Shown here: piece after piece, positions 1 to 64,000 of the stretch
Layout of the letters: each line of letters starts with the position of its first letter
Position numbering within the stretch: the first letter of the stretch is position 1
From: Oceanidesulfovibrio indonesiensis
GTDB lineage: Bacteria; Desulfobacterota; Desulfovibrionia; Desulfovibrionales; Desulfovibrionaceae
Assembly: GCF_007625075.1 (NCBI RefSeq)
Contig: NZ_QMIE01000004.1
Span: forward strand, 1 to 64,000
Length of the DNA stretch: 64,000 bases
Reading direction: 5' to 3'
Made by a program: the position numbers and the translations under genes
Notes under the pieces: generated by a model
Seen by the model: only the letters and a program-made list of their open reading frames with translations
What the model was told of the DNA's origin: nothing
Databases searched by the model: none

Positions 1-107
1 AAGGCCAGGCATACAAACTGGCTCCAACGGGTGAAAATGCGTGGTTGGCGTCCGCTGGAGTGCTTGCGTTCAAGGCGCTCAAAATCATGTCTGGGGATCA
101 AGGATAG
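1..107 (+). CDS. 3' end of an unrecognised gene (cut by window edge)
   Basis: The frame starting at base 3 is open from the window edge to a TAG at 105-107 and encodes about 34 residues of plausible composition, ending in LKIMSGDQG. The two other forward frames are interrupted or read as arginine-rich shadow. A large hairpin with a T-tract follows at 139-220, as expected behind a gene end. The family cannot be recognised from so short a tail, and it could still be non-coding. Confidence 0.35.
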   Translation, partial: GQAYKLAPTGENAWLASAGVLAFKALKIMSGDQG

Positions 108-138
108 CAGTTGAGAAAGGATTGTGTTATGGTGTGCC

Positions 139-220
139 ACGTCCAAATTCTCCTTTTGTGTGAGTTGCTTAGACACCAATTCCATAGCACAAATCCTGGA
201 GGATTTGGACGTTTTTCTTT
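139..220 (+). terminator. Long bulged hairpin with T-tract
   Basis: Arm 139-160 (begins ACGTCCAAATTCTCC) pairs with arm 188-212 (ends GGAGGATTTGGACGT). There is one mismatch in the outer 15 bp, a 3-nt bulge and an inner TTTTGTG/CACAAAT stem. The right arm runs straight into TTTTTCTTT. The T-tract supports an intrinsic terminator for the gene ending at 107. The stem is longer than usual, so a cis-regulatory or mobile-element origin is possible. Confidence 0.5.
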
Positions 221-294
221 GGGCTTAACCGGACAGCAATGAGGCAAAATATATCCACGCACGATACCAGCACAAAAATCTATCGGAGGAAAAA

Positions 295-792
295 ATGCTC
301 CACCGAGTCTCCATGTTCATTCCCGTGCTTCTGTTGGCACTCTGCATGGCCCTGCCGGCCTTTGCGGGCGATATGAACTTCAAGGGATGGGAGGACGACG
401 GCGAGTACGACGCGCTCTACGTCCCCGAGGACCGGGAGAATTTCTACGCCACGTTTCTGCGCACCATGCCCATAGAGCCGTTTCCCGGCATGGCCCCCGG
501 CACCGGCATCCTCGTGCAGGACCGCGACACCAACGAGGAGATCCTCGTCCATGTCGGACCGTCCGATTTCGTGGACAAGGAACTTTCCATGCTGCGCCGC
601 GGCGATCAGTGCAAAGTCTACGGGGTCTGGAACGATTTAGATGGCGAGTGGGTCTTCATTCTCAACAAGATCTTCTGCGAGGACACCAAGCTCATCAAAG
701 TGCGCAAGACCAGCGACGGCACCGCCTGGTGGAACCTCTCCGCCGAGGAGCTTGCCCAGGAACAGGCCGCGAACACGCCTGACGCGCAGTAA
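295..792 (+). CDS. Exported hypothetical protein
   Basis: The 165-residue product starts with a Sec signal peptide (residues 1-24, hydrophobic VLLLALCMALPAFA, cleavage likely after AFA-G). The ATG follows a strong ribosome-binding site, GGAGGA, at 284-289. The mature part is acidic, with an aromatic-rich C-terminal half and no recognisable catalytic motif. A stretch around residues 75-130 (ILVQDRDTNEEILVHVG, then KVYGVWNDLDGEWVFIL) looks like an antiparallel beta-barrel or OB-like fold, but this is inference. The gene stands alone and is closed by the terminator at 823-856. Periplasmic location is likely; function is unknown. Confidence 0.8.
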   Translation: MLHRVSMFIPVLLLALCMALPAFAGDMNFKGWEDDGEYDALYVPEDRENFYATFLRTMPIEPFPGMAPGTGILVQDRDTNEEILVHVGPSDFVDKELSMLRRGDQCKVYGVWNDLDGEWVFILNKIFCEDTKLIKVRKTSDGTAWWNLSAEELAQEQAANTPDAQ

Positions 793-822
793 CCATCATC
801 AGACCTGACGCCAGTCCCGAAG

Positions 823-856
823 CGCCGCGGGGTCCTGACAGGCTCCGCGGCGTTTT
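823..856 (+). terminator. Intrinsic terminator after 295-792
   Basis: A perfect 8-bp stem, CGCCGCGG (823-830) with CCGCGGCG (845-852), encloses a 14-nt loop and is followed by TTTT. It lies 30 bases past the stop codon of the exported hypothetical gene. Confidence 0.8.
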
Positions 857-1081
857 CATGTGATCGAAACGTCAGAAGGTTTCGATTCGATTACTCGTAT
901 CTGGGCTCAAGCCCGTCCGCGCCTCAGGCGGAATAACGCTGCGGATGTCATCGGAGGCATGGGGCGAAAAACTTTGTGCTTCATTACTCGGCCGTGACGG
1001 CCCTTGTCATACCAGAATTTTCCGGCGTCCCCTCCCCGGGTGCTCCGCAACCAGAAATCAAATCCAACGGACCTACCAGCC

Positions 1082-1411
1082 ATGACGAACCAATCCACCA
1101 CGAGCCGTCCTCTGGGTCTCCTGCGGGAGATCATGGAAACCATCGGCCTCGAGGCCACCTATGCATACGACGACCTCGTCTTCGCTTCGCACAACGTCTA
1201 CCTCGTGCAGTTTCCGGAGGACGCCGGCGGCTCCTTGCGCCTCTTCTTCAACAAGGATTGCGAGGAAGACACGGCCCGCGCCATTGAAAATGCTTTCGTG
1301 CAGGAAGCGGCCAGGCGCGACCTGAAGGCTGTGCGTGCCGGGCTTTACGAACTCATCGCCAGCGAGGAAGACGAAGAGATCGAAGTGACCCTCATGCCTG
1401 AGGCCGACTAG
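1082..1411 (+). CDS. Small acidic cytoplasmic hypothetical protein
   Basis: The 109-residue product starts MTNQSTTSRPLGLLREIMET and ends in a very acidic tail (ASEEDEEIEVTLMPEAD). It has no signal peptide or membrane segment. The frame continues upstream to a TTG at 1004, but those codons look non-coding (proline/asparagine rich), so the internal ATG at 1082 is chosen; no good Shine-Dalgarno sequence precedes either start. The composition (YLVQFPEDAGGSLRLFFNKDC) suggests a small alpha/beta domain. The last 20 bases overlap the convergent DUF523 gene. Function is not recognised. Confidence 0.65.
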   Translation: MTNQSTTSRPLGLLREIMETIGLEATYAYDDLVFASHNVYLVQFPEDAGGSLRLFFNKDCEEDTARAIENAFVQEAARRDLKAVRAGLYELIASEEDEEIEVTLMPEAD

Positions 1412-1928
1412 CCGCCTGATCGTCAGGGGCGCTTCCACAAGCTTCGAACTCCTGCACATTGACGAGTTCGATGCCGGCTTCCGCGAGCTTCTGGGCAAAC
1501 ACGCCGTTGCCCGGAACAAGCACACCGCTGAACGTGCCGTCGTAGACCATGCCCGAACCGCAGCTGGGAGACCGCGGCTGGAGCACGGCAGCGCGCACGC
1601 CGGCCTGTTTGCACAAAGCCACGGCGGCTTCGGCGCCCAGCTCGAAGGCTTCGGTCACATCGCCGCCGTCCGGATCGAGCACCCTGCCTTCATACCGTTC
1701 ATAGGGCTTTCGCGGCGTGGGGAGCCCGCCCAGCTGTTCCGGGCACAAGGGGATCGCCTTGCCTGCGGCCAACAGTCGAGCCACCACTGAGTGCGCCTTG
1801 TGCGAGCCGTCGTATCTCGTGGGCAACCCGGCCAGGCATGCGCTGACAGCTATGGGTCCAGGAAGCGCGAAAAGCTTGGCCTCCAGCAACGCTGCCTCAA
1901 CGTCGCCATTCATATCCTCCGAAGCCAT
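1392..1928 (-). CDS. DUF523 family protein
   Basis: The 178-residue product matches the DUF523 family by three signatures: SACLAGLPTRYDG near residue 25, LCPEQLGGLPTPRKPYE near 60, and VLQPRSPSCG near 115. The biochemical role of this family is unclear; conserved cysteines suggest metal or Fe-S binding. The usual second cysteine just before RYDG in the first motif is a threonine here, so a ligand may be missing. The ATG at 1928 has GGAGAG seven bases upstream; a later in-frame ATG has GGAGG too close to be used. The 3' end overlaps the convergent gene at 1082-1411 by 20 bases. Confidence 0.85.
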   Translation of the reverse strand: MASEDMNGDVEAALLEAKLFALPGPIAVSACLAGLPTRYDGSHKAHSVVARLLAAGKAIPLCPEQLGGLPTPRKPYERYEGRVLDPDGGDVTEAFELGAEAAVALCKQAGVRAAVLQPRSPSCGSGMVYDGTFSGVLVPGNGVFAQKLAEAGIELVNVQEFEACGSAPDDQAASRPQA

Positions 1929-2107
1929 ATGCCATCTCTCCAGCGTTGATCGTTTTTTTGAGTATGCTTCGCAACTCAATTGAATACGCGTTGTTCGCAG
2001 CCTGTCGAGGAGAAGAGACTCCTTGACACGCGCATGGCTGTCACTCCGATGACTTTCCTGCCTTTTGTGTTCAGAGATGTCGCGTCGAACATTCACGAAC
2101 AGGGTAC

Positions 2108-3289
2108 TCAGTCGCTGATCCGGACCAGGGATTCGGTGTTGACGAGATCCTGAAGCATGTCGCCGCCCAGAGCCGCTTTCTCCAGGGCCGGTTTGTCGGT
2201 CAGAGCCAGGAAGCCTGCATCCAGACCGCAGCCCGGTGGCAATTCGGTGTCTCCTCGGTGGTCGAGCACGCGGGCAATGAAATCCGCAACATGAATGACG
2301 GCAACGTAGGAGTTGGCCTCGTCGTCCAGCACCTGCACGGCGGAGCCGCCGGAATGATGGTGCAGCACCACTGTCGCCATGAGTTCGGGTAACTGCCAGT
2401 CCTCCATGGCCATCATGCCCAGCAGGCAATGGTCGATGCCCAGCAGCTTACGCTCCACATCTACGGACGTTTCGCAGTCCTCGCTCGCGCGCACCACCGG
2501 CTCCCAGGCCATGACACGCTGGATGCGCTTGTGCCCGTCCTCCGGCATGGGCATCTGGCACAGAATGAACTTGCCGATGTCGTGCATCAGCCCGAGGGTG
2601 AAAGCCGTCTCGGAGGATGTCTTCTTGAACGCCGCGGAAACATGGCTGGCCGTCACGGCCGTGAGCATGGCGTGCTTCCAGAGTCCGTGTCGTGATGCAG
2701 CACTGGACTCGCTGGGGTCGAGCATCCGGAAGTGTTCTCTAAAATACAGTGTTTTCAGGTTGTTGAACCCGAGAATCCGCGCCGCGTGCTGTACCGAGGT
2801 CACGTCCTCGCCGTATCCGAAATACGCCGAGTTTGCTGCACGCAGCACCTTGGAGGAAAGAACCACATCTTTGGATACCGCGTTGGCAAGTTGTTCCAGG
2901 CTCGCGTACGGGTCGTTGAACTCCTGAAACCTGGCAAATGTTTCACCCACGCGATCCATGCCCTTGAGGGTGAGCAAGGCGCGGTGCAGCATGCGAGGCG
3001 CTGCTTCCGTGCTCTCCATGGGTGGGTTTCCGGGCGGTGAAGGACCGTTGAGCAGCACACTCAGCGCTTCGATGAGAAACGCCGACTCCGGATCATGGTC
3101 CGGCATCCGGTACGTTTCCTGCTTTTTGTTGGATGATTCCCTGCGCGCGAGTACAGGCCGGACCGATGCGGTGGAAATCCTTTCTCCGGAAAACTGTCCC
3201 GCTAGGCTGCGCCGTCTGCGTATGAGCACGAGAACAGTTATAAACGCGACAATGAGACCGATGCCCGTCAAAACGCCCCCCAACGACAT
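2108..3289 (-). CDS. Membrane-anchored HDOD-domain protein
   Basis: The 393-residue product has one N-terminal transmembrane helix (residues about 6-23, VLTGIGLIVAFITVLVLIRRRR) and a basic linker. From about residue 95 to 300 follows an HDOD domain, recognised from LEQLANAVSKDVVLSSKVLRAANSA-type sequence, ARILGFNNLKTLYF and GLMHDIGKFILC. HDOD proteins are signalling proteins, often linked to chemotaxis, motility or cyclic-di-GMP; they resemble HD hydrolases but usually lack catalysis. HD residues are partly kept here (LMHDIGK, VVLHHHSG). The ATG at 3289 follows GGGGGAGG at good spacing. It is monocistronic and divergent from the lipoprotein gene at 3426. Confidence 0.88.
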   Translation of the reverse strand: MSLGGVLTGIGLIVAFITVLVLIRRRRSLAGQFSGERISTASVRPVLARRESSNKKQETYRMPDHDPESAFLIEALSVLLNGPSPPGNPPMESTEAAPRMLHRALLTLKGMDRVGETFARFQEFNDPYASLEQLANAVSKDVVLSSKVLRAANSAYFGYGEDVTSVQHAARILGFNNLKTLYFREHFRMLDPSESSAASRHGLWKHAMLTAVTASHVSAAFKKTSSETAFTLGLMHDIGKFILCQMPMPEDGHKRIQRVMAWEPVVRASEDCETSVDVERKLLGIDHCLLGMMAMEDWQLPELMATVVLHHHSGGSAVQVLDDEANSYVAVIHVADFIARVLDHRGDTELPPGCGLDAGFLALTDKPALEKAALGGDMLQDLVNTESLVRISD

Positions 3290-3425
3290 GGCCGCTGCCT
3301 CCCCCTGATGACTGTGGAAATCGATTCTGAACCAGATATCCGATTACAGCATTAAGGTAAAGTTCGGGGATAGTGCTCATGTATTGACTGCGTTACCTTG
3401 GGGCATAACCAGCAAAGGATTCCTC

Positions 3426-3773
3426 ATGAAAAATAGAATATTCTTGGCACTTATCTCCATCTGTGCGGCTCTCAGCCTTTCCACCGGCTGCGACACGAAC
3501 AGGAACGTCGGAAAGAATCCCGATGCAACCGGGCTACTGGGGGAAGAAAATGCTGCCGTCATGCCGGGCGAAAAAGGCCCCCTGCTCCCGCCGGAGTATA
3601 TTGCCGATGAGTTTCCCAACAAGATCGTCTACTCGACCAGGCATGACGTGGACATCGCGGCGCTGCGCGAAGATTGCCGCATCCGCGGCGGGGCCTTCAA
3701 CGAATGCGGCTCTCCATGCGCCGACGGTGCGATATGCATTAAAATGTGCGCCTTCACATGCGAGTTTCGCTAG
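3426..3773 (+). CDS. Small cysteine-rich lipoprotein
   Basis: The 115-residue product has a lipoprotein signal peptide with lipobox LSTGC (lipid-modified Cys at about residue 21). The C-terminal 35 residues hold six cysteines: EDC, NEC, SPC, AIC, KMC and FTC. In the periplasm these probably form disulfides. ATG 3426 is preceded by AAAGGA; an earlier TTG at 3384 would place extra residues before the signal peptide and is rejected. The family was not recognised, but small proteobacterial lipoproteins with a RGGxFNxCGSxC-type tail exist. The following bases up to the convergent gene end at 3941 show nothing further. Confidence 0.8.
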   Translation: MKNRIFLALISICAALSLSTGCDTNRNVGKNPDATGLLGEENAAVMPGEKGPLLPPEYIADEFPNKIVYSTRHDVDIAALREDCRIRGGAFNECGSPCADGAICIKMCAFTCEFR

Positions 3774-3940
3774 CAGGTAATCGATTAACATCCGAATGAA
3801 AGGCGCGGAGAAAAATGATCAAACTCGAACCATGTTTTCAGCTAATAACAATTTGACCTTTTCAGAATAGCACGACAGCCGGAGGGCCTTCTACAGCCTT
3901 CGTGGATGACAAATCTGGGGCCAACTGGCGCAGCCAGAGG

Positions 3941-4696
3941 CTACGGAGCGATGAATGTCGTGCGGTCAAGGCCTGTGTTGCCGTCATTCGGATCATATGC
4001 ATAGACCGCGATTTCATACGCGCCGGATTCGGTTGGAGCGTATGCTCCGCGGAACAGGCTCGGCTCTCCGGCGTATTCCAGCGGCACGGTCTCGACCAAC
4101 TCGCCGTCTTTTGTGATGCGCGCTGCAATCTCAATGGTATCAGCATCCCACAAGCCTCCAGGGGTAAGCGGGCAGCCGCAGTTCATGATCACGTTGGCGA
4201 TGATGTCGACATCTCCTTCGGCCACACGCTCCGCTGCCCGCGGTTCCAGGATATCCACCGCCAGACCAGGAAGGACGAGCAACCAGGCGTTGCCTCCGGC
4301 CGCATGCTTCCCAGGCACGACCCACCGCGTGGCCGAGGCCTCGTTTCCGGCTTGAGGCTGAGCCCTCGGGCCGCGGGCCGTCAAACGAATCCGCACCGGC
4401 TCGTCGAGATCGAGCGTGGCAGCGAAGCGTGCAGCCTCCGGAGTTGTGATGACTGCATTTGTCGTATGCTCCTCACGCATGATGCGCTCGGTATCGCCAG
4501 TGTCGCCCGTGGTAACGCCTTTTGCCAGAATCTCTCCGGTATCCGCGTTGCGCAGCACGACCTCGACTCCGGACATGCTCGAGCCGATGAATTTTGATCC
4601 CTGTGCGCGTACGTGGACCACGATTTCTGTGGACTCGGCATGCGCCGTGGTGATTGCCAGAACGACAAATAGAACAGCCAAAAAGAAACGGTCCAT
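3941..4696 (-). CDS. Exported hypothetical protein with Ig-like repeats
   Basis: The 251-residue product begins MDRFFLAVLFVVLAITTAHA, a clear Sec signal peptide. The frame is open further upstream, but ATG 4696 is chosen because AGGAG stands seven bases before it. The mature protein appears all-beta: a first region (GVEVVLRNADTGEILAKG) and a last region (ESGAYEIAVYAYDPNDGNTG) have the strand pattern of carboxypeptidase-regulatory or Ig-like domains. A GCGCPLTPGGLWD segment lies between them. A periplasmic or secreted binding role is inferred; no catalytic motif is seen. It stands alone, with a repeat element upstream at 4779-4889. Confidence 0.75.
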   Translation of the reverse strand: MDRFFLAVLFVVLAITTAHAESTEIVVHVRAQGSKFIGSSMSGVEVVLRNADTGEILAKGVTTGDTGDTERIMREEHTTNAVITTPEAARFAATLDLDEPVRIRLTARGPRAQPQAGNEASATRWVVPGKHAAGGNAWLLVLPGLAVDILEPRAAERVAEGDVDIIANVIMNCGCPLTPGGLWDADTIEIAARITKDGELVETVPLEYAGEPSLFRGAYAPTESGAYEIAVYAYDPNDGNTGLDRTTFIAP

Positions 4697-4778
4697 TACG
4701 AGGCTCCTGAGAAAGGTTGTTCGTGAACGAAGACTCTTGCCCCCTCGCAGGCAACTTTTCGACGCTCCCTCTGCATAG

Positions 4779-4889
4779 CAGGCTGTCGTAAAATATTCGA
4801 GTGCGCGTCGTGAAAAATCAAAGCCGAAGCGTACGTTCATCTTCATTATTAAGGCAATGCAGCACGCCGGACGTTTTTTGGACAGCCTG
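4779..4889. repeat. Dispersed intergenic repeat, family 1, copy X
   Basis: The left end is CAGGCTGTC-GT-AAAA (4779-4793); the right end read on the minus strand is CAGGCTGTC-CA-AAAA (4889 downwards), so the 111-bp element has near-perfect terminal inverted repeats. Internal blocks ATATTCGAGTGC (4793-4804), AAATCAAAGCCGAAGCGT (4815-4832) and CGGACGTT recur in the same order in the element at 33311-33413. It carries no gene and lies upstream of the exported protein at 3941-4696. It looks like a MITE- or REP-type element. Confidence 0.65.
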
Positions 4890-5155
4890 ACAGGGCATCT
4901 GCCGGGTATTCCAAGCGCCATTACGTCTCATTTGTGTTCCATCCACCGATGATCTCGGTTATGGTGCGTGATAACCGTAAAAAAAAATATTTCCACCATG
5001 TACCACAAACTCTGTGTAAGGATGAAGCATACCACACGACCGAGCATATACCGGCAATGCTCCACATCGATCAGGACGAGCCAGGACGTCATGGACCAAA
5101 TCCATTGCGTCGGGGTGAATTTCACCACCACATCAATCATCAGGAGGACATCCCC

Positions 5156-5533
5156 ATGATCGTTAACCGCTTGATTAAGCCGCTGTGCATGGCAGCTCTG
5201 CTGGTTTGCACGATCGGCGCGTTGTCTGCTTCCGCCTACGAGGTCCCCATGGCAACGGGACACGACTGGGTTGCGTCGACAGATCGCGAAAAGGGAGCAT
5301 TTCTGCTCGGCATAGCCACCATCATCGAGGTGGAGCAAGCGGTCCAGGGTACGGATCCCGAGTTCGCCGAGCACACGTTGATAGACACATGGACCAAGGG
5401 GCTGTCGCCTTTTACGCTCACAGAACTGCGCGAGCAGATCGACGCGTATTATGAGGGCAACCCCGACAATCTCGAAACACCTGTGATAGAAGTTCTGTGG
5501 CGGGAAATTGCGTTGCAGAATGCATACGAATAG
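5156..5533 (+). CDS. Exported hypothetical protein, first gene of a two-gene operon
   Basis: The 125-residue product starts MIVNRLIKPLCMAALLVC and has a Sec signal peptide cut near residue 24 (LSASA-YE). ATG 5156 is fixed by AGGAGG at 5142-5147 with an eight-base spacer, although the frame is open upstream. The mature domain is about 100 residues and helical, with the pattern W..S..REKGAFLLGIATIIEVE and an acidic helix ending LWREIALQNAYE. It loosely recalls small helical periplasmic proteins of the Rap1a/HdeA type but cannot be assigned. Eleven bases separate it from the glycine-zipper lipoprotein downstream, so the two are probably co-expressed. Confidence 0.78.
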   Translation: MIVNRLIKPLCMAALLVCTIGALSASAYEVPMATGHDWVASTDREKGAFLLGIATIIEVEQAVQGTDPEFAEHTLIDTWTKGLSPFTLTELREQIDAYYEGNPDNLETPVIEVLWREIALQNAYE

Positions 5534-5544
5534 GAGAAACCACC

Positions 5545-5790
5545 ATGCGGAAAACATTCATCGTGCCACTCGTTCTTGCCCTGTTCCTGGCTGTTTCCGC
5601 CTGCACCAGCATGACGCCCACCCAACAGGGCGCTGCGAGCGGCGGCCTGCTCGGTGCTGGAGCAGGCGCCGGCATCTCGGCCCTGTCCGGAGGCAATGCC
5701 GGAGTGGGAGCGCTCATCGGCGGCGCCGCCGGCGCCATAGCCGGCGGCCTCATCGGCCACGAACAAGAACGCAGGCAACGCTCATACTGA
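5545..5790 (+). CDS. Glycine-zipper lipoprotein
   Basis: The 81-residue product has a lipoprotein signal with lipobox AVSAC (Cys near residue 17). From residue 27 to 75 it carries alternating glycines and alanines (GGLLGAGAGAGISALSGGN, then GALIGGAAGAIAGGLIGH), the OsmB/YgdR-like glycine-zipper two-helix motif of envelope lipoproteins. ATG 5545 follows GGAGAAACCACC. It is the second gene of the operon beginning at 5156 and is closed by the terminator at 5817. Such proteins sit in the outer or inner membrane and are often stress-induced; the exact role is unknown. Confidence 0.85.
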   Translation: MRKTFIVPLVLALFLAVSACTSMTPTQQGAASGGLLGAGAGAGISALSGGNAGVGALIGGAAGAIAGGLIGHEQERRQRSY

Positions 5791-5816
5791 GCGGCATTCA
5801 CGCTTCTACACGCACG

Positions 5817-5855
5817 ACCGGCGGCGCGTTATTGGCAACGCCCGCCGGTTTTCCT
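5817..5855 (+). terminator. Terminator of the 5156-5790 operon
   Basis: ACCGGCGG (5817-5824) pairs with CCGCCGGT (5842-5849), with an inner CGTT/AACG stem, and TTTTCCTTTG follows. Confidence 0.8.
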
Positions 5856-5995
5856 TTGTTTTTCGAGCAGATATTACCTGGAGCACAACGTTATTAGTAC
5901 ATCTGCGCAGCCTCGCCCGGGACGTGGACGCCCGCATGCCCGACGAAAGAATATTCAAGAAGGCTCTGGGGTATTCGTGTCCGACAGCATGCGCC

Positions 5996-6919
5996 CTACC
6001 CTCTGGTGTCGCGCCCCACGGCCTTGTGAATACGCTTTCCGACAGGTCCCAGCAGGGCCAGCCCGGCAAACAACATGGACTTGTGCCTGATGGAGGCCGG
6101 ATTGTTGCGCAGCATCCTGGCGGTCATGCTGAGGACTCTGCCGTACCGACCGCCGCGGAAGAACCACGGTATGAAATAAGCCTCGGAGCGCGCGACCATA
6201 CGCCGGTACATGGCCTCGTCGACGTCGTCAGGATACATCCGGCGGATCTTTCTCCTGAGTTTGAGGCTCTGGGCGTGCTGTCTCTCGAAGTTCCGGGTCG
6301 TATTCTCTTCGTGGTGAACCCATGCGCAGTAGATCTTTTCCAACGTATAAATCGCATAGCTGTGCGAGACGCGCAGGCAGAAGTCGTAATCCTCCACGCC
6401 GTCGACCTCGGAATCGAATCCGCCGACGTCCTCGAAGACACGCTTCGGGAACATGATTGAGGAAGGCTGGTTGATAGCGTTTCCGGCCAGAAGCTGTTTG
6501 AATGCTTGTCCGCGTTTGACGCGATCGAGCACCTCAATGACCTTGCCCTTGTGGTTAATGATCTCTGTGAACGTATCCACTATGCCGATGTTCTCGTCCG
6601 GACGCGACTCAAACAAGTCGACCTGAGCTTGCAGCTTGCCCGGTTTCCAGTAGTCGTCACTGTCCAGCAAGGCTATGTACTCACCCCGCGCTGCGCGTAT
6701 CGCGTTGTTGCGGGCGGCGCTCACGCCCTGGTTGCTCTGTTTGATGGACCGAATCCGGCCGCCGTACGAGTCCATGACGTCCCGCGTCCCATCCGAACTG
6801 CCGTCGTCGAGCACAACGACTTCGAATGGAAAGTCCGTTTCCTGCGTCAGCGCGGAATCGATTGTTCCGGCAAGAAAATTTTCGGCATTGTACGCCGGAA
6901 TAATGACAGAAACCTTCAT
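5996..6919 (-). CDS. Family 2 glycosyltransferase
   Basis: The 307-residue product opens with the GT-A fold of GT2 enzymes: VSVIIPAYNAENFLAGTIDS at residues 3-22, VVVLDDGSSDGTRDV at 34-48 and the DxD-like metal site ALLDSDDYW near residue 88. GVEDYDFCLRVS near 173 is the usual acceptor/ED motif. It should transfer a sugar from a nucleotide donor to an envelope glycan, O-antigen or glycolipid at the inner membrane. The C-terminal part (RRKIRRMYPDD, WFFRGGRYGRVLS) is typical of rhamnosyl/galactosyl-type family members without telling the sugar. It is an isolated gene with a weak ribosome-binding site, and no neighbouring polysaccharide cluster is seen. Confidence 0.9.
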   Translation of the reverse strand: MKVSVIIPAYNAENFLAGTIDSALTQETDFPFEVVVLDDGSSDGTRDVMDSYGGRIRSIKQSNQGVSAARNNAIRAARGEYIALLDSDDYWKPGKLQAQVDLFESRPDENIGIVDTFTEIINHKGKVIEVLDRVKRGQAFKQLLAGNAINQPSSIMFPKRVFEDVGGFDSEVDGVEDYDFCLRVSHSYAIYTLEKIYCAWVHHEENTTRNFERQHAQSLKLRRKIRRMYPDDVDEAMYRRMVARSEAYFIPWFFRGGRYGRVLSMTARMLRNNPASIRHKSMLFAGLALLGPVGKRIHKAVGRDTRG

Positions 6920-7105
6920 CGTGCCCCCTGCCGCGTATCTCCGCGATCATTCTCATGGTGCCCCGCCTTCTCCGTCGAGGCGAAACCGTCGGCCGCGTCA
7001 AAGAGTGTGTACTGGTTTTTTGGACGAAAGCCGACCTCGACTATTCTAGTATATTTTTTCCGTTTTGGAAGCCTGGAATATGAGTTTTTGGAAATTAAAC
7101 GAATT

Positions 7106-7151
7106 GGGGCCGCCTGCATCACGCCGCATATGGCGGAATGCAGGCGGCCCC
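7106..7151 (-). terminator. Large nested hairpin after the Tat-exported HD protein
   Basis: A perfect 14-bp stem, GGGGCCGCCTGCAT (7106-7119) with its complement at 7138-7151, holds a second small hairpin CGCC-GCATAT-GGCG in its loop. On the minus strand it is followed by AATTCGTTTAATTT, giving a modest T-rich tail 25 bases past the stop of the gene at 7176-8312. Confidence 0.65.
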
Positions 7152-7175
7152 GGTGAGATATACGCCAAGCCGGAA

Positions 7176-8312
7176 TCAGGCAGGCGTCACGATGGACAGT
7201 ACGGATTTTGCGAGGGCCTCTTTGCCCTGCTCCACGTAGAGTTGATACAAACTCATGATGGTGGCCTGCGAGAACACATAGTTGCGCAACTGGTTGAACT
7301 TCCTGCCGCCCAGCTCGGATTCCTGCACGCCGTAATGCTCCACGGCGATTTCCTTCATGAGCGGAATGGTCCAATGAGCCGCGGGAACGGAGAGCACCCA
7401 GTCGTGGTCGCCCAGATGGCAGATGAAGTTCTCCATGGGGCGCGGCTGCGGCAGGGTTGCGCCGTCCGGGGCTAGCCACCCCTCCTTGGCGGCGTCCTTG
7501 CCCAGGAGTGTGGCCGCGGTTGTGATCCAGTTGACCGGCCCTTCTTCGTTGTCAGAGAATCCTGGATGGTCATGGGCGCAGGCCTGAGCCACGCACATGG
7601 CCGCCGGCAAGCCGCGGTGGAAACTCTCGGCCACGCTCAAGGGATGGTGCTCACCCGTGCCGGCAAGTTTCTGCTCGGTGCGGGAGGAACCATCCTCCTG
7701 CCACTGGAAGACCCACGCCTTGTGCAGATCGTGCAGCACCTGCGAGGCGATGATAATGTCGCGATCCAGCAGATAATCATAGGTGTCGCGGTACCCTTCG
7801 TACAAGGCCAGTGAAACCCGGACGTTGAGCGCCGTGTGGGTGGCCACGCCGCCCGGATAGGCGTGGTGGCTGCCGTAGCCGCTGCCAGGCGCGGAAAGAA
7901 ACGGCTGCGGGCTTTGGGACGGATTGGATACCGGAGGCAGGAAGTCCTCGTACGCCACGTCCTTGACCATGCCTTTGGCCACAAGCTCTTCGTAGACTTC
8001 CTTCTTTTCTCTGGAGCCCAGATTCTCCATGATCGTGGGCGCGGGGTTGTTCATGATGGCCTGCACGCCCTCGCGAATCCTCGGGTTCCTGATGGTCGCG
8101 ACTGTTTCCGTGAGGTAGCGCCATGAATCCATGACCAGGCCGGACGACTCGGCCATGGTCACTGGATCCATGTCCAGCACGTCGGAGTACTTCACTGGGG
8201 TGTAGCTCGCGGCGCGACCAACCGCCGGTATTGCGCCGGAAGCAATGATGCCAGCGCCCAGCAGAACCCCTGCCTTGAGAAAATCACGTCGCTCGATCCC
8301 TTGTTCCCTCAT
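7176..8312 (-). CDS. Tat-exported protein with HD-hydrolase-like motifs
   Basis: The 378-residue product starts MREQGIERRDFLKAG, a twin-arginine signal (RRDFLK) followed by a hydrophobic stretch and cleavage near VGRAA, so it is exported folded, often a sign of a bound cofactor or metal. The mature protein carries histidine/aspartate motifs of the HD superfamily: SHHAYPGGVATH (residues 148-159), VLHDLHKAW (192-200, the HD pair at 194-195), EHHPLSVAES (221-230) and AHDHPG (246-251). HD enzymes are usually cytoplasmic metal-dependent phosphohydrolases. ATG 8312 has GGAGGG seven bases upstream; an in-frame start at 8342 would precede the ribosome site. It is monocistronic. Substrate unknown. Confidence 0.8.
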   Translation of the reverse strand: MREQGIERRDFLKAGVLLGAGIIASGAIPAVGRAASYTPVKYSDVLDMDPVTMAESSGLVMDSWRYLTETVATIRNPRIREGVQAIMNNPAPTIMENLGSREKKEVYEELVAKGMVKDVAYEDFLPPVSNPSQSPQPFLSAPGSGYGSHHAYPGGVATHTALNVRVSLALYEGYRDTYDYLLDRDIIIASQVLHDLHKAWVFQWQEDGSSRTEQKLAGTGEHHPLSVAESFHRGLPAAMCVAQACAHDHPGFSDNEEGPVNWITTAATLLGKDAAKEGWLAPDGATLPQPRPMENFICHLGDHDWVLSVPAAHWTIPLMKEIAVEHYGVQESELGGRKFNQLRNYVFSQATIMSLYQLYVEQGKEALAKSVLSIVTPA

Positions 8313-8483
8313 GATACCACCCTCCAGTAATTTTGTTTGCACGGGAAAGAGCTTACGTACATCGGCGGGATGACGATCGGGTTACCTTTGGATGTTGATG
8401 CGTTACGATGTTGTGAAAAAGTATACACCAAGCAAATCGAGGACTGCTGAAACGAATTTCTCGGTAGCATTGCAATAAAACGC

Positions 8484-8515
8484 AAAAAGGGCCGACCCGC
8501 TTTCGGGTCGACCCT
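8484..8515 (-). terminator. Terminator after the PPC-domain gene
   Basis: AGGGTCGACCCG (minus strand of 8504-8515) pairs with CGGGTCGGCCCT (8488-8499) with one mismatch and a tetraloop, followed on the minus strand by TTTTTGCG. Confidence 0.8.
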
Positions 8516-8612
8516 GTACAACGTAATCGGATGATTCGTTCACGTTGGTGCGCGCCGCGGTCTGCCCATGCTACGGACAGGCCGGCTCGCGAACGATTGG
8601 CATGACGCGCCG

Positions 8613-9032
8613 TCAGAATTTCAGCAGGTTCAGGCCGATCTTCTCACTCTTCTCACGGTCCACCTGGCCTTCGAACGCGTCGATGATGATTTCCGAGGTG
8701 CAGCTTACGTCTGCCTCGTTGAGATGGCCGCCAAAGGCGTTCGTCTCGATGTCCGCCAGGGTCGCGTGGGCGTGGATGTACACCTCGCCGTCCATGGTGG
8801 TCACGTTGCCGGCCAGGGCGGTGATTTCCAGGTGCTTCTTGATTTCCGTGGAGTAGTACTTCTTCTCGTCAGGATTGAAGAGGCCGACCACGGCGCGGTC
8901 GATGGCGCCGATGCCGTTGATCACGCCCATGGTGACCTTCTCCTCGCGGCATACGGTTTTCAGGGACTCGATAACCTCATCGCCGGGGTCGAGACGAATC
9001 AGAATCTTTGCGCCATAGCGTTTGTATTCCAT
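8613..9032 (-). CDS. PPC/DUF296 domain protein
   Basis: The 139-residue product is a stand-alone PPC (plant and prokaryote conserved, DUF296) domain. The fold pattern is visible in ILIRLDPGDEVIESLKTVC, MGVINGIGAIDRAVVGLFN, HLEITALAGNVTTMDGEVYIHAH and GGHLNEADVSCTSEIIID. The conserved histidines of the HAH and GGHL motifs resemble the metal site of structurally known members. Bacterial members have been proposed to bind DNA or small ligands; the true role is unclear. ATG 9032 is chosen because GGAGG stands five bases before it, although the frame is open upstream. It has its own terminator at 8484-8515 and is monocistronic. Confidence 0.88.
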   Translation of the reverse strand: MEYKRYGAKILIRLDPGDEVIESLKTVCREEKVTMGVINGIGAIDRAVVGLFNPDEKKYYSTEIKKHLEITALAGNVTTMDGEVYIHAHATLADIETNAFGGHLNEADVSCTSEIIIDAFEGQVDREKSEKIGLNLLKF

Positions 9033-9141
9033 TGCATCCTCCATGCGTTCGGGGGGGAGATTGGACGACTGACATTGATACACCCAGTGTAGGCACAGGA
9101 TGTAATCAATGCAACGTCCGAAGGGCGGCCCCGATAACAAT

Positions 9142-9945
9142 CTACCCGGCGAACACGCTCCACAGCATGCGCGTGCCCACCACGAACAGCAGCACCGCGA
9201 ATACCTTCTTCAGCGTCGGCACCGGCAGGGTGTGCGCCAGCTTAGCTCCAAACGGCGCCGTGACCACGGACATGGACACGATGCCTATGAGCGCCGGCAG
9301 ATAGATATAGCCGATGCTCCACTCCGGCAGGCCCTCCGCGCCCAGACCGTTCAACAGAAAGCCCAGCGAACCGGACAGCGCAATGGGCAGGCCGATGGCC
9401 GAGGCCGTGCCGATGGCCGTCTGCATCACCACGTTGCACCACACCAGAAACGGAACGGAAAGCGTGCCGCCGCCGATACCCACCAGCGCCGAGACGATTC
9501 CTATGCCGTTGCCCACGGCGAACATGCCGGCATTGCCGGGGATCTGTCGCGATGGGTTCGGTTTCTTGCCCGTGATCATCTGGAACGAGACGTAGTACAG
9601 AAACACGCCGAAGAACGCCTTGAGCACGTTGGTGGGCAGCAGGCTCGCCACCCACGCGCCCAGGAAAGTGCCCACGATGATGCCCGGCGTGATGCGCCAG
9701 AACACGTCCCAGCGCACGGCCCCGCGTTTGTGGTGCGCCAGGAAGCTGGAGATGGACGTGAAGATGATGGTGGTGAGCGAAGTGCCCAACGCCAGATGCA
9801 GGATGTGCTCGTACGGAATGCCCTGCCACATGAAGGCGAAGGTCAACATGGGTACGATGACGAGGCCGCCGCCGATGCCCAGAAGTCCGGCCAGGATGCC
9901 GGCAAATGCGCCCAGCACGACATAGAGTAGAAAGAGTCCGATCAT
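9142..9945 (-). CDS. TauE/SafE family permease
   Basis: The 267-residue product is an inner-membrane protein with about eight hydrophobic helices in two related halves. Each half begins with the family signature: AGILAGLLGIGGGLVIVPML at residues 15-34 and SALVGIGGGTLSVPFL near 152-167. TauE/SafE members move sulfite, sulfoacetate or other anions across the membrane, and many are putative sulfite/organosulfonate exporters. It starts 24 bases after the stop of the alpha-hydroxy-acid dehydrogenase and is probably the third gene of the GntR-dehydrogenase-TauE operon, so the substrate or by-product of that enzyme is a candidate cargo (inference). Confidence 0.9.
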   Translation of the reverse strand: MIGLFLLYVVLGAFAGILAGLLGIGGGLVIVPMLTFAFMWQGIPYEHILHLALGTSLTTIIFTSISSFLAHHKRGAVRWDVFWRITPGIIVGTFLGAWVASLLPTNVLKAFFGVFLYYVSFQMITGKKPNPSRQIPGNAGMFAVGNGIGIVSALVGIGGGTLSVPFLVWCNVVMQTAIGTASAIGLPIALSGSLGFLLNGLGAEGLPEWSIGYIYLPALIGIVSMSVVTAPFGAKLAHTLPVPTLKKVFAVLLFVVGTRMLWSVFAG

Positions 9946-9969
9946 GGTGTGCCGTTCTTTATTGAGTGG

Positions 9970-10998
9970 TTATTCGCCGGTATCGTACAGGCAGTTGCGG
10001 CCGATGGCCCCGACGCTTCCGCAGCCCGTGAGCACCATGGCCTGCACCAGCTGGCCTTTGATCTGGTCGATGTAGGCGCCGACCCCATCGCGCAGGCCGC
10101 CCAAAGCGGCTATGGAAAACGGCCGGCCGATCATCACGGCGTCCGCCCCCAGGGCCACCATCTTGAACACGTCCACGCCGTCGCGCACGCCGCCGTCAAC
10201 GATGATGGACAGCTTGCCCTGCACCGCATCGGCAATGGAAGGCAGCACCTCAGCCGTGCCCGGGGCGTGATCCAGCACGCGGCCGCCGTGGTTGGACACC
10301 ACAATGGCGTCCACGCCGATCTCATGGCTCAGAACCGCCTCGTCCGGTGTCATGATGCCCTTGAGTATGAACTTGAGCCCCCACTCATGCACCCTGGACA
10401 CGATCTGGCGCAGTTCGTCCGGTGTCTTGGGCGAGACAGGACGGCCCATCTTGCGCAAAGTCACCAGGCCGGCCGCGTCCACGTCCATGCCCAGCACGGA
10501 ACAACCGGAGTTCCTTGCTTTCTCGAGCTTCTCCCACATCTCGTCGCCTTCCCAGGGCTTGATGAAGGGAATGCCCTTGCCGCCCAGCTCGGTGACGGCC
10601 GCGTTCACGCTCTCATGAATGAACGGCGGCACCCCATCGCCTCCGCAGCCAATCAGCCCCTTGTCCACGCAACCGCCCAGAACGGCGTCCACGTACTGCT
10701 CCTCGGTGATCTTGCCGCCCATGTTGAACTCCACGCCGCCGATTGGCGCGGCCAGAAGCGGCATGTCCATATCCAGTCCGAGCAGGCTGGTGGCCGTGTC
10801 CGGCGTCGTCACGTCGTGCAGCAGCCGCATGTTGATGCGCACCTTGCGCAGGGCTTCAATGTTGTTTTTGAAGGATGCGGCCGTGCCCAGACCGCCCATG
10901 CCAGGCACCTCGCCTACGCAGGCGCGACCGTCGCACACGGGACAGACCCGGCAGTATCCTTTCATCCTCTCACGCGCTGTTTCGCGGATCTCTTTCAT
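9970..10998 (-). CDS. FMN-dependent alpha-hydroxy-acid dehydrogenase with N-terminal Cys cluster
   Basis: The 342-residue product belongs to the L-lactate oxidase/dehydrogenase and glycolate oxidase TIM-barrel family. Signatures are APIGGVEF (residues 84-91), the lysine of FILKGI (K213), the active-site SNHGGRVLD (H237, R240) and the phosphate-binding IIVDGGVRDG and GADAVMIGRP. The N-terminus has CRVCPVCDGRAC (Cys 16, 19, 22, 27), a cluster seen in a subgroup of anaerobe homologues and absent from classical lactate oxidases; it could bind Fe-S or zinc. It should oxidise a 2-hydroxy acid to a 2-keto acid. The upstream gene encodes an LldR-like regulator. ATG 10998 follows AGAGG. Lactate is the likely substrate, but this is not proven. 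Confidence 0.85.
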   Translation of the reverse strand: MKEIRETARERMKGYCRVCPVCDGRACVGEVPGMGGLGTAASFKNNIEALRKVRINMRLLHDVTTPDTATSLLGLDMDMPLLAAPIGGVEFNMGGKITEEQYVDAVLGGCVDKGLIGCGGDGVPPFIHESVNAAVTELGGKGIPFIKPWEGDEMWEKLEKARNSGCSVLGMDVDAAGLVTLRKMGRPVSPKTPDELRQIVSRVHEWGLKFILKGIMTPDEAVLSHEIGVDAIVVSNHGGRVLDHAPGTAEVLPSIADAVQGKLSIIVDGGVRDGVDVFKMVALGADAVMIGRPFSIAALGGLRDGVGAYIDQIKGQLVQAMVLTGCGSVGAIGRNCLYDTGE

Positions 10999-11146
10999 GG
11001 CAACCCTCTCGAATTGTTTGAGTTGTATTACTGCGGACAAATATCGGCATTCTTGCTTCCTGTTCACAACGACGGCTGTCCTTGAGGACCAGACAGGGTA
11101 AGCCGCGAGAGCACAACGCCAAAAAAGCTGGTGCTGCTGAAAATTT

Positions 11147-11851
11147 TCATCCCTCTGAAAACAACAGGCCCCGGATGGATTCCAGATGGTCGCGCATGGC
11201 CTGCTCGGCCATCGCGGCATTTCCTTCATGCAACGCTTTAAGAATCAGCTCATGGGATTGCACCGAAGCTGTCCGACGCTCCAACGGTTGCAGCCCGTCG
11301 GAACGGGATTCTCGCAGAACATCGGCCAGGCTGGACGTGAGGCGCTCGATAACCGTGTTGCCCGTCATGGCAGCCAACCGCGCATGGAACGCATGGTCCT
11401 CGGCGTGCCCGTCCCTGTCCTCTGCCACGGCCTTGCGTTGCGCCTGGAGAATGGTCGCGAGCTCGGCGAGATCTTCGGGAGTGCGATTCGTCGCGGCAAG
11501 TCGGGCTATCTGCGGCTCCAGCAGCAGCCGCACCTGGAAGATGTCGGCCAGACGCTTGCGCTCCAGCGCCACCACTCCGGCCAGGGCAGCGGCGAACTCC
11601 TCGCCTTTCACGTCGGCGACATAGGTGCCGCTGCCGACCTTGCTGACGATCAGCCCCTGGTTGGTGAGCACGCGGATGGCCTCGCGCACCGAGTTTCGGG
11701 ACACGCCGAATGCTTCAGCCAAACGCCGCTCCGCCGGCAATCGATCCCCGGGCGTCAACTCGCCCGAGGCAAGCATGGTCCGGATGCGCGCCGCCACCTC
11801 GGCTGAGACCGATTGGGGGGCAGACACAGGGGACAAGGAGTTCGTAGTCAT
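11147..11851 (-). CDS. GntR/FadR-type transcriptional regulator
   Basis: The 234-residue product has an N-terminal winged helix (residues 15-80) with the GntR signature TPGDRLPAERRLAEAFGVSR and VREAIRVLTNQGLIVSKVGSGTYV. The helical C-terminal FCD domain has RLLLEPQIARLAA, DHAFHARLAAMTGN and SHELILKALHEGN; its D-H-H-H pattern binds a metal that holds carboxylate ligands. LldR/PdhR/GlcC regulators have this layout and sense lactate, pyruvate or glycolate. Co-direction with the hydroxy-acid dehydrogenase and permease, 148 bases downstream, suggests local control. ACCAA/TTGGT half-sites just upstream of its start (11871-11906) would allow autoregulation. Confidence 0.9.
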   Translation of the reverse strand: MTTNSLSPVSAPQSVSAEVAARIRTMLASGELTPGDRLPAERRLAEAFGVSRNSVREAIRVLTNQGLIVSKVGSGTYVADVKGEEFAAALAGVVALERKRLADIFQVRLLLEPQIARLAATNRTPEDLAELATILQAQRKAVAEDRDGHAEDHAFHARLAAMTGNTVIERLTSSLADVLRESRSDGLQPLERRTASVQSHELILKALHEGNAAMAEQAMRDHLESIRGLLFSEG

Positions 11852-11870
11852 GGTGGCATCTTCCGCTGAA

Positions 11871-11906
11871 TTGGTTGGTCCAAAATACCAAAAGTACCAA
11901 TTTGGT
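11871..11906. promoter_or_regulatory. Putative operator of the GntR regulator
   Basis: Within 36 bases stand three TTGGT (11871-11875, 11875-11879, 11902-11906) and two ACCAA (11887-11891, 11896-11900) half-sites. They make the dyads TTGGT-N7-ACCAA and ACCAA-T-TTGGT, 20 bases upstream of the regulator's start codon. FadR/LldR-type proteins bind short dyads of this kind. No similar cluster was seen in the 148 bases before the dehydrogenase gene, so one promoter here may serve all three genes. Confidence 0.5.
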
Positions 11907-12141
11907 CAAGAGAGAATTCAGGCAATCAACCTTTCGCTCCCGGAAGCTTAGGCTGTTTGGTTTCCGGCAAGAAAGCCGGGGCCGACTCTACGGAAATGAA
12001 GGATGCGTATCCAGTGCCCACACGGACCGCAAATGAAGATAAAGCTGTGTAAGGAATTCCTGCACAAAGCACCGCCATTGGCGGCTGCATGGGAAAAGGA
12101 AAGGTCGGCGACGGCCGTCTGGTTGGGCGCTGAAAAAATCA

Positions 12142-14091
12142 TCACTCAACAGTCTGCTGGACATCGCGGCCGCACAACTCGCGAACCGCGTTCATGATGC
12201 CGGTTTTGTCCACCCCCACGGCGGCGCGCAACTCTTTCTGCGTGCCGTGCTCCACAAAGGAGTCCGGCAGCGCCACGCGGCGGATGGTGAGTCCGGACAG
12301 CGCGTCGGCGTCGGCCAGGCTCTCCAGCACGGCGGAAGCGAATCCGCCCATGCGGGTGTGTTCCTCGGCAATCACGAGGCGCGGGCACTTGGCCGCCAGT
12401 TCCAGAATCTGCTGTATGGGCAACGGCTTGACAAACCGTGTGTTGAACACGCCCACATCCAGCCCTTCCGCCTCCAGGGCGGCGGCGCCTTCCAGCGCGG
12501 GGTAGACACGGCTGCCCAGGGCGATGACCATGGCGTCCGTGCCCTCGCGTATCAACTCGCCCTCGCCCACCGGCACAGGTTGCGGCTGGTCCGTGAGCTT
12601 GGCTCCCACGCCCAGCCCGCGCGGATAGCGGATGGCTACTGGCCGTCCCAGCTCCAGAGCCGTGGCCAGCATGGATTGCAGCTCGGCCTCGTCTTTGGGC
12701 GCCATCATCACCATTTCCGGAATGTGCCGCAGGTAGGCGATGTCGTACGCTCCATGGTGGGTGGGACCGTCCTCCCCTACGAGACCGGCGCGGTCCAGAC
12801 AGAAAATGACCGGAAGTTTCTGCAGACACACATCATGCACGATCTGGTCGTATGAGCGCTGTAGAAACGTGGAATAGATGGCGACCACGGGTTTGTAGCC
12901 CTGTGTGGCCAGGCCGGCGGCGAACGTCACGGCGTGCTGCTCGCAGATGCCCACGTCCACGAACCGCTCGGGATACGCGTCCGCGAACTTACTGAGCCCG
13001 GTGCCCTCCGGCATGGCCGCGGTGATGGCAATGACCGAGGAATCTTTGCCGGCGAGATTGGCGAGGGTATCTCCGAACACTTCGGTATAGCTGGGGATTT
13101 CCGGGCAGCCATCGACTGTGAACTTCTTTGCCAAGCCGGTTTCTGGTTCGAAGCACCCTACCCCATGGAAGTATGTGGGGTTTGACTCTGCCGGCTCGTA
13201 GCCCTTGCCTTTCCGGGTCAGCACATGGACGAGGTTGGGGCCTTCCAGCCGCTTCACATGGTCGAACACATCCACGAGATCGCTGATGTCATGGCCGTCG
13301 ATTGGTCCGATGTAATTGAAGCGGAACGCCTCGAAGAGCATCCCCGGGGTGAAGAAACTTTTGAAGGAGCTCTCGCTCTTGCGCATGTAATCGGCAATGT
13401 CGGTACCGATGCCGGGCAGTTGCTTGAAGAAGTTCTCGGTCTCCCGCTTGAACTTCTTGAGCCAGCGCGCCGAGAGATTGCGCGACAGAAAGCTTGAGAG
13501 CGCGCCAACGTTGCGCGAGATGGACATCTCGTTGTCGTTGAGCACCACGATGAGGTCCCGGCCCATATCCCCTGCCTGATTCAATCCTTCGAAGGCCAGG
13601 CCGGCGGTCATGGAGCCGTCGCCGATGACTGCGAGCACCTTGGAGCTGTCCGCGTTGAGATCCCGCCCCATGGCCATGCCGAGCGCCGCGGATATGGATG
13701 TGGAGGAGTGGCCCACGCCGAAATGGTCGTACGGGCTCTCGCTCATTTTTGGGAAGCCGGAAACGCCGCCCATGGTCCGCAGAGTGTGGAATCTGGAGCG
13801 CCGGCTCGTGAGGATCTTGTAGGCGTAAGCCTGGTGGCCCACATCCCAGACGATGCGGTCTTTGCCGGGGTCGAACACATTGAGCATGGCCACCGTGAGC
13901 TCTACCACACCCAGGGATGGCGCCAGATGCCCCCCGTTGCGTGAGACAACCTCGATGATCTCGCGGCGCAATCCGCCGGCAAGGTTGCCCATCTCCTCCA
14001 GGGACATCTGCGGAAGATCGCGAAAGTTGATCGCCGCAGGCAGGTTGTCCGGCGGCATGCAAATGGCAGGTGCTTTGTGGACCTTGGTCAT
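12142..14091 (-). CDS. dxs: 1-deoxy-D-xylulose-5-phosphate synthase
   Basis: The 649-residue product condenses pyruvate and glyceraldehyde 3-phosphate with thiamine diphosphate, the first step of the MEP isoprenoid pathway. Typical DXS motifs are present: GGHLAPSLGVVELTVAML and WDVGHQAYAYKIL near the N-terminus, GDGSMTAGLAFEGLNQAG (ThDP binding), YIGPIDGHD, GICEQHAVTFAAGLA and VGEDGPTHHGAYDIAYLR in the pyrimidine domain. Length is normal for the family. ATG 14091 is preceded by CAGGTAG at about 11 bases; a TTG nine bases upstream is also possible. It lies 136 bases behind ispA on the same strand, so pathway genes are clustered. Confidence 0.96.
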   Translation of the reverse strand: MTKVHKAPAICMPPDNLPAAINFRDLPQMSLEEMGNLAGGLRREIIEVVSRNGGHLAPSLGVVELTVAMLNVFDPGKDRIVWDVGHQAYAYKILTSRRSRFHTLRTMGGVSGFPKMSESPYDHFGVGHSSTSISAALGMAMGRDLNADSSKVLAVIGDGSMTAGLAFEGLNQAGDMGRDLIVVLNDNEMSISRNVGALSSFLSRNLSARWLKKFKRETENFFKQLPGIGTDIADYMRKSESSFKSFFTPGMLFEAFRFNYIGPIDGHDISDLVDVFDHVKRLEGPNLVHVLTRKGKGYEPAESNPTYFHGVGCFEPETGLAKKFTVDGCPEIPSYTEVFGDTLANLAGKDSSVIAITAAMPEGTGLSKFADAYPERFVDVGICEQHAVTFAAGLATQGYKPVVAIYSTFLQRSYDQIVHDVCLQKLPVIFCLDRAGLVGEDGPTHHGAYDIAYLRHIPEMVMMAPKDEAELQSMLATALELGRPVAIRYPRGLGVGAKLTDQPQPVPVGEGELIREGTDAMVIALGSRVYPALEGAAALEAEGLDVGVFNTRFVKPLPIQQILELAAKCPRLVIAEEHTRMGGFASAVLESLADADALSGLTIRRVALPDSFVEHGTQKELRAAVGVDKTGIMNAVRELCGRDVQQTVE

Positions 14092-14227
14092 ATATTTCAA
14101 TCTACCTGAAAGTAGGATGCACTAGCGGGGGTCGCGAAAAGAGGATGTACACTGACACGTCCGGCCGCTGGCGGCAAGTCCTGGCCGGGCCGTTCACCCG
14201 GCTGGTGCAGCCGGTCATGCCATTGGA

Positions 14228-15154
14228 TCACACCGCGCGAACAAGGACGTATCTGGCAAGATCCTGCAGAAATGCGAGCCATGATTTGTCCGCATCGCGG
14301 AATCCGTCCAGCGCCTGCAATGCCTGCTGCGTGGCTTCCTCTGCAAGCTCGCGGCTTCTCTCCAGCCCCACGAGGCTCACGTAGGTGGTCTTGCCCTTGT
14401 CGCGGTCGCTGCCCACAGGTTTGCCCAGGGATTTTTCGTCCCCCACCTCGTCCAATATGTCATCCACGATCTGGAACGCGCGACCCAAGTGCGCTCCGTA
14501 CGCAGCAGCCCTGCGCCGGCGATCCTCTCCGCCGCAAGCCAGCACGGCGCCGGCCTCACAGGAGGCGCGGATGAGCGCGCCGGTCTTCATTGCGTGCATG
14601 GTCCTGAGCTGATCGAGCGTCACAGGATTCCCTTCCGCCGCGAGCACGCGGCCCGTGTACTCCATGTCCAGCACCTGGCCGCCCACCATGCCTTCGGCTC
14701 CGGCGGCGCGGGCCATCACGGCAACGGCCTCCAGCACGTGCGCCGGTTCGGCATCGGCACGGGTCATGAAAAGGAATGCTTCGGTAAGCAGGCCGTCGCC
14801 GGCCAGAATCGCCGTGGCTTCACCGAACTGCTTGTGGTTGGAGGGTTTGCCGCGACGCATGTCGTCGTCGTCCATGGCAGGCAAATCGTCATGCACCAGA
14901 GAGTACGTATGAATGCATTCGATGGAAGAGGCGAAAGGCAGCGCCCTGGACGCCTTCATGCCGCACAGCTCGGCCCAGGCAAGGCACAGGCATGGACGCA
15001 AGCGTTTGCCGCCGGCCAACAGGCTGTACTCCATGGACCGCCGCAGCGCATCCGGAATGTCACGCCCTTCCAGGCACGAGGCCAGGTAGTCTTCCACATT
15101 CCTGGACAGATCGCGTAGCGCCTCCTTCACGCGAACGGCGATATCGTCGCTCAT
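14228..15154 (-). CDS. ispA: Farnesyl/geranyl diphosphate synthase
   Basis: The 308-residue product is a trans-prenyl transferase of the short-chain type. The first aspartate-rich motif is DDLPAMDDDDMRRG near residue 92 with the bacterial DDxxxxD insertion; the second is QIVDDILDEVGD near 235. GGKRLRPCLCLA near residue 48 binds the diphosphate. It makes C10-C20 diphosphates (most likely C15 or C20) from the C5 units supplied by the Dxs/IspG pathway. The start is two bases from the stop of xseB, with GGAG in the 3' end of xseB, indicating translational coupling. Confidence 0.94.
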   Translation of the reverse strand: MSDDIAVRVKEALRDLSRNVEDYLASCLEGRDIPDALRRSMEYSLLAGGKRLRPCLCLAWAELCGMKASRALPFASSIECIHTYSLVHDDLPAMDDDDMRRGKPSNHKQFGEATAILAGDGLLTEAFLFMTRADAEPAHVLEAVAVMARAAGAEGMVGGQVLDMEYTGRVLAAEGNPVTLDQLRTMHAMKTGALIRASCEAGAVLACGGEDRRRRAAAYGAHLGRAFQIVDDILDEVGDEKSLGKPVGSDRDKGKTTYVSLVGLERSRELAEEATQQALQALDGFRDADKSWLAFLQDLARYVLVRAV

Positions 15155-15156
15155 TG

Positions 15157-15444
15157 CTATATCTCCGTGTCACCGAGCAGCGGTTGTTGTTCCGGTTCCT
15201 CGTCGCGCAACGGCGCCGGGTCCGGACCGGCAAGGTCCGTGACCTCTTCTCTGGAAAGCTGTTCGATCTCGTGACGCGCCTCGGCCAGACGCTTGCGGCA
15301 GGAGCGCGCCAGCCCCACGCCTTCGCGGTAAAGAGCCACGCTTTCCTCCAGCGAGAGCTCTCCGGATTCGAGCTTGCCCACCACCAGCTTGAGCCGCTCC
15401 ATCTCGTTTTCGAAGTTGGATTCGTTTCGTATATCCTCGCTCAT
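15157..15444 (-). CDS. xseB: Exodeoxyribonuclease VII small subunit
   Basis: The 95-residue product has the conserved XseB core FENEMERLKLVVGKLESGEL, LSLEESVALYREGVGLARSC and a final helix before an acidic tail longer than that of E. coli. It partners with XseA to degrade single-stranded DNA. ATG 15444 has AAGGAG six bases upstream; the larger frame upstream lies inside the M23 peptidase gene and is not used. It lies 11 bases behind the M23 gene and two bases before ispA. Confidence 0.93.
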   Translation of the reverse strand: MSEDIRNESNFENEMERLKLVVGKLESGELSLEESVALYREGVGLARSCRKRLAEARHEIEQLSREEVTDLAGPDPAPLRDEEPEQQPLLGDTEI

Positions 15445-15455
15445 GCGATTCTCCT

Positions 15456-16385
15456 TCACTGGTTGCCGTATCCGGCATTCTCGCAGTCCGGGCCCATGAG
15501 CGGCAAGGGGTCCACGGCTGCTCCGAAAATGCTGAGACCGAAGTGCAGATGCGGACCGGTGACCCGACCGGAGCTGCCAACGCGGCCGATGACTTCGCCC
15601 GGCATCACGCGTTGCCCTTCCTGAGCCATGATCTCTGCAAGATGGAAATACATGCTGACCACTCCCTGCCCATGGTCCACGAAAACGGACTTTCCTGCAA
15701 AAAAATGGTCGCCGGTCAGGATGACGCGACCCTCCCAGCAGGCATTTACCGGCGTGCCATACCCAGCGCGCAGATCCACGCCCCCGTGTGGTTGACGCGG
15801 CTCGTCGTTCATGAAGCGCTGCAGTCCGAAGATGCTGGACACATCGCCTGGCACGGGCCGGCGCATGGGGCATTGCCAGAACCGCTCCGGCGTGAACGTG
15901 GCCAAAGCCTCCTGCACCGCGGCCTTTTCCCGCTCGTGACGCGACAAGTCCTCAGTGGAAAGCTCGGAGTATTTTTCCGGCACAGTCAGCCGTTGAACAG
16001 GATAATCACCCGGAATGCGCAATACCGCGCGGTTGAACTCATACGTGTCTTCAAAACTGCGAACGCGCACCGTGAGCGGATAGCTGTCGCTACGGGGAGT
16101 CTCCTCCCGGCCGGACAGTCCGATGCCGAGCAGCAACCTGGCGACGAACCCCTCGCCCCTCTCGCTCGTGGCGTGCAGGCGGATGACATGGCCTTCCCAC
16201 TCGCACTCTATGTCCGGCATAGGCTCTTTGGAACGCACCGTCACCATGAAGGGGTGCCCTTCGACCACGTTGTCCGGAACGGAAAGGACCACCGGGCCGA
16301 TGCGCTGGTCCAGAGCCAGGGTCGGAGCGGAATAAAGCACAATCATCCACAATGCGGCAAAAAGGATGGCTCCGCGCACGATCAT
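15456..16385 (-). CDS. M23 (LytM-type) peptidase, exported
   Basis: The 309-residue product starts with a signal peptide (residues 1-25, ending SAPTLALD). An N-terminal beta-rich region of about 100 residues (VLSVPDNVVEGHPFMVTVRS) is followed by a LytM endopeptidase domain with zinc ligands in PHGGVDLRAGYGTPV (HxxxD) and GPHLHFGLSIFGAAVDP (HxH). It should cut peptidoglycan cross-links in the periplasm or activate amidases; both HxxxD and HxH motifs are complete, so catalysis is expected. Its ATG overlaps the xseA TGA (ATGA), so it belongs to the xseA-xseB-ispA operon. Confidence 0.92.
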   Translation of the reverse strand: MIVRGAILFAALWMIVLYSAPTLALDQRIGPVVLSVPDNVVEGHPFMVTVRSKEPMPDIECEWEGHVIRLHATSERGEGFVARLLLGIGLSGREETPRSDSYPLTVRVRSFEDTYEFNRAVLRIPGDYPVQRLTVPEKYSELSTEDLSRHEREKAAVQEALATFTPERFWQCPMRRPVPGDVSSIFGLQRFMNDEPRQPHGGVDLRAGYGTPVNACWEGRVILTGDHFFAGKSVFVDHGQGVVSMYFHLAEIMAQEGQRVMPGEVIGRVGSSGRVTGPHLHFGLSIFGAAVDPLPLMGPDCENAGYGNQ

Positions 16386-17827
16386 GTGTCGTCCTCCGGC
16401 GTGCTGGACTCGAACGCCGGCAAGCCTTCGCCCGGACGGACGCGTTCCGCCGTGGCGTCCACGGCGGCGTCCCGGAATACGATTTCCACCCCCTGCCCCT
16501 CGGTTATTTCCGTAGCGGAGCGGAAGAACTCACCACGGGCGGCCTCCTGTGAGCGGACAAGACAGAATCCCCGTCCCAGCGGCGCAGTGGGGTCGGCGCC
16601 GGTCAACCGCATCTTCAGGCCGTCGATGGCGGCTGCGTGCTTGTCGAGCGAGGAATTCCCGGCGCGGCGCAGACGGTCCAGGAGGGATTCCGTGATGTAT
16701 TCGAGCCGTTCGACCCGCTCCTGCCCGCTCGAACGGCGCAGTCGCTCTTCCAGGCTGAAAAGTCGCGATTCGCTGCGGTGCGCCGCCTGGGTGCCGGTGG
16801 ATTGCAACCGGGCGGCGAGGCCGGCGAGTCGATGCTCCCGCTCCATGAGGCGGGACGCCGGCGACAGCCAACCGAGGCCGCGCTCCTGCTGCGCGAGCAT
16901 GGAGTCGAGACGCTCCGTCCGGCGGTTCACAGCGCCGAGCAGACGCGATTCCAGCTCGTCCGTTTCCTGCACGAGCTGCCTGCGCTCCGGCCACAGGAGT
17001 TGCGCCGCATGGGACGGCGTTGCCGCACGCACGTCCGCGATCATGTCTGCGATGGTGTGGTCCACCTCGTGACCCACACCGGCCAGCACCGGCACGGGGC
17101 ATTCATATACGGCGCGGGCGACCTCCTCCGTGTTGAAGGCCCAGAGGTCTTCCAGGGAACCGCCGCCGCGGATGAGCACGACAACCTGGCCGAAACGCTG
17201 CCGTCCTGCCGCGCGAATGGCCCGCGCCAGAGCGAGGGGGGCTTCGTCGCCCTGCACCGGGCTGGCGTACACACGAATAGTAGCGGGCAGACCGCGTCTT
17301 GCGGCGAGGGTGGTGAAATCGGCACAGGCCGCGCTGTCCGGTGCGGTGACGAGGGCCACGCGGGCGGGATTGTGCGGCAGCGACCGTTTGCGGTCCGGAT
17401 CGAACCAGCCGCGCGCGGCGAACCGCTTCTTGAGCGCCTCGAACCTGAGATGCAGCTCGCCCAGGCCCACGGGCTGCACGAGCTCGGCGAGCAATTGATA
17501 CTGCCCCCGCGGCGGATAGACGTTCAGCGTGCCGCCCACGAGGATTTCCTGGCCGTTCTCCAGGCCCTCGGCCAGGTCGGCCGCGGACACGCCCTGTTCC
17601 AGAATCTCGCCGGTCAAGCTGTCCACGCCGCCGTCAGCACCGCGCTGGGAGCGCCGGAACCAGACCACGTTGATGAGCGCGTCGTTGTCCTTGAGTGCGA
17701 AGTAGAGATGGCCCGATGACGGCCGCGAGAGGTTGGAGACCTGTCCCCGCACCCAGAGGAACGGAAACTCGGTTTCCAGGAGGTTCTTGACCCGGTCTGT
17801 GATCTCGCGGACCGAAAAGATATGCAT
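16382..17827 (-). CDS. xseA: Exodeoxyribonuclease VII large subunit
   Basis: The 481-residue product has the XseA layout. An N-terminal OB-fold (MHIFSVREITDRVKNLLE, WVRGQVSNLSRPSSGHLYFA, residues 1-100) is followed by the catalytic domain with VALVTAPDSAACADF, VVVLIRGGGSLEDLWAFN and GHEVDHTIADMIADVRAATPSHAA. A long coiled coil then ends in PTAPLGRGFCLV. It forms the ssDNA exonuclease with XseB. The frame is open upstream of 17827, but that ATG (MHIFSV) matches the family start and follows GGGAG. It heads the operon with the M23 peptidase, xseB and ispA. Confidence 0.95.
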   Translation of the reverse strand: MHIFSVREITDRVKNLLETEFPFLWVRGQVSNLSRPSSGHLYFALKDNDALINVVWFRRSQRGADGGVDSLTGEILEQGVSAADLAEGLENGQEILVGGTLNVYPPRGQYQLLAELVQPVGLGELHLRFEALKKRFAARGWFDPDRKRSLPHNPARVALVTAPDSAACADFTTLAARRGLPATIRVYASPVQGDEAPLALARAIRAAGRQRFGQVVVLIRGGGSLEDLWAFNTEEVARAVYECPVPVLAGVGHEVDHTIADMIADVRAATPSHAAQLLWPERRQLVQETDELESRLLGAVNRRTERLDSMLAQQERGLGWLSPASRLMEREHRLAGLAARLQSTGTQAAHRSESRLFSLEERLRRSSGQERVERLEYITESLLDRLRRAGNSSLDKHAAAIDGLKMRLTGADPTAPLGRGFCLVRSQEAARGEFFRSATEITEGQGVEIVFRDAAVDATAERVRPGEGLPAFESSTPEDDT

Positions 17828-17970
17828 GGGAAACAACTCCCGAAAAAGTCCGGCGCTCCATGCGCCCCATCGACGGCATCCGCACCGCCCGCCAAACAGC
17901 ATGCATCATAACAGGCGGGTGGCGCAGATGAAAGGATCTCAAATTGCTTTTGAAAAGAAGACCTTTTCCG

Positions 17971-18045
17971 CAGGCTGTTCAATAACCACGCCGGCAAGGC
18001 GCACGAAACCATTCCGGTCCGGTGTGGTGGAAATGACACAACCTG
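17971..18045. repeat. Degenerate family 1 repeat, copy Z
   Basis: CAGGCTGTTCAATAAC (17971-17986) matches the terminal repeat of the elements at 4779 and 33311. The right end, AACCTG before the proS stop, is a weak inverted partner. The internal ATATTCGAGTGC block is missing, so this is at best a decayed or internally deleted copy in the xseA-proS gap. Confidence 0.35.
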
Positions 18046-19773
18046 CTAGATGGTCCAGCCTTCAAGCACGTGTCTGCGGAACGCGTCAAACGCTTCTTCG
18101 AACGCGTCCACCGGCAGTTCGGCCTTCTCGCCGGTACGGCGGTCTTTGGCTTCCACCACGCCGCGGGCCAGAGCCTTGCCGCCAACAACTACCTGGATGG
18201 GGAAGCCCACAAGGTCGGCGTCCTTGAACTTCACGCCGGGGCGCTCGCCCCTGTCGTCCAGCAACACGTCTACGCCTTTGTCGGTCAAAAGCTCGTACAA
18301 CTCCTCGGACTTGGCCACCACGGCATCGTCCTTGGCGCCCAGGGTGAGCAGCGCCACCTCATACGGCGCGATGGACGGCGGGAACACGATGCCGAACTCG
18401 TCGTTGTTCTGCTCGATGGCCGCGGCCAGGATACGCGAAACGCCTATGCCGTAGCAGCCCATGATCATGAGTTGCTCCTTGCCGGCCTCGTCCAGGAAGG
18501 TCGCGTTCATGGCCTCGCTGTACTTGGTGCCGAGCTTGAAAACGTGGCCCACCTCGATGCCGCGAGGCATTTCGATGCCGCCACCGCACGCCGGGCAGGG
18601 GTCGTCCATGGTGACGGTGCGCAAGTCCGCGCTGGCCGTGAGCTTCACGTCGCGGGGTATGTCCACGTGCAGTACGTGCATGTCGTCCTTGTTCGCGCCG
18701 GCGGCCCAGTCCGTGTCCCGCATGATCTCTTCATCAGCATAAATGCGCTCGACTTCCAGTCCAACCGGACCGGCAAACCCCACGGCGGCGCCGGTCCACT
18801 TCTTCACCTGCTCGGGACCGGCCAGCTCCAGATTGGTCACGCCAGCCAGATTCTTCAGCTTGATTTCGTTGAGCTCGCGGTCTCCGCGCAGGAGCACGGC
18901 CACAGGCTTGCCGTCGGCCTCGTACAGCAGCGTCTTGAGGATTTTCGATTCCGGCAGTTCCAGGAACTTTGCCACCTCGGCCACGGTATGCATGCCCGGG
19001 GTCTCCACTTCCACCAGCTCGGGGCACTCGCCGCGGTCAAGAGGCTCGTTCGCGTAGCAAACTTCGGCCTTTTCCAGGTTGGCGGCGTATTCGCACTGAG
19101 TGCAGGTCACGATGGTATCCTCACCCGTGGTGGCCAGCACCATGAACTCGTGGGAGTATGAACCGCCGATTGCGCCGGAGTCCGCCTGCACGGCGCGGAA
19201 ACGCAGGCCCAGGCGTTTGAAGGCGCGCGTGTATGCGTCGTACATGGCGGCATAGCTCGCATCGGCGCCGTGGGCGTCCTTATCGAAGGAATAGGCGTCC
19301 TTCATGACGAACTCGCGGCCACGCATGAGGCCGAAGCGGGGGCGGATCTCATCCCGGAACTTGGTCTGTATCTGGTAGAGATTCAACGGCAGCTGCCGAT
19401 AGGAACGCACCTCGCCGCGAACCAGGTCGGTGACGACTTCCTCATGTGTGGGCCCCAGACAGTAGTCGCGTCCGTGGCGGTCCTTCACGCGGAGCAGCTC
19501 CGGCCCGTACACGTCCCACCGGCCGGTCTCCTTCCAGAGGTCGCCGGGCTGGACCATGGGCATGAATATCTCCTGGCCGCCGGCGGCGTTCATCTCCTCG
19601 CGGACGATCTGGGCGATCTTGTCCAGGCTGCGACGCCCCAGGGGGAGATAAGTGTAGATGCCCGAAGTGAGCTTGCGGATCATGCCGGCGCGCACGAGCA
19701 GCTTGTGGCTGATGACCTCGGCGTCGGCCGGGGCCTCTTTGAGAGTCGGCATGTAGAGAGCGGAAAGACGCAT
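18046..19773 (-). CDS. proS: Prolyl-tRNA synthetase
   Basis: The 575-residue product is the bacterial type of ProRS with an editing insertion. Class II motif 1 begins [22 protein letters not shown], motif 2 is [25 protein letters not shown] and motif 3 is [13 protein letters not shown]. The editing domain between residues 230 and 390 holds [18 protein letters not shown] and [10 protein letters not shown]-terminal anticodon-binding domain includes [20 protein letters not shown]. Length is normal. The ATG overlaps the stop of ispG by one base (TGATG), so translation is coupled. Confidence 0.97.
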
Positions 19774-20897
19774 CAGGATTCTCCCCTGCGGTGTGCGAGG
19801 AAGACGTCCAGCTCATCCAGAAACGCGGGCAAGAGATTCTCCCGGCCCCGGACTGTTCGGACGACTTCACCCTTCTTGAATATTATACCTTTGTTCCGGC
19901 CGCCGGCGATGCCGATGTCGGCCTCCTTCGCCTCGCCGGGTCCGTTGACAACGCAGCCCATGACCGCAACGGTGAACACCTCATCCACGGTCCTGAGCCT
20001 CGCTTCGACCTCTTCCGCTAAATGGATGAGGTCTATTTCCGTACGCCCGCATGTGGGGCATGATATGATCTCGGGTCCGCGCTCGCCCAGCCCGAGGCTT
20101 CGCAGTATCTGCCACGCCACGCCAACCTCGGCCACGGGGTCGTGCGTCAGGGAGACGCGCAACGTGTCGCCGACGCCTTCATAAAGCAAAACGCCAAGGC
20201 CGACGGCGGATTTCACCGAGCCGGACACGAGCGTTCCCGCCTCGGTAACGCCGATATGCAGCGGATAGTCCACACGATCGGCAAGGATTCGATACGCGGC
20301 CACGGTATGCATGACCGACGATGATTTGAGCGAAATCTTGATCTCGTGGAAGCTACGCTTTTCCAACAAGGCAACATGCTTGAGAGCGGATTCCACCATG
20401 GCCTCAGGCGTGGGGCCGCCATACTGCGCGAGCAGCTCCTTTTCCACGGAGCCGGAATTCACGCCGATGCGGATGGCCGCTCCGGCCGCTTTGGCTGCGT
20501 CCACTACGGCATCCACCTTGGCGGCCGTGCCGATGTTGCCCGGATTGATGCGCAGACCCTGCACGCCGGCTTCCAGCGCCGCCAGGGCCAGCTTGTGATC
20601 GAAATGAATGTCCGCCACGAGCGGCACCGGCGATGCTTCGCGAATGGCCCGGAGCGCCTCGGCCGCTTTCATGTCCGGCACGGCGCAACGCACCAGCGCC
20701 GCTCCCGCCTCTGCAAGCTCGCGAATCTGCGCTATGGTGGCCACGGCGTCGCGCGTGTCCGTGTTGGTCATGGACTGCACCACAACGGGGTGAGCGCCGC
20801 CAATGTGAATGTCGCCAACACGGATGGTTCGCGTTTCGCGTCTGGCCGGGCGGTAGGGATCGATCGCTCGATGCTGCGTGTGATCTTGCTGCTTCAT
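19773..20897 (-). CDS. ispG: 4-hydroxy-3-methylbut-2-enyl diphosphate synthase
   Basis: The 374-residue product catalyses the [4Fe-4S]-dependent conversion of MEcPP to HMBPP in the MEP pathway. Visible motifs are [47 protein letters not shown] and, in the C-terminal Fe-S domain, [12 protein letters not shown] with [18 protein letters not shown], giving the three cysteine ligands. Length fits the bacterial enzyme. It heads the ispG-proS pair and lies in the same minus-strand region as ispA and dxs. Only a weak GAGAG precedes the ATG. Confidence 0.96.
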
Positions 20898-21008
20898 ATG
20901 GTTCGTTCGCTCTCGGTGGACCTCGCCTTACGTCATTTCCTCGCCCAAGAAAAGAGGATGATCAAGGGGGGCCTTGGGTTCCTTTTCGAGGAAATTCTGA
21001 CCGGAACC

Positions 21009-21035
21009 TTAAGGATGTCTCAGGACGGACGATAC
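21009..21035 (+). promoter_or_regulatory. Possible sigma-28 (FliA) promoter of the FlgO operon
   Basis: TTAAGGAT (21009-21016), an 11-base spacer and GACGATAC (21028-21035) resemble TAAAGTTT-N11-GCCGATAA (five and six of eight matches), 75 bases before the ATG of the first FlgO-like gene. It is weaker than the flagellin promoter at 38355 but has the same geometry. Confidence 0.4.
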
Positions 21036-21109
21036 AGTAGAGCAAGCACGCAGGAAGACCCGCGCCGGACAAGGATCGTCCGACGCTTGTTTGCAAGGAG
21101 CGCAACATC

Positions 21110-22045
21110 ATGCAATTGGTCATTCGCATCCTTTCCATATTTCTTATCGCCACAGCCCTGGCGCTTTATGCCGTCGCCGCTTTTGCACAGGTCGGAGCAC
21201 AGCCCGTGCCGACGGATTCCGTTCCCATGGTGGAACCACCCTTGGCAGTGGAGTCGGTCTCCCCGCAGCCGCCCGCGGCCGACTCCCAGCAGGCCGCGCG
21301 AATCGCCCACCAGTATCTTGACCAGGGCGCAGCCATGGGCGTGGGCAAGGCGCAGAAAGGCGTGGTGAGCGGTCAGGAAACGCACATCCTGCCCATGGAG
21401 GACATGTACTCCGGCACGATGGTTCCGGACGGCCGCGGCGGATACGTCTGGATGGGGCCGCGGCAGCCCATGGTTCCCCAGGACCCGGACAACGTGGCGG
21501 CTCGCGAGCTCAAGCTCATCATCAAGGAGCTCGCCGACCAGCTCGCAGAAGGCCCCATTGCCCCGGGCGTGACGGCCACCATGGCCCTGCCCACATCATT
21601 TGTGAGTCAGGACAACTTCGACGAGACATCATCCTTCGGCCGCTATTTCGGCGAGCAGATGATCTACGAGTTCGTTCGCCGCGGTTATCAGGTGAACGAG
21701 TACCGGCTCGATTCGGCCATCAATTCGCGCCCGGGCCAGGGAGATTTCCTGCTTTCCCGCCGTGTGGCCGGCCCGTCGCGCCAGCACCGCGGCATGGCCA
21801 TTCTTGTGGGCACCTACTACGCCGACCGGCAAAACGTCTTCGTGAACGCACGATTGGTGGAGGCCACCACCGGACGCGTACTGCGCGCCGGCAACGTGGT
21901 TTTCCCGCAGACGCTCGTTTCAAAGCAGATGCTCGCCAACACCACGCGCACCCTGGAGCAGGAGTTCGTCAACCTCCGTGACTACGACACCATGGTGGGG
22001 CGCTCCAACCTCACCGACATCGACAAAGGCTTCGACATACGCTGA
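21110..22045 (+). CDS. FlgO-like outer-membrane flagellar protein
   Basis: The 311-residue product has a signal peptide (residues 1-26, ALYAVAAFAQ), a proline-rich linker and a conserved beta-rich domain (about 135-300). It contains RYFGEQMIYEFVRRGYQVNEYR, LLSRRVAGPSRQHRGMAILVGTYY, VFVNARLVEATTGRVL and ARELKLIIKELADQLAEG, the arrangement of FlgO. In vibrios FlgO works with FlgP and FlgT around the flagellar base and outer membrane. RBS AAGGAG at 21096. A small lipoprotein and a second FlgO-like gene follow, forming one operon. The flagellar role is inferred from family resemblance. Confidence 0.78.
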   Translation: MQLVIRILSIFLIATALALYAVAAFAQVGAQPVPTDSVPMVEPPLAVESVSPQPPAADSQQAARIAHQYLDQGAAMGVGKAQKGVVSGQETHILPMEDMYSGTMVPDGRGGYVWMGPRQPMVPQDPDNVAARELKLIIKELADQLAEGPIAPGVTATMALPTSFVSQDNFDETSSFGRYFGEQMIYEFVRRGYQVNEYRLDSAINSRPGQGDFLLSRRVAGPSRQHRGMAILVGTYYADRQNVFVNARLVEATTGRVLRAGNVVFPQTLVSKQMLANTTRTLEQEFVNLRDYDTMVGRSNLTDIDKGFDIR

Positions 22046-22052
22046 GGCACCC

Positions 22053-22349
22053 ATGCGCACCTTCACTTCCATTATCATCCTGGCGTTGCTCGCGTTGTGG
22101 TTCACTGCCCTGACTGGTTGCGAAGGATACACCAGGCCGCCTGCCCGCGCCGATGTAGCTGCCGTGCCCTACCACGAGCACAGCCTCTGGAATCTTTACC
22201 GCGCCCGGGACTACATGGCCCAAGGCCGGTACGAGATTGCTCGCGAGCATCTGGCGCTGGCGCGGTCCACCGCCAAGACCAAGGAAATGCAAGAACTGCT
22301 CGACCGCGAGATAGCCGCCGTCAACGCAGCCATCCGCACACGCCGCTGA
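22053..22349 (+). CDS. Small lipoprotein between two FlgO-like genes
   Basis: The 98-residue product has a lipoprotein signal peptide with lipobox ALTGC (Cys at about 24). A helical region follows (NLYRARDYMAQGRYEIAREH, LALARSTAKTKEMQELLDRE) resembling a single tetratricopeptide-like hairpin. It starts seven bases after the upstream stop and ends 24 bases before the next gene. By position it could be a partner of the FlgO-like proteins at the outer membrane, a place held by FlgP in vibrios, but it has no FlgP sequence features. Confidence 0.8.
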   Translation: MRTFTSIIILALLALWFTALTGCEGYTRPPARADVAAVPYHEHSLWNLYRARDYMAQGRYEIAREHLALARSTAKTKEMQELLDREIAAVNAAIRTRR

Positions 22350-22373
22350 CAGACTTCCCCAAGGAGACGCACC

Positions 22374-22985
22374 ATGCGCCGCACCACACCCGCCATCATT
22401 CTTACCCTGCTCCTGCTGCTCATCTTCGCCGGGCCGGCCATGGGCGCGAAGCTGCCCGCCATGGCCCAGGCCCTTGCCGAAGACCTGAGCCAGCAGATAG
22501 CGGACAAGCTCGGCCATTCCGGGATGGGTAATAATGGCCCCTCGCTCATCGTGACCACGCCCGTGAACCTGAGCGACCTGGAGTCGGCCTCGCCCTTGTC
22601 CCGTCTTCTGGCCGAAGAGATGGCCACACACTTCACAAGAAACGGATACGCGGTGAAGGAAATCCGCAAAGGGTCATCGGTGCTGTTCCGGCCGCAGACC
22701 GGCGAACTCATGCTGTCCCGTCGGGTGCACCTGCTGAGCGAACGGGCCGTGCAGTCCGCGCTCATTCTCACCGGCACGTACACAGCCACCAGCAAGCATG
22801 TGCGTTTCAACATCCGGCTGGTGCACGCCGCCAGCGATGAGGTTCTGGCCATGTCCAGCATGAGCCTGCCTCTGGACAGCGAGGCCCGCGAGTTGTTGGG
22901 CGACGGGATGGTGAACGCCAATCCGGGCCTGGCGCCGTCCGTGTACACACGATTCACGCGCGACGCACTCATGGCCGCGCACTGA
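22374..22985 (+). CDS. Second FlgO-like exported protein
   Basis: The 203-residue product has a signal peptide (residues 1-24, LLLLLIFAGPAMGA). Its conserved domain parallels that of the first gene: ALAEDLSQQIADKL, TTPVNLSDLESASPLSRLLAEE, LMLSRRVHLLSERAVQSALILTGTY and VRFNIRLVHAASDEVLAMSS. It lacks the proline-rich linker of the 311-residue paralogue. RBS AAGGAG at 22359. It is the last gene of the operon and is followed by the terminator at 23022. Tandem duplication within the operon is the simplest explanation. Confidence 0.78.
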   Translation: MRRTTPAIILTLLLLLIFAGPAMGAKLPAMAQALAEDLSQQIADKLGHSGMGNNGPSLIVTTPVNLSDLESASPLSRLLAEEMATHFTRNGYAVKEIRKGSSVLFRPQTGELMLSRRVHLLSERAVQSALILTGTYTATSKHVRFNIRLVHAASDEVLAMSSMSLPLDSEARELLGDGMVNANPGLAPSVYTRFTRDALMAAH

Positions 22986-23021
22986 TCAACACACGGCCAC
23001 AGTTTCAAGATATATCGTAAT

Positions 23022-23062
23022 ACAAAAGCGCTGCCGGAACTCCTGCAGCGCTTTTGTGTTTT
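23022..23062 (+). terminator. Terminator of the FlgO-like operon
   Basis: A perfect 13-bp stem, ACAAAAGCGCTGC (23022-23034) with GCAGCGCTTTTGT (23045-23057), encloses a 10-nt loop and is followed by GTTTT. Confidence 0.88.
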
Positions 23063-23125
23063 GGCAACCCCAGTTCATTTCGGATGCAGAAAGTCTCTGT
23101 TGTTCAATGGTTTGCTGCAAGGACG

Positions 23126-23172
23126 GCCACGCAGAAAGCGGGGCCACACGTCGAACGCCGCGAGAGCCGAAC
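23126..23172 (+). repeat. Dispersed intergenic repeat, family 2, copy C
   Basis: GGCCACGCAGAAAGCGGGGCC followed by ACACGTCGAACGCCGCGAGAGC matches the copy at 26092 base for base at most positions. The central palindrome carries two changes (ACGTCG for GCGGCG). It lies between the FlgO-like operon terminator and the acetyltransferase gene. Confidence 0.6.
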
Positions 23173-23333
23173 GCCCCTGGAACTCTGCTCTATGCAATAT
23201 ACCCCTGGGTTCTTCAGGTAACGATACGCAGCAAATCAAACAACGGGCCGACCTCTTTCAGTGTATAGCATTTTCAGTTATTATCGAATTCAAAATTATC
23301 GCCGTGCACGCTTCGCCATTTCTGGATAGTTTG

Positions 23334-23783
23334 ATGAACAACAGCACACACGAGGAATTGTACATCGGCCCCTGTACGCTGGACGACATGGAAGGAATCG
23401 TTGCCGTGTGGCGCGAATGCGGCCTGACAGCCCCGCAGAACAATCCCTGGAAAGACATCCAGCGCAAACTGCGCCAGAACGATGGCCTCTTTCTGGTGGC
23501 GCGGACAATGGACCAGAACGACGGCCGGGTGATCGGCACGGTAATGGGCGGCTACGACGGCCACCGCGGCTGGATATACTACCTGGGCGTGCTGCCGGCC
23601 TACCAGGGCGCCGACATCGGCAGAAAGCTCGTGGAATGCGTGACGCGTAAACTCGCCGTCCAAGGCTGCCCGAAAATCAATCTCCAGGTGCGGGCATCGA
23701 ACCTTCAGTGCCTCGGTTTTTACGAAACCCTGGGCTTCGAGCGTGAAGCCGTGCTGAGCTACGGAAAACGGCTGGACGATTGA
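23334..23783 (+). CDS. ypeA: GNAT-family acetyltransferase, YpeA-like
   Basis: The 149-residue product resembles YpeA acetyltransferases: LDDMEGIVAVWRECGLT, NPWKDIQRKLRQNDGLFLVA, RVIGTVMGGYDGHRGWIYYL, the acetyl-CoA loop GVLPAYQGADIGRKLVE and CPKINLQVRASNLQCLGFYE-type sequence near the end. It would transfer an acetyl group from acetyl-CoA to an unknown acceptor. The usual R/Q-x-x-G-x-A/G loop reads QGADIG here. The frame is open well upstream, but the region before 23334 contains repeat C and looks non-coding; ATG 23334 matches the family start, with only a weak ribosome-binding site. Confidence 0.85.
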   Translation: MNNSTHEELYIGPCTLDDMEGIVAVWRECGLTAPQNNPWKDIQRKLRQNDGLFLVARTMDQNDGRVIGTVMGGYDGHRGWIYYLGVLPAYQGADIGRKLVECVTRKLAVQGCPKINLQVRASNLQCLGFYETLGFEREAVLSYGKRLDD

Positions 23784-24003
23784 GCCTCGTACCGACAATT
23801 CCGTACCGCACACGCCGACCGGCTGGCAGACTCTGACGGCGTTACCTCCAACGGCATTTCCGCCCACAATGCACAGTGTCCGACATGCTCGTGGTCATTG
23901 TTTGAACCGCGGCCAAGGGTGGTCGCGTTTCCGGATTCCAGACGCATGCGCTTCGTCGTAGGGTAGTGCTTTGCGCCAACCCGCAACGCACGAGGAGACA
24001 AGC

Positions 24004-24291
24004 ATGGCGCAACAGATATCCGATAATCCGTTCTTGATCGCCACCGAAAAACGGATATGCGATAAGAACCCGCTGTCCTCCCCATGAGTCTGGCGAGCCA
24101 ATCAGGGAGCGTGTATCGACTGCACTGCCCGCGGCGGTCGGAAGTACTTTTACACAGATGCTCTCAAATTGAAGCGTCCGCATCCCAACTGCAATTGCAC
24201 CCTCAATGTTTGGCCGACAAACCTTGGCCAAGATTATGCCATCCCTCCGTATCTTTTTAGCAAGCTTTCGACTCCCCCGCCTCCACCGTAA
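24004..24291 (+). pseudogene. Broken small gene with CxxC and HPNCxC motifs
   Basis: A strong ribosome-binding site, GAGGAG (23992-23997), precedes ATG 24004. The frame runs 27 codons to an in-frame TGA (24085-24087) and then stays open for 67 codons to TAA 24289-24291. The second part has a composed protein look: VWRANQGACIDCTARGGRK, then KRPHPNCNCTL, a paired-cysteine plus HPNCxC signature seen at the C-termini of phage head-morphogenesis (Mu F-like) and some toxin-type proteins. A TGG to TGA change would explain the break; no convincing SECIS hairpin follows the TGA. It is probably a remnant of a phage- or toxin-related gene. Confidence 0.45.
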
Positions 24292-24630
24292 TTTTTTATG
24301 AAAAAAATGCCTCGCGGATAGATCTAAGATTTGCATCTCCCGGTCAATCCACATATTGTTCCCTCGATGTGCATTTCTGGGGACAATATCCCCCTCTCCT
24401 ACTCTCTGGTTGCTGATAAAACACTCCGTACTGCACGAGTTCGAGTCTTTGGACGGCCTCATGCTGTTACGCTTCATTACGCCCACGCCGGCTTGCATGG
24501 CGTTTTGGCATCGCCTGCCTTCGGACCATGCCCACGTCGAATCCTCGATTTGATCCGCTCCGCTTCCTCGAACAAGAGCGCAAACCATACTCAATAACAG
24601 ACCTCACTCAGCAAGGGGAGGCGCGACGCA
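24292..24630. other. Intergenic, no supported gene
   Basis: The region starts with a small self-complementary run, ATTTTTTATGAAAAAAAT (24291-24308). It is visibly AT-richer than its surroundings and holds only short frames without ribosome-binding sites or recognisable motifs. The psd ribosome-binding site GGGGAGG lies at its right end. Confidence 0.6.
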
Positions 24631-25284
24631 ATGAACAAGCCAAGCATTGGCACGAGCCTGGAAGGGCTGCCGTATATTTTCTTCTTTTCCCTCTGTAGTC
24701 TTGCCTTCGGGATGCTGGAATGGTGGATCGTCACGGTGATTTTTTTGATTCTCACAGCCCTGGCGTTGAATTTCTTCCGCGATCCCGAGCGTGTACCTCC
24801 CGAGGATGAGACGTTGGCCGTATCCCCGGCAGACGGGAAGGTCATCAAGGTTGCGACCGTGACTGACCCATTTTCGGGCGAAGAACGCACTGTGGTGTCC
24901 ATCTTCATGAACATTTTTAACGTGCACGTGAACCGCATGCCGGCGCCGGGCATCGTCACGCGCATGCGCTACCATCCGGGCAAGTTCGTCAACGCCTCCT
25001 TCGACAAGGCCTCGGAGCATAACGAGCGCCACGCCATACGCGTGTCCGGCGAGCACGGTGAGTGGACCGTGGTGCAGATTGCGGGGCTCGTAGCCCGGCG
25101 CATTGTGCCCTGGTGCCAAGTGGGCGACTCCCTGGCCCGAGGAGAGCGTTTTGGGCTGATAAAATTCGGCTCCAGGGTTGACGTCTACCTGCCTGCCGAC
25201 TACCAATCCATAGTTTCCGAAGGGGAAACCGTGTTTGCCGGACAGACGGCCATCGCCGCACCGAACAAGAACTCGCAACCGTGA
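24631..25284 (+). CDS. psd: Phosphatidylserine decarboxylase proenzyme
   Basis: The 217-residue product is the short Psd type. N-terminal hydrophobic segments (residues 14-48) anchor it in the inner membrane; the core has FFRDPERVPP, AVSPADGKVIKVA, FMNIFNVHVNRMPAPG, YHPGKFVNASFDKASEHNERH, QIAGLVARRIVPW and the cleavage site IKFGSRVDVYLP, where the Gly-Ser bond is cut and Ser becomes the pyruvoyl group. It converts phosphatidylserine to phosphatidylethanolamine. ATG 24631 follows GGGGAGG. pssA, the preceding pathway step, begins 25 bases after the stop, so the pair is one operon. Confidence 0.94.
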   Translation: MNKPSIGTSLEGLPYIFFFSLCSLAFGMLEWWIVTVIFLILTALALNFFRDPERVPPEDETLAVSPADGKVIKVATVTDPFSGEERTVVSIFMNIFNVHVNRMPAPGIVTRMRYHPGKFVNASFDKASEHNERHAIRVSGEHGEWTVVQIAGLVARRIVPWCQVGDSLARGERFGLIKFGSRVDVYLPADYQSIVSEGETVFAGQTAIAAPNKNSQP

Positions 25285-25309
25285 CATCGGGACGATACGC
25301 CCAGGAACC

Positions 25310-26092
25310 ATGGACGAACCAGCCAAAAATCTGCCCGTGCACAGGGGCGTCTACATTCTGCCAAATCTGCTGACCACGGCGAGTCTCTGCGCCGGTTTCA
25401 TGAGCATGGTCATGGTCCAGCGCGGCGAGTTTGAGAATGCCGCCATCGCCATTCTCGTCTCCTGGGTCTTCGACGGCCTCGATGGCAAGGTCGCCCGCCT
25501 CACCCGTACCACCAGCGAGTTCGGAGTCCAGTTCGACTCCCTGTCAGACGTGGTCGCCTTCGGCGCCGCGCCGGCATTCATGATCTACAATTGGGCCCTG
25601 GTCGACTATGGCCGTCTGGGTATGATGGCCGCCTTCTTCTTCCTTGCTTGCGGCGCAATGCGCTTAGCGCGCTTCAACATCCAGCGCAAGGTGGCCTTGA
25701 AGCACAACTTCGTGGGCCTGCCCATTCCGGCGGCGGGCTGCACAATCGCCACCATGGTCCTATTTGCCGAACGCCTGCCAGAGATGGCCTTGCCCGAGGT
25801 CATGGAGCCTTTGGCCCTGGTCCTGGCCTTCGGCCTGCCCATCCTCATGGTCAGCAAGGTACTCTACCCCTCATTTAAGGATCATGTCTGGTTCAAAGCC
25901 CAACCCTTCGGTTCCATGGTCACGGCAATCCTGCTTTTCGTGTTTGTGGCTTCGGATCCGTACCTGTTTGGCTTCCCGCTGTTCCTCGGCTATGGCATGT
26001 TCGGCGTGCTCTATACCTTCGCAGTCCTGGCAAAGTCCCCTTCCAAACGACTGGGCCACTGCCCGCAGGAGTCTACCGAGGAAATCTCGTAG
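25310..26092 (+). CDS. pssA: CDP-diacylglycerol-serine O-phosphatidyltransferase
   Basis: The 260-residue product is a polytopic CDP-alcohol phosphatidyltransferase. The family motif is complete at about residues 51-73: FDGLDGKVARLTRTTSEFG then VQFDSLSDVV (DGxxAR-x8-GxxxDxxxD). FNIQRKVALKHNFVGLPIPA is typical of PssA. About eight membrane helices are visible. It makes phosphatidylserine for Psd next door. ATG 25310 follows AGGA; an in-frame start at 25235 lies inside psd and is rejected. The stop codon touches the repeat at 26092-26144. Confidence 0.93.
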   Translation: MDEPAKNLPVHRGVYILPNLLTTASLCAGFMSMVMVQRGEFENAAIAILVSWVFDGLDGKVARLTRTTSEFGVQFDSLSDVVAFGAAPAFMIYNWALVDYGRLGMMAAFFFLACGAMRLARFNIQRKVALKHNFVGLPIPAAGCTIATMVLFAERLPEMALPEVMEPLALVLAFGLPILMVSKVLYPSFKDHVWFKAQPFGSMVTAILLFVFVASDPYLFGFPLFLGYGMFGVLYTFAVLAKSPSKRLGHCPQESTEEIS

Positions 26093-26144
26093 GCCACGCA
26101 GTAAGCGTGACCACGCGGCGAACGCCGCGAAAGCAGAATGTTTG
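26092..26144 (+). repeat. Dispersed intergenic repeat, family 2, copy B
   Basis: GGCCACGC-AGTAAGCGTGA is followed by CCACGCGGCGAACGCCGCG, whose CGCGGCG-AA-CGCCGCG forms a perfect 7-bp hairpin, and then AAAGCAGAATGTTTGAAAC. The same order occurs at 23126 and, inverted, at 32560-32615. It begins at the last base of the pssA stop codon and has no T-tract, so it is not a standard terminator. Confidence 0.65.
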
Positions 26145-26460
26145 AAACATACGATGTGATCCAAAAGCATATCGACCTGGAACAGAACGGTATCTGAGCA
26201 TAGAGTAATTCTTTCATATTTTTATACTTGCTAGAACCATCCATTCGGGCTAATCTTGTAATAATATTGGCCGTACCTTTGGGGAGCTCTTCGAATTTCG
26301 GAGATGCTGCCCTTTTTTACTGGCGATTTTTGTCTGGAACAATATGGATTAACTTATGCATGGCGTATTGATTTATTCCGAAATACTTATTTGCATCGAA
26401 GCGCTGCAGTTTCGCCGCAGTGTTGCAACCTGAAATCGCCCGCAACTTTACGATCTACAC
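26145..26460. other. AT-rich intergenic region before an orphan terminator
   Basis: No supported gene. A frame starting at 26304 runs across the terminator into rnk and is not credible. A TTGCTA-N17-TAATCT pair near 26230-26260 could be a weak promoter. Between 26398 and 26460 small hairpins CTGC/GCAG and GTTGC/GCAAC can be drawn, which together with the terminator at 26461 would suit a small RNA. Confidence 0.4.
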
Positions 26461-26491
26461 AGAGGGCGTTTCGATACGTCCTCTTTTTTTT
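26461..26491 (+). terminator. Orphan intrinsic terminator upstream of rnk
   Basis: AGAGGGCGT (26461-26469) pairs with ACGTCCTCT (26476-26484), with one G-T pair and a six-base loop, followed by an eight-base T-run (26484-26491). The nearest upstream gene end is pssA, 370 bases away, so it may terminate a small RNA or a leader transcript of rnk. Confidence 0.7.
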
Positions 26492-26559
26492 GCCTTGGGG
26501 TTGTACAAGATACGTAAGGCACCACATATCAGCCATCGCCACGCGCTATGGAGGAATTC

Positions 26560-26973
26560 ATGAACACACAACCTGCCATCATAATTACCAGTCGCGACGC
26601 AGATCGTCTGGAATCCCTGCTCGAATCGTTATCTGCCGATACGTTGCAGGAAATAGAAGCCCTAGAAGGCGAACTGGACCGCGCCGTGATTGTCGAGCCT
26701 CAAGAGGTTTCCCCAAACGTTGTGACGATGAACTCGACAGTCCGGTTCGCCTTGTACCCGGCAGGCAGCGAGCACCGGCGTAAGCTGGTCTATCCGGGCG
26801 CGGCGGGTTCCGGCGAAGACACTGTCTCCATTCTCGCACCTGTGGGAAGCGCACTGCTCGGGCTTGCCGAGGGCGATGAGATACAATGGCCCAACGCCAA
26901 CGGCGGCGTGTTCCGGCTAGTAGTGCACGCTGTTGAGGATCAGCCGGAACGTTCCGGCAATTATCACTTGTAA
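26560..26973 (+). CDS. rnk: Rnk, RNA polymerase-binding GreA/GreB-like protein
   Basis: The 137-residue product matches the nucleoside diphosphate kinase regulator Rnk. A short N-terminal coiled region (IIITSRDADRLESLLESL, LEGELDRAVIVEPQEV) is followed by the GreA/B C-terminal FKBP-like domain (PNVVTMNSTVRFAL, ILAPVGSALLGLAEGDEIQW). Rnk binds RNA polymerase and competes with Gre factors without cleavage activity because its coiled coil is short. ATG 26560 follows GGAGG (26550-26554); the in-frame ATG at 26548 lies upstream of this site and is rejected. Confidence 0.92.
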   Translation: MNTQPAIIITSRDADRLESLLESLSADTLQEIEALEGELDRAVIVEPQEVSPNVVTMNSTVRFALYPAGSEHRRKLVYPGAAGSGEDTVSILAPVGSALLGLAEGDEIQWPNANGGVFRLVVHAVEDQPERSGNYHL

Positions 26974-27072
26974 GACTCTATCGCAGGCGCCGGCGGAGGT
27001 CTTCGGACTGCTGCCAGCGCACGCTGTTGCACGTACATCGCTCCCTCAACTCCACCGGTGAAAGGAGGTCTC

Positions 27073-28140
27073 ATGGTGGATATTTCCGCAAAGAAGACAA
27101 CATCGCTCAACCCGACGGACATCCTGTTCCAGACGCCATACTGGGCGAAGGTCAAATCCCGTCTGGGCCTGGAGCCCCATGCATTTGACATTTTTTCGAC
27201 CGGTTCGTGGGGCGACGTTCTCGTGCTGCTCAAGAATTGCGGCAACCATACGATCGCTCTTGTGCCCCAGGGACCAGAGTGCGCTCCGAGAGAAGATGAG
27301 CGAGGCCTGTTTCTAGAAAGCCTGTCAGAGGCCCTGGCGGAAGATCTGGGGCCGAATGTTGCGCTCATCCGGTATGACCTGCCGTGGCGGTCGCAATATG
27401 CAGGCGAAATGAAAGAGCAAGGCTGGAGCGAATTTCCGGAGCCCAGAATCAGGGAAATGCGCATGAACATGGGCACAAGGCACTGGAATATCAAAAAAGC
27501 ATTTGAAGATATGACCGTGGCGAGTTCGCTTGTGGTCGATCTTGCCGGCAGCGAGCACGACATACTTGAACGGATGAAACCGAAAACCCGGTACAACATC
27601 AGACTTGCGATTCGAAAGGGCGTTGCCGTGCACGAGGCGAGCATGGACAACTTGTCTGATTTTCACGACTTGTATCAGCAGACAGCCCGACGCAACGGAT
27701 TCGGCTCATGCGATATCGATCAGTTCAAGGCCATGTTCCGATGCCGTTTTTCCGCCCCTGGCCACTCGGACCTGCTTTTCTTGATCGCCAAGCATAATGA
27801 GGATATTCTGGCCGGCGCCATCATCGGAATCGCCGGGCAAACAGCAACGTACCTGTACGGGGCTTCCGCCGACATCAAACGCAATTACATGGCCCCCAGC
27901 CTCATGCACTGGACCGCGATGCGCTTTGCTCGCCGGAAAGGGTGCCTGACGTACGAAATGGGGGCTGTCTCCCCCACTCCAAATCCGGCCCATCCTTTTC
28001 ACGGGCTCTATCGTTTCAAGACAGGATTTGGCGGCAGAATCGAACTCAGGAGCGGTTCATGGGATTACCCGCTGGATCAGGACGCCTACCGTGAGATTTG
28101 CAGAGTCGAAAATCTGTACAGGGAGAAGGGCGAACACTGA
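27073..28140 (+). CDS. FemAB/FemX-like GNAT aminoacyl- or peptidyl-transferase
   Basis: The 355-residue product has the double-GNAT architecture of FemX/FemAB proteins. The first half carries FQTPYWAKVKSRLGLEPHAF and LIRYDLPWRSQYAGEMK. The second half carries RMKPKTRYNIRLAIRKGVAV (the hallmark K.R.NIR..K.GV), DLYQQTARRNGFG, ILAGAIIGIAGQTATYLYGA and MGAVSPTPNPAHPFHGLYRFKTGFGG. Known members attach amino acids to lipid II or related substrates using aminoacyl-tRNA. AAAGGAGG at 27061-27068 fixes ATG 27073. The acceptor in this Gram-negative host is unknown; envelope or capsule modification is possible. Confidence 0.88.
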   Translation: MVDISAKKTTSLNPTDILFQTPYWAKVKSRLGLEPHAFDIFSTGSWGDVLVLLKNCGNHTIALVPQGPECAPREDERGLFLESLSEALAEDLGPNVALIRYDLPWRSQYAGEMKEQGWSEFPEPRIREMRMNMGTRHWNIKKAFEDMTVASSLVVDLAGSEHDILERMKPKTRYNIRLAIRKGVAVHEASMDNLSDFHDLYQQTARRNGFGSCDIDQFKAMFRCRFSAPGHSDLLFLIAKHNEDILAGAIIGIAGQTATYLYGASADIKRNYMAPSLMHWTAMRFARRKGCLTYEMGAVSPTPNPAHPFHGLYRFKTGFGGRIELRSGSWDYPLDQDAYREICRVENLYREKGEH

Positions 28141-28312
28141 AGGCCTCTGCACCGCTCCTATCCTTCGCAGACCATCGGCTCGAACCTGGAGAACGCCTAC
28201 GCACCCAAGAAGTGAAATGCTTCTCTTGTCCAAGATGGGCACAGGAACTTTCGACGGGACAACGTATCGTCTGGAGTTCGGACGGCAAAATCCTGAACAC
28301 CCCCCGCCCTTC

Positions 28313-29110
28313 TCACCACCGCCACTGTATCTTGTGCCGCCCTGTGACAATGCTCGAAGCATCTTTCTTGACTGCGCGCCATGGGCCGCCGCCGGCGATG
28401 ATGTCTCGAATGGTCTTGATGGGGCGCAGAATATACCGGAAGCGTTGCTTGAAGATGCAGTTTTCGAGCTCCACCGTTGCGCCCTGGTCGGCCTGAACGC
28501 CGACGCAGAAGTCATTCCAGACCGCGCCCCAATATTCGATGATGCAGTCCTGGAGTCTGGCATGGCCATAGCGGATTCGTGGATGACGACGGCTGTTTCC
28601 TTCCAGCACGCAGCCTTCCATGGAGAGTTTGGCCGCTGCCTCGACCGGCTTGTGCTCCGGATCGCCGGTGCCCACAAGCACGGCCTTGCCATAGTTGCGT
28701 ACAGTGCAGTCGACCATGCGCACCAAGTTGGCGCCGGCGCCGCGGACAACGGAGACGGCCTCGTCCTCGTTCCGGTTGCCGCCGATAAATATGCAGTCGC
28801 GAATAATGCAGGATCCGGCTTCGGGCCTGTCCACCATGATGGCGTCGCCGGCAACATGATCGAAGCTGAGGGTTCGGATGTCGATCCGGTCGGCCTCGAC
28901 CCAGAAACCGAATCCGAATCGGATGACCCGACCGTTGCCGATGATGGTGAGATTGTTCGTGCGGAAACGGAGCCTGTCCACGAGCATCAGCGCCATGGAA
29001 GGCGGCCACAGGCAGATGATGCAGTCACCCGATCTTGCGTTCGAGACTGCGTGGCGGAGGGTTCCTTTCAGGTGTCCATCCACAGGGCTGGTAACGTAAT
29101 GATTGGCCAT
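28313..29110 (-). CDS. Pectate-lyase-like right-handed beta-helix protein
   Basis: The 265-residue product follows the polysaccharide lyase family 1 pattern: SPVDGHLKGTLRHAVSNARS and a TLRxA start, NNLTIIGNGRVIRFGFGFWV, IDIRTLSFDHVAGDAIMVDR, SCIIRDCIF (the bulk of the PL1 WIDHCSF-type turn), KAVLVGTGDP and the strong SRRHPRIRYGHARLQDC (PL1: xRxPRxRxGxxH). Repeated strand turns indicate a beta-helix. There is no signal peptide, unlike secreted pectate lyases, so it may be cytoplasmic or exported otherwise. It lies 51 bases behind the chemoreceptor gene and may be co-transcribed with it. Substrate uncertain. Confidence 0.7.
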   Translation of the reverse strand: MANHYVTSPVDGHLKGTLRHAVSNARSGDCIICLWPPSMALMLVDRLRFRTNNLTIIGNGRVIRFGFGFWVEADRIDIRTLSFDHVAGDAIMVDRPEAGSCIIRDCIFIGGNRNEDEAVSVVRGAGANLVRMVDCTVRNYGKAVLVGTGDPEHKPVEAAAKLSMEGCVLEGNSRRHPRIRYGHARLQDCIIEYWGAVWNDFCVGVQADQGATVELENCIFKQRFRYILRPIKTIRDIIAGGGPWRAVKKDASSIVTGRHKIQWRW

Positions 29111-29161
29111 ATATCACAAGCTCTTGGATGAGTTCGTCCAGGCGAGCCTGCCCGTTTCGCC

Positions 29162-31624
29162 CTACTGCCCCAGCTTGTTCATGAGCGCGCTCAGGTCGTT
29201 GGACATGTCGGCCAGTTGCTGCACGGCGTGGGCGGATTGTTCCATGGACTCCGCCGTCTCGTTTGTGATGGTGTTGATCTCGGTCACAGAACGGCTGACC
29301 TGTTCAGCTGTGGATGATTGCTCTTCGGCAGCGGTGGCAATGCTCTCCACCTGCCGTGCGTTCACCTCCATGAGCTGCACGATCTCCTGCAGGGCCGTGC
29401 CGGACTGATCGGACAGATCCGTGGCCTTCTGCACGGCTTCGGACGCGCTGTTCATGTTCTCCACGTTCCGTTGCGTCGCTTCCTGAATGGCCTGGATGCT
29501 CGCGCCGACTTCGCCGGTAGCGCTCATGGTCTTCTCGGCCAGCTTGCGCACCTCGTCGGCCACCACAGCGAATCCCCGGCCGGCATCTCCGGCCCTGGCC
29601 GCTTCGATGGCCGCGTTCAGGGCAAGCAGATTGGTTTGATCGGCAATGTCGGAAATGACGTTCATAACGTTGCCGATGGATTCGGATCGCTCGGCCAGGG
29701 CGTCCATGTTTGCAAGCAGTTGCTGGGCTGCGGACTGCACCTGAGTGATGGCGGCAACAGACTGCCGGACGATCTCGGCCCCTTCCAGCGCTTTGTCCCT
29801 GGTGCTCGCCGAGTTCTTGGAGGCTTCGCCGGCGTTCTGCGCCACCTCGAGCACCGTGGCGTTCATCTCCTCCATGGCGGAAGCGGTTTCCGAAACGCGG
29901 TCTCGCTGCATGCCGGCCCCGCGGCTGATCTGTTCCACCTGGGCGGCCAGTTCGTCCGCCGAGGAGGCAAGTCGTTCGGAGAGACTGTTTGCCTGCTCCA
30001 CAACATCAAGAATTTTCCTCTGAGTGCCCTTTATCTCGGTCTGGTCAACCATAACCTCGAACGCGCCAACCACTTCCCCCTGCTCGTTATGTATCGGTAT
30101 GCCTGTATAGGATATATCCAGGGCACGACCCTGTGGATTAGCGTGTGTCTCGGAGGTCGTTTCTTCCATGAGCGACATGGCCCTGCGGCAGGCGCAGCTC
30201 TCCGTGCCGCAGTCCGACATCTTGAATATGCTGCTGCACGTCTGGCCAAGAGCGGCTTGCCTGTCCATGCCTGCCAGCTCCAGTGCGGCTTTGTTCATGT
30301 AGGTCACACGGTATTGCGTATCCATGGCCACTACTGGTGTGGGCACCTTGTCCAGATAGGACGAGTATGCATCGGCAAGCTTGTTGGTGGAGGACACGAT
30401 ATCCGAAAACGCGCCAGGGAATGCGTCCTGATCGCCTCGTTCGTCGAGACGTCCATCGCGAACCAGAGAGCTCACTCGATAAAATTCCGCGACCATACGG
30501 TTCAAGGTCTCTGGAATCATGCGCATTGCCGCGGCCAGTCTGGCCACTTCGTCGCGGCCGCGAATGTCGAGCCTGGCATTGAAATCACCTTGGGCGATTG
30601 ATTGGGCGAAAGCCATGGCCCGGCCGAGCTGCCTGGAGATGGTTACCGACAGAAACAACGCAACGACAGCGCCGATGGCCAGCGCGGCAAGGCTGATGGT
30701 GAAAATGGTTCGGGAAAGCGTTGCATTGCGATTCTGGATTTGCGGCCCGAGTTCCTCTTGTTTCTCGATCACGGCAGTCTTCACCGTCTCGAAGGTGGTG
30801 ACAATTTTCGGGCCGATCTTGTTCAGAGTATCTTCGATCACGGCGCGACGTTGCATTTCGAGATTCAGCACTTCGTTGCTCGCCTCAATATACAGTTCCG
30901 AGGCTTTCAGTATGGATTCGTAAAGCGTCCTGACTTGCGCAGTCTCTCCGGCCCTGTCTCGCTCTTCAATAAGAGTTTGAAATTGTGAAAACTCTTCACG
31001 CGCTTTGACGGCATCGTCAATGTCATGCGTATTCCACATATAGTTCACCATGGCCAACCGCCCCTGCATAATGTGGCGCTGCACCTGAGATGCTGTGTGT
31101 AAACCGGAAAAGAGTTCATAGAGTGTGCAGACTTCGATGATTTTCTCCAGCTCCTGCACCATGGCCGGACCTATCTCTTCCATATCTGCTGCTTTTTCTT
31201 TTGCTTTTTCGGTAATCGCAACCAAACGATCGAAACCGGATACAAACGTATCCAGATCGGATGTTGCATCATTCAACAAATTCAAAATTTCTGGATTCAG
31301 GATCTGATTTTCTGCTTCTTGCATGAATCCTTGCAACATATTAACCTGATCATGAAATGAGTTGACAGCATCTTCGCTTCCATCCGCTACGTAACTTCTG
31401 GCATCCATTTGTGCCAACAGCAGATTTTCCTGCATTCGTCCAGCAAGATTGGTGTCGCGCGCCATTTGCTGATATTCGGAAAAATCGTTTTGCGACGCCC
31501 CAAGACCAATATATCCACGCCACGCGACGATTGCGAACAGAAGCAATACGATGCCGAAGCCAAAAAACAGTTTGACTTTGATGCTGATGCTGTTGATCCC
31601 GAAGTATCCTTTGCGTATCGACAT
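29162..31624 (-). CDS. Methyl-accepting chemotaxis protein with HBM, HAMP and PAS domains
   Basis: The 820-residue receptor has an N-terminal membrane helix ([19 protein letters not shown]). A long all-helical periplasmic sensor of about 250 residues follows, of the helical bimodular (HBM) type ([21 protein letters not shown]). The second membrane helix is at about 305-325, then HAMP ([20 protein letters not shown]), a PAS domain near 440-550 and the signalling tip [20 protein letters not shown]. The PAS contains clustered cysteines ([20 protein letters not shown]), suggesting metal, haem or redox sensing. HBM domains bind organic acids in known receptors. RBS AAGGAA precedes ATG 31624. Confidence 0.93.
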
Positions 31625-32079
31625 AAAAATTCCTTACAATAAGTCGAAAATGTGCGCCGCACTCGAATTAAATGAAATAAACACTTAAAATTCACTGGTT
31701 TTCTGCAACAGAGATTCTGCTAGACCATCCCGGTCAGAAAGTCCACTCCTTGCGGATTGCCCATATGCACTAAAAGGAACCCACCATCGCAACGCGCGCA
31801 GCCACTGCGACGTTGTCAGTCAAACTGCGCGTAATCGCTCACACAAGCACGCATGGCCGGCTGTGTAATAATTCGGCACATATAAGATTCTAGATCAGGA
31901 TATTGAAAGCTTGCGTCCTGTAAGGAGTCTGACGAATTCTCCCCCTTTTTTCCTCTTTCCATCTTTGCATAAACCTGATTTCGTGAACTGTGGAAGCGTG
32001 CCCCGGTCAACCGCTGTGTCGGAAAGCCATGCTGCGCAGCAGAGTACCATTGAGCAACACAGCATCAGGGAGGTTCTCC
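31625..32079. other. Divergent intergenic region
   Basis: The region must hold the promoters of the chemoreceptor (minus) and the DUF2267 gene (plus). No sigma-28 or sigma-54 consensus was found on the receptor side. An upstream in-frame extension of the DUF2267 frame (from 31990) is ignored because of the ribosome-binding site at 32068. Confidence 0.5.
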
Positions 32080-32523
32080 ATGGCGACAGGAATTTCCAGT
32101 TTTGACAGTAGCCTGAACAAGACGATCGCGTTTCTGCACGATGTCCGGAGCAACCTGGCCCTGGACGACAATGAACAGGCGTACAAGGCAAGCCGTGCGG
32201 TGCTGCATGCCCTGCGCGACAGGCTGACCGTAGAAGAAGCGGCTCAGCTTGCGGCCCAGTTGCCCATGATCATTCGAGGATACTATTACGAAGGCTGGCA
32301 TCCGGCAGGAAAGCCGGTGAAAATGCGCACGCTCCAGGAATTCCTGGATTACGTGCACAAGAAAATGGGTACGCAGCAGACGCCGAAACTGAGCGACCCG
32401 AACCGGCTCAGCCGTGGTGTGTTCGCTGCACTAGCAAAGCACGTCACGAAAGGCGAAATCCAGTCCATCATCGATCTGATGCCTGCCGAAATCCGGCCGC
32501 TGTTCAGCTCGCAGGAGCAGTGA
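32080..32523 (+). CDS. DUF2267 family protein
   Basis: The 147-residue cytoplasmic, helical product matches DUF2267: AYKASRAVLHALRDRLTVEE, AAQLAAQLPMIIRGYYYEGW and LDYVHKKMG, followed by a second half-repeat FAALAKHVTKGEIQSIIDL and MPAEIRPLF. The two helical halves look like an internal duplication, as usual for the family. Function is unknown; other members cluster with stress and CBS-domain proteins. GGGAGG six bases before ATG 32080 fixes the start. It is monocistronic and is followed by the repeat element at 32541. Confidence 0.88.
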   Translation: MATGISSFDSSLNKTIAFLHDVRSNLALDDNEQAYKASRAVLHALRDRLTVEEAAQLAAQLPMIIRGYYYEGWHPAGKPVKMRTLQEFLDYVHKKMGTQQTPKLSDPNRLSRGVFAALAKHVTKGEIQSIIDLMPAEIRPLFSSQEQ

Positions 32524-32540
32524 CTCCTGCTTAGAGCGCC

Positions 32541-32666
32541 TATTACTGGGAGCAAGAAATTTTAAACTTCTTGCTTCCGCGGCGTTCGCCGCGTGGCCCC
32601 GCCTGGAGCGTGGCCGCCCTTATAACTGGGGCGCAAAAATGTAAGAATTTTCTGCTCCCAGTAATA
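32541..32666. repeat. Composite palindromic element containing family 2 copy A
   Basis: TATTACTGGGAGCA (32541-32554) and its exact complement (32653-32666) bound a 126-bp element. A third, diverged copy (TATAACTGGGGCGC) stands at 32621-32634, so the right third can itself fold as a hairpin (32621-32666). Between them lies the family 2 repeat in reverse (32560-32615), with the CGCGGCG-TT-CGCCGCG palindrome at 32578-32593. A second hairpin is GGAGCAAGAA/TTCTTGCTTCC (32549-32578). No coding capacity. From 32667 to 32915 nothing further is seen. Confidence 0.7.
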
Positions 32667-32915
32667 ACAAAACCTCGTTTCCATTCACGCGGCTTGCCTG
32701 GCAACTGGCATCATCAAACTGCATCGACGCAGGCTTGGCTTCGTTTTCCCTGCCAGAGGCCAAGCCGCTCGCGCTTGGAGGAACAAACGGTTTTGTGAGA
32801 CACTCTTTTTCGGAGTCGAAGAAAAGGGAGAGCTACACGTCGCTCCCCCACCGCTTCGACTGCTTAACCACCTTAAGCAATGCTTGAAAAAACCGTGGGC
32901 TTTCGTTCCGGCGCC

Positions 32916-33194
32916 CTACTCCGCGCCGATTGAAAACATGCGTTCCAGGTCATGTTTGGAAATGACCTTGAAGGCGATAAGCGTTTCCGTGTTTCGGATG
33001 CCGTCGATCTGAGGAAATTGATCGGTAACGATGTCGGAGATCGCCTCGTTGGTTCTGGCACGGATGACGGCTACGAGGTCAAAACGCCCACCCACCGAGT
33101 ACACCTCGCTCACCTCATCTATATCCACAAGCGACTGGGCAACATTCTGCAACTGCCTGGACTCTACGTTTATCAGAACAATGGCGTTGGTCAT
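32916..33194 (-). CDS. Stand-alone Lrp/AsnC ligand-binding (RAM) domain
   Basis: The 92-residue product is only the effector-binding half of Lrp/AsnC regulators: MTNAIVLINVESRQLQNVAQ, VDIDEVSEVYSVGGRFDLVA, EAISDIVTDQFPQIDGIRNT and ETLIAFKVI. The helix-turn-helix domain is absent, so it cannot bind DNA alone. Such proteins form rings that bind amino acids and may modify full-length Lrp members. ATG 33194 follows AAGGAG. The frame is open further upstream but has no second ribosome site and does not encode an HTH. Confidence 0.9.
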   Translation of the reverse strand: MTNAIVLINVESRQLQNVAQSLVDIDEVSEVYSVGGRFDLVAVIRARTNEAISDIVTDQFPQIDGIRNTETLIAFKVISKHDLERMFSIGAE

Positions 33195-33310
33195 CACGCT
33201 CTCCTTCTTGTTGGGAACCGGGCATGAAGCACAAATTCCTTCATTTCTGGCTGCTGCACCCGGCATGGCTACAAAGGCAACAGCCTCATTGAAGTTAAAA
33301 ATCATTGTTG

Positions 33311-33413
33311 CAGTTTGATCAGAATATTCGAGTGCAAAGCGCGAGGAAAGATCAAGACCGATGCGTTAACCTTTCTGAAGCAACGCGACAAGCAGACGTT
33401 GTTCAACAGTCTG
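33311..33413. repeat. Dispersed intergenic repeat, family 1, copy Y
   Basis: The left end CAGTTTGATCAGAATATTCG continues with AGTGC (33311-33335), followed by GATCAAGACCGATGCGT and CAGACGTTGTTCAACAGTCTG (33392-33413, with one base more on the left). It shares ordered blocks ATATTCGAGTGC, ATCAA-N-CCGA-GCGT and GACGTT with the element at 4779-4889. The ends are imperfect inverted repeats. It lies directly before the stop codon of the SGNH hydrolase gene. Confidence 0.6.
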
Positions 33414-34601
33414 TCAAACCCCACCGGACCGTTTCAGGTCTTCTTCCGAGGGCGGCTCAAGGGGAATGATCCCCGAGTTCACAAGTTGACGAGTCATCTC
33501 CCAGGCCAGGGCGCCCTGCCCCGCCTCGTTGATGTGCCCCAGGCCGTCCGGCAGTTTGAACAGAGCATTTGAAAGCACGGAGCGGACATCCAGGACGTTG
33601 ATGCCCTTTTCTTCACAAGCTTCGATCAATCCATACAACTGGGTCATGCAGATATATTCGGCTCCATGTTCTCGAGCTTCCTTGCTTTTTTGTTCGATTA
33701 TGGCCACGGCGCGGTCCAGGACCTCCTGCTCGGTGTATCCCTGACGCCCGCTACTTTGTCCGTGCGACTCGGCATAGGCTGCGGAAGGCCCGAATAAACC
33801 TGCAACGCTGCCCAACCCGTTGTCCCGGAGCGCTTCCGTATCGTGGGCATGAGGAGCGCCGCCGCCCTTCAGCGCCAGAGTGATCATCATGCCCATGTCA
33901 CGGAATATGGCGTAGGCCCGACTGACGCTGAGAAACCTGTCGACACGCCGAATGGCGACATACCAGGCGTCGTTATTGGCCACCGGCGAGTTCGTCAGGA
34001 CCAGGGCGCCGTCCTCCGCAACTTCGAACATGGGTTTGCCCATATTCCAGCGTCTGTCGTGCATGTGACGCTCGTCCTTGAAATGCGGCACGTATGAAAT
34101 GACCAGATCCGGCTCGTACTTGAATCCTTCATGGCGTAGAAACAGAAGATTCTGGTCCACGCCGAAGCCGTCGACCCCCATGTTGATGACTTCAACACCG
34201 GGTAGATAGCCTTGAAGCAGTTTAGGGAAATGCTGCTCCTCGCGCACGCCGAAGCCGAACGTGCGCGAATCTCCCAGCATTACAATGCGGTACACCCCCG
34301 GGGGCTTTTCGTATGTGGCTTCAGCGTCCCTGAGTCCCTTCGAGTTGATTCTGTAGACGACCTTCACGCCGGTGCGTTTGGATTCAGCGATCACACCTGG
34401 CCGCAACTTCCAGCCAAGTTCATCGTCCAGCATGCCAACCTGCGGAGGCACTGCAAGGCCCCAGGTTTTGTCCATATACCCGTACGCCAGCCTGGCCACG
34501 CCTTCCACCACAAGAATTACTGCGAAACCCCAAATACATGTAAAAAGCACGATGCGCCCTGTGCTGCGTCTGGTTTGGCTTCGAGATGTCGTCAAGGTCA
34601 A
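33414..34601 (-). CDS. Membrane-anchored SGNH/GDSL-type hydrolase
   Basis: The 395-residue product has an N-terminal membrane helix (residues 17-35, IVLFTCIWGFAVILVVEG). Its SGNH domain has block I IVMLGDSRTFGFGV (nucleophile Ser near residue 111), INMGVDGFGVDQ (block II/III region) and the C-terminal catalytic DGLGHINEAG (D-x-x-H). It should be an esterase, lipase or O-acetyl-transfer enzyme acting in the periplasm. The predicted start is TTG 34601, supported by AGAGG six bases upstream; no suitable ATG precedes the membrane helix. The membrane-protein gene at 34811 lies 209 bases upstream on the same strand. Substrate unknown. Confidence 0.82.
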   Translation of the reverse strand: MTLTTSRSQTRRSTGRIVLFTCIWGFAVILVVEGVARLAYGYMDKTWGLAVPPQVGMLDDELGWKLRPGVIAESKRTGVKVVYRINSKGLRDAEATYEKPPGVYRIVMLGDSRTFGFGVREEQHFPKLLQGYLPGVEVINMGVDGFGVDQNLLFLRHEGFKYEPDLVISYVPHFKDERHMHDRRWNMGKPMFEVAEDGALVLTNSPVANNDAWYVAIRRVDRFLSVSRAYAIFRDMGMMITLALKGGGAPHAHDTEALRDNGLGSVAGLFGPSAAYAESHGQSSGRQGYTEQEVLDRAVAIIEQKSKEAREHGAEYICMTQLYGLIEACEEKGINVLDVRSVLSNALFKLPDGLGHINEAGQGALAWEMTRQLVNSGIIPLEPPSEEDLKRSGGV

Positions 34602-34810
34602 CCTCTTCTGTTGTTCAATGCCATTGCCATATTTCTGAGAGCAGAAAGCTATGTATGTTCGCTCGCCAATTTCAAGGCCCGCTCGCTCCCCGGAAAACCA
34701 TGCGGCAAATACAGCGGGAGCATGAAGCGAGCAACTTCACGCTTCAATGAATGGTGACATATTTTAATCGCTGACACCCGTTCAGGTGTCAAGGCTCCGC
34801 CAAAAGGGCT

Positions 34811-35674
34811 TCACTCCTCGCGTCCTGCCGGACCATCCGGCGCCAGATAATTGTAGGCAAGGGTCAGGCAAATGGCGAACGTAACGGCGGTGACGCCGAG
34901 AAGCGCGTCCCAGTAGCGCGGCGAAGCCAGGGCCATGCGGATGAGCAGTGTGGATACGGCGAAGCCGGAGTTGCGGAATGTGGAATGGAACGATGGCAGA
35001 TACAGCGAAGAGATGAGTACGAGCAGGATGTCGCTGAAAATGAGTACTGTATAGAAAACATCAAAGAACGGTTGGGAGTGGCCCGTCTGCATTGCCGTCA
35101 GCCCCATGTCCACCCCGACCGAGAAGAATATGCCGAGCAGGACGAGCGCGAGAAGCTTCTTGGTGGCCACGAAACGGTACAGCGCACCTGCGGATTTGCT
35201 GCTTTTGCGCTTCACATGCAGGCGGCTATAGATGCCAAGTCCTACGAAGATGAACAGGGCGCCGGCTGCGTCGGCTATTATGGGCAGTACTGGCCCAATG
35301 CCGTCTGCAATCTCGATGGGCTCCTGGAAGTGAACGAGTTCCTTGAAGGCGTTGCGCAGAAGGATGAGCGCAAGAATCTCGAACTGCTTGCCCACCGCGC
35401 GGGACATGGAGCACGGCAGTGTAAAGACGAGGTCGATGACCTCCTTGAGAAGCACAAGGCCGAAAGCGAGCTTTATGGCATAGTAGTGGCTTGTGGGAGT
35501 CAGCGTTGCGACAGGCTCAGGAAGCAGCCCGCGACGGTTCAGCTCGATGCCGGCCAACCCCAGAAGAAACAGTGATATCTGCGCCAGAGCGATGCCGCGC
35601 TGGGTTCGCGGTTTCTCCCATAACGCGTGCAGCGGATCGAAAACGTAGGTCGCCCAGTCGAGAATGCGGTACAT
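34811..35674 (-). CDS. Polytopic membrane protein, unknown family
   Basis: The 287-residue product has about six hydrophobic helices: near residues 27-43, 66-84, 127-146, 172-190, 203-223 and 257-277. Loops are short, and a charged loop (SRLHVKRKSSKSAG) faces the cytoplasm. No transporter signature was recognised. Helix 5 with KLLALVLLGIFFSVGVDMGL and helix 6 with FYTVLIFSDILLVLISSLYL have the look of an ion- or lipid-handling channel, but this is speculation. ATG 35674 follows a purine-rich stretch (AGGAGGGGGGAG) at 12 bases. An in-frame ATG at 35716 would add 14 residues and has no ribosome site. A small hairpin, TGACACC/GGTGTCA (34772-34791), lies past the stop. Confidence 0.68.
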   Translation of the reverse strand: MYRILDWATYVFDPLHALWEKPRTQRGIALAQISLFLLGLAGIELNRRGLLPEPVATLTPTSHYYAIKLAFGLVLLKEVIDLVFTLPCSMSRAVGKQFEILALILLRNAFKELVHFQEPIEIADGIGPVLPIIADAAGALFIFVGLGIYSRLHVKRKSSKSAGALYRFVATKKLLALVLLGIFFSVGVDMGLTAMQTGHSQPFFDVFYTVLIFSDILLVLISSLYLPSFHSTFRNSGFAVSTLLIRMALASPRYWDALLGVTAVTFAICLTLAYNYLAPDGPAGREE

Positions 35675-36056
35675 CACCCTGGTAGTCTCCCCCCTCCTCA
35701 GCATGAGAAGGTTCATTGTTTCAACTCTATAGCCAGACTCTCGATTCATATCAAGACTGGCTTTGAGTGCAAACTTGGTTCTGATCGCGATCCGATCGGC
35801 TACCCGATAGAGCTGCTGGTCGGCTGTCTCAATATGTCTTACACTTCTGGAGAAATTGGCAAATACAATACACAAAAACTCTGCATGTTACGCATGCAAA
35901 AATCAACAACTTTAATATTCGATGCTCATAGTGTAGGGGCATATCCTACGTATATCATCACTGAAACAATCCCGAAATTGCAACCTTCCCACGCACAACA
36001 GATCAGCGCATCGTGTTCGAAACTCATCCATGAACCATCAAAAGGAGAGGTTTCGT

Positions 36057-37022
36057 ATGCGAAAGTCGTATTCCGTATTTATTGCAATGGCTATCATGTC
36101 GTTCATGGCATTTGGCATTGCGTCTGCGCGACAGGACTCACAGAACCAGACGCGCGACCAGAGGAAGTCGCAGATGCAGGAACGCAGCAATAAATCCGGC
36201 GGGGCTGCAGACGCCAAAGCGTTCTTCCGCGAGCATCTCATTGCTCTGGATCGCATGACCAATCAGGAGATCAACATCAACGACGAGAATGAAATGGAAG
36301 TGGTCGACTTCCTCGTTGATCCCATGACCGGAAAAATCGAGTACATGATCCTATCTTCTGAAGGATGGCTCGGAATGGGTGAAGAACGCCATGTGCTTCC
36401 CTACAGCAGCCTCAAGGTCGAACCGCAACAACGGATGCTCAGGGTGAGTGACGCCGGGATAACTATAAGTGACAACACCAAGTACTCTCCGAAAAGGAGC
36501 GGCGGCTGGAGCATGGAGGAAGTTGCTGAGTACAGCGAGAAGACCAGGCAAAGAAACACCATAAAAGAGTCTCGCACTCAGGAGACGGACCGTAGGAACA
36601 GGGCGATGGACCGGCAGAAGGAATCCACGGCCCAGTCCGATAAGCGTGACTACACGGATAAGGATGGGCAGCAGGCTCTTGTAGAGGCAAACCGTCTGTA
36701 CAACCGTGACGTATACGGTACCGACGGCAACGAGATCGGTGAAATGGACGCCATCCTCGTCGACGTCGAGACCGGCAAGATCAAGATGGTCGTCCTGGAG
36801 CAAAATGCGCTCTTCGGCCTGATGGGCGAGAAGTACCTGATTCCGTGGCAGTCCGTGCATTTTGATAACCAGACGCAGCAGATCAATCTGCGAGTCAGTG
36901 AAGACAACCTGGATGCCTACAGCAAGGCCACGGAGATCGAGGACTGGGACGGCTCTTATCTGCCCAGGAATACTGCCGTGGAGATGTACAGGCAGTACAA
37001 TTACGAGTATGAGAGCCGCTAA
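36057..37022 (+). CDS. Exported protein with two PRC-barrel domains
   Basis: The 321-residue product begins with a signal peptide (residues 1-25, FIAMAIMSFMAFGIASA). Two PRC-barrel domains follow. The first is near residues 60-130 (HLIALDRMTNQEININDENE, VVDFLVDPMTGKIEYMIL). The second is near 215-290 (LYNRDVYGTDGNEIGEMDAI, LVDVETGKIKMVVLEQN, KYLIPWQSV). A charged, RQ-rich linker lies between them. PRC barrels usually sit in cytoplasmic photosystem or ribosome-maturation proteins; the exported double form is common in envelope stress proteins of proteobacteria. RBS AAAGGAGAGG at 36041; terminator at 37070. Function unknown. Confidence 0.87.
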   Translation: MRKSYSVFIAMAIMSFMAFGIASARQDSQNQTRDQRKSQMQERSNKSGGAADAKAFFREHLIALDRMTNQEININDENEMEVVDFLVDPMTGKIEYMILSSEGWLGMGEERHVLPYSSLKVEPQQRMLRVSDAGITISDNTKYSPKRSGGWSMEEVAEYSEKTRQRNTIKESRTQETDRRNRAMDRQKESTAQSDKRDYTDKDGQQALVEANRLYNRDVYGTDGNEIGEMDAILVDVETGKIKMVVLEQNALFGLMGEKYLIPWQSVHFDNQTQQINLRVSEDNLDAYSKATEIEDWDGSYLPRNTAVEMYRQYNYEYESR

Positions 37023-37069
37023 TTCTGCCTGAAGCAACGCAGGATTAGCCTGCACCGCTCCAGAATGCT

Positions 37070-37108
37070 GCCGAGCCCCGCGTTTTTGACGTGGGGCTCG
37101 GCTTTTTT
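37070..37108 (+). terminator. Terminator after the PRC-barrel gene
   Basis: GCCGAGCCCC (37070-37079) pairs with GGGGCTCGGC (37093-37102), and TTTTTT follows directly. An inner GCGT/ACGT extension is possible. Confidence 0.9.
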
Positions 37109-37269
37109 GTCAGCAATTTGCGAAGATGTCACACAGAACAATTTGCTGGAACAACTAGGAAAAAGCGCCAGTCGGACTGGCCATTGAAGATGTTGCGGGG
37201 CGTCGAAGATGCCATCCATTCCGGTCGTACAGATATGTTTGTTCAAGCGACCGGAAAGTCCTAGAATTT

Positions 37270-37896
37270 TTAGTTTTTCTTGGACCCTTCAGGGCGCGGG
37301 GAAAGCATGGCAAGCAGCTCGGTGGCCAGTTGTGGAATGCGCCGCGCCGCATAGTAGCGGCGCTTGTAATATGGGTCCTGTAAGGAGTCGATGACTACGC
37401 CTTTTTGGATGGAGGCGTGGATCATCCGGGATTCCCCCAGGTAAATGCCCACATGGCTCACCCGACCGCGGCCGCGGATGTCGAAAAATACGAGATCGCC
37501 GGGCCGCAGGTCATCCTTCTTCACTGGCGCGCCGAGCAAGACCTGGTTGCGGCTGCCATGCGGAAGTTCAAGACCAAACTGCCCGAACACGAAACGCGTA
37601 AATCCCGAACAGTCGAATCCTTTGGGCGTGGTGCCGCCGTAGCGGTATCGAGTGCCTATGAACGGCTGAGCCGCATCGAGAATATGCTCCTTGAGAACAG
37701 ACCCGGGGTGCAGATGCGGCGCGGCCTGGCTTTCGGTTGCCACAGCAGGGCCGGATGGGCTGCATGCACGGGCCGTGGGGGCGGGTTGTTTTGTGGAACA
37801 GGAAGCGGCGAGCAGAAGAATGGCTGCCAATACGAGAAGTCGCAATGGCATGGCGCGTAACGGCATGGGGCGGGACGTGGTCAGGCGTCGTCTCAT
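37270..37896 (-). CDS. NlpC/P60 cell-wall hydrolase lipoprotein
   Basis: The 208-residue product has an N-terminal hydrophobic signal with lipobox LAASC (Cys 33) and a linker. A C-terminal NlpC/P60 domain has catalytic Cys 96 in GFDCSGF, His 148 in SHVGIY and His 160 in MIHAS. RYRYGGTTPKGFDCSG is typical of Spr/NlpC endopeptidases, which cut peptidoglycan stem peptides from the outer membrane. The start is uncertain: ATG 37896 and two later in-frame ATGs all give a working signal peptide and none has a strong ribosome-binding site. It is monocistronic. Confidence 0.88.
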   Translation of the reverse strand: MRRRLTTSRPMPLRAMPLRLLVLAAILLLAASCSTKQPAPTARACSPSGPAVATESQAAPHLHPGSVLKEHILDAAQPFIGTRYRYGGTTPKGFDCSGFTRFVFGQFGLELPHGSRNQVLLGAPVKKDDLRPGDLVFFDIRGRGRVSHVGIYLGESRMIHASIQKGVVIDSLQDPYYKRRYYAARRIPQLATELLAMLSPRPEGSKKN

Positions 37897-38354
37897 GGAG
37901 TTTCCGCAATATCCGGCGCCATCAATAACACGGGGTACGACCTGAGTCTCAACACATACGGTGGCGCCGTTCCGACGGGTGTATACTAAAAGTTACTGTG
38001 GTGGTAAAGCTTTTTCCTCATATAACATTCCGCCATCCCTGTGGATTATCGCAATATTCAAAGATCACTCACTAAAATATTTTGCGTGTATTTTCAGAGT
38101 GTTGTTTAATCTCCCCACGCAAACAAACAGACCGGCGCCGAATCCTGTTTTTCACTGAACGTTGAGAAGCCATTTTCGCAAGCTGTTCGACCGTATTGAA
38201 TCCAGCGTTCATCGTCCGTTTTATTTCTTATGCTGCCTGAGCCAGTGTGTATGACACGGTGAAGGCGTTTCCACGCGAAAAAAAAATTTATCACCCTCTG
38301 CCAATGGTCGCGGTGGGTTGCAAAAGACCTTTCACAGCGTTTCTTTCCTACCTG
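37897..38354. other. AT-rich intergenic region upstream of the flagellin promoter
   Basis: No supported gene in either direction. The region is divergent: the NlpC lipoprotein promoter must lie at its left end, the flagellin sigma-28 promoter at its right. It includes an A-tract (38280-38288, AAAAAAAAA interrupted by the line of code) and short frames without ribosome sites. Confidence 0.5.
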
Positions 38355-38381
38355 TAAAGTCGTCTCCCCTGCATCCGATAG
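38355..38381 (+). promoter_or_regulatory. Sigma-28 (FliA) promoter of flagellin
   Basis: TAAAGTCG (38355-38362), an 11-base spacer and TCCGATAG (38374-38381) match TAAAGTTT-N11-GCCGATAA at twelve of sixteen positions, 133 bases before the flagellin ATG. This implies an untranslated leader of about 120 bases and FliA-dependent late flagellar expression. Confidence 0.85.
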
Positions 38382-38514
38382 AATGGGGGCCACCGGCATT
38401 TTCAGAGAATCTCGACAAGGAGGGTATGCCAAACCACCCAAGGATGCCGCGTGATGCCAGTGAGCACGCAAGGAAGCAAACGCTCATTATCCAATCCATT
38501 CAAGGAGGAACGGA

Positions 38515-39405
38515 ATGTCTCTGGTTATCAACCACAACCTCATGGCCCAGAACGCAGCCCGCAACCTGCGGTCCTCGTTCGGCGACCTCGGAACCTCGGT
38601 TCGTCGTCTCTCCTCCGGCCTTCGGGTCGGCACGGCGGCCGATGATGCAGCCGGTCTCGCAATTCGCGAGCTCATGCGCTCGGACATTGCCGCGCTGAAC
38701 CAGGGCGTGCGCAACGCCAACGATGCGATCAGCCTGATCCAGACCGCGGACGGCGCCCTCGGCGTCATCGACGAAAAGCTGATTCGCATGAAGGAGCTGG
38801 CGGAACAGGCGGCCACCGGCACCTACAACTCTGACCAGCGTCTGATCATCGACTCCGAGTATCAGGCCATGGCCTCGGAAATCACCCGTATCGCCAACGC
38901 CACGGACTTCAACGGCACCTATCTGCTCAACGGCAACCTGTCCTCGAGCACCCACAACGGCGCCGGCCTGCAGTCCACCGGCAAGCTGAAGGTCCACTTC
39001 GGCACGGCTAACGATTCGGCCGAGGACTACTATTACATCCAGATACAGAGCTCCACCGCATCGTCTCTGGGCGTGGGCAACCAGTCCACCGAAGGCGCCG
39101 GCTTTTCCATCTCTACCCAGCAGGGCGCGCAGCAGGCCCTCGTGGCCCTGGAGAACGCCATCATCTCCAAGGACAAGATCCGCGCGAACCTGGGCGCGCT
39201 GCAGAACCGCCTGCAGAACACCATCACCAACCTGGAGATCCAGTCCGAGAACCTGCAGGCCGCCGAGTCCCGCATCTCCGACGTGGACGTCTCCCTGGAG
39301 ATGACCGAGTTCGTGCGCAACCAGATCCTCACCCAGTCCGCGGTCGCAATGCTCTCCCAAGCCAACTCCCTGCCGCGGATGGCCATGCAGCTCCTGGGCG
39401 GCTAA
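38515..39405 (+). CDS. fliC: Flagellin
   Basis: The 296-residue product has the conserved flagellin ends. The N-terminal D0/D1 part includes NLMAQNAARNLRSSFGDLG, RLSSGLRVGTAADDAAGLAI and NDAISLIQTADGALGVI. The C-terminal D1/D0 part includes ANLGALQNRLQNTITNLEI, ESRISDVDVSLEMTEF and QILTQSAVAMLSQANSLP. The central variable domain (about 140-200) is short, so the protein is near the minimum size for flagellins. It polymerises into the filament after export by the flagellar type III system. RBS AAGGAGGAACGG; sigma-28 promoter upstream; strong terminator behind. Confidence 0.96.
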   Translation: MSLVINHNLMAQNAARNLRSSFGDLGTSVRRLSSGLRVGTAADDAAGLAIRELMRSDIAALNQGVRNANDAISLIQTADGALGVIDEKLIRMKELAEQAATGTYNSDQRLIIDSEYQAMASEITRIANATDFNGTYLLNGNLSSSTHNGAGLQSTGKLKVHFGTANDSAEDYYYIQIQSSTASSLGVGNQSTEGAGFSISTQQGAQQALVALENAIISKDKIRANLGALQNRLQNTITNLEIQSENLQAAESRISDVDVSLEMTEFVRNQILTQSAVAMLSQANSLPRMAMQLLGG

Positions 39406-39441
39406 TTCCGCACAGGCTGAACGTACCACCGATGCTACACC

Positions 39442-39473
39442 GGCCGGTCCGCACAATGCGGGCCGGCCTTTTC
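39442..39473 (+). terminator. Terminator after flagellin
   Basis: GGCCGGTCCGC (39442-39452) pairs with GCGGGCCGGCC (39458-39468), with one G-T pair and a five-base loop, followed by TTTTCT. Confidence 0.9.
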
Positions 39474-39539
39474 TGTCTCGCACCGTGCGTTGACTGCCGC
39501 CAGACCAAAGCGTATTCTCCGTGCCAGAGGATACAGAGA

Positions 39540-40289
39540 GTGACCGACGAAGGACGCACCAGGAAGCTGACACGGCGCGAGTTGTTCACCTCGCTGAGGC
39601 CGCAGGGGTTAAAGCAACAGGCCGATCGCTGGCGTTCCGGCCTGGCCGATAGCCTTGACAAATACGTGCCGGACAATGATTCCGAAGCCGGAAAATCCTT
39701 TGCCGGCAAGACTGCATCCCACACCACCCGGTACAGTGACGCGCCGGAAATGCTCCCAGGCCGGACCCTGGAGGCCATCAGTCTTGGTCAGCCGGATGAA
39801 GCTGTTGCGGCGCTGCGCCCCTATGTGAAACATAAGCCCAAGGATCGCGAGGCGCGGCTCCTGCTTGGCCGCATCCTTTACAAAGACGGCGCCATCGTGC
39901 AAAGCCGCGTGGAGTTCGAACGCATCCTGCGCGAGTCGCACGAGGACAGCCTCTGCCGTTGGCCGGCGTCCTGCGCGGCGCTTTGCCTGGCATGCGCCCT
40001 GGCTCGATGCGGGAAGCTGGAGAAAGCTTCCGGCATGCTCCTTAAGGCAATGGATGAGGATCGCCCTCAGGCGACCGCAACATTGGAGCGCCTGGCCGAA
40101 GCGCTGGGTACCCTCGCCCGGCAGGATCCTGCGGAAGATGCTTCACTGGACACAGCGGTGGACGGCCTCGTGGCGACTTTGGAGAACTACATCGAGGCAG
40201 CATACCCCACACCGATGGAAATGGCGGCCGACCTGGCCGCGGGCGAGACACCCACGAACCCTGGCAGCACCAGGGCGACAGCTACATAA
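39540..40289 (+). CDS. TPR-like hypothetical protein
   Basis: The 249-residue product has a basic N-terminus (RKLTRRELFTSLRPQG) that looks like a Tat motif but is not followed by a hydrophobic core, so it is probably cytoplasmic. Helical repeats of TPR type lie between residues 85 and 180: EAISLGQPDEAVAALRPYV, REARLLLGRILYKDGAIVQS and LACALARCGKLEKASGML. GTG 39540 is chosen as start because AGAGG lies seven bases before it; frames further upstream cross the flagellin terminator. The protein may be a scaffold or chaperone-like factor. Its place between flagellin and another TPR gene gives no firm clue. Confidence 0.7.
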   Translation: MTDEGRTRKLTRRELFTSLRPQGLKQQADRWRSGLADSLDKYVPDNDSEAGKSFAGKTASHTTRYSDAPEMLPGRTLEAISLGQPDEAVAALRPYVKHKPKDREARLLLGRILYKDGAIVQSRVEFERILRESHEDSLCRWPASCAALCLACALARCGKLEKASGMLLKAMDEDRPQATATLERLAEALGTLARQDPAEDASLDTAVDGLVATLENYIEAAYPTPMEMAADLAAGETPTNPGSTRATAT

Positions 40290-40380
40290 AGTTGCATCCT
40301 GAACCTGTTGTCTTATCCTGTCCATTCAATCCCGAACGTAATAAACTGCCCCCAACGCAGCAACACGGAGGCCCTTTAGC

Positions 40381-40932
40381 ATGAAGAATGATCCCCGACG
40401 CTTCAACAGCATCCGCATCGCCGCAGCCCTTGTGCTCGGCATCGCCCTGTTCGCTATGAAGCAGCCCGCAGTTGCGTCCGAAGTAAACATCGTCAACGCG
40501 GCCAACAATGCCATCCGCGCCCAGCAAGCCGGCGACCGTCACGAAGCGTTGCAGCTTTATACTATGGTCATCGAGTCACAGGAACTCAATCCCGGCGAAC
40601 ATCTGCTTTCATACGCCTACAACAACCGCGGTGTGCTATGGCGTGATTTCGGCGAATACGAAAAGGCCATCGCCGATTTTTCCCGGGCCATAGAAAACAG
40701 ACCCGATCCGGTGAGCTACATGTCCCGCGGCAACACCTGGGTGGACCTCGGCGAAGATGAGAAAGCCATCCAGGACTATACGGAATCCATCCGGTTGCGT
40801 CCGGACTACGCGCGCGCCTTCAACCACCGGGCCTTCGCCTGGCTGAACCTGGGCCAGCCCGACAAAGCCAAAACGGATTTCGAGCGGGCGCGCATGCTCG
40901 ACCCGTCTATTGAGAACCTGACTCTCGACTAG
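40381..40932 (+). CDS. Exported TPR protein
   Basis: The 183-residue product has a signal peptide or anchor (residues 11-33, IAAALVLGIALFAMKQPAVA). At least three TPR units follow: NNAIRAQQAGDRHEALQLYT, YAYNNRGVLWRDFGEYEKAI, YMSRGNTWVDLGEDEKAIQD and AFNHRAFAWLNLGQPDKAKT. It should be a periplasmic protein-protein interaction module. RBS GGAGG at nine bases from ATG 40381. It shares a bidirectional terminator with greA. Confidence 0.87.
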   Translation: MKNDPRRFNSIRIAAALVLGIALFAMKQPAVASEVNIVNAANNAIRAQQAGDRHEALQLYTMVIESQELNPGEHLLSYAYNNRGVLWRDFGEYEKAIADFSRAIENRPDPVSYMSRGNTWVDLGEDEKAIQDYTESIRLRPDYARAFNHRAFAWLNLGQPDKAKTDFERARMLDPSIENLTLD

Positions 40933-40959
40933 CCGCCCGAACAGCATGACATCGCCAGT

Positions 40960-40998
40960 AAAAAGGCCGCCCGGCATATGCGCCGGGCGGCCTTTTTT
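40960..40998. terminator. Bidirectional terminator between the TPR gene and greA
   Basis: AAAAGGCCGCCCGGC (40961-40975) pairs with GCCGGGCGGCCTTTT (40982-40996) around a six-base loop. T-runs follow on both strands, so it can end the plus-strand TPR transcript and the minus-strand greA transcript. Confidence 0.92.
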
Positions 40999-41023
40999 GT
41001 CACCGTAATCTGGCGGAATCAAT

Positions 41024-41512
41024 CTATTTGCATTGAGCGGCGCCGTTGAACTTGATGGAGAGGATCTCATACTCCACGCGGCCGCGGGGAACATCCACAA
41101 CCACTTCGTCGCCCACTTCCTTGCCCAGAAGCGCGCGGCCCACCGGCGACATGACGGAAATGGAGCCTTTGCAGGGATCGGACTCGTCCGGACCGAGCAA
41201 GGTGTACGTCTTGGATTCGCCCGTATCCACATCCTCGATCTCCACGGTGGCGCCGAAGATGACGGTCTCGCTGCTCAGAGTCTTCAGGTCGATAACGTTG
41301 AACTGCGGCATGCGTGACTCGATGTAGTTAATGCGCGCTTCGAGCATGCCTTGGCGTTCACGAGCCGCGTCGTAGCCGGCGTTCTCTTTCAGATCGCCTT
41401 CCTCGCGGGCTTCCTTGATGGCCTGGATGACCTCCGGCCGCTCTTTCTTGAGCCGCTCGAGTTCTTCCTTGAGTCGCTTGTGTCCTTCCTGAGAAATGGG
41501 AATACTGCTCAT
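41024..41512 (-). CDS. greA: Transcription elongation factor GreA
   Basis: The 162-residue product has the N-terminal coiled coil with the acidic tip AREEGDLKENAGYDAARERQ, whose D and E residues reach the polymerase active site. The C-terminal FKBP-like domain has VEIEDVDTGESKTYTLLGPD, ISVMSPVGRALLGKEVGDEV and VEYEILSI. It rescues backtracked RNA polymerase by stimulating transcript cleavage. Length is normal. It shares the terminator at 40960 with the convergent TPR gene. Three RNA-polymerase-directed proteins (Rnk, GreA and the DksA-like protein) are coded in this window. Confidence 0.96.
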   Translation of the reverse strand: MSSIPISQEGHKRLKEELERLKKERPEVIQAIKEAREEGDLKENAGYDAARERQGMLEARINYIESRMPQFNVIDLKTLSSETVIFGATVEIEDVDTGESKTYTLLGPDESDPCKGSISVMSPVGRALLGKEVGDEVVVDVPRGRVEYEILSIKFNGAAQCK

Positions 41513-41823
41513 AACGATTCCTTAAGGAATAATAATCCTTCGGTTGTGGAATGGGGGAAGCACGTCGAATATCGATCGCGGCGCGAACACGCGCCGACGG
41601 ATCGACAGATTCGGCATCCGAGGGAAAGTGGTTGGTAAGGCATATGGACCAACTGGTCAAGTTTTCCAATGCGCTTTCCCAACCGCCACCCTCCACATGC
41701 CGTATTGAGTGCATTTCGTCAAACCCCATGACTGCATTGAAGAAATCGGGATATTATTGTATTGTTCAGGCTATTCGCAGCCCCCGTGATTTCAACATCC
41801 AGCCATACCAAGAGATATGATTC
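41513..41823. other. Divergent intergenic region greA/dksA-like
   Basis: No gene is supported. It should hold the promoters of greA (minus) and the DksA-like gene (plus). TTGTATTGTTCAGG (41756-41769) may be part of the latter. No repeat or terminator is visible. Confidence 0.5.
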
Positions 41824-42162
41824 ATGACGTTGACCACTGAGCAGCGAAGCGAGCTGCGCGAACGCATGCGACAGGAAATTGAGGTTCTGGAGACCAACAT
41901 CGCGCGCCTGGAGGACGGCCTGAGCCCCGTAGCGCCGGACGTGGCTATCGGCCGACTCTCCCGCCTGGACACCATGCTCAACCAGGGCATAAATCAGTCC
42001 TCCCTGTCCCAGTCCCGGACAAGGCTCGTCCGGCTGCAGCACGCACTCAAACGCATCAATGATCCGGATTTCGGCGAGTGCATCGAGTGCGGCGAGGCCA
42101 TCCCCATCGCCCGGCTCCTGGCCCTGCCGGAATGCCAGATGTGCGTGGAATGCGCCGAGTAG
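41824..42162 (+). CDS. DksA/TraR-family C4 zinc-finger protein
   Basis: The 112-residue product has an N-terminal coiled coil (LRERMRQEIEVLETNIARLE), a short turn and a C-terminal zinc finger. Cys 86 and 89 (FGECIECG) and Cys 104 and 107 (ECQMCVEC) are in normal spacing, with the family sequence EAIPIARLLALPEC. DksA-type proteins enter the RNA polymerase secondary channel and act with ppGpp. This member is shorter than DksA itself and closer to the small TraR/DksA-like proteins; its tip has aspartates in VAPDVAIGRLSRLD. The ribosome-binding site is weak (AAGAGA). Confidence 0.9.
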   Translation: MTLTTEQRSELRERMRQEIEVLETNIARLEDGLSPVAPDVAIGRLSRLDTMLNQGINQSSLSQSRTRLVRLQHALKRINDPDFGECIECGEAIPIARLLALPECQMCVECAE

Positions 42163-42349
42163 CCTTCCATATTTCCATTGAGCTACACACCCTGTGCTTC
42201 CGCGTCATTCGTCGTGTGGGCGTGCCGGAGAGAACACCTTCCCCACCACGGCTTACTTGCAGAGACGGGATCGCGCGGCCGACACAATCCCCCTTGTAAA
42301 CGTGTTTTTACTTGCAGGAGGCTCAATCCAGGCATAGCGTGGGCGCCCC

Positions 42350-43273
42350 ATGCCCACAAACACTCCTCCAGCTTCCTCGCCGACCGGCATCGCCGCGGCA
42401 CTCGGCGCGTTCTTCCTGTGGGGCGTTCTGCCTGTCTACTGGAAAGCGCTCCTGGCTGTGGAATCCCCAGAAATCCTCTGCCACCGCATCGTCTGGTCGG
42501 CCGTGTTCACGGCGCTGGTGCTCCTCATCGCCGGCCGGTTTCGCGAAGTTCGCGTCGCGCTGGCCTCCCCAAGGTCCGTGGCCATGCTTCTGCTGAGCAG
42601 CGTGCTCGTTTCCATCAACTGGGGCGTGTACATCTGGGCGGTGAACCACGAGCATGTGGTGGAAGCGTCCATGGGCTACTACATCACGCCGCTGGTCAAC
42701 GTGCTGCTCGGCCTCATGTTCTTCAGGGACAGACTGCGGCGGCTGCAATGGATTGCCGTGGGTTTCGCCCTGGCCGGCGTCGCGGTGATGGTGATTGATT
42801 TCGGCAAACTTCCGTGGATCGCCCTGACCCTCGCCTTCTCCTTCGGACTATACGGCCTGGTGCGCAAGGTGGCGGCGGTGCAGCCCGTGCCCGGACTGTT
42901 TCTGGAAACACTGCTCCTCTCCCTGCCGGCCGGGGCTTATATCCTCTGGAAGGAATCCCACGGCGTGGGCGGACTCGCCACGGGCGACACCGTGCAGATC
43001 ATCCTGCTCATAGGCGCCGGCGCGGTCACGTCCATCCCCTTGCTGCTCTTCACCTTCGGGGCCAGACGGCTCACCCTGCCCACCATCGGCATCGCGCAGT
43101 ACCTCGCGCCCACGTGCATGTTCCTGCTGGGCGTTTTCCTCTACCACGAACCCTTCGGGGCTTCGAAGTTCATCACCTTCGCCTTCATCTGGACCGGCGT
43201 GGCCGTGTACGCGGGGGATGGCCTCATCCAGCAGCGCACACTGCGGCGGCTGCGCAAGGCTTCAGCTCCATGA
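42350..43273 (+). CDS. rarD: RarD-type EamA family transporter
   Basis: The 307-residue product has ten hydrophobic helices in two EamA repeats, as in RarD. It opens with AAALGAFFLWGVLPVYWKAL and LCHRIVWSAVFTALVLL, then SINWGVYIWAVNHEHVVEAS and LGYYITPLVNVLLGLMFF-type sequence, and in the second half RRLTLPTIGIAQYLAPTCMF. It is an inner-membrane permease of unknown small metabolite; the family name comes from chloramphenicol sensitivity. An in-frame TAG at 42335 fixes ATG 42350 as the earliest start. Ribosome site weak. Confidence 0.92.
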   Translation: MPTNTPPASSPTGIAAALGAFFLWGVLPVYWKALLAVESPEILCHRIVWSAVFTALVLLIAGRFREVRVALASPRSVAMLLLSSVLVSINWGVYIWAVNHEHVVEASMGYYITPLVNVLLGLMFFRDRLRRLQWIAVGFALAGVAVMVIDFGKLPWIALTLAFSFGLYGLVRKVAAVQPVPGLFLETLLLSLPAGAYILWKESHGVGGLATGDTVQIILLIGAGAVTSIPLLLFTFGARRLTLPTIGIAQYLAPTCMFLLGVFLYHEPFGASKFITFAFIWTGVAVYAGDGLIQQRTLRRLRKASAP

Positions 43274-43407
43274 ACGAACTTCAGGCGCACGCACCTTTCG
43301 AATGTTGCTCCTCGTCCGGAGCGCAGTGACGCGGATTCCGTCAGTGTCCGTAAGCACCAAGCTGTATCGCGGCAGTTCACCTCGCGCACGCTCGCCTTTC
43401 CGTCATG

Positions 43408-43443
43408 AAAAAACCGGCGCCATCCATTAGGGACGGCGCCGGT
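43408..43443 (-). terminator. Terminator of the minus-strand gene at 43572-44384
   Basis: ACCGGCGCC (43413-43421) pairs with GGCGCCGGT (43435-43443); read on the minus strand it is followed by TTTTTTCATG. It lies 130 bases past the stop codon, and a further hairpin GATGGTG/CACCATC stands at 43474-43497. Confidence 0.85.
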
Positions 43444-43571
43444 CAAATCGATTGAAGTCACTGAAAGCAGGTTGATGGTGTCCTGGCTATCACCATCGAG
43501 AGAAGTGATCGAAAGAGCAGCGTTGTAACCCTGTTCATGGTGCCCAGAGCCGCCGAATCTTGCGATGACTC

Positions 43572-44384
43572 CTACCTCTCCGCGCTTACCCGCAGCACTT
43601 CCTGGTAAGCCTCGTCGCAGATGGACAGGCACTGCTCGGAACTGAACATCTCAGGCGTATCCTCACAGTACTGCTGACAGCTCTGGTGGTCCTCGGCGAG
43701 TTGCTGCGCCGGAATTGGACGGTTCTCCACGCACTGGGAATAGTTTGCGATGAACTTCTGCAGGTTGGGGCTGTAGAGCTTGGTATGCCAGCAGAAGGAG
43801 CCGCGTACGTTGGCGATTATCTCCCGCCGCATGCCTTCATCATAGAGGTAGAGGTCGTTATGGTGGTTGGTGAAGCCGTACAGGGAGTTCGTGTGCAGCA
43901 GGAAAATACGCTGTTGTCTCTCGTAGCTGGGGAAGCGGTGAAACCGGTATCGTCCCTGTGGATAAGCGTTCTTGAGCGCGGTGAATTCCCGCATGGTGTT
44001 GATATTGCGCTTCACGCCGAAGAGCCTGTCCTTGTAAAAGAACATGGGGTAATAGCCCCAGGTGTTGGCCATGGTCACGCCGGTGTCCACGGTGAACACG
44101 GGCGCGCCGTGCATGAAATCCAGCCCCAGGGAGATGTTCGTGATAGTCTTCGTGAAGTCCGCCCTGTTATCGCGTTTGACCTGGCGGAGGATTTTGCGGA
44201 CCTCTTTGTAGCTCATGCCGAATTCTACTCCGGGCAGCATTTTTGCCGAGGCGGAGGAAACAGATACCACGAAAAACGCGGCTGCGATGAGCAGGACGAA
44301 AAAAGCAGGCCCAACCTGGCGGCGGGGGCGATGCGCGGACAAGGACAAAGCGACGGGGGGCGACTGGTGGGTCTTTTGAGTCAT
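43572..44384 (-). CDS. Exported hypothetical protein with C-terminal cysteines
   Basis: The 270-residue product has a basic N-terminus (residues 1-25) and a signal or anchor helix (FFVLLIAAAFFVVSVSSASA). The next 80 residues (GVEFGMSYKEVRKILRQVKR) resemble the small periplasmic modules that begin with GVxFGMSxxEV. Aromatic-rich strands follow (NTWGYYPMFFYKDRLFGVKR). The C-terminus has six cysteines (SFCWHT, SQCVEN, SCQQYCED, EQCLSICD) that may form disulfides. ATG 44384 is taken as start; frames further upstream are arginine-rich and look non-coding. It is a single gene with terminator at 43408. Function unknown. Confidence 0.72.
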   Translation of the reverse strand: MTQKTHQSPPVALSLSAHRPRRQVGPAFFVLLIAAAFFVVSVSSASAKMLPGVEFGMSYKEVRKILRQVKRDNRADFTKTITNISLGLDFMHGAPVFTVDTGVTMANTWGYYPMFFYKDRLFGVKRNINTMREFTALKNAYPQGRYRFHRFPSYERQQRIFLLHTNSLYGFTNHHNDLYLYDEGMRREIIANVRGSFCWHTKLYSPNLQKFIANYSQCVENRPIPAQQLAEDHQSCQQYCEDTPEMFSSEQCLSICDEAYQEVLRVSAER

Positions 44385-44679
44385 AATGAAATCTTTGTGG
44401 GCTGTGGCGCACGGCGCCGTTGCTCGAATGGAATATGGGACCGCCTGAAACGAAAAGGCGCGCCGGGCATGGGTTCGAGCAGGAGGGAGAAAACAGGGGC
44501 AGAGTAGACCCACCGCGCGCCCTTTATATTTACCACCAGCCCCGCACCCTGTCCAGATACGGAAAGCGACGCCCAGCGCATTGACGCATCGCACGTTATG
44601 TCGCATATAATGAATGTTGCCGTCATTACATACCCAGCCGGAATGATACCGGCATAGCAAATCCCGGAGGGTTCACAAT

Positions 44680-45438
44680 ATGCTGTCCATCAAAGACCTG
44701 CACGTCAACATAGGCGAGCAGGAAGTGCTCAAGGGGATCAACCTCGATATCGAGGACGGGTCCACCTTCATCCTGTTCGGGCCCAACGGTTCCGGCAAGA
44801 CCACCCTGCTCATGACGCTCATGGGCTTCGGCAACTACACCATCACCAAGGGGTCCATCACCTTCAAGGGCGTGGACATCACCCACGCGCCCATTTACGA
44901 GCGTGCTCGCCTGGGCATAGGCATGTCATTCCAGCGCCCGCCCACCATCCACGGCCTCAAGACCCGCCACCTCGTCAAGCTGTGTGGACAGGGTCGTGAT
45001 GTGGACGTGGAGGGGTTGGCCAGGCAGGTAAACTTCGACCAGTTCCTTGACCGCGACATCAATTCCGGATTCTCCGGAGGAGAAATCAAGCGGTCTGAGC
45101 TGCTCCAGCTCATGGCCCAGGAGCCGTCTCTGGTGCTCTTCGACGAGCCCGAGTCCGGCGTGGATCTGGAGAACATGCACCTCATCGGCAAGACCGTGCG
45201 CCAGCTCCTGGAAAACGACATCGCTCCCATCCCGGACAAGTCCATGAAGGAGCTCAAAAACAAACGCACCACCGCTGGACTCATCATCACCCACACGGGC
45301 TACATACTCGACTACATCAACGCTGACCGCGGCCAGGTGCTCTACAACGGCTACCTCTGCTGCCAGGCCAACCCGCGCGACATCCTCGAGCATGTCGGCA
45401 AGTACGGCTACCAGGAATGCGTCCGCTGCCTGCAGTGA
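44680..45438 (+). CDS. sufC: SufC, Fe-S assembly ABC ATPase
   Basis: The 252-residue product is an ABC-type ATPase: Walker A GPNGSGKTT, signature FSGGEIKRSEL and Walker B LVLFDEPESGVD, with the D-loop and a H-loop THTGYI. The SufC features GEQEVLKGINLDIEDG and PESGVDLENM are present. It drives the SufB scaffold in Fe-S cluster assembly. RBS GGAGG nine bases before ATG 44680. sufB follows after 27 bases. SufD, SufS, SufU and SufE are not next to it, so this is the short SufC-SufB arrangement typical of anaerobes and archaea. Confidence 0.94.
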   Translation: MLSIKDLHVNIGEQEVLKGINLDIEDGSTFILFGPNGSGKTTLLMTLMGFGNYTITKGSITFKGVDITHAPIYERARLGIGMSFQRPPTIHGLKTRHLVKLCGQGRDVDVEGLARQVNFDQFLDRDINSGFSGGEIKRSELLQLMAQEPSLVLFDEPESGVDLENMHLIGKTVRQLLENDIAPIPDKSMKELKNKRTTAGLIITHTGYILDYINADRGQVLYNGYLCCQANPRDILEHVGKYGYQECVRCLQ

Positions 45439-45465
45439 TCGCCGATTCCACATACGGAGAACAAC

Positions 45466-46629
45466 ATGGCTGAACATGATATCGATCTGACGCAATTCGA
45501 CTTCACCAGCGCGCAGTGGGATACCATCGAGGATCTCACCACCATGAGCGAAGAGGACAAGCGCGAGCTCCTGATGGCCGGCGTGGATGTGCTCGAGCGC
45601 GAGCGAAGCGGCTCTTTCCTGCACATGAACCACGGCACCGCGCACTGCAAGTCCAAGACGCCCGGCGTCGAGGTGCTGGACATCAAGCAGGCGCTGGAGA
45701 AGTACGACGGCCTGCCTGAGTACTTCTGGCAAAAGGTCGACCCGAACAAGGACGAGTACACCAGGGCCACTGCAGAAAACCTGCATGGCGGCTATTTCAT
45801 CCGCACGGAAAAGGGCGCCAAGATCAAGGAACCGGTCCAGTCTTGCCTGTTCATCAAGGGCGAGAAGGTCGGCCAGAACGTGCACAACGTCATCATTGCC
45901 GAAGAAGACTCCGAGCTGCACATCCTCACGGGCTGCTCCGTGGCGCATGGCGTGAAGGAAGCCGCGCACCTGGGCATCTCCGAGATCTACGTGAAGAAGA
46001 ACGCCAAACTCACCTTCACCATGATCCACAACTGGGGCGAGCAGACCTCCGTGCGGCCGCGCACCGCCGCCGTGGTGGAGGAAGGCGGCTCCTTCGTGAA
46101 CAACTATGTGCTGCTCAAGCCGGTGAAGGATCTGCAGTCCTATCCCATGATCCACCTCAACGGCCCCGGCGCCGTCACGCGGCTCAACTCCATCATCGTC
46201 GCGCCCGAATCCTCCTATGTGGACATCGGCGGCGGCGTGCACATGAACGCTCCGGACACCCGCTGCGAGATCATCGCGCGGACACTGACCACCGGCGGCA
46301 CCATCGTGAACCGCGGCTTCATCGGCGGCAACGCCGTGCCCGCCCGCGGCCACCTGGAGTGCAAGGGCCTCATTCTGGGCGGAGGCATCATCCACGCCAT
46401 TCCGGAGCTCAAGGCCACGGTGGACGGCGTGGAGCTCTCCCACGAAGCGGCTGTCGGCAAGATCGCCCAGGAAGAGATCGAATACCTCATGGCCCGCGGC
46501 CTGGATGAGGATGAAGCGACGTCGACTATCGTACGCGGCTTCCTCAACGTGGATATCATGGGGCTTCCGTCGGAGCTTCGCGAAATCGTGGAGAATACGA
46601 TTTCCAACACAGATACCGACGCAATGTAG
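45466..46629 (+). CDS. sufB: SufB/SufD-family Fe-S scaffold protein
   Basis: The 387-residue product has the right-handed beta-helix core of SufB/SufD: SCLFIKGEKVGQNVHNVIIA, SELHILTGCSVAHGVKEAAH, FTMIHNWGEQTSVRPRTAAV and GGTIVNRGFIGGNAVPARGH with LECKGLIL. C-terminal helices hold HEAAVGKIAQEEIEYLMARG. It is shorter at the N-terminus than E. coli SufB. As the only SufB/D gene here it probably forms a SufB2C2-type complex with SufC. RBS GGAG six bases before the ATG. Confidence 0.93.
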   Translation: MAEHDIDLTQFDFTSAQWDTIEDLTTMSEEDKRELLMAGVDVLERERSGSFLHMNHGTAHCKSKTPGVEVLDIKQALEKYDGLPEYFWQKVDPNKDEYTRATAENLHGGYFIRTEKGAKIKEPVQSCLFIKGEKVGQNVHNVIIAEEDSELHILTGCSVAHGVKEAAHLGISEIYVKKNAKLTFTMIHNWGEQTSVRPRTAAVVEEGGSFVNNYVLLKPVKDLQSYPMIHLNGPGAVTRLNSIIVAPESSYVDIGGGVHMNAPDTRCEIIARTLTTGGTIVNRGFIGGNAVPARGHLECKGLILGGGIIHAIPELKATVDGVELSHEAAVGKIAQEEIEYLMARGLDEDEATSTIVRGFLNVDIMGLPSELREIVENTISNTDTDAM

Positions 46630-46745
46630 CATGCACGCGATCGGGCCAGCGCGCCCGCTTGGAACCTGTCACGCGGGCCGGCGTCTCTTCATGGAGCACC
46701 GGCCCGCATCTCGTTCTTCCTGCTTCCCACCCTGGAGCATCCCCC

Positions 46746-47447
46746 ATGAGCCAACGATTCTTCGATCGCTATCCCGTATTCTACGAGACCGCGCAGGCAG
46801 GCCCACACCCCAACCGCCTGAACAGCCGCTATGAGGTAATCATCGAACCGCACCGTGAGCTTTTGCAGGGCTCTACCGTGCTGGACCTGGCGAGCCATGA
46901 CGGCCGTTGGTCATTCACCGCCCTGGAAGCCGGCGCGAAAAAAGTAATCGGCGTGGAGGCGCGTCCTGAGCTCGTGGAACGCGCCCATGCCACCTTCGCT
47001 GAACTGGGCGTAGAGCAGGACCGTTACGAGTTTCTTCAGGGGGACGTGTTCGAGATTTTATCGCAGCTGTCTACGAAAATAGACACGATTTTCTGCCTCG
47101 GCTTCTTCTATCACGTGCACGATCATGTGGGCCTGCTTGCCCTGCTCCAGCGATTCGGCGCCGGACGGTTGTTCCTGGACACGAACATTTCCAGACTCGA
47201 CGCCAACGTGGTGGAACTGCGCTACGATAACGCGGTCAAACCGGGGGATGCGTTCTGGGAGGTTGCCACACTGGACGACAAGACCATCGTGGGTTGGCCT
47301 TCACGCCAGGCGCTTGCCATGATGCTCAGCCACTTCGGTTACGCCTGGAAGGAATTGGACTGGTCCGGCCATGTCAAACGAGATCGCTCAGGGATCGAAG
47401 AATACGACGAAGGCTGGCGCATCTCATTGTTTGCAGAAAAGAACTGA
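46746..47447 (+). CDS. Class I SAM-dependent methyltransferase
   Basis: The 233-residue product has the Rossmann methyltransferase motif I VLDLASHDGRWSFTALEAGA near residues 42-60. Motif II is VIGVEARPELVERAH, then FLQGDVFEIL and DTIFCLGFFYHVHDHVG. It has no membrane segment. The remainder (ETAQAGPHPNRLNSRYEVII, GWPSRQALAMMLSHFGY) resembles DUF1698/tRNA-modifying or FkbM-like small enzymes, so the substrate is open. ATG 46746 follows GGAG; frames upstream to 46659 look non-coding. A GC hairpin, GGGCCGG/CCGGCCC, lies at about 46675-46706. Confidence 0.85.
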   Translation: MSQRFFDRYPVFYETAQAGPHPNRLNSRYEVIIEPHRELLQGSTVLDLASHDGRWSFTALEAGAKKVIGVEARPELVERAHATFAELGVEQDRYEFLQGDVFEILSQLSTKIDTIFCLGFFYHVHDHVGLLALLQRFGAGRLFLDTNISRLDANVVELRYDNAVKPGDAFWEVATLDDKTIVGWPSRQALAMMLSHFGYAWKELDWSGHVKRDRSGIEEYDEGWRISLFAEKN

Positions 47448-47527
47448 ACACGCAGCTCCGATAAATGCGTGCACGCTGAGTCCTGGCATGATCTAAACAA
47501 CCTTGCTTTCCATGGTGTTAAGGTACA

Positions 47528-47566
47528 TCTAGAAAAAAACTAGATTTTATTTAGATTTTCTCTAGA
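47528..47566. promoter_or_regulatory. AT-rich palindromic stem-loop upstream of the YdjM-like gene
   Basis: TCTAGA at 47528-47533 and 47561-47566 flank A-runs and T-runs that pair (AAAAAA with TTTTC), with an inner CTAGAT/ATTTAG. CTAG occurs three times within 40 bases. It lies 33 bases before ATG 47599 and could be an operator or an mRNA hairpin; it has no GC stem and is not a normal terminator. Confidence 0.4.
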
Positions 47567-47598
47567 GTATCTGGAGCTCAATTTTTCAAGGAACTTAC

Positions 47599-48048
47599 AT
47601 GCCCGGTTACAAAGCACACCTCACAGGCGGGACCGTTCTCGCCGCTGGCGCCCTTGCTGGCGCCTTTTTCCTGGAAATCTACCGACCCGACCCGTTCACC
47701 GGTGCGGCCCTGCTCGCAACCGCCTGCCTGGCTGCCCTCTTTCCGGATGTGGACACCAGTTCCAAAGGACGCGGTCTGTTCTACGGCATTCTCGCCGTGG
47801 TGGACATCGCGCTCATGATCATGGGTAAATGGCAATGGGCCGCCATCCTCGGCCTGGTCGCCATGCTCCCGGCCCTGGACAACCACCGCGGCTGGACGCA
47901 CACGTGGTGGGCCATGCTCCTGGTGCCGGCTGCCATTCTCGGTACGGCGCATTTCGCGCTGCATCCGCCCATGCAGATATTGGCCCCGTTCTACGCGGCG
48001 GCTGTAGTTGGCTATTTTTCCCATCTCGCGTTGGATCGGGAGTTCTAA
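47599..48048 (+). CDS. YdjM-like membrane-bound metal-dependent hydrolase family protein
   Basis: The 149-residue product has about four hydrophobic helices. It has the YdjM (DUF457-type) motifs MPGYKAHLTGGTVLAAGA, LFPDVDTSSKGRGLFY and LDNHRGWTHTWWAMLLVP, followed by SHLALDREF. These histidines and aspartates are the expected metal ligands. YdjM proteins are inner-membrane proteins, SOS-controlled in E. coli. RBS AAGGAA before the ATG; the CTAG-rich palindrome at 47528 stands just upstream. Function of the family is poorly known. Confidence 0.88.
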   Translation: MPGYKAHLTGGTVLAAGALAGAFFLEIYRPDPFTGAALLATACLAALFPDVDTSSKGRGLFYGILAVVDIALMIMGKWQWAAILGLVAMLPALDNHRGWTHTWWAMLLVPAAILGTAHFALHPPMQILAPFYAAAVVGYFSHLALDREF

Positions 48049-48106
48049 ACGGCAGGTACACGCCAGCTGTCCACATTACTGGACAACGGCCCCTGCGAAT
48101 GCGGAC

Positions 48107-49213
48107 CTAGCGGATGGACTTCCTGATCGCGCGTTTGTAGCGCAGACGGTTGCGATAGCCAGCCAGAAATCCGGATGGTTTGATGGTGCCCGAAAGCGCC
48201 TCCGCCGGGTGGAAGTAGAGGTCGAGCGCATGGTGCGCTTCCCCGCCGGCGCGCCGCAGCATGGCCGCACATCCGGCGCAGGATGCAGCGACAGGCAACC
48301 CTTCTGCCTGCTCCAGCCGCGTGTTCGTCCAGACATCGGCCAGGGCGGCGTCTATACACCCCACAGATCCACCTTCGCCGCAGCACAGGGTCCGTCTTCC
48401 GGTCTGCGCCGGCTCTACAACACTCAGCCGCCGCGCTGTCAGGAGCTTACGCGACGCCTCGCGCACGGATTCGTCGTTTCGGAAGGGGCACGGATCGTGG
48501 ATCATGACCTCGATTGGGGAGCGTTCCGGCGGTGGTCCTTCCGCTTCAGCCAGGACCTCATATACAGTGCGCGCCTCAAGCCCATCTCCGTAGGCCCGGA
48601 AGGTCTTGGTGCAGTTGGGGCAGGCGGTAAGCAATGTGGTGACGCCTGCCGCGGCGAGTTTGTCCCGTATAGCGTTGAAGCGCCTTTCGAAAAATTCCTG
48701 CCGACCCAGATCGTGCGAAGGTTTGTGGCAGCAGTCCAGCGCTACTCCAAGGTTCGGTATCAACTCCCGCAGCCGTGCGGTGAGCGCGGCCATGGCCGCC
48801 GGCCTGGTGCCGGGCAGTGTGCAGCCGGGAAACAGCACGGTTTCGCAACCTTCCGGTATGGCGTAATGCGCAAACAGCCGAGAGTGTCCGCGCGCCTCGT
48901 AAGACAGCAGCCGGCGATACGGCTTCATGTTCACCGCGTTTTGTTCCACGGCGCTGCGCCGCATTGCCAGGAACATCCTCGTCGGCTCCACCCCGTATGG
49001 ACAGACGGAAGCGCACAGACCGCACAGGCTGCACTCGAAGGCGATGGGCAGACCCAAAGAACCGGACTCCAGACGACCGGCAATGGTGAACGGGTCGCCG
49101 TATCGGCGCAGGAAGGGGCAATGCTTTACGCACGCGCCGCAGGCGGTGCACATTTCACGGATTGTGTCCAGTTCCGTGGGCAGATCGGAGGCGAGACCGT
49201 TGCTCGTGGACAT
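48107..49213 (-). CDS. HdrD/GlpC-like Fe-S protein with CCG domains
   Basis: The 368-residue product has two [4Fe-4S] ferredoxin motifs at the N-terminus (CTACGACVKHCP and CSLCGLCASVCPYG). Cysteine-rich CCG-type domains follow: VLFPGCTLPGTRP and LDCCHKPSHD in the first; IHDPCPFRN, TLCCGEGG and VAASCAGCAAMLRR in the second. This is the layout of heterodisulfide-reductase D-like, GlpC-like and LutA-like proteins, which pass electrons to thiols or quinones. ATG 49213 follows GGAG. It is the last gene of a four-gene minus-strand operon. The exact redox partner is unknown. Confidence 0.86.
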   Translation of the reverse strand: MSTSNGLASDLPTELDTIREMCTACGACVKHCPFLRRYGDPFTIAGRLESGSLGLPIAFECSLCGLCASVCPYGVEPTRMFLAMRRSAVEQNAVNMKPYRRLLSYEARGHSRLFAHYAIPEGCETVLFPGCTLPGTRPAAMAALTARLRELIPNLGVALDCCHKPSHDLGRQEFFERRFNAIRDKLAAAGVTTLLTACPNCTKTFRAYGDGLEARTVYEVLAEAEGPPPERSPIEVMIHDPCPFRNDESVREASRKLLTARRLSVVEPAQTGRRTLCCGEGGSVGCIDAALADVWTNTRLEQAEGLPVAASCAGCAAMLRRAGGEAHHALDLYFHPAEALSGTIKPSGFLAGYRNRLRYKRAIRKSIR

Positions 49214-49238
49214 GGGTGCTCCAGAGGATGAGGCTCTT

Positions 49239-50060
49239 TCAGCCCGCAAGGATGACCAGGTACAGATCGCCCTGCAAACCGCCGACCTTGCGCCCTAGTC
49301 CGCGGAGCCGTATAGGCCTGCCCACGGAAAAATCCGTGGGCAACGTCACTTCCACAGTGGACGGTTTGTTGGAAAGCCCGCGGGAAATCTGCAGCCGCAG
49401 CCGCGCTCCGGGTCGCAGGTTCTGCGGGGGGAGGTGCACGGTCTGGGTCTCGTCCAGCCAGCCGCGGAACCATTTCTTCATGGCCACGCCCATGCCCTCG
49501 CTCATGTCCACGGCATGTTTCGCGTCGCCCCACTCCACTTCAATGCGCTTTATTGGTTTGGGCTTTCTGGACGGGCGAGCCGATTTTTGATGCACGGCGC
49601 TGGCCTGGCCAGGCTCTTTGCCCTTGGTCTCGCGCACCTGGCGGTAGATGTCCTCGAACACCTGCCTGGCGAAAGGGTCCTTGAGGATGGTGTGCAGCAC
49701 CTCCTCGCGGTTCACGGTGCGTTCCTTGGAGGCGGTCTTTCTGGCCTGTCTGGCGCGCGCCTTGGCTGCCTGTTCCTCGGCCCTGCGCCGGACTTCGGCG
49801 TCGGCCTGCTTCTGCTCCCTTGCCTTGTCTTCGGCGCGGGTTCTGGCCGCTTGCTCGGCCTGGCCGCCGGCGCCCTCCAGGTGTTCTTTGAGGATGACGT
49901 ACGCTTCGTTGATCCGCTGGAAATCGCGTGACGCCTTGGGGTTGTCCGGATGGAGGTCGGGATGCAGCTCGAACGCCATGCGCCGGAAAGCGCTCTTCAC
50001 TTCCACGAGGCTTACTTCGGGCTTGACCCGCAGCAGACTGTAGGCATCCTTGAGCGTCAC
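49239..50060 (-). CDS. DnaJ-domain (Hsp40-like) co-chaperone
   Basis: The 273-residue product begins with a J-domain (residues 3-62, DAYSLLRVKPEVSLVEVKSA, with the HPD motif in FELHPDLHPDN). A highly charged Ala/Arg/Lys/Glu coiled region follows (AEQAARTRAEDKAREQKQAD), then a C-terminal beta domain (LPPQNLRPGARLRLQISRGL, VEVTLPTDFSVGRPIRLRGL, GDLYLVI) like DnaJ C-terminal peptide-binding domains. No zinc finger is present, so it is CbpA-like. The start is GTG 50060, six bases after the YkgJ-type gene stop. It should recruit DnaK for a specific client. Confidence 0.86.
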   Translation of the reverse strand: MTLKDAYSLLRVKPEVSLVEVKSAFRRMAFELHPDLHPDNPKASRDFQRINEAYVILKEHLEGAGGQAEQAARTRAEDKAREQKQADAEVRRRAEEQAAKARARQARKTASKERTVNREEVLHTILKDPFARQVFEDIYRQVRETKGKEPGQASAVHQKSARPSRKPKPIKRIEVEWGDAKHAVDMSEGMGVAMKKWFRGWLDETQTVHLPPQNLRPGARLRLQISRGLSNKPSTVEVTLPTDFSVGRPIRLRGLGRKVGGLQGDLYLVILAG

Positions 50061-50066
50061 CCCGGG

Positions 50067-50537
50067 CTACCTCGTGCCGGCTCCGTTATCCGCTTCCGGA
50101 AAATCGAGATTCAGCGCGTTACCGGCATCCGGGGCCTCGCTGGCCAGGCCGTGTTCCAGCAGATAGGCAACGCCGCAGCGACGGAATTCCTCGTGCGAGA
50201 CATCGCGGCGTATTCCTTTGCAGTCCTCCCTGGCCATTTCCAGGCTGGATGGATCCATGAGATTGCCACGAAAGAACGGCCACGCCCGGCACACGTCCGG
50301 ACGCGCGGAATGAACCGTGCAGCCGGCCCCGGCCTTGAAGAAGACGCATGCGCCTTCTCCGTTGCTCACGAGGTGGCGCTTGGCGCCCTGCTTCATGGAG
50401 TATTTCTCCAGAAAGGCGTGCGGAGTCATGCCCAGGTGCGCGGCCAGTCGGGCGGTATCGTTTCGAGAAAGGACGATGCCTCCCTCGCCCTCGCAGCAGT
50501 GTCCGCACATGGCGCAGGAGAAGACGGAACCGCTCAC
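50067..50537 (-). CDS. YkgJ-family cysteine cluster protein
   Basis: The 156-residue product has the YkgJ metal-binding pattern: SCAMCGHCCEGEGGIVLSRN at the start, a central CVFFKAGAGCTVHSARPDVC-type sequence, RAWPFFRGN and a later DCKGIRR and RRCGV. These cysteines bind Fe-S or zinc in family members of unknown role. The start is taken as GTG 50537, which overlaps the upstream stop as GTGA and has GGAGG eight bases before it. A longer reading from ATG 50570 would overlap the upstream gene by 37 bases and is less likely. Confidence 0.85.
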   Translation of the reverse strand: MSGSVFSCAMCGHCCEGEGGIVLSRNDTARLAAHLGMTPHAFLEKYSMKQGAKRHLVSNGEGACVFFKAGAGCTVHSARPDVCRAWPFFRGNLMDPSSLEMAREDCKGIRRDVSHEEFRRCGVAYLLEHGLASEAPDAGNALNLDFPEADNGAGTR

Positions 50538-50944
50538 GTCAGCAGCCTCCGATGCACCACCATGAGGCACTCGTTGGATACGACGCGGGTGGGCGTATCC
50601 GCAAGAATTGCTTCGGACTCCGGGCTGGAGATGCCGGTCTGCATCCAGAAAATCCTGGGCGGGTGCTTAAGTGTCAGCACCTCGCGGGCATGGTCCGGGC
50701 AATGTTGCGAGGCCCGGAACAGATCCACGATGTCCACGGGCTCCTCGACTTCCGTGATGGACGGATACGTGGTGAGCCCCCAGACATTCTGCCGTTTAGG
50801 ATGCACGGGAATGACGTTATAGCCGGCCTCGATGAGGTAGCGGCCCACCATGTCCACGGGCTGGGAGGGCTTGTCTTTGGCGCCGATCACAGCGATGGTC
50901 CGTGACTCTGCGAGAATCTGTTTAATGGCGTTGAAGTCGATCAT
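50534..50944 (-). CDS. CoA-binding domain protein (YccU-like)
   Basis: The 136-residue product is a small Rossmann CoA-binding protein: ILAESRTIAVIGAKDKPSQP, VDMVGRYLIEAGYNVIPVHP, NVWGLTTYPSITEVEEPVDI and VDLFRASQHC, HPPRIFWMQTGISSPESEAI. This is the YccU/CoA_binding_2 layout. It probably binds CoA or a CoA derivative; its client is unknown. ATG 50944 has no visible ribosome site, and a longer frame upstream looks non-coding. It heads the four-gene operon and is divergent from the M24 peptidase gene. Confidence 0.9.
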   Translation of the reverse strand: MIDFNAIKQILAESRTIAVIGAKDKPSQPVDMVGRYLIEAGYNVIPVHPKRQNVWGLTTYPSITEVEEPVDIVDLFRASQHCPDHAREVLTLKHPPRIFWMQTGISSPESEAILADTPTRVVSNECLMVVHRRLLT

Positions 50945-51128
50945 GTTTGTGTGTGTTGGCTGAATGTAAATGTATCCTGCTTTTCTACACGCACCGCCCT
51001 GTTCGCGCAACCGACCGGGCTCACAGATGAATGAGCGACAGCATTGCCTTACAATCCGGTATGGCCTACAAGATTGCTTCACTTCATGTAAACTTTTGTA
51101 CACATCGCCAAACAACACTGGATTCACC

Positions 51129-52349
51129 ATGGATTTCAAAGCAATCGAACGTATCGAGGCCAATGAGCTTGCCCTGCGCCATGAGCGCTGCCGTCGTTTT
51201 CTGATGGAGTTGTGCCCGGATGCCGAAGGAATTCTCGTCTTTTCACGCCTGAATATATACTACCTCACCGGAACGCTTGGCGCCGGCCTGCTCTGGCTGC
51301 CCCTGGAAGGCGAACCCGTTCTGCTGTTGCGCCGAGGCGTGGAGCGCGCCAGGCTGGAATCCTCCCTCGAAAACATTATCGAATACCGCTCTTTTTCACA
51401 GCTGCCCGGCCTGTGCAAAGAGGCAGGCAGTCCCCTCGGCACTGTATGCGGCGCAGAGATGACCGGCATCACCTGGGGGCTGGCCCAGCTTCTTACTTCC
51501 CGTCTGCCTGATGTGAAATTCCGAAACGCGGACATGGTGCTCAACAAATCCCGCGCCCTGAAAACCCCCTGGGAGATGAACAAGATCCGGCTCGCTGGCG
51601 AGCGGCACCATGCTGCCCTGTACAAGACCCTGCCAGAGCGCATTCGACCCGGCATGACGGAGCGGGAGATATCCCATGCGGCGTGGAATGTCTTTTTCGA
51701 GCACGGCCACTCCGGCAACCTGCGCATGTCGGACCAGGACATCTTCCTCGGCCACGTCGCTGCCGGCGAGAGCGCCAATTATCCGAGCCATTTCAACGGG
51801 CCGGTGGGCCTCATGGGCGAGCACCCGGCCGTGCCGTACATGGGCTACGCCGGCGCCGTGTGGAAAAGGAACGAACCCCTGGCGTGCGACATCGGGTTTT
51901 GTCTGGAAGGCTATCAGACCGACAAGACGCAAATATACTGGTCCGGCTCCCGCGCGAGCATCCCGGAGGATATCCTCCGCGCCCACGAACTGTGCGTGCG
52001 TGTGCAGGAGTACGCGGCCCATACCCTGCGTCCGGGCGCCATACCCTCCGAAATTTACGCACGCGCAATGGAGATGGCGGAGCAAGCCGGCCAGTCCGAG
52101 GGGTTCATGTCGCTCGGCTCCAATAAAGTGCCGTTCCTCGGCCATTCCATAGGCCTGCATATCGACGAATGGCCGGTGTTCGCGAAGGGCTTCGACGAGC
52201 CCATCGAAGAAGGCATGGTCTTCGCCCTGGAGCCCAAGATCGGCATTCCCGGCGTGGGCATGGTGGGCGTGGAGAACACCTTCGAGGTCACAGCCGGCGA
52301 CGGCGTCTGCCTCACCGGCAACAGCTTCGAGATCCTCTGCGTGGAGTGA
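51129..52349 (+). CDS. M24 family metallopeptidase (Xaa-Pro aminopeptidase-like)
   Basis: The 406-residue product has an N-terminal creatinase-like domain (GILVFSRLNIYYLTGTLGAG). Its catalytic pita-bread domain has the five metal ligands Asp 254 (ACDIGFCLEGYQTDKTQ), Asp 265, His 339 (LGHSIGLHIDEWP), Glu 368 (ALEPKIGIPGVG) and Glu 382 (GVENTF). It should remove N-terminal residues before proline or act on related amides. ATG 51129 matches the family start (MDFKAIERIEANELALRHER); a longer frame upstream has no support and no ribosome site is visible. All ligands are present, so it is likely active. Confidence 0.9.
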   Translation: MDFKAIERIEANELALRHERCRRFLMELCPDAEGILVFSRLNIYYLTGTLGAGLLWLPLEGEPVLLLRRGVERARLESSLENIIEYRSFSQLPGLCKEAGSPLGTVCGAEMTGITWGLAQLLTSRLPDVKFRNADMVLNKSRALKTPWEMNKIRLAGERHHAALYKTLPERIRPGMTEREISHAAWNVFFEHGHSGNLRMSDQDIFLGHVAAGESANYPSHFNGPVGLMGEHPAVPYMGYAGAVWKRNEPLACDIGFCLEGYQTDKTQIYWSGSRASIPEDILRAHELCVRVQEYAAHTLRPGAIPSEIYARAMEMAEQAGQSEGFMSLGSNKVPFLGHSIGLHIDEWPVFAKGFDEPIEEGMVFALEPKIGIPGVGMVGVENTFEVTAGDGVCLTGNSFEILCVE

Positions 52350-52462
52350 ACCGAACCAGGGCATTCTTGACATTCAATGGGGTGGCGGGCATGAACATGC
52401 ATCAATGGAATAGTCTGTCTTTCATGCTCGCACCAACCTCAAAAACGCATTCATGAACCTTC

Positions 52463-53482
52463 GTGCGCATACTGATCATCGACGACTCTGAGGGATCACG
52501 ACTGATCCTTGCAACCATTCTGCGAAGCGCCGGCCACTACGACATCATAGAGGCGGCCAACGCCCAGGAAGCATACAATCTTCTCGCCTGCAACGATCTC
52601 GAGGCCGACTGCTCGGACGTCGACCTCATCCTGATGGATCTTCACCTCCCGGGAATTGACGGCATCGAGGCCACCCGCACCATTCGCAGCGCGACACACC
52701 TGAGCGACATCCCCATACTCGTCGTTACAGCGGATGACAAAAACATAGCCCTGGAGCGAGCTTTTCGCGCCGGCGCAAACGATTTCCTGCGCAAACCCGT
52801 GGATCCAGTGGAGTTGCGCGCCCGGGTGCGCTCATGCCTGCGACTCAAGGAAGAAATGCAACACCGCAGGGCGCGGGAACGGGAGCTCATGGAGATGGCC
52901 TGCAGGCTGCGGCAGGCGAACAGCCGGCTCAAGGAACTGGCAATACGCGACGAGCTCACCGGTATTTACAACCGACGGCACTTCATGGAAGTCGCTGCCC
53001 GGGAGCTCAGCCGGGCCATACGCTACGAACGCCCCATCGCCATGCTTTTTCTGGACGCCGACCACTTCAAGACCATCAACGATACGCACGGACATTTCGT
53101 GGGTGACAAGGCGCTGTGTGTGCTTGCCGAAGCGTGTCAGAAACAGCTCAGGGACGTGGACATCTTTGCTCGCATAGGCGGGGAAGAGTTCGCCCTGCTC
53201 CTGCCGGAAACCCCGGAAGATGAAGCCCTCGCCGTGGCGGATCGTCTCCGGCAAACGATAGCCGACGCCACGTTCTCCATTTCAACCCGAGACAACGGCG
53301 ATGCAATGCACGACTCCGCTTCCGAAGCGTCCTCCCATGTCTATGCCATCCGGGTTACGATATCCATCGGCGTAGCGGTGGCGGATACGGGGCCACTCGG
53401 CCTGGAAGAGTTCATGCATCGTGCGGACCGGGCGCTCTACCGAGCCAAGGAGCTGGGCCGCAACCGCGTGGAACTCGGCTGA
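52463..53482 (+). CDS. Response regulator with GGDEF diguanylate cyclase domain
   Basis: The 339-residue product has an N-terminal receiver domain (phospho-acceptor Asp 59 in LILMDLHLPGIDG; Asp 7-8 in IIDDSEG; Lys in DFLRKPVDP). A helical linker leads to a GGDEF domain with the active GGEEF (ARIGGEEFALLLPE) and the I-site RDVD five residues before it, the normal distance for product inhibition. It should make cyclic-di-GMP on phosphorylation by an unlinked kinase. GTG 52463 is the start (MRILIIDD); ATG 52453 is in another frame. A short acidic insert stands after IADATFSISTRD. Confidence 0.93.
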   Translation: MRILIIDDSEGSRLILATILRSAGHYDIIEAANAQEAYNLLACNDLEADCSDVDLILMDLHLPGIDGIEATRTIRSATHLSDIPILVVTADDKNIALERAFRAGANDFLRKPVDPVELRARVRSCLRLKEEMQHRRARERELMEMACRLRQANSRLKELAIRDELTGIYNRRHFMEVAARELSRAIRYERPIAMLFLDADHFKTINDTHGHFVGDKALCVLAEACQKQLRDVDIFARIGGEEFALLLPETPEDEALAVADRLRQTIADATFSISTRDNGDAMHDSASEASSHVYAIRVTISIGVAVADTGPLGLEEFMHRADRALYRAKELGRNRVELG

Positions 53483-53637
53483 TACGTCCTCGCAAACCAT
53501 CGCACGGTTTTTATTCGACAGGCTGAAGATGCATGCTGGAAAGGCGCAAGGAACGCTCCGGCCTGAATGCGTAGCTGTACGCGAAGGTGTGTGCACTTTT
53601 CAGGCATCGCAGCCAGCGTGGAAATTTCGAACGCCTG

Positions 53638-55506
53638 CTACCGGAACATCTCCTCCAGGGCCTCTTCCATTTGCCCGGTGGTGAAGATATCGCGCAGCAC
53701 CAGCGGCTCGCGTGCGCCTTCGCCTGTGGGAAAGACTGCGACCACAGGTATTGATTTGCTGCCCAACGACTCCAGTAATTCCATCTCCCACGGGTCATGC
53801 AGGGTGAGATCCACCTTGTAGAAGCGCAGTCCGTACTGCCTCTCCCAGCGTTGGAGATTGGAATCCGTAAGCACCGCTGCCTCCAGCGCCTTGCAGTTGG
53901 GGCACCAGTCCGCTGTGAAATCCAGCATCATGGCCTGCCGGCCAAGATCCTCGCGAAACTCCGCCAACTCCAGCTCCGGCCAGCGGATGTTCTCCCGCGG
54001 GTACAACGTCCACAACACGCCGCCGATCACCACGACGGCGGCCAGCGTCCGGACGAGCATCCGGCGGCTCGGAGAATCGGACAGCGAAGTCCACTGTCCC
54101 CATATCCACGCGCCCAGTGCGGTGATAAGCAGCGCGACCATGCCGCGGGTCTGGAGCGATTCCGAAAGAATGGCCAGCAGGTAAATCGTTGTGCCCATGA
54201 GGAAGAAACCGACGATCCGCTCCAGATGGACGTTCCACCGGCCCGGTTTGGGAAAGTAGTGCACCAGCCGCGGCGAGACGGCCATGAGCAGATACGGCAG
54301 AGACATTCCCACGCCTATGGCGATAAACACCAGCACGATGACCGCAGGTCCCTGCGAGAGCACCCAGCCCAGCACGCCGCCCAGAAACGGGCCGCTGCAC
54401 GGCGTGGCCAGCAGCGTGGCCATGAGTCCGGTAAAAAACGCCTGGCTGCGCGGGTTCTGGTCCAGCTGATGACCGGTCTTCAGATCCACGATGGGCAGAT
54501 CGTACACGCCGAACAGGCTGAGCCCCAGCGCAAAAACCACCAATGCGAGCACGAGCACGAGCGACTGGCTCTGAAACAGCTCGCCCCAGGCCATGCCCAG
54601 CGAGCCGAGCACGCCGCCCAACACCATGAAGTAAACCAGAATGCCGGCGGCGAAGAAAATGTTGTGTTCACGGAAATAGCGCAAACGTTCTGAGTGGGCT
54701 TCCATGGAGGAGACAGCCACGATGGACGAAAGCTTGAGGCTCACTACGGGAAGCACGCACGGCATGACGTTGAGGATAAGCCCGGCGAGAATGGCCAGCA
54801 GCAACGCCTTGGCCAGGGACGTGACCTCCAGGTGCGGATCCAGGAACCGGGGAGAAAAATCCCACGCCACGGCATCCTCGACCTGCTCTTGTTCGGCAGG
54901 CTGCGCGGTCGCCGGTTGCGTGTCTGCAGGTGTTGTCGGCTGTGCCCTCCCGATGTCCGACCCCGCTGGCTCATCTACCCCGGCCAGCAGCGGTTCGGCC
55001 TCCGGCCACCAGGGTTGCTCTGCAGCGGCAGACGCCGTCGCCACATCATCGAACGTGGCTTCAACCATCATCTTCAGCGGGAAGCACGCCTTGTCCGTGC
55101 AGGAGAGACCTTCGAGTCGGCCGGCCACGGTCAGCTCGTTGCCGTCCGGCTTCCGAAGGGGCACGAACAAGCGCGTAGGCACATCGTATACCGGAACGAT
55201 GAGCTCCGGATCGAACGTATCGGGCTTCATTTCGCCTTTCGGGTAGACCACTTCGCCGGCCAGCCCGTCAGGAAAAGTGTTGACGCCCAGGGTCGTGGGC
55301 AGGCCGGTGGGCCCTTTCTCATGCCCGTAGATGTACGATCCCTCCTCGGGCGTAACGAGGAGCACTCCGAGCAGGCCGTCATCACCGCGTGAATACAACT
55401 CCCAATGCGCTTCTACGGGCGCCCGCATCTGAGCGTCGGAGATGGCGGGATGCCCTGCCAGACACGCGCAGATAAGAAATATTGCCAGAACGAAACTTTT
55501 TTTCAT
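53638..55506 (-). CDS. DsbD/ScsB-type thiol:disulfide interchange protein
   Basis: The 622-residue product has a signal peptide (residues 1-26) and an N-terminal periplasmic domain with SCTDKACFPLKMMVEATFDD (CxxxxC pair). The central DsbD membrane domain has about eight helices, with LILNVMPCVLPVVSLKL and LATPCSGPFLGG carrying the redox cysteines. A C-terminal thioredoxin-like domain has DFTADWCPNCKALE (WCxxC). It passes electrons from cytoplasmic thioredoxin to periplasmic thiols, feeding c-type cytochrome maturation or oxidative repair, in keeping with a cytochrome-rich anaerobe. ATG 55506 follows AAGGAAAAG. Confidence 0.93.
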   Translation of the reverse strand: MKKSFVLAIFLICACLAGHPAISDAQMRAPVEAHWELYSRGDDGLLGVLLVTPEEGSYIYGHEKGPTGLPTTLGVNTFPDGLAGEVVYPKGEMKPDTFDPELIVPVYDVPTRLFVPLRKPDGNELTVAGRLEGLSCTDKACFPLKMMVEATFDDVATASAAAEQPWWPEAEPLLAGVDEPAGSDIGRAQPTTPADTQPATAQPAEQEQVEDAVAWDFSPRFLDPHLEVTSLAKALLLAILAGLILNVMPCVLPVVSLKLSSIVAVSSMEAHSERLRYFREHNIFFAAGILVYFMVLGGVLGSLGMAWGELFQSQSLVLVLALVVFALGLSLFGVYDLPIVDLKTGHQLDQNPRSQAFFTGLMATLLATPCSGPFLGGVLGWVLSQGPAVIVLVFIAIGVGMSLPYLLMAVSPRLVHYFPKPGRWNVHLERIVGFFLMGTTIYLLAILSESLQTRGMVALLITALGAWIWGQWTSLSDSPSRRMLVRTLAAVVVIGGVLWTLYPRENIRWPELELAEFREDLGRQAMMLDFTADWCPNCKALEAAVLTDSNLQRWERQYGLRFYKVDLTLHDPWEMELLESLGSKSIPVVAVFPTGEGAREPLVLRDIFTTGQMEEALEEMFR

Positions 55507-55561
55507 GACTTTTCCTTGACAGATCAACGATGACTCTCTACAAGTCACTTCCTCAGCGCAT

Positions 55562-55637
55562 GGGCCATTAGCTCAATTGGCAGAGCAGCGGACTCTTAAT
55601 CCGTTGGTTCAAGGTTCGACTCCTTGATGGCCCACCA
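55562..55637 (+). tRNA. tRNA-Lys (anticodon CTT)
   Basis: The 76-base cloverleaf is complete. Acceptor GGGCCAT (55562-55568) pairs with ATGGCCC before A73 and encoded CCA (55635-55637). The D arm is GCTC/GAGC, the anticodon stem GCGGA/TCCGT with loop CTCTTAA (anticodon CTT), and the T arm CAAGG-TTCGACT-CCTTG. It is followed by an intrinsic terminator. Confidence 0.97.
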
Positions 55638-55645
55638 GAAATTTC

Positions 55646-55680
55646 AGGGACTTGCGAGAAATCGCAGGTCCCTTTTTCTT
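55646..55680 (+). terminator. Terminator of tRNA-Lys
   Basis: AGGGACTTGCGA (55646-55657) pairs with TCGCAGGTCCCT (55662-55673), with one T-G pair and a GAAA tetraloop, then TTTTTCTTT. Confidence 0.92.
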
Positions 55681-56127
55681 TATCCCTTCCAACCCCTTTC
55701 CTGAAACGATGCACGTCTGAATCCTTTCTGCAAGTGTAGTGTATGCTGCCATTCATTCGGCGAAAAATGACATGGTACTTTTCCGCAAGCTTTGAGTGCG
55801 CCTGGGGTGATTATGCCTTCCAGTGTCACGCCAGGCTGGCTTTCATTGGCAACTGCTCTCCCACGCATCGCCGCCCATTTCATTCTGCAACGCACAAGCC
55901 TTGCTATTTGCGGATATGTTGGACAGCGCCTCGGCTGAACGCTACCATGGCCTATCCTCGTCAGCAACGAATCTTATCCGGAATCACTCCTCGCAGCCGG
56001 TGGGCTGTTCTCACGCGCTCCGCGATTGAGCACGGTTCTTCGCATCTCGCCGCATGCTCAACACAGGTCGACCGGTTTGCCCGGTTCCTGCTATACTTGC
56101 GTCATACCTGATTCCCGGAGCCGTCTC
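55681..56127. other. Intergenic, no supported gene
   Basis: The 447 bases between the tRNA terminator and the acyltransferase contain only short overlapping frames without ribosome-binding sites. No integrase, direct repeat of the tRNA 3' end or other island mark was found, so the tRNA does not appear to be an occupied attachment site here. Confidence 0.5.
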
Positions 56128-57294
56128 ATGGCCACAAGCCCCAACCAGCCATATCTTCCTCAGCTCGATCATCTTCGCGCCGCAGCCGCCATGCTCATCC
56201 TGTTTTACCATGGGTTTCAGCTGTTCAGCGCCCCGCTTGTCCACGGTAAGCCCTGGGACAAGAGCATGTGGATGCACACGAGCAATCCGCTGCTCGCATT
56301 GCTCGTCGAAGGGCACACGGCCGTGGCGATCTTTTTCGTCATGAGCGGCTTCATCCTTACTCGCGGCGCACTCGGCCATCTCGCTCAGGATCGACGGTTA
56401 CGTTACGGACCTTTCATTGCAAACCGCGCCCTGCGGATATACCCGCTGCTTATTTTTCTCATTATCCTGGGCGTATATACACACCGCGATCTTTTTTCCC
56501 TGCCTGGCCTCGTGCAGACGGTTCTGCCCCTCTACAATCTACCGGGCGCAATGAAGCTGGACTGGTTCACGGCCATGTTCTGGGCCGTCACCGTACTGTT
56601 TCAGCTGTATCTCCTGTTTCCGTTTCTCATGCGCTTCTACCACGAGGACGGTCCGCGCGCGCTCTGGCTGGTGATGACGACGTTTTTCGTTGGGCGGTTC
56701 GCGTGCTTTGTCATGGGCGCCAGCGCGCTTGATCTTGCATACCTCACCGTCGCGGGCCGCGTGGATCAATTCATTATCGGCATGTTCGCGGCCGCGGCTT
56801 TCTCTTCAATGGAGCAGCGCCGACAGAACTTGCTTGCATGGTCACTTGCTCCGGCCCTGGCCGCTACGGTTGCGGCCGTCTACGGATTCCACCTGCTGGG
56901 CGGCTGGCCCGAGGAAGCCTGGTGGAAGCTCATCTGGGTAACCCTGGAAGGAGCCCTGTGGGCGTGGGTGATGCTCGCTTACCTTGCCATCGGAAGCTCC
57001 ATGAAAGAATGGGGACTGTCGCGACTTCTCGCCTGGCTGGGCCGCCTCAGTTTCGCCATTTTCCTCGTCCATACGTTGATCATCGCGATAATCAACAAAC
57101 TTGGCTGGCATCTGCTCCTTACCGGCAACGGCCATGCAGACGCCATGGCGACCACAGTATTCGTAGCCCTGCCCATGTCGCTCGCCGCCGCAGCGCTCAT
57201 GCACTATGGGATCGAGCAGCCCTTCCTCGGCATGCGGGTGCGATACTATTCGGACATGGAACGCACCCCTGTGGACAGTGGCTCGTCAAAGTGA
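56128..57294 (+). CDS. Acyltransferase family 3 membrane protein
   Basis: The 388-residue product has about ten hydrophobic helices. Acyltransferase-3 (OafA/NodX-type) motifs are QLDHLRAAAAMLILFYHGFQ (catalytic His and Arg region), GHTAVAIFFVMSGFILTRGA and RALRIYPLLIFLIILGVYTH. The C-terminal LARLSFAIFLVHTLIIAIIN-type sequence (here GRLSFAIFLVHTLI) also fits. It should acylate an envelope carbohydrate. ATG 56128 follows GGAG; a longer frame upstream (from 56026) has no support. Confidence 0.9.
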   Translation: MATSPNQPYLPQLDHLRAAAAMLILFYHGFQLFSAPLVHGKPWDKSMWMHTSNPLLALLVEGHTAVAIFFVMSGFILTRGALGHLAQDRRLRYGPFIANRALRIYPLLIFLIILGVYTHRDLFSLPGLVQTVLPLYNLPGAMKLDWFTAMFWAVTVLFQLYLLFPFLMRFYHEDGPRALWLVMTTFFVGRFACFVMGASALDLAYLTVAGRVDQFIIGMFAAAAFSSMEQRRQNLLAWSLAPALAATVAAVYGFHLLGGWPEEAWWKLIWVTLEGALWAWVMLAYLAIGSSMKEWGLSRLLAWLGRLSFAIFLVHTLIIAIINKLGWHLLLTGNGHADAMATTVFVALPMSLAAAALMHYGIEQPFLGMRVRYYSDMERTPVDSGSSK

Positions 57295-57357
57295 GCCTGC
57301 CCCCTGCCCCGCTTCAACAGGTTTCGAAAGCTCGAAACAGTTCTCTGACGGCACTCT

Positions 57358-59532
57358 TCATGAGCGTTCTCCCCTACCCAACGCCTTTCGAGCCAGCGCC
57401 GGCAGGCTCTCCAGGTCCGGACAAATGACAAAGCCCGCGTCGTGCAGAGCTTGGAGCTTGCCGTCGATGCCCCCGCTCGACTCGTCCAGGATAGCCCCGG
57501 CATGCCCCAGACGCTTGCCAGGAGGCGCAGTCCGGCCGGAGACAAAGGCCAGCAGCGGCTTGGCGTAGCCCGAGGCGGCAACGACCTCGGCGAACTCTTC
57601 TTCGGCGCGGCCGCCTATCTCGCCGATGAGCATGACGGCGCTTGTCTCCACGTTGTTCTTGATGAGCTCGAAGCACTCGGCAAAAGTGCAGCCGACAAAG
57701 GGGTCGCCCCCCACGCCGATGCACACGGATTGCCCCAGCCCGGCAGCGCTCAGCCGCGCGGCCGCTTCGTAGGTCAGGGTGCCGGAACGCGAGAGCAGCG
57801 CGATGGACCCAGGCGTGAAGACCTGGCCGGGCATGATGCCGATCTTGGTCTGCCCCGGCACGATGACGCCCGGCGTGTTCGGCCCGAAGAGCCGCAGCCC
57901 GGCTTCGTGCACCGAGCGGCGCACGTAGAGCATCTGCGCCTGGGGGATGCCTTCGGTAATGCAGATGATGTTGGGGATGGCGTTGTCCACGGCCTCCAGC
58001 ATGGCGTCCGCGGCAAAGGCGGCCGGCACGAATACGATGGAGGCGTCGAACGGCCCGGCCTTGCGCGCGGCCTCGGCCACGCTGTTGAACACCGGCACGC
58101 CGTGCACCTGCTGGCCACCCTTGTACGGCGTCACCCCTGCGACGACCTGCGTGCCGTACTCCTGCATGAGCCTCACGTGCTGCATGGCGGCGCGGCCCGT
58201 TATGCCCTGGACGAGCAGGCGTGTGCGGTCGCTCAGACCGAGTTCGGCCAGCGTGGTGGGCAAGGGTTGCTGCTCGCGCGGCAACTCTGGTTCCCGAACG
58301 GTTGCTGCACGCACGGCGCCCGTCTCGTCCTTGGGGAATGGCTCCAGCTTCCGACCTTTGGACAACTTCTTCAGGATGTCCACGGCCTCGCTCACTTCCG
58401 CGGCCAGATGGATGGCGTCGTATCCCAATCCTTTGAGAATTTTTCGCCCCTCGTCGGCGCCGTGTCCGGCCAGCCGCGCCACCAGCGGTTTGGGCGGAGC
58501 AGCCCCTGCCAGCGCCTCGGCCACGGCCCGTGCCACGGTTTCGCAGGAGACGATGCCGCCGAAGAGATTGAGAAAGATCGTCTCCACGCGCTCGTCCGAG
58601 AAAAGCATATCGAACGCCTTGGCCATGCGCTTCTGATCCGCCGCGCCGCCAAGGTCCATGAAGTTACCGGCCCGCAGGCCCGCGTAGTTGAGGAGGTCCA
58701 TGGTGGCCATGGCCAGGCCGGCGCCGTTAGCCATGAGCCCCACCCAGCCGTCCAGACGCAGGTATGCAAGACCGGCCGCGCGGGCCGCGTTCTCCTCCGG
58801 CGTCAGGTGCGCGGGCTCGTAGAACCGCTCCAGCGTCGAATCTATGTCCGCCACGGCGTCGTCGATCTCCACCTTGCCGTCCAGGGCGGTCCACTCTCCG
58901 CTGTCTGAGTGCACGAGGGGATTGATTTCCAGCAATAACAAGCCGTAAGACTTCACGGCGTCGAAGCATTTGCGGATCAGCGCTTTGAAACCGGGCCACA
59001 GACCCTTGAGCTTTTCCGGCGTGTTTTCGGGATGGTCCGGCCCAGCCGGAAAGAGATGGAAGAACGCCGCGCGGACCTGATGTTCCGAGAGCCTGCCGCC
59101 CGAGGGCGAAGGCGCCAGGTACTGCACCAGCGGCCCTCCGCCGGCAGCGGCCTGCTTCTCCACATCCATGCCGCCGCCGCGCGCTACGGTGAAGGCGATG
59201 CGTTCGCGGTCACGCGATACCATGAAGGACAGGTACAGCTCTCGGTCGAACCGGGTGGCCGGCTCCACCCGCAGCAGCGGTACGCTTTCGCCATTGATCT
59301 CCAGGGAGAACAGCTTTTCGCAGACCTCGGTGAGCTTGTCCGGATCGTCCACGCGGACCACGCCGCCGGCCTTGCCCCGGCCGCCGATGAGGACCTGCGC
59401 CTTGACATACCACGGCCCTGTGCCCAGAGGTTTGTAGCTCGATGCGTCTTCCGGAAAGAGCAGCTTGCCGGTAGGTACTGCGATGCCCGCCTCTTGGAAA
59501 AGCTTCTTGGAAATATGCTCGTTACACAGCAT
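57358..59532 (-). CDS. Fused succinyl-CoA synthetase (beta-alpha)
   Basis: The 724-residue product joins both subunits of a succinate-CoA ligase in one chain, beta first. Residues 1-400 are the ATP-grasp/beta part (HISKKLFQEAGIAVPTGKLL, YVKAQVLIGGRGKAGGV, LLLEINPLVHSDSGEW, GLAMATMDLLNYAGLRAGNF, FLNLFGGIVSCETVARAV). A linker follows. Residues 430-724 are the alpha part (LLVQGITGRAAMQHVRLM, VPVFNSVAEAARKA, ITEGIPQAQMLYVRR, LFGPNTPGVIVPGQ, GIGGDPF-like VGGDPF). The phospho-His is His 677 in RLGHAGAILDE. It interconverts an acyl-CoA and acid with ATP formation; the acid is not certain. It is alone in its operon. Confidence 0.88.
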   Translation of the reverse strand: MLCNEHISKKLFQEAGIAVPTGKLLFPEDASSYKPLGTGPWYVKAQVLIGGRGKAGGVVRVDDPDKLTEVCEKLFSLEINGESVPLLRVEPATRFDRELYLSFMVSRDRERIAFTVARGGGMDVEKQAAAGGGPLVQYLAPSPSGGRLSEHQVRAAFFHLFPAGPDHPENTPEKLKGLWPGFKALIRKCFDAVKSYGLLLLEINPLVHSDSGEWTALDGKVEIDDAVADIDSTLERFYEPAHLTPEENAARAAGLAYLRLDGWVGLMANGAGLAMATMDLLNYAGLRAGNFMDLGGAADQKRMAKAFDMLFSDERVETIFLNLFGGIVSCETVARAVAEALAGAAPPKPLVARLAGHGADEGRKILKGLGYDAIHLAAEVSEAVDILKKLSKGRKLEPFPKDETGAVRAATVREPELPREQQPLPTTLAELGLSDRTRLLVQGITGRAAMQHVRLMQEYGTQVVAGVTPYKGGQQVHGVPVFNSVAEAARKAGPFDASIVFVPAAFAADAMLEAVDNAIPNIICITEGIPQAQMLYVRRSVHEAGLRLFGPNTPGVIVPGQTKIGIMPGQVFTPGSIALLSRSGTLTYEAAARLSAAGLGQSVCIGVGGDPFVGCTFAECFELIKNNVETSAVMLIGEIGGRAEEEFAEVVAASGYAKPLLAFVSGRTAPPGKRLGHAGAILDESSGGIDGKLQALHDAGFVICPDLESLPALARKALGRGERS

Positions 59533-59641
59533 GAAAGGTCGCCTCGGTAGATTTCCGAATGAGTTTCCTGTGGATGCGTGTACGTCCTCCCTTGCCGGCC
59601 ATGGGTTTTATGCATAGCCTATCCGGCAGGAGTTCGAAAGC

Positions 59642-61009
59642 ATGACATCCATCGTCTCACTCAGGAACTGGCCCGAACAATCCGCCGTGGATATGGCGAG
59701 CCCGGCTCACGCACCCTGGCCTCGCCTCCTGGTGGCGGAATTGACCACGCTATGCAACCAGCGCTGCCCCATGTGCGTCAAACAGTCGCCCGGATGCGGC
59801 ATTGCTGAAGGCCATATGGCCTGGACCGTGTTCGAGCGCCTTGCTCCGGCGTTTCCGCATCTGGATTCCCTGATCCTCTCCGGAATCGGCGAGCCCATGC
59901 TCTATCCGCATCTCGTGGAGGCGGTTGCGCTGGCGCGCTCCACCATGCCTTCCGGAGCGCGCATCGCCTTCCAATCCAACGGAGTGGTGCTCGGTTCGCC
60001 TACCGGGACGGACAAGGCCGCCGCGCTCATGGAAGCCGGATTGGACTCCATCTGCCTCTCCGTTGACAGCGCCGACCCGGACGAATACCGACGGCTGCGT
60101 CCTGGCGGGGAGACTTCTCTGCTGGAACAAGCTTTTGCGACCCTCCGCAACGCCCGGGAACAAACCGGAACACGCTTCGCCATCGGCGTGGAAACCGTGC
60201 TCCTGCGGGATACGCTGGACAAGCTGCCCACGGTGCTGCGCTGGACCGCCGAACGCGGCGCCGACTACGCCCTGATCTCCCACATGCTGCCCTACCATCC
60301 GGCCATGGAATCCCAGGCCGCCTGGGAGTGGCACACCGACGAAGCCATCGCCCTGTTCCGGGAATACGAAACCCGCGCCCACCGGGAAGGGCTCGACATC
60401 TCGATCTATCCGAAAATCGTCTGGAAATACTCGAAGAACGAGGAAGAAAAGCGGCTCTGCGCTCTGGTCGCCGCCATGCAGCGCGAGGCCGATTCCCGTG
60501 GTCTGACCCTCCACCCGGAACGGCTCATCAGCGCCGCCGACGCTCTGGAAGACACGGCCCGGCGCATCGCACAGGCCATGGCCGACGCCCGGGAAACCGC
60601 CGATGCCTGCGGCATCGAGCTCCGGCTGCCGGAAGCCGCGCCGCTGCAGGACCGGCGGTGCGAGTTCGTGGAGTCCGGGTCGGTCTTCGTGGCCATGGAC
60701 GGCGGCGTCCATCCCTGCCACTTCCTCTGGCACAACGCGGCCATCCATCGCCACGGCCTCCAACGCATTCTGCCCGCGCAGCGGTTCGGCTCGCTCAAGG
60801 AATCCGACCTCGTCGCCGTCTGGAACGATCCGTCGTACGTGGCCTTCCGGGAAGCGGCCCTGCGCTACGACTACCCCTTCTGCGGCAGTTGCCGGCTCGG
60901 CCCGTGCAACCTCGTGGAAGACGCAACCTTCGAAGCGGACTGCATCGGCATCGAAGTCCCCTGCGGTGAATGCCCCTGGGCCCTCGGGCTGTTGCAGTGT
61001 CTGAGTTAG
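59642..61009 (+). CDS. Radical SAM/SPASM-type protein
   Basis: The 455-residue product has the radical SAM motif CNQRCPMC near residues 38-45, in LLVAELTTLCNQRCPMCVKQ, then LILSGIGEPMLYPHL and FQSNGVVL. A SPASM-like C-terminus is rich in cysteines: RRCEFVES, VHPCHFLW, FCGSCRLGPCNL and DCIGIEVPCGECPW, LLQCLS. The ending CGECPWALGLLQCL recalls radical SAM maturases linked to metalloenzymes, but this match is from memory and uncertain. RBS AGGAG before ATG 59642. It stands divergent from the acyl-CoA synthetase gene and convergent with the deacetylase-family gene. No obvious peptide substrate gene is next to it. Confidence 0.85.
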   Translation: MTSIVSLRNWPEQSAVDMASPAHAPWPRLLVAELTTLCNQRCPMCVKQSPGCGIAEGHMAWTVFERLAPAFPHLDSLILSGIGEPMLYPHLVEAVALARSTMPSGARIAFQSNGVVLGSPTGTDKAAALMEAGLDSICLSVDSADPDEYRRLRPGGETSLLEQAFATLRNAREQTGTRFAIGVETVLLRDTLDKLPTVLRWTAERGADYALISHMLPYHPAMESQAAWEWHTDEAIALFREYETRAHREGLDISIYPKIVWKYSKNEEEKRLCALVAAMQREADSRGLTLHPERLISAADALEDTARRIAQAMADARETADACGIELRLPEAAPLQDRRCEFVESGSVFVAMDGGVHPCHFLWHNAAIHRHGLQRILPAQRFGSLKESDLVAVWNDPSYVAFREAALRYDYPFCGSCRLGPCNLVEDATFEADCIGIEVPCGECPWALGLLQCLS

Positions 61010-61023
61010 GAGAAAAGAAAGTC

Positions 61024-61065
61024 AAAAAAGGGAGAGGGAAACCTTATCGAGTAGGTCCCCCTCTC
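61024..61065 (-). terminator. Terminator after the deacetylase-family gene
   Basis: GAGAGGG (61032-61038) pairs with CCCTCTC (61059-61065), with an inner ACCT/AGGT; read on the minus strand it runs into CCCTTTTTTG. It lies 23 bases past the stop at 61088. Confidence 0.78.
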
Positions 61066-61087
61066 ACGCTCGCATTTCCTGATTGTC

Positions 61088-62407
61088 CTAAAACCCGAAC
61101 TGCGTGTATTCCTTGTCTTTCCTGTTGATGGCCTGGACGATGCGGTAGTTGCCTTTGGTGTGGCCTTCTTCGATGGCGCGGCGGCCGAGGCTGGCGCATT
61201 TGTCGCACGCGTCCATGGGAATTTCCACGCAGAGGGACAGCGGGTTGGACGTGGACCAGACCTCGGTTTTCACCGCACCGGAGCAGTCCGGGCAGATGAC
61301 CACGCTTTCCACCTGGCTCTCGCGGATGCCGTCCGTGTCGTAGAACACGTCCTTCATGCGGGTGAACCACTGGCCGTTCACGTCGCCGTCCGTGGGGGTG
61401 GAGGGCGGGTTGAAATAGCGGTTGCGCACGTCCTCGCAGATGCGCTTGATGGTATCCATGGAGCGCACGTCCTGGCGCACTTTTTCCGGGTGGTAGTCGG
61501 GCTCGTAGACTTTGGAATAATCCACACCGGCCATGGCCAGACAGATGCCCAGATTCACGTACGGCAGCGCCCCCTGAATAGCGTAGCCGCCTTCGAGCAC
61601 TGCGATGTCCGGCTTGAGCCGTTCGTTGAGCGCGGCGTACCCCTGAGCCGAGAAGTTCATGTTCGTGATCGGATCGGTGAAGTGGTTGTCCTGGCCGGCC
61701 GAATTGATGATGATGTCCGGCTTGAAGTCTTCCAGAACGGGCAGCACGAGCTCGTCCATCACGTAGAGAAAGCCTTCATCCGCGGTGCGCGGCGGGAGCG
61801 GCACGTTCAGGGTCTTGCCCAGCGCGTTTGGTCCGCCCAACTCGTCCGGAAAGCCGGAGCCCGGATAGATGGTCCGGCCGTCCTGGTGCAGAGAGATGAA
61901 CAGCGTGTTGCGGTCGTGCCAGTAGACGTCCTGGGTGCCGTCGCCGTGGTGGCAGTCGGTGTCGATGATAGCCACGCGCTTCTGGCCGAAGTTCTCGCGG
62001 ATCCATTCGATCATCACGGCTTCGATGTTGATGTTGCAGAAGCCGCGGTTGCCCTCCACGATCTTCATGGCGTGGTGTCCGGGCGGCCGCACGAGGGCGA
62101 AAGCGCGATCCGCCTCCTTCTCCATAACCAGACGCGCCGCGCGGATGGCGCCGCCGGCCGAGATCATGTGCGACTTTGTGGCCACGGTCTCCACGCTGGG
62201 CAGGCAGAAGTGCACGCGCTCCACGTCCCGTCGGGTGGCGACCTCTGGCTTGTATTCGGTGATGCCCTCGATATCGAAAAGGCCCTCTTCGCGCAGTTGA
62301 TCCTGCGTGTAGAGAAGCCGCTCCTCCCGCTCCGGATGCGTGGGCTCGATGGCCCAGTCGAATGCCGGGAAGAAGATGACGCCGAGGCTGTTCTTGGCTT
62401 CGAGCAT
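61088..62407 (-). CDS. Histone deacetylase-family protein with C-terminal zinc ribbon
   Basis: The 439-residue product has the deacetylase/AcuC fold: LVRPPGHHAMKIVEGNRGFC, VAIIDTDCHHGDGTQDVYWH (zinc-binding D-H), INSAGQDNHFTDPITN (the usual SAGFDAH reads SAGQDNH) and LEGGYAIQGALP. It should remove acyl groups from lysine, polyamines or small amides. The tail (residues 360-439) adds CPDCSGAVKTEVWSTSNPLS and MDACDKCASLG, a four-cysteine zinc-ribbon not typical of AcuC. The gene is 43 bases downstream of the hydantoinase gene on the same strand and may be co-transcribed. Confidence 0.88.
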   Translation of the reverse strand: MLEAKNSLGVIFFPAFDWAIEPTHPEREERLLYTQDQLREEGLFDIEGITEYKPEVATRRDVERVHFCLPSVETVATKSHMISAGGAIRAARLVMEKEADRAFALVRPPGHHAMKIVEGNRGFCNINIEAVMIEWIRENFGQKRVAIIDTDCHHGDGTQDVYWHDRNTLFISLHQDGRTIYPGSGFPDELGGPNALGKTLNVPLPPRTADEGFLYVMDELVLPVLEDFKPDIIINSAGQDNHFTDPITNMNFSAQGYAALNERLKPDIAVLEGGYAIQGALPYVNLGICLAMAGVDYSKVYEPDYHPEKVRQDVRSMDTIKRICEDVRNRYFNPPSTPTDGDVNGQWFTRMKDVFYDTDGIRESQVESVVICPDCSGAVKTEVWSTSNPLSLCVEIPMDACDKCASLGRRAIEEGHTKGNYRIVQAINRKDKEYTQFGF

Positions 62408-62450
62408 GTTGGTACCTCGCGACTATCGGATTCCGGGAAGCCCCGGAGGA

Positions 62451-64000
62451 TCAGTCCAGTATGCCGGGCCGAAGCTGCGCCTTGACCCGGATGTTGCGAA
62501 ACGCCCCGCCGAACAGGTCGACCATGTTGAAGGCGTTCGATTCCACGATTTCCACCTCGTCCTTGTACTCCCTCGTACCGGGCAGGCCGAGCTCGTCCAG
62601 ATAGGCCGCCATGAGTTTGCGCAGGTCATCCTCGGCGGCGTCCTGGCTGTAGCCCCTGGGAATTGGATGTTCGATGGAGAGCGCCGGCACGTGGAGCAGT
62701 TCCTTCTCCGTGTCCGCGAACAGCTCCAGCTCGGCAGTGGTCCGCGTGAGCGCCGCGCCGATGGCGTTGGCCACCTGGAAATCCGGCGGCAATTCCACGC
62801 GCATGTCCAGCGCCTCTTTGAGGATGGGCTGAAAAGCTGCAGCCGGACCGCCCATGACGTACGCTTTTTTCGGCTCGATCTGCCTGCCCTGGAGCAGCTC
62901 GTAGATGGTGTACACAGGTCGTTCGTTCAGCATGTCCACCATGTCGCGGCACTCGTCCACGATGGACCGCACGGCGAAATCCACGGCCTGGCGGGCAAGC
63001 TTGTCCGGATACATGTCCCACAGCCGCGCGAGCCGTTCGATGCCTCGGGCCGAGGCGTGGCGGTCGCGAAAATCTGCGAGCTTGAGGAAGTTCATCGCAT
63101 CGATGAGCGTAGGCGCCTCGCCTCCCTGGGCCATGCTGGGACCCTCGCGTTCCGGCCCCACGCGGACCTGGCCGGTGCGGGTGATCTTGATGACCGAATC
63201 GCCGCCGATGCCGATGGAGCGCGTCTTCAGGGCGCGCACCAGTGTGGGGTACGAGCCGACCTCGATGCCCCGAGGCTCCAGCACGGGCGCGCCGCCGGCG
63301 AAAACCGCAATGTCCGTGGTGGTGCCGCCGATGTCCATGATGAGTGCGTCCTCGTGTATCTCGCACAGCGCCACGATGCCCATGACCGACGCCGCTGGTC
63401 CCGAAAGGATGGACTCCACCGGGAACTGCCGGGAACGCGCCAGAGGCATGGTGCCTCCGTCCGCCTTGAGCACGTGTATGGACGCTTCCAGGCCGTACTC
63501 GTCCACGCTCTGGGCGATGGCGTCCGCGAACTTGTTGTACAGCCGCCACACCGCGGCGTTGTAGTACGCCGTGGCGATGCGGCGGGGAAAATTGAGCATG
63601 CCGGAGATGCGGTGGCCCATGGTCACGTGGTCCGAGTCCGCTTCCACGGCGCTTTTCATGGCGATTTCGTGGGCCGGGTTGCGCACCGAAAACTTGCCCA
63701 CAGCGGCGTGCACGCGCATGCCCAGCTCGCGGAACATCTGCGCCGCATTCTGCAACTCCTTGCGGTTCAGCTCCTTCACCTCGAAGCCGCGGTGGTCCAA
63801 GGAACCGTCAATCACGGCGTAGCCGCGGCCTATATGGTAGTTCTCCGGGTCGATGCCGGGTCCTGCGGAAACGAGCACGCCGGCTTCTTCGGTCTTGTGC
63901 TCCACGATGGCGTTGGTGGAAAGCGTCGTGGAAAGCGCGATGCGCTCCACGCGGTCCTTTTTCACCTGGGAGAGCACGTCCTCCATCGCGGCGCGCACGG
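62451..64000 (-). CDS. Hydantoinase/oxoprolinase family protein (5' end outside window)
   Basis: The visible 516 codons show a hydantoinase A/oxoprolinase protein: VERIALSTTLSTNAIVEHKT, AGPGIDPENYHIGRGYAVID, SILSGPAASVMGIVAL, ALIMDIGGTTTDIAVFAGGA (the sugar-kinase/HSP70-type phosphate loop) and RSIGIGGDSVIKI. Family enzymes open 5-oxoproline or hydantoin rings with ATP. The N-terminus lies beyond the right edge. It is followed 43 bases later by the deacetylase-family gene. Substrate not certain. Confidence 0.88.
   Translation of the reverse strand, partial: VRAAMEDVLSQVKKDRVERIALSTTLSTNAIVEHKTEEAGVLVSAGPGIDPENYHIGRGYAVIDGSLDHRGFEVKELNRKELQNAAQMFRELGMRVHAAVGKFSVRNPAHEIAMKSAVEADSDHVTMGHRISGMLNFPRRIATAYYNAAVWRLYNKFADAIAQSVDEYGLEASIHVLKADGGTMPLARSRQFPVESILSGPAASVMGIVALCEIHEDALIMDIGGTTTDIAVFAGGAPVLEPRGIEVGSYPTLVRALKTRSIGIGGDSVIKITRTGQVRVGPEREGPSMAQGGEAPTLIDAMNFLKLADFRDRHASARGIERLARLWDMYPDKLARQAVDFAVRSIVDECRDMVDMLNERPVYTIYELLQGRQIEPKKAYVMGGPAAAFQPILKEALDMRVELPPDFQVANAIGAALTRTTAELELFADTEKELLHVPALSIEHPIPRGYSQDAAEDDLRKLMAAYLDELGLPGTREYKDEVEIVESNAFNMVDLFGGAFRNIRVKAQLRPGILD

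What the first reader, a model, noticed from the sequence alone, without database searches (positions are those of the whole stretch)
32541..32666. Composite palindromic element with three TATWACTGGG copies enclosing a family 2 repeat
TATTACTGGGAGCA at the left end has its exact complement at the right end, a third diverged copy lies at 32621, and a family 2 repeat sits in the middle. The element can fold into at least three hairpins. The nested layout looks like a miniature element that captured, or was entered by, the family 2 repeat.
Basis: seen in the sequence. Interest (0 to 1): 0.55.

Follow-up and report, generated by a model that had tools for sequence, protein, structure and literature searches.

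The report
Miniature transposon nested in another repeat
A 126-base mobile DNA scrap, present more than fifty times in this bacterium and probably moved by a borrowed enzyme, has jumped exactly into a TA pair inside another repeated element; it is a new family of a well-known kind.

Summary
Bases 32541-32666 are a discrete 126-bp repeat bounded by TA and a perfect 12-bp inverted repeat (TA|TTACTGGGAGCA...TGCTCCCAGTAA|TA). The same genome holds 54 distinct full-length places scoring at least 93 bits with a model of it. Subfamilies occur in 10 of 199 genomes of the bacterial family, this one included. It is a non-autonomous MITE of IS630 type: relatives carry IS630-type elements (DDE_3 transposase) with very similar ends at fixed distances from the gene. 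The insertion can be read directly. The element sits in the left end of a second repeat family ("B"). Two other B copies of the same genome are empty there, AGAGCGCC-TA-AC(A)AAACC, so insertion duplicated TA. "MITE" is therefore correct. That it captured, or was entered by, a family 2 repeat is not supported: the core is in all 45 full-length copies aligned (three genomes, two genera), and at least one of the window's two "family 2" repeats is a decayed member of the same family. No IS630 transposase was found in this draft genome, so the mobilising enzyme is inferred. Closest analogue: RUP of pneumococcus. New family, known kind.

The parts
32541..32666 (+). the MITE, 126 bp including both TA dinucleotides; none of the listed ORFs of 80 aa or more overlaps it
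32541..32542 (.). TA, left copy of the target duplication
   Evidence: empty B copies L152 and L154 hold one TA here
32665..32666 (.). TA, right copy of the target duplication
32543..32554 (+). left terminal inverted repeat TTACTGGGAGCA
32653..32664 (-). right terminal inverted repeat TTACTGGGAGCA
32548..32578 (+). hairpin 1; 3 of 11 pairs show a change on both sides in at least one copy
32595..32615 (+). hairpin 3 (GGCCCCGC...GCGTGGCC)
32533..32540 (+). first 8 bases (AGAGCGCC) of the interrupted B element
32667..32806 (+). rest of the interrupted B element, ending in GGTTTTGTGAGACACTCT
34630..34753 (-). diverged full-length member of the same MITE family
   Evidence: 47.4 bits, E 2e-12
23098..23199 (-). 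decayed member of the same family (a 'family 2 repeat'), left end, hairpins 1-3 recognisable
   Evidence: E 1.2e-11
26083..26151 (-). probable decayed member (a 'family 2 repeat'); the match rests mostly on hairpins 2 and 3
   Evidence: E 8.7e-6

Best explanation
The feature is a 126-bp non-autonomous transposable element (MITE) of the IS630/Tc1-mariner type. Shown: it exists in dozens of copies at unrelated sites with the same ends; it is flanked by TA; it sits in a B repeat at a place where two other B copies of the genome have a single TA; relatives carry IS630-type elements with very similar ends. Inferred: an IS630-family transposase acting in trans binds the TTACTGGGAGCA ends, cuts the element out and pastes it into a TA. 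That enzyme has since been lost from this genome, or lies in an assembly gap, so the copies now drift. The central hairpins are part of the element and probably persist because they do no harm, or help it, once transcribed.
For: Copies: 39 others at 89-97% identity; 54 distinct full-length places at 93 bits or more among 142 model matches, some of which are the two strands of one copy. Copies are more alike within a genome (mean 94.5% own, 90.4% G006, 83.5% G001) than between genomes (72.5-79.2%), as separate expansions would give. Ends: similarity stops at TA in the aligned copies; 28 of 29 have TA at both ends (L030, which lacks the left end, was left out of 30). Empty sites: window AGAGCGCC-[TA...TA]-ACAAAACC; own genome C1:197253 AGAGCGCC-TA-ACAAAACC and C9:107747 AGAGCGCC-TA-AC-AAACC. 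Parent type: L080 holds a 1124-bp element with a 346-aa ORF whose product has DDE_3 (E 1.7e-38) and ends TATTACTCAGAGCA / TATTACTCAGATCG; L088 holds a second. At -54/-55 or +27 to +29 from the gene the ends of L113, L117, L128, L133, L134 and L101 match the MITE end at 10 to 13 of 14 positions, the best being TATTACTTGGAGCA in L133, a broken copy. Over 14 positions the six ends measured reach scores that 7 to 47 of 10240 TA-starting control positions in the same loci also reach, controls that include the true ends.
Against: No DDE_3 match in the own genome at E 0.01, nor a P0001 match in it or in G001 at 1e-20. Of the 10 MITE-bearing genomes, only G024, G031 and G113 are among the 24 with a P0001 match, and the loci fetched from them show no complete element with matching ends; whether G006, G027 and G117 were among the 348 searched is not shown in the listing (G006 and G027 had no DDE_3 match). 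No IS end identical to the MITE end was found; recognised ends differ at 1 to 4 of 14 positions, and the left end of L101 at 5. The empty sites are paralogous B copies. Of the 4 other own B copies, 2 are empty with TA, 1 has only the right half and 1 is too diverged to read; the 2 copies of G001 have TC and TG, not TA. Movement was not observed.
Confidence: 0.94

Rival explanations
1. A REP/REPIN-type palindrome spread by a RAYT (tyrosine Y1 transposase) by single-strand transposition, without target duplication.
For: Palindromic, hairpin-rich, mostly intergenic, many copies; sister genome G006, which carries the family, has two Y1_Tnp matches.
Against: No Y1_Tnp match in the own genome or in G001, both carriers. 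TA is duplicated at the filled site. Ends resemble IS630 ends.
Confidence: 0.03
2. A composite formed when a MITE captured, or was entered by, an independent family 2 repeat. Odds raised from 0.07 to 0.10 on checking, because the aligned copies come from two genera, not three, and the 26083-26151 match rests mostly on the core.
For: The core GGCGTTCGCCGCGTGG recurs, with 2 and 0 mismatches, at 23144 and 26111, and the model match at 26083-26151 is mostly core. Solo 44-46-bp palindromes without the core exist.
Against: The core is present in all 45 full-length copies aligned. The 23098-23199 repeat also keeps the left end and hairpin 1. The two right-type solos read TATTACTGGGGCG, as expected of deletion between the repeated TATWACTGGG motifs.
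Confidence: 0.1
3. A structured RNA element kept by selection (terminator, mRNA stabiliser or processing site), spread as a MITE but now doing a job in untranslated regions. Compatible with the best explanation.
For: Strong fold; three local hairpins with 93.4% of cells paired and 18 cells changed on both sides, each reached by 0 of 500 shuffles; here it lies 17 bp after a stop codon.
Against: No terminator-like site in it. A rough gene caller put 17 of 34 copies in tandem, 9 in divergent and 3 in convergent spaces, 1 inside an ORF and 4 unresolved, so no preference for gene ends. Only 4 pairs have a change on both sides (83 of 500 shuffles reach 4), further pair types are fewer than in shuffles, and cells follow subfamilies rather than independent events. 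Rfam has no match.
Confidence: 0.15

Closest known systems
RUP (repeat unit of pneumococcus), proposed to be mobilised by IS630-Spn1
   Same: Similar size (107 bp), about a hundred copies, TA at the termini, target duplication, terminal repeats like those of an IS630-family IS; RUPs also insert into other mobile elements (passages of PMC2229807)
   Different: 9-bp TIR in that table against 12 bp here; the parent type is not found in the same genome here; RUPs are reported in IS genes, this copy sits in another miniature repeat; sequences not compared
ERIC/IRU/RU-1 of enterobacteria
   Same: 127 bp, TIR, TA at the termini, TSD (table in PMC2229807, passages)
   Different: 7-bp TIR in that table and another taxonomic range; sequences not compared
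Correia/NEMIS of Neisseria
   Same: About 107 and 155 bp, TIR, TA, TSD (PMC2229807 passages)
   Different: 24-bp TIR; sequences not compared
Chunjie MITE of Geobacter uraniireducens
   Same: MITE with tens of copies; recalled, not tested, to be from a bacterium of the old 'deltaproteobacteria'
   Different: 235 bp (passage of PMC10969869); sequences not compared

Membership tests
IS630-type MITE | short, no transposase gene | tested here: met
   126 bp; none of the 37 ORFs of 80 aa or more listed for 28000-38000 overlaps it
IS630-type MITE | multiple dispersed copies with defined ends | tested here: met
IS630-type MITE | TA target duplication | tested here: met
   one filled against two empty paralogous sites of the same genome; the two G001 copies have TC and TG there
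IS630-type MITE | ends shared with an IS630-family element | tested here: met
   similar, not identical: 10 to 13 of 14 positions in several relatives at fixed distance from the gene
IS630-type MITE | mobilisation in trans by that transposase | not testable with these tools
   needs an excision or transposition assay
IS630-type MITE | autonomous parent in the same genome (usual, not obligatory) | tested here: not met
   no DDE_3 match in the own draft genome of 330 contigs
REP/REPIN (RAYT) | Y1 tyrosine transposase in the genome | tested here: not met
   0 matches in G000 and G001; 2 in G006
ERIC | ERIC consensus sequence | not tested
   no ERIC sequence was aligned

The most novel reading that the evidence does not exclude
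A modular MITE: two TA-bounded palindromes (each able to stand alone as a 44-46-bp unit) joined by a conserved two-hairpin core, kept across genera with compensatory changes because the transcribed hairpins are useful to hosts or to the transposition complex.
Probability: 0.15. Interest if true: 0.45.

Novelty: new member of a known kind. Interest (0 to 1): 0.3.

Why it matters
It gives a clean worked example of a bacterial IS630-type MITE whose insertion can be read base by base from repeats inside one genome, and it links a multi-genus repeat family to a transposase group. It also corrects the reading of the window: the composite and at least one 'family 2' repeat are one family, and the flanks are the parts of a second repeat.

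Tried and rejected
RAYT origin: rejected. Independent family 2 repeat: not supported after the model search, not finally excluded. Orthologous empty site: in G001 the Lrp homologue lies beside homologues of the window's 29162 (57%) and 34811 (77%) genes, so the neighbourhood is partly conserved, but the 4.5 kb taken holds no DUF2267 match (best E 3.8), no B match, and only a 13-base match to the MITE (E 0.018, chance level). With all three absent no base-precise junction can be read there, so the site comparison rests on B paralogues. B as a known RNA: no Rfam match up to E 1; it proved to be a repeat. Terminator role: no terminator-like site in the element. MITE on plasmids or phages: no match at E 1e-5. 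Naming the organism: not achieved. Two genome-contig scans gave nothing; my pattern had one wrong position, and records near the window may be left out, so these misses say little. A plasmid protein search gave only distant hits, one of them in Solidesulfovibrio. The end-to-end helix shows no covariation clearly beyond shuffles.

Full report
Observation. The perfect inverted 14-mer, the third TATWACTGGG at 32621 and the core are present as described. The fold is far stronger than shuffles give. None of the listed ORFs of 80 aa or more overlaps the element. It lies 17 bp after the stop codon of a DUF2267 gene and 249 bp from the 3' end of a converging gene with an Lrp/AsnC ligand-binding domain.

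Copies. The window lies in a 4.29-Mb draft genome of 330 contigs. A nucleotide search scored 40 of 111 candidates and reported the window copy and 39 others of 89-97% identity. A covariance model built from 45 copies gives 142 matches at E 0.01 in this genome. 150 of 2622 candidates were scored, and some places count twice because both strands of a palindrome match. The 54 best, all at 93 bits or more and all reaching both model ends, are at different places; a long tail of diverged members follows. The bounding 14-mer has 154 hits with up to 2 mismatches, against 10 for the reversed control. Thirty copies with flanks show unrelated DNA outside TA...TA. Of 29 copies (L030, which lacks the left end, dropped), 28 have TA at both ends, and the base after the right TA is A or T in 27 of 29.

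Relatives. In 199 genomes of the same bacterial family (own included) the model matches 10, in 8 of 44 genera. To the window copy, full-length copies of G001 (same genus) are 72-80% identical and listed copies of G006 (another genus) 76-83%. In the 45-copy alignment, mean identity is 94.5% among own copies, 90.4% within G006 and 83.5% within G001, against 72.5-79.2% between genomes. Separate expansions fit this; no tree was made.

Insertion event. A search with 3.1 kb around the element found, in G001, a homologue of the right flank starting at the element's edge. With the element and both TAs left out, the match runs through the junction: AGAGCGCC--ACAAAACC in the window, AGAGCGCCTCACAAGACC in G001. 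The flank proved to be a second repeat family, B: 4 matches in the own genome (4 of 15 candidates scored) and 2 in G001, 5 and 1 with another copy as query. Seven other genomes gave only short matches of 19-37 query bases at E 1e-4 to 0.01. Of the four other own B copies, two are empty with one TA where the window has TA-element-TA (C1:197253, C9:107747), one has only the right half, and one is too diverged to read. The two G001 copies have TC and TG at that point. B starts AGAGCGCCTAACAAAACC and its right end reads GGTTTTGTTAGRCAC in the better copies, so it has inverted ends itself and looks like a separate MITE; its own target duplication was not worked out. The element thus entered B's left end. 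These sites are paralogous, and the gene neighbours of B differ between window and G001.

Transposase. No DDE_3 domain was found in the own genome. In 149 genomes of the family, 33 have one. Scanning the 30 returned loci (and two others) for the MITE end showed L080, a 1124-bp element with TATTACTCAGAGCA and TATTACTCAGATCG ends, and L088. The L080 protein has DDE_3 and helix-turn-helix domains; the candidate catalytic D176, D255 and E292, chosen by me, have 36 residues between the last two. Searching it in 348 genomes of the class gave 24 with a match at 1e-20. Among the loci returned, a MITE-like end recurs at -54/-55 before or +27 to +29 after the gene in L080, L088, L113, L117, L128, L133, L134 and L101, with 10 to 13 of 14 positions; the left end of L101 has 9, L112 and L081 show 9, and the other loci at best 7 to 9. 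Similarity extends inward: 19 to 21 of 30 positions for the six ends measured, reached by 10 to 21 of 10240 controls, which include the true ends. The solo palindrome L064 has one end identical to the L080 left end, TATTACTCAGAGCA. I recall that IS630 elements duplicate TA; PMC2229807 says that RUP inserts at TA-containing targets and resembles IS630-Spn1 ends (passages seen).

Anatomy. The 45 copies aligned (29 own, 7 G001, 9 G006; partial copies L030, L034, L035, L039 and L056 and duplicates left out) support hairpins 1 to 3: 93.4% of cells paired and 18 cells changed on both sides, each reached by 0 of 500 shuffles. But only 4 pairs have such a change, which 83 of 500 shuffles reach, and further pair types (14) are fewer than the shuffled mean of 16.5. 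The end-to-end helix has no clear excess. Twenty stretches taken around 14-mer hits outside the copies already seen include solo palindromes of 44-46 bp bounded by TA (L058, L059, L064, L066, L073). Hairpin 1 alone, or the right palindrome alone, would result from deletion between internal direct repeats (GCTCCC or TATWACTGGG). The two right-type solos carry the outer TATTAC, not the inner TATAAC, as that predicts. This is inference. L062 and L071 look like diverged relatives of similar layout.

The family 2 question. Of the window's two family 2 repeats, that at 23098-23199 matches the model from the left end through hairpins 1 to 3 (E 1.2e-11); that at 26083-26151 matches mostly in hairpins 2 and 3 (E 8.7e-6). 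A further full-length relative lies at 34630-34753 (E 2e-12). The core therefore looks intrinsic. An ancient capture before the genera split cannot be excluded, and no genome search for the core alone was made.

Function. A rough gene caller placed 34 distinct copies, from 39 loci given, as 17 tandem, 9 divergent, 3 convergent, 1 inside an ORF and 4 unresolved; the window's own 38 spaces of 60 bp or more were 17 tandem, 9 divergent and 12 convergent. There is no sign of a preference for gene ends. The plainest reading is a selfish passenger tolerated between genes.

Verdict. Observation confirmed, MITE reading confirmed and made specific, capture reading not supported. New family of a known kind.

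Noticed in passing
window 32533-32540 and 32667-32806; L154, L152, L155, L193 (own), L144, L153 (G001): Second repeat family B, about 150 bp, inverted ends AGAGYGYCTAACAAAACC, 5 matches in the own genome and 2 in G001; probably another MITE. The window copy has a short internal deletion against its relatives.
   Followed up: partly
L058, L064, L066, L059, L073: Solo 44-46-bp TA-bounded palindromes, likely deletion forms of the 126-bp element.
   Followed up: partly
window 34630-34753: A diverged full-length member of the family lies 28 bp upstream of the listed start of the 33414-34601 (minus) SGNH-like gene.
   Followed up: partly
window 898-986, 5872-5975, 11026-11145: Three weaker model matches (E 0.0016, 0.00056, 0.00072), perhaps older remnants.
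   Followed up: no
L029 left flank: TATGACTGGGAGCAGA directly beside the copy's left end, possibly a remnant of another copy.
   Followed up: no
L078, L079 (G006): G006 has two Y1_Tnp matches (RAYT-like), with none in G000 and G001.
   Followed up: no
L142 (G001:C1:820000-824500): G001 keeps homologues of the window's Lrp, 29162 and 34811 genes together, without DUF2267, B or the MITE in the 4.5 kb taken.
   Followed up: partly
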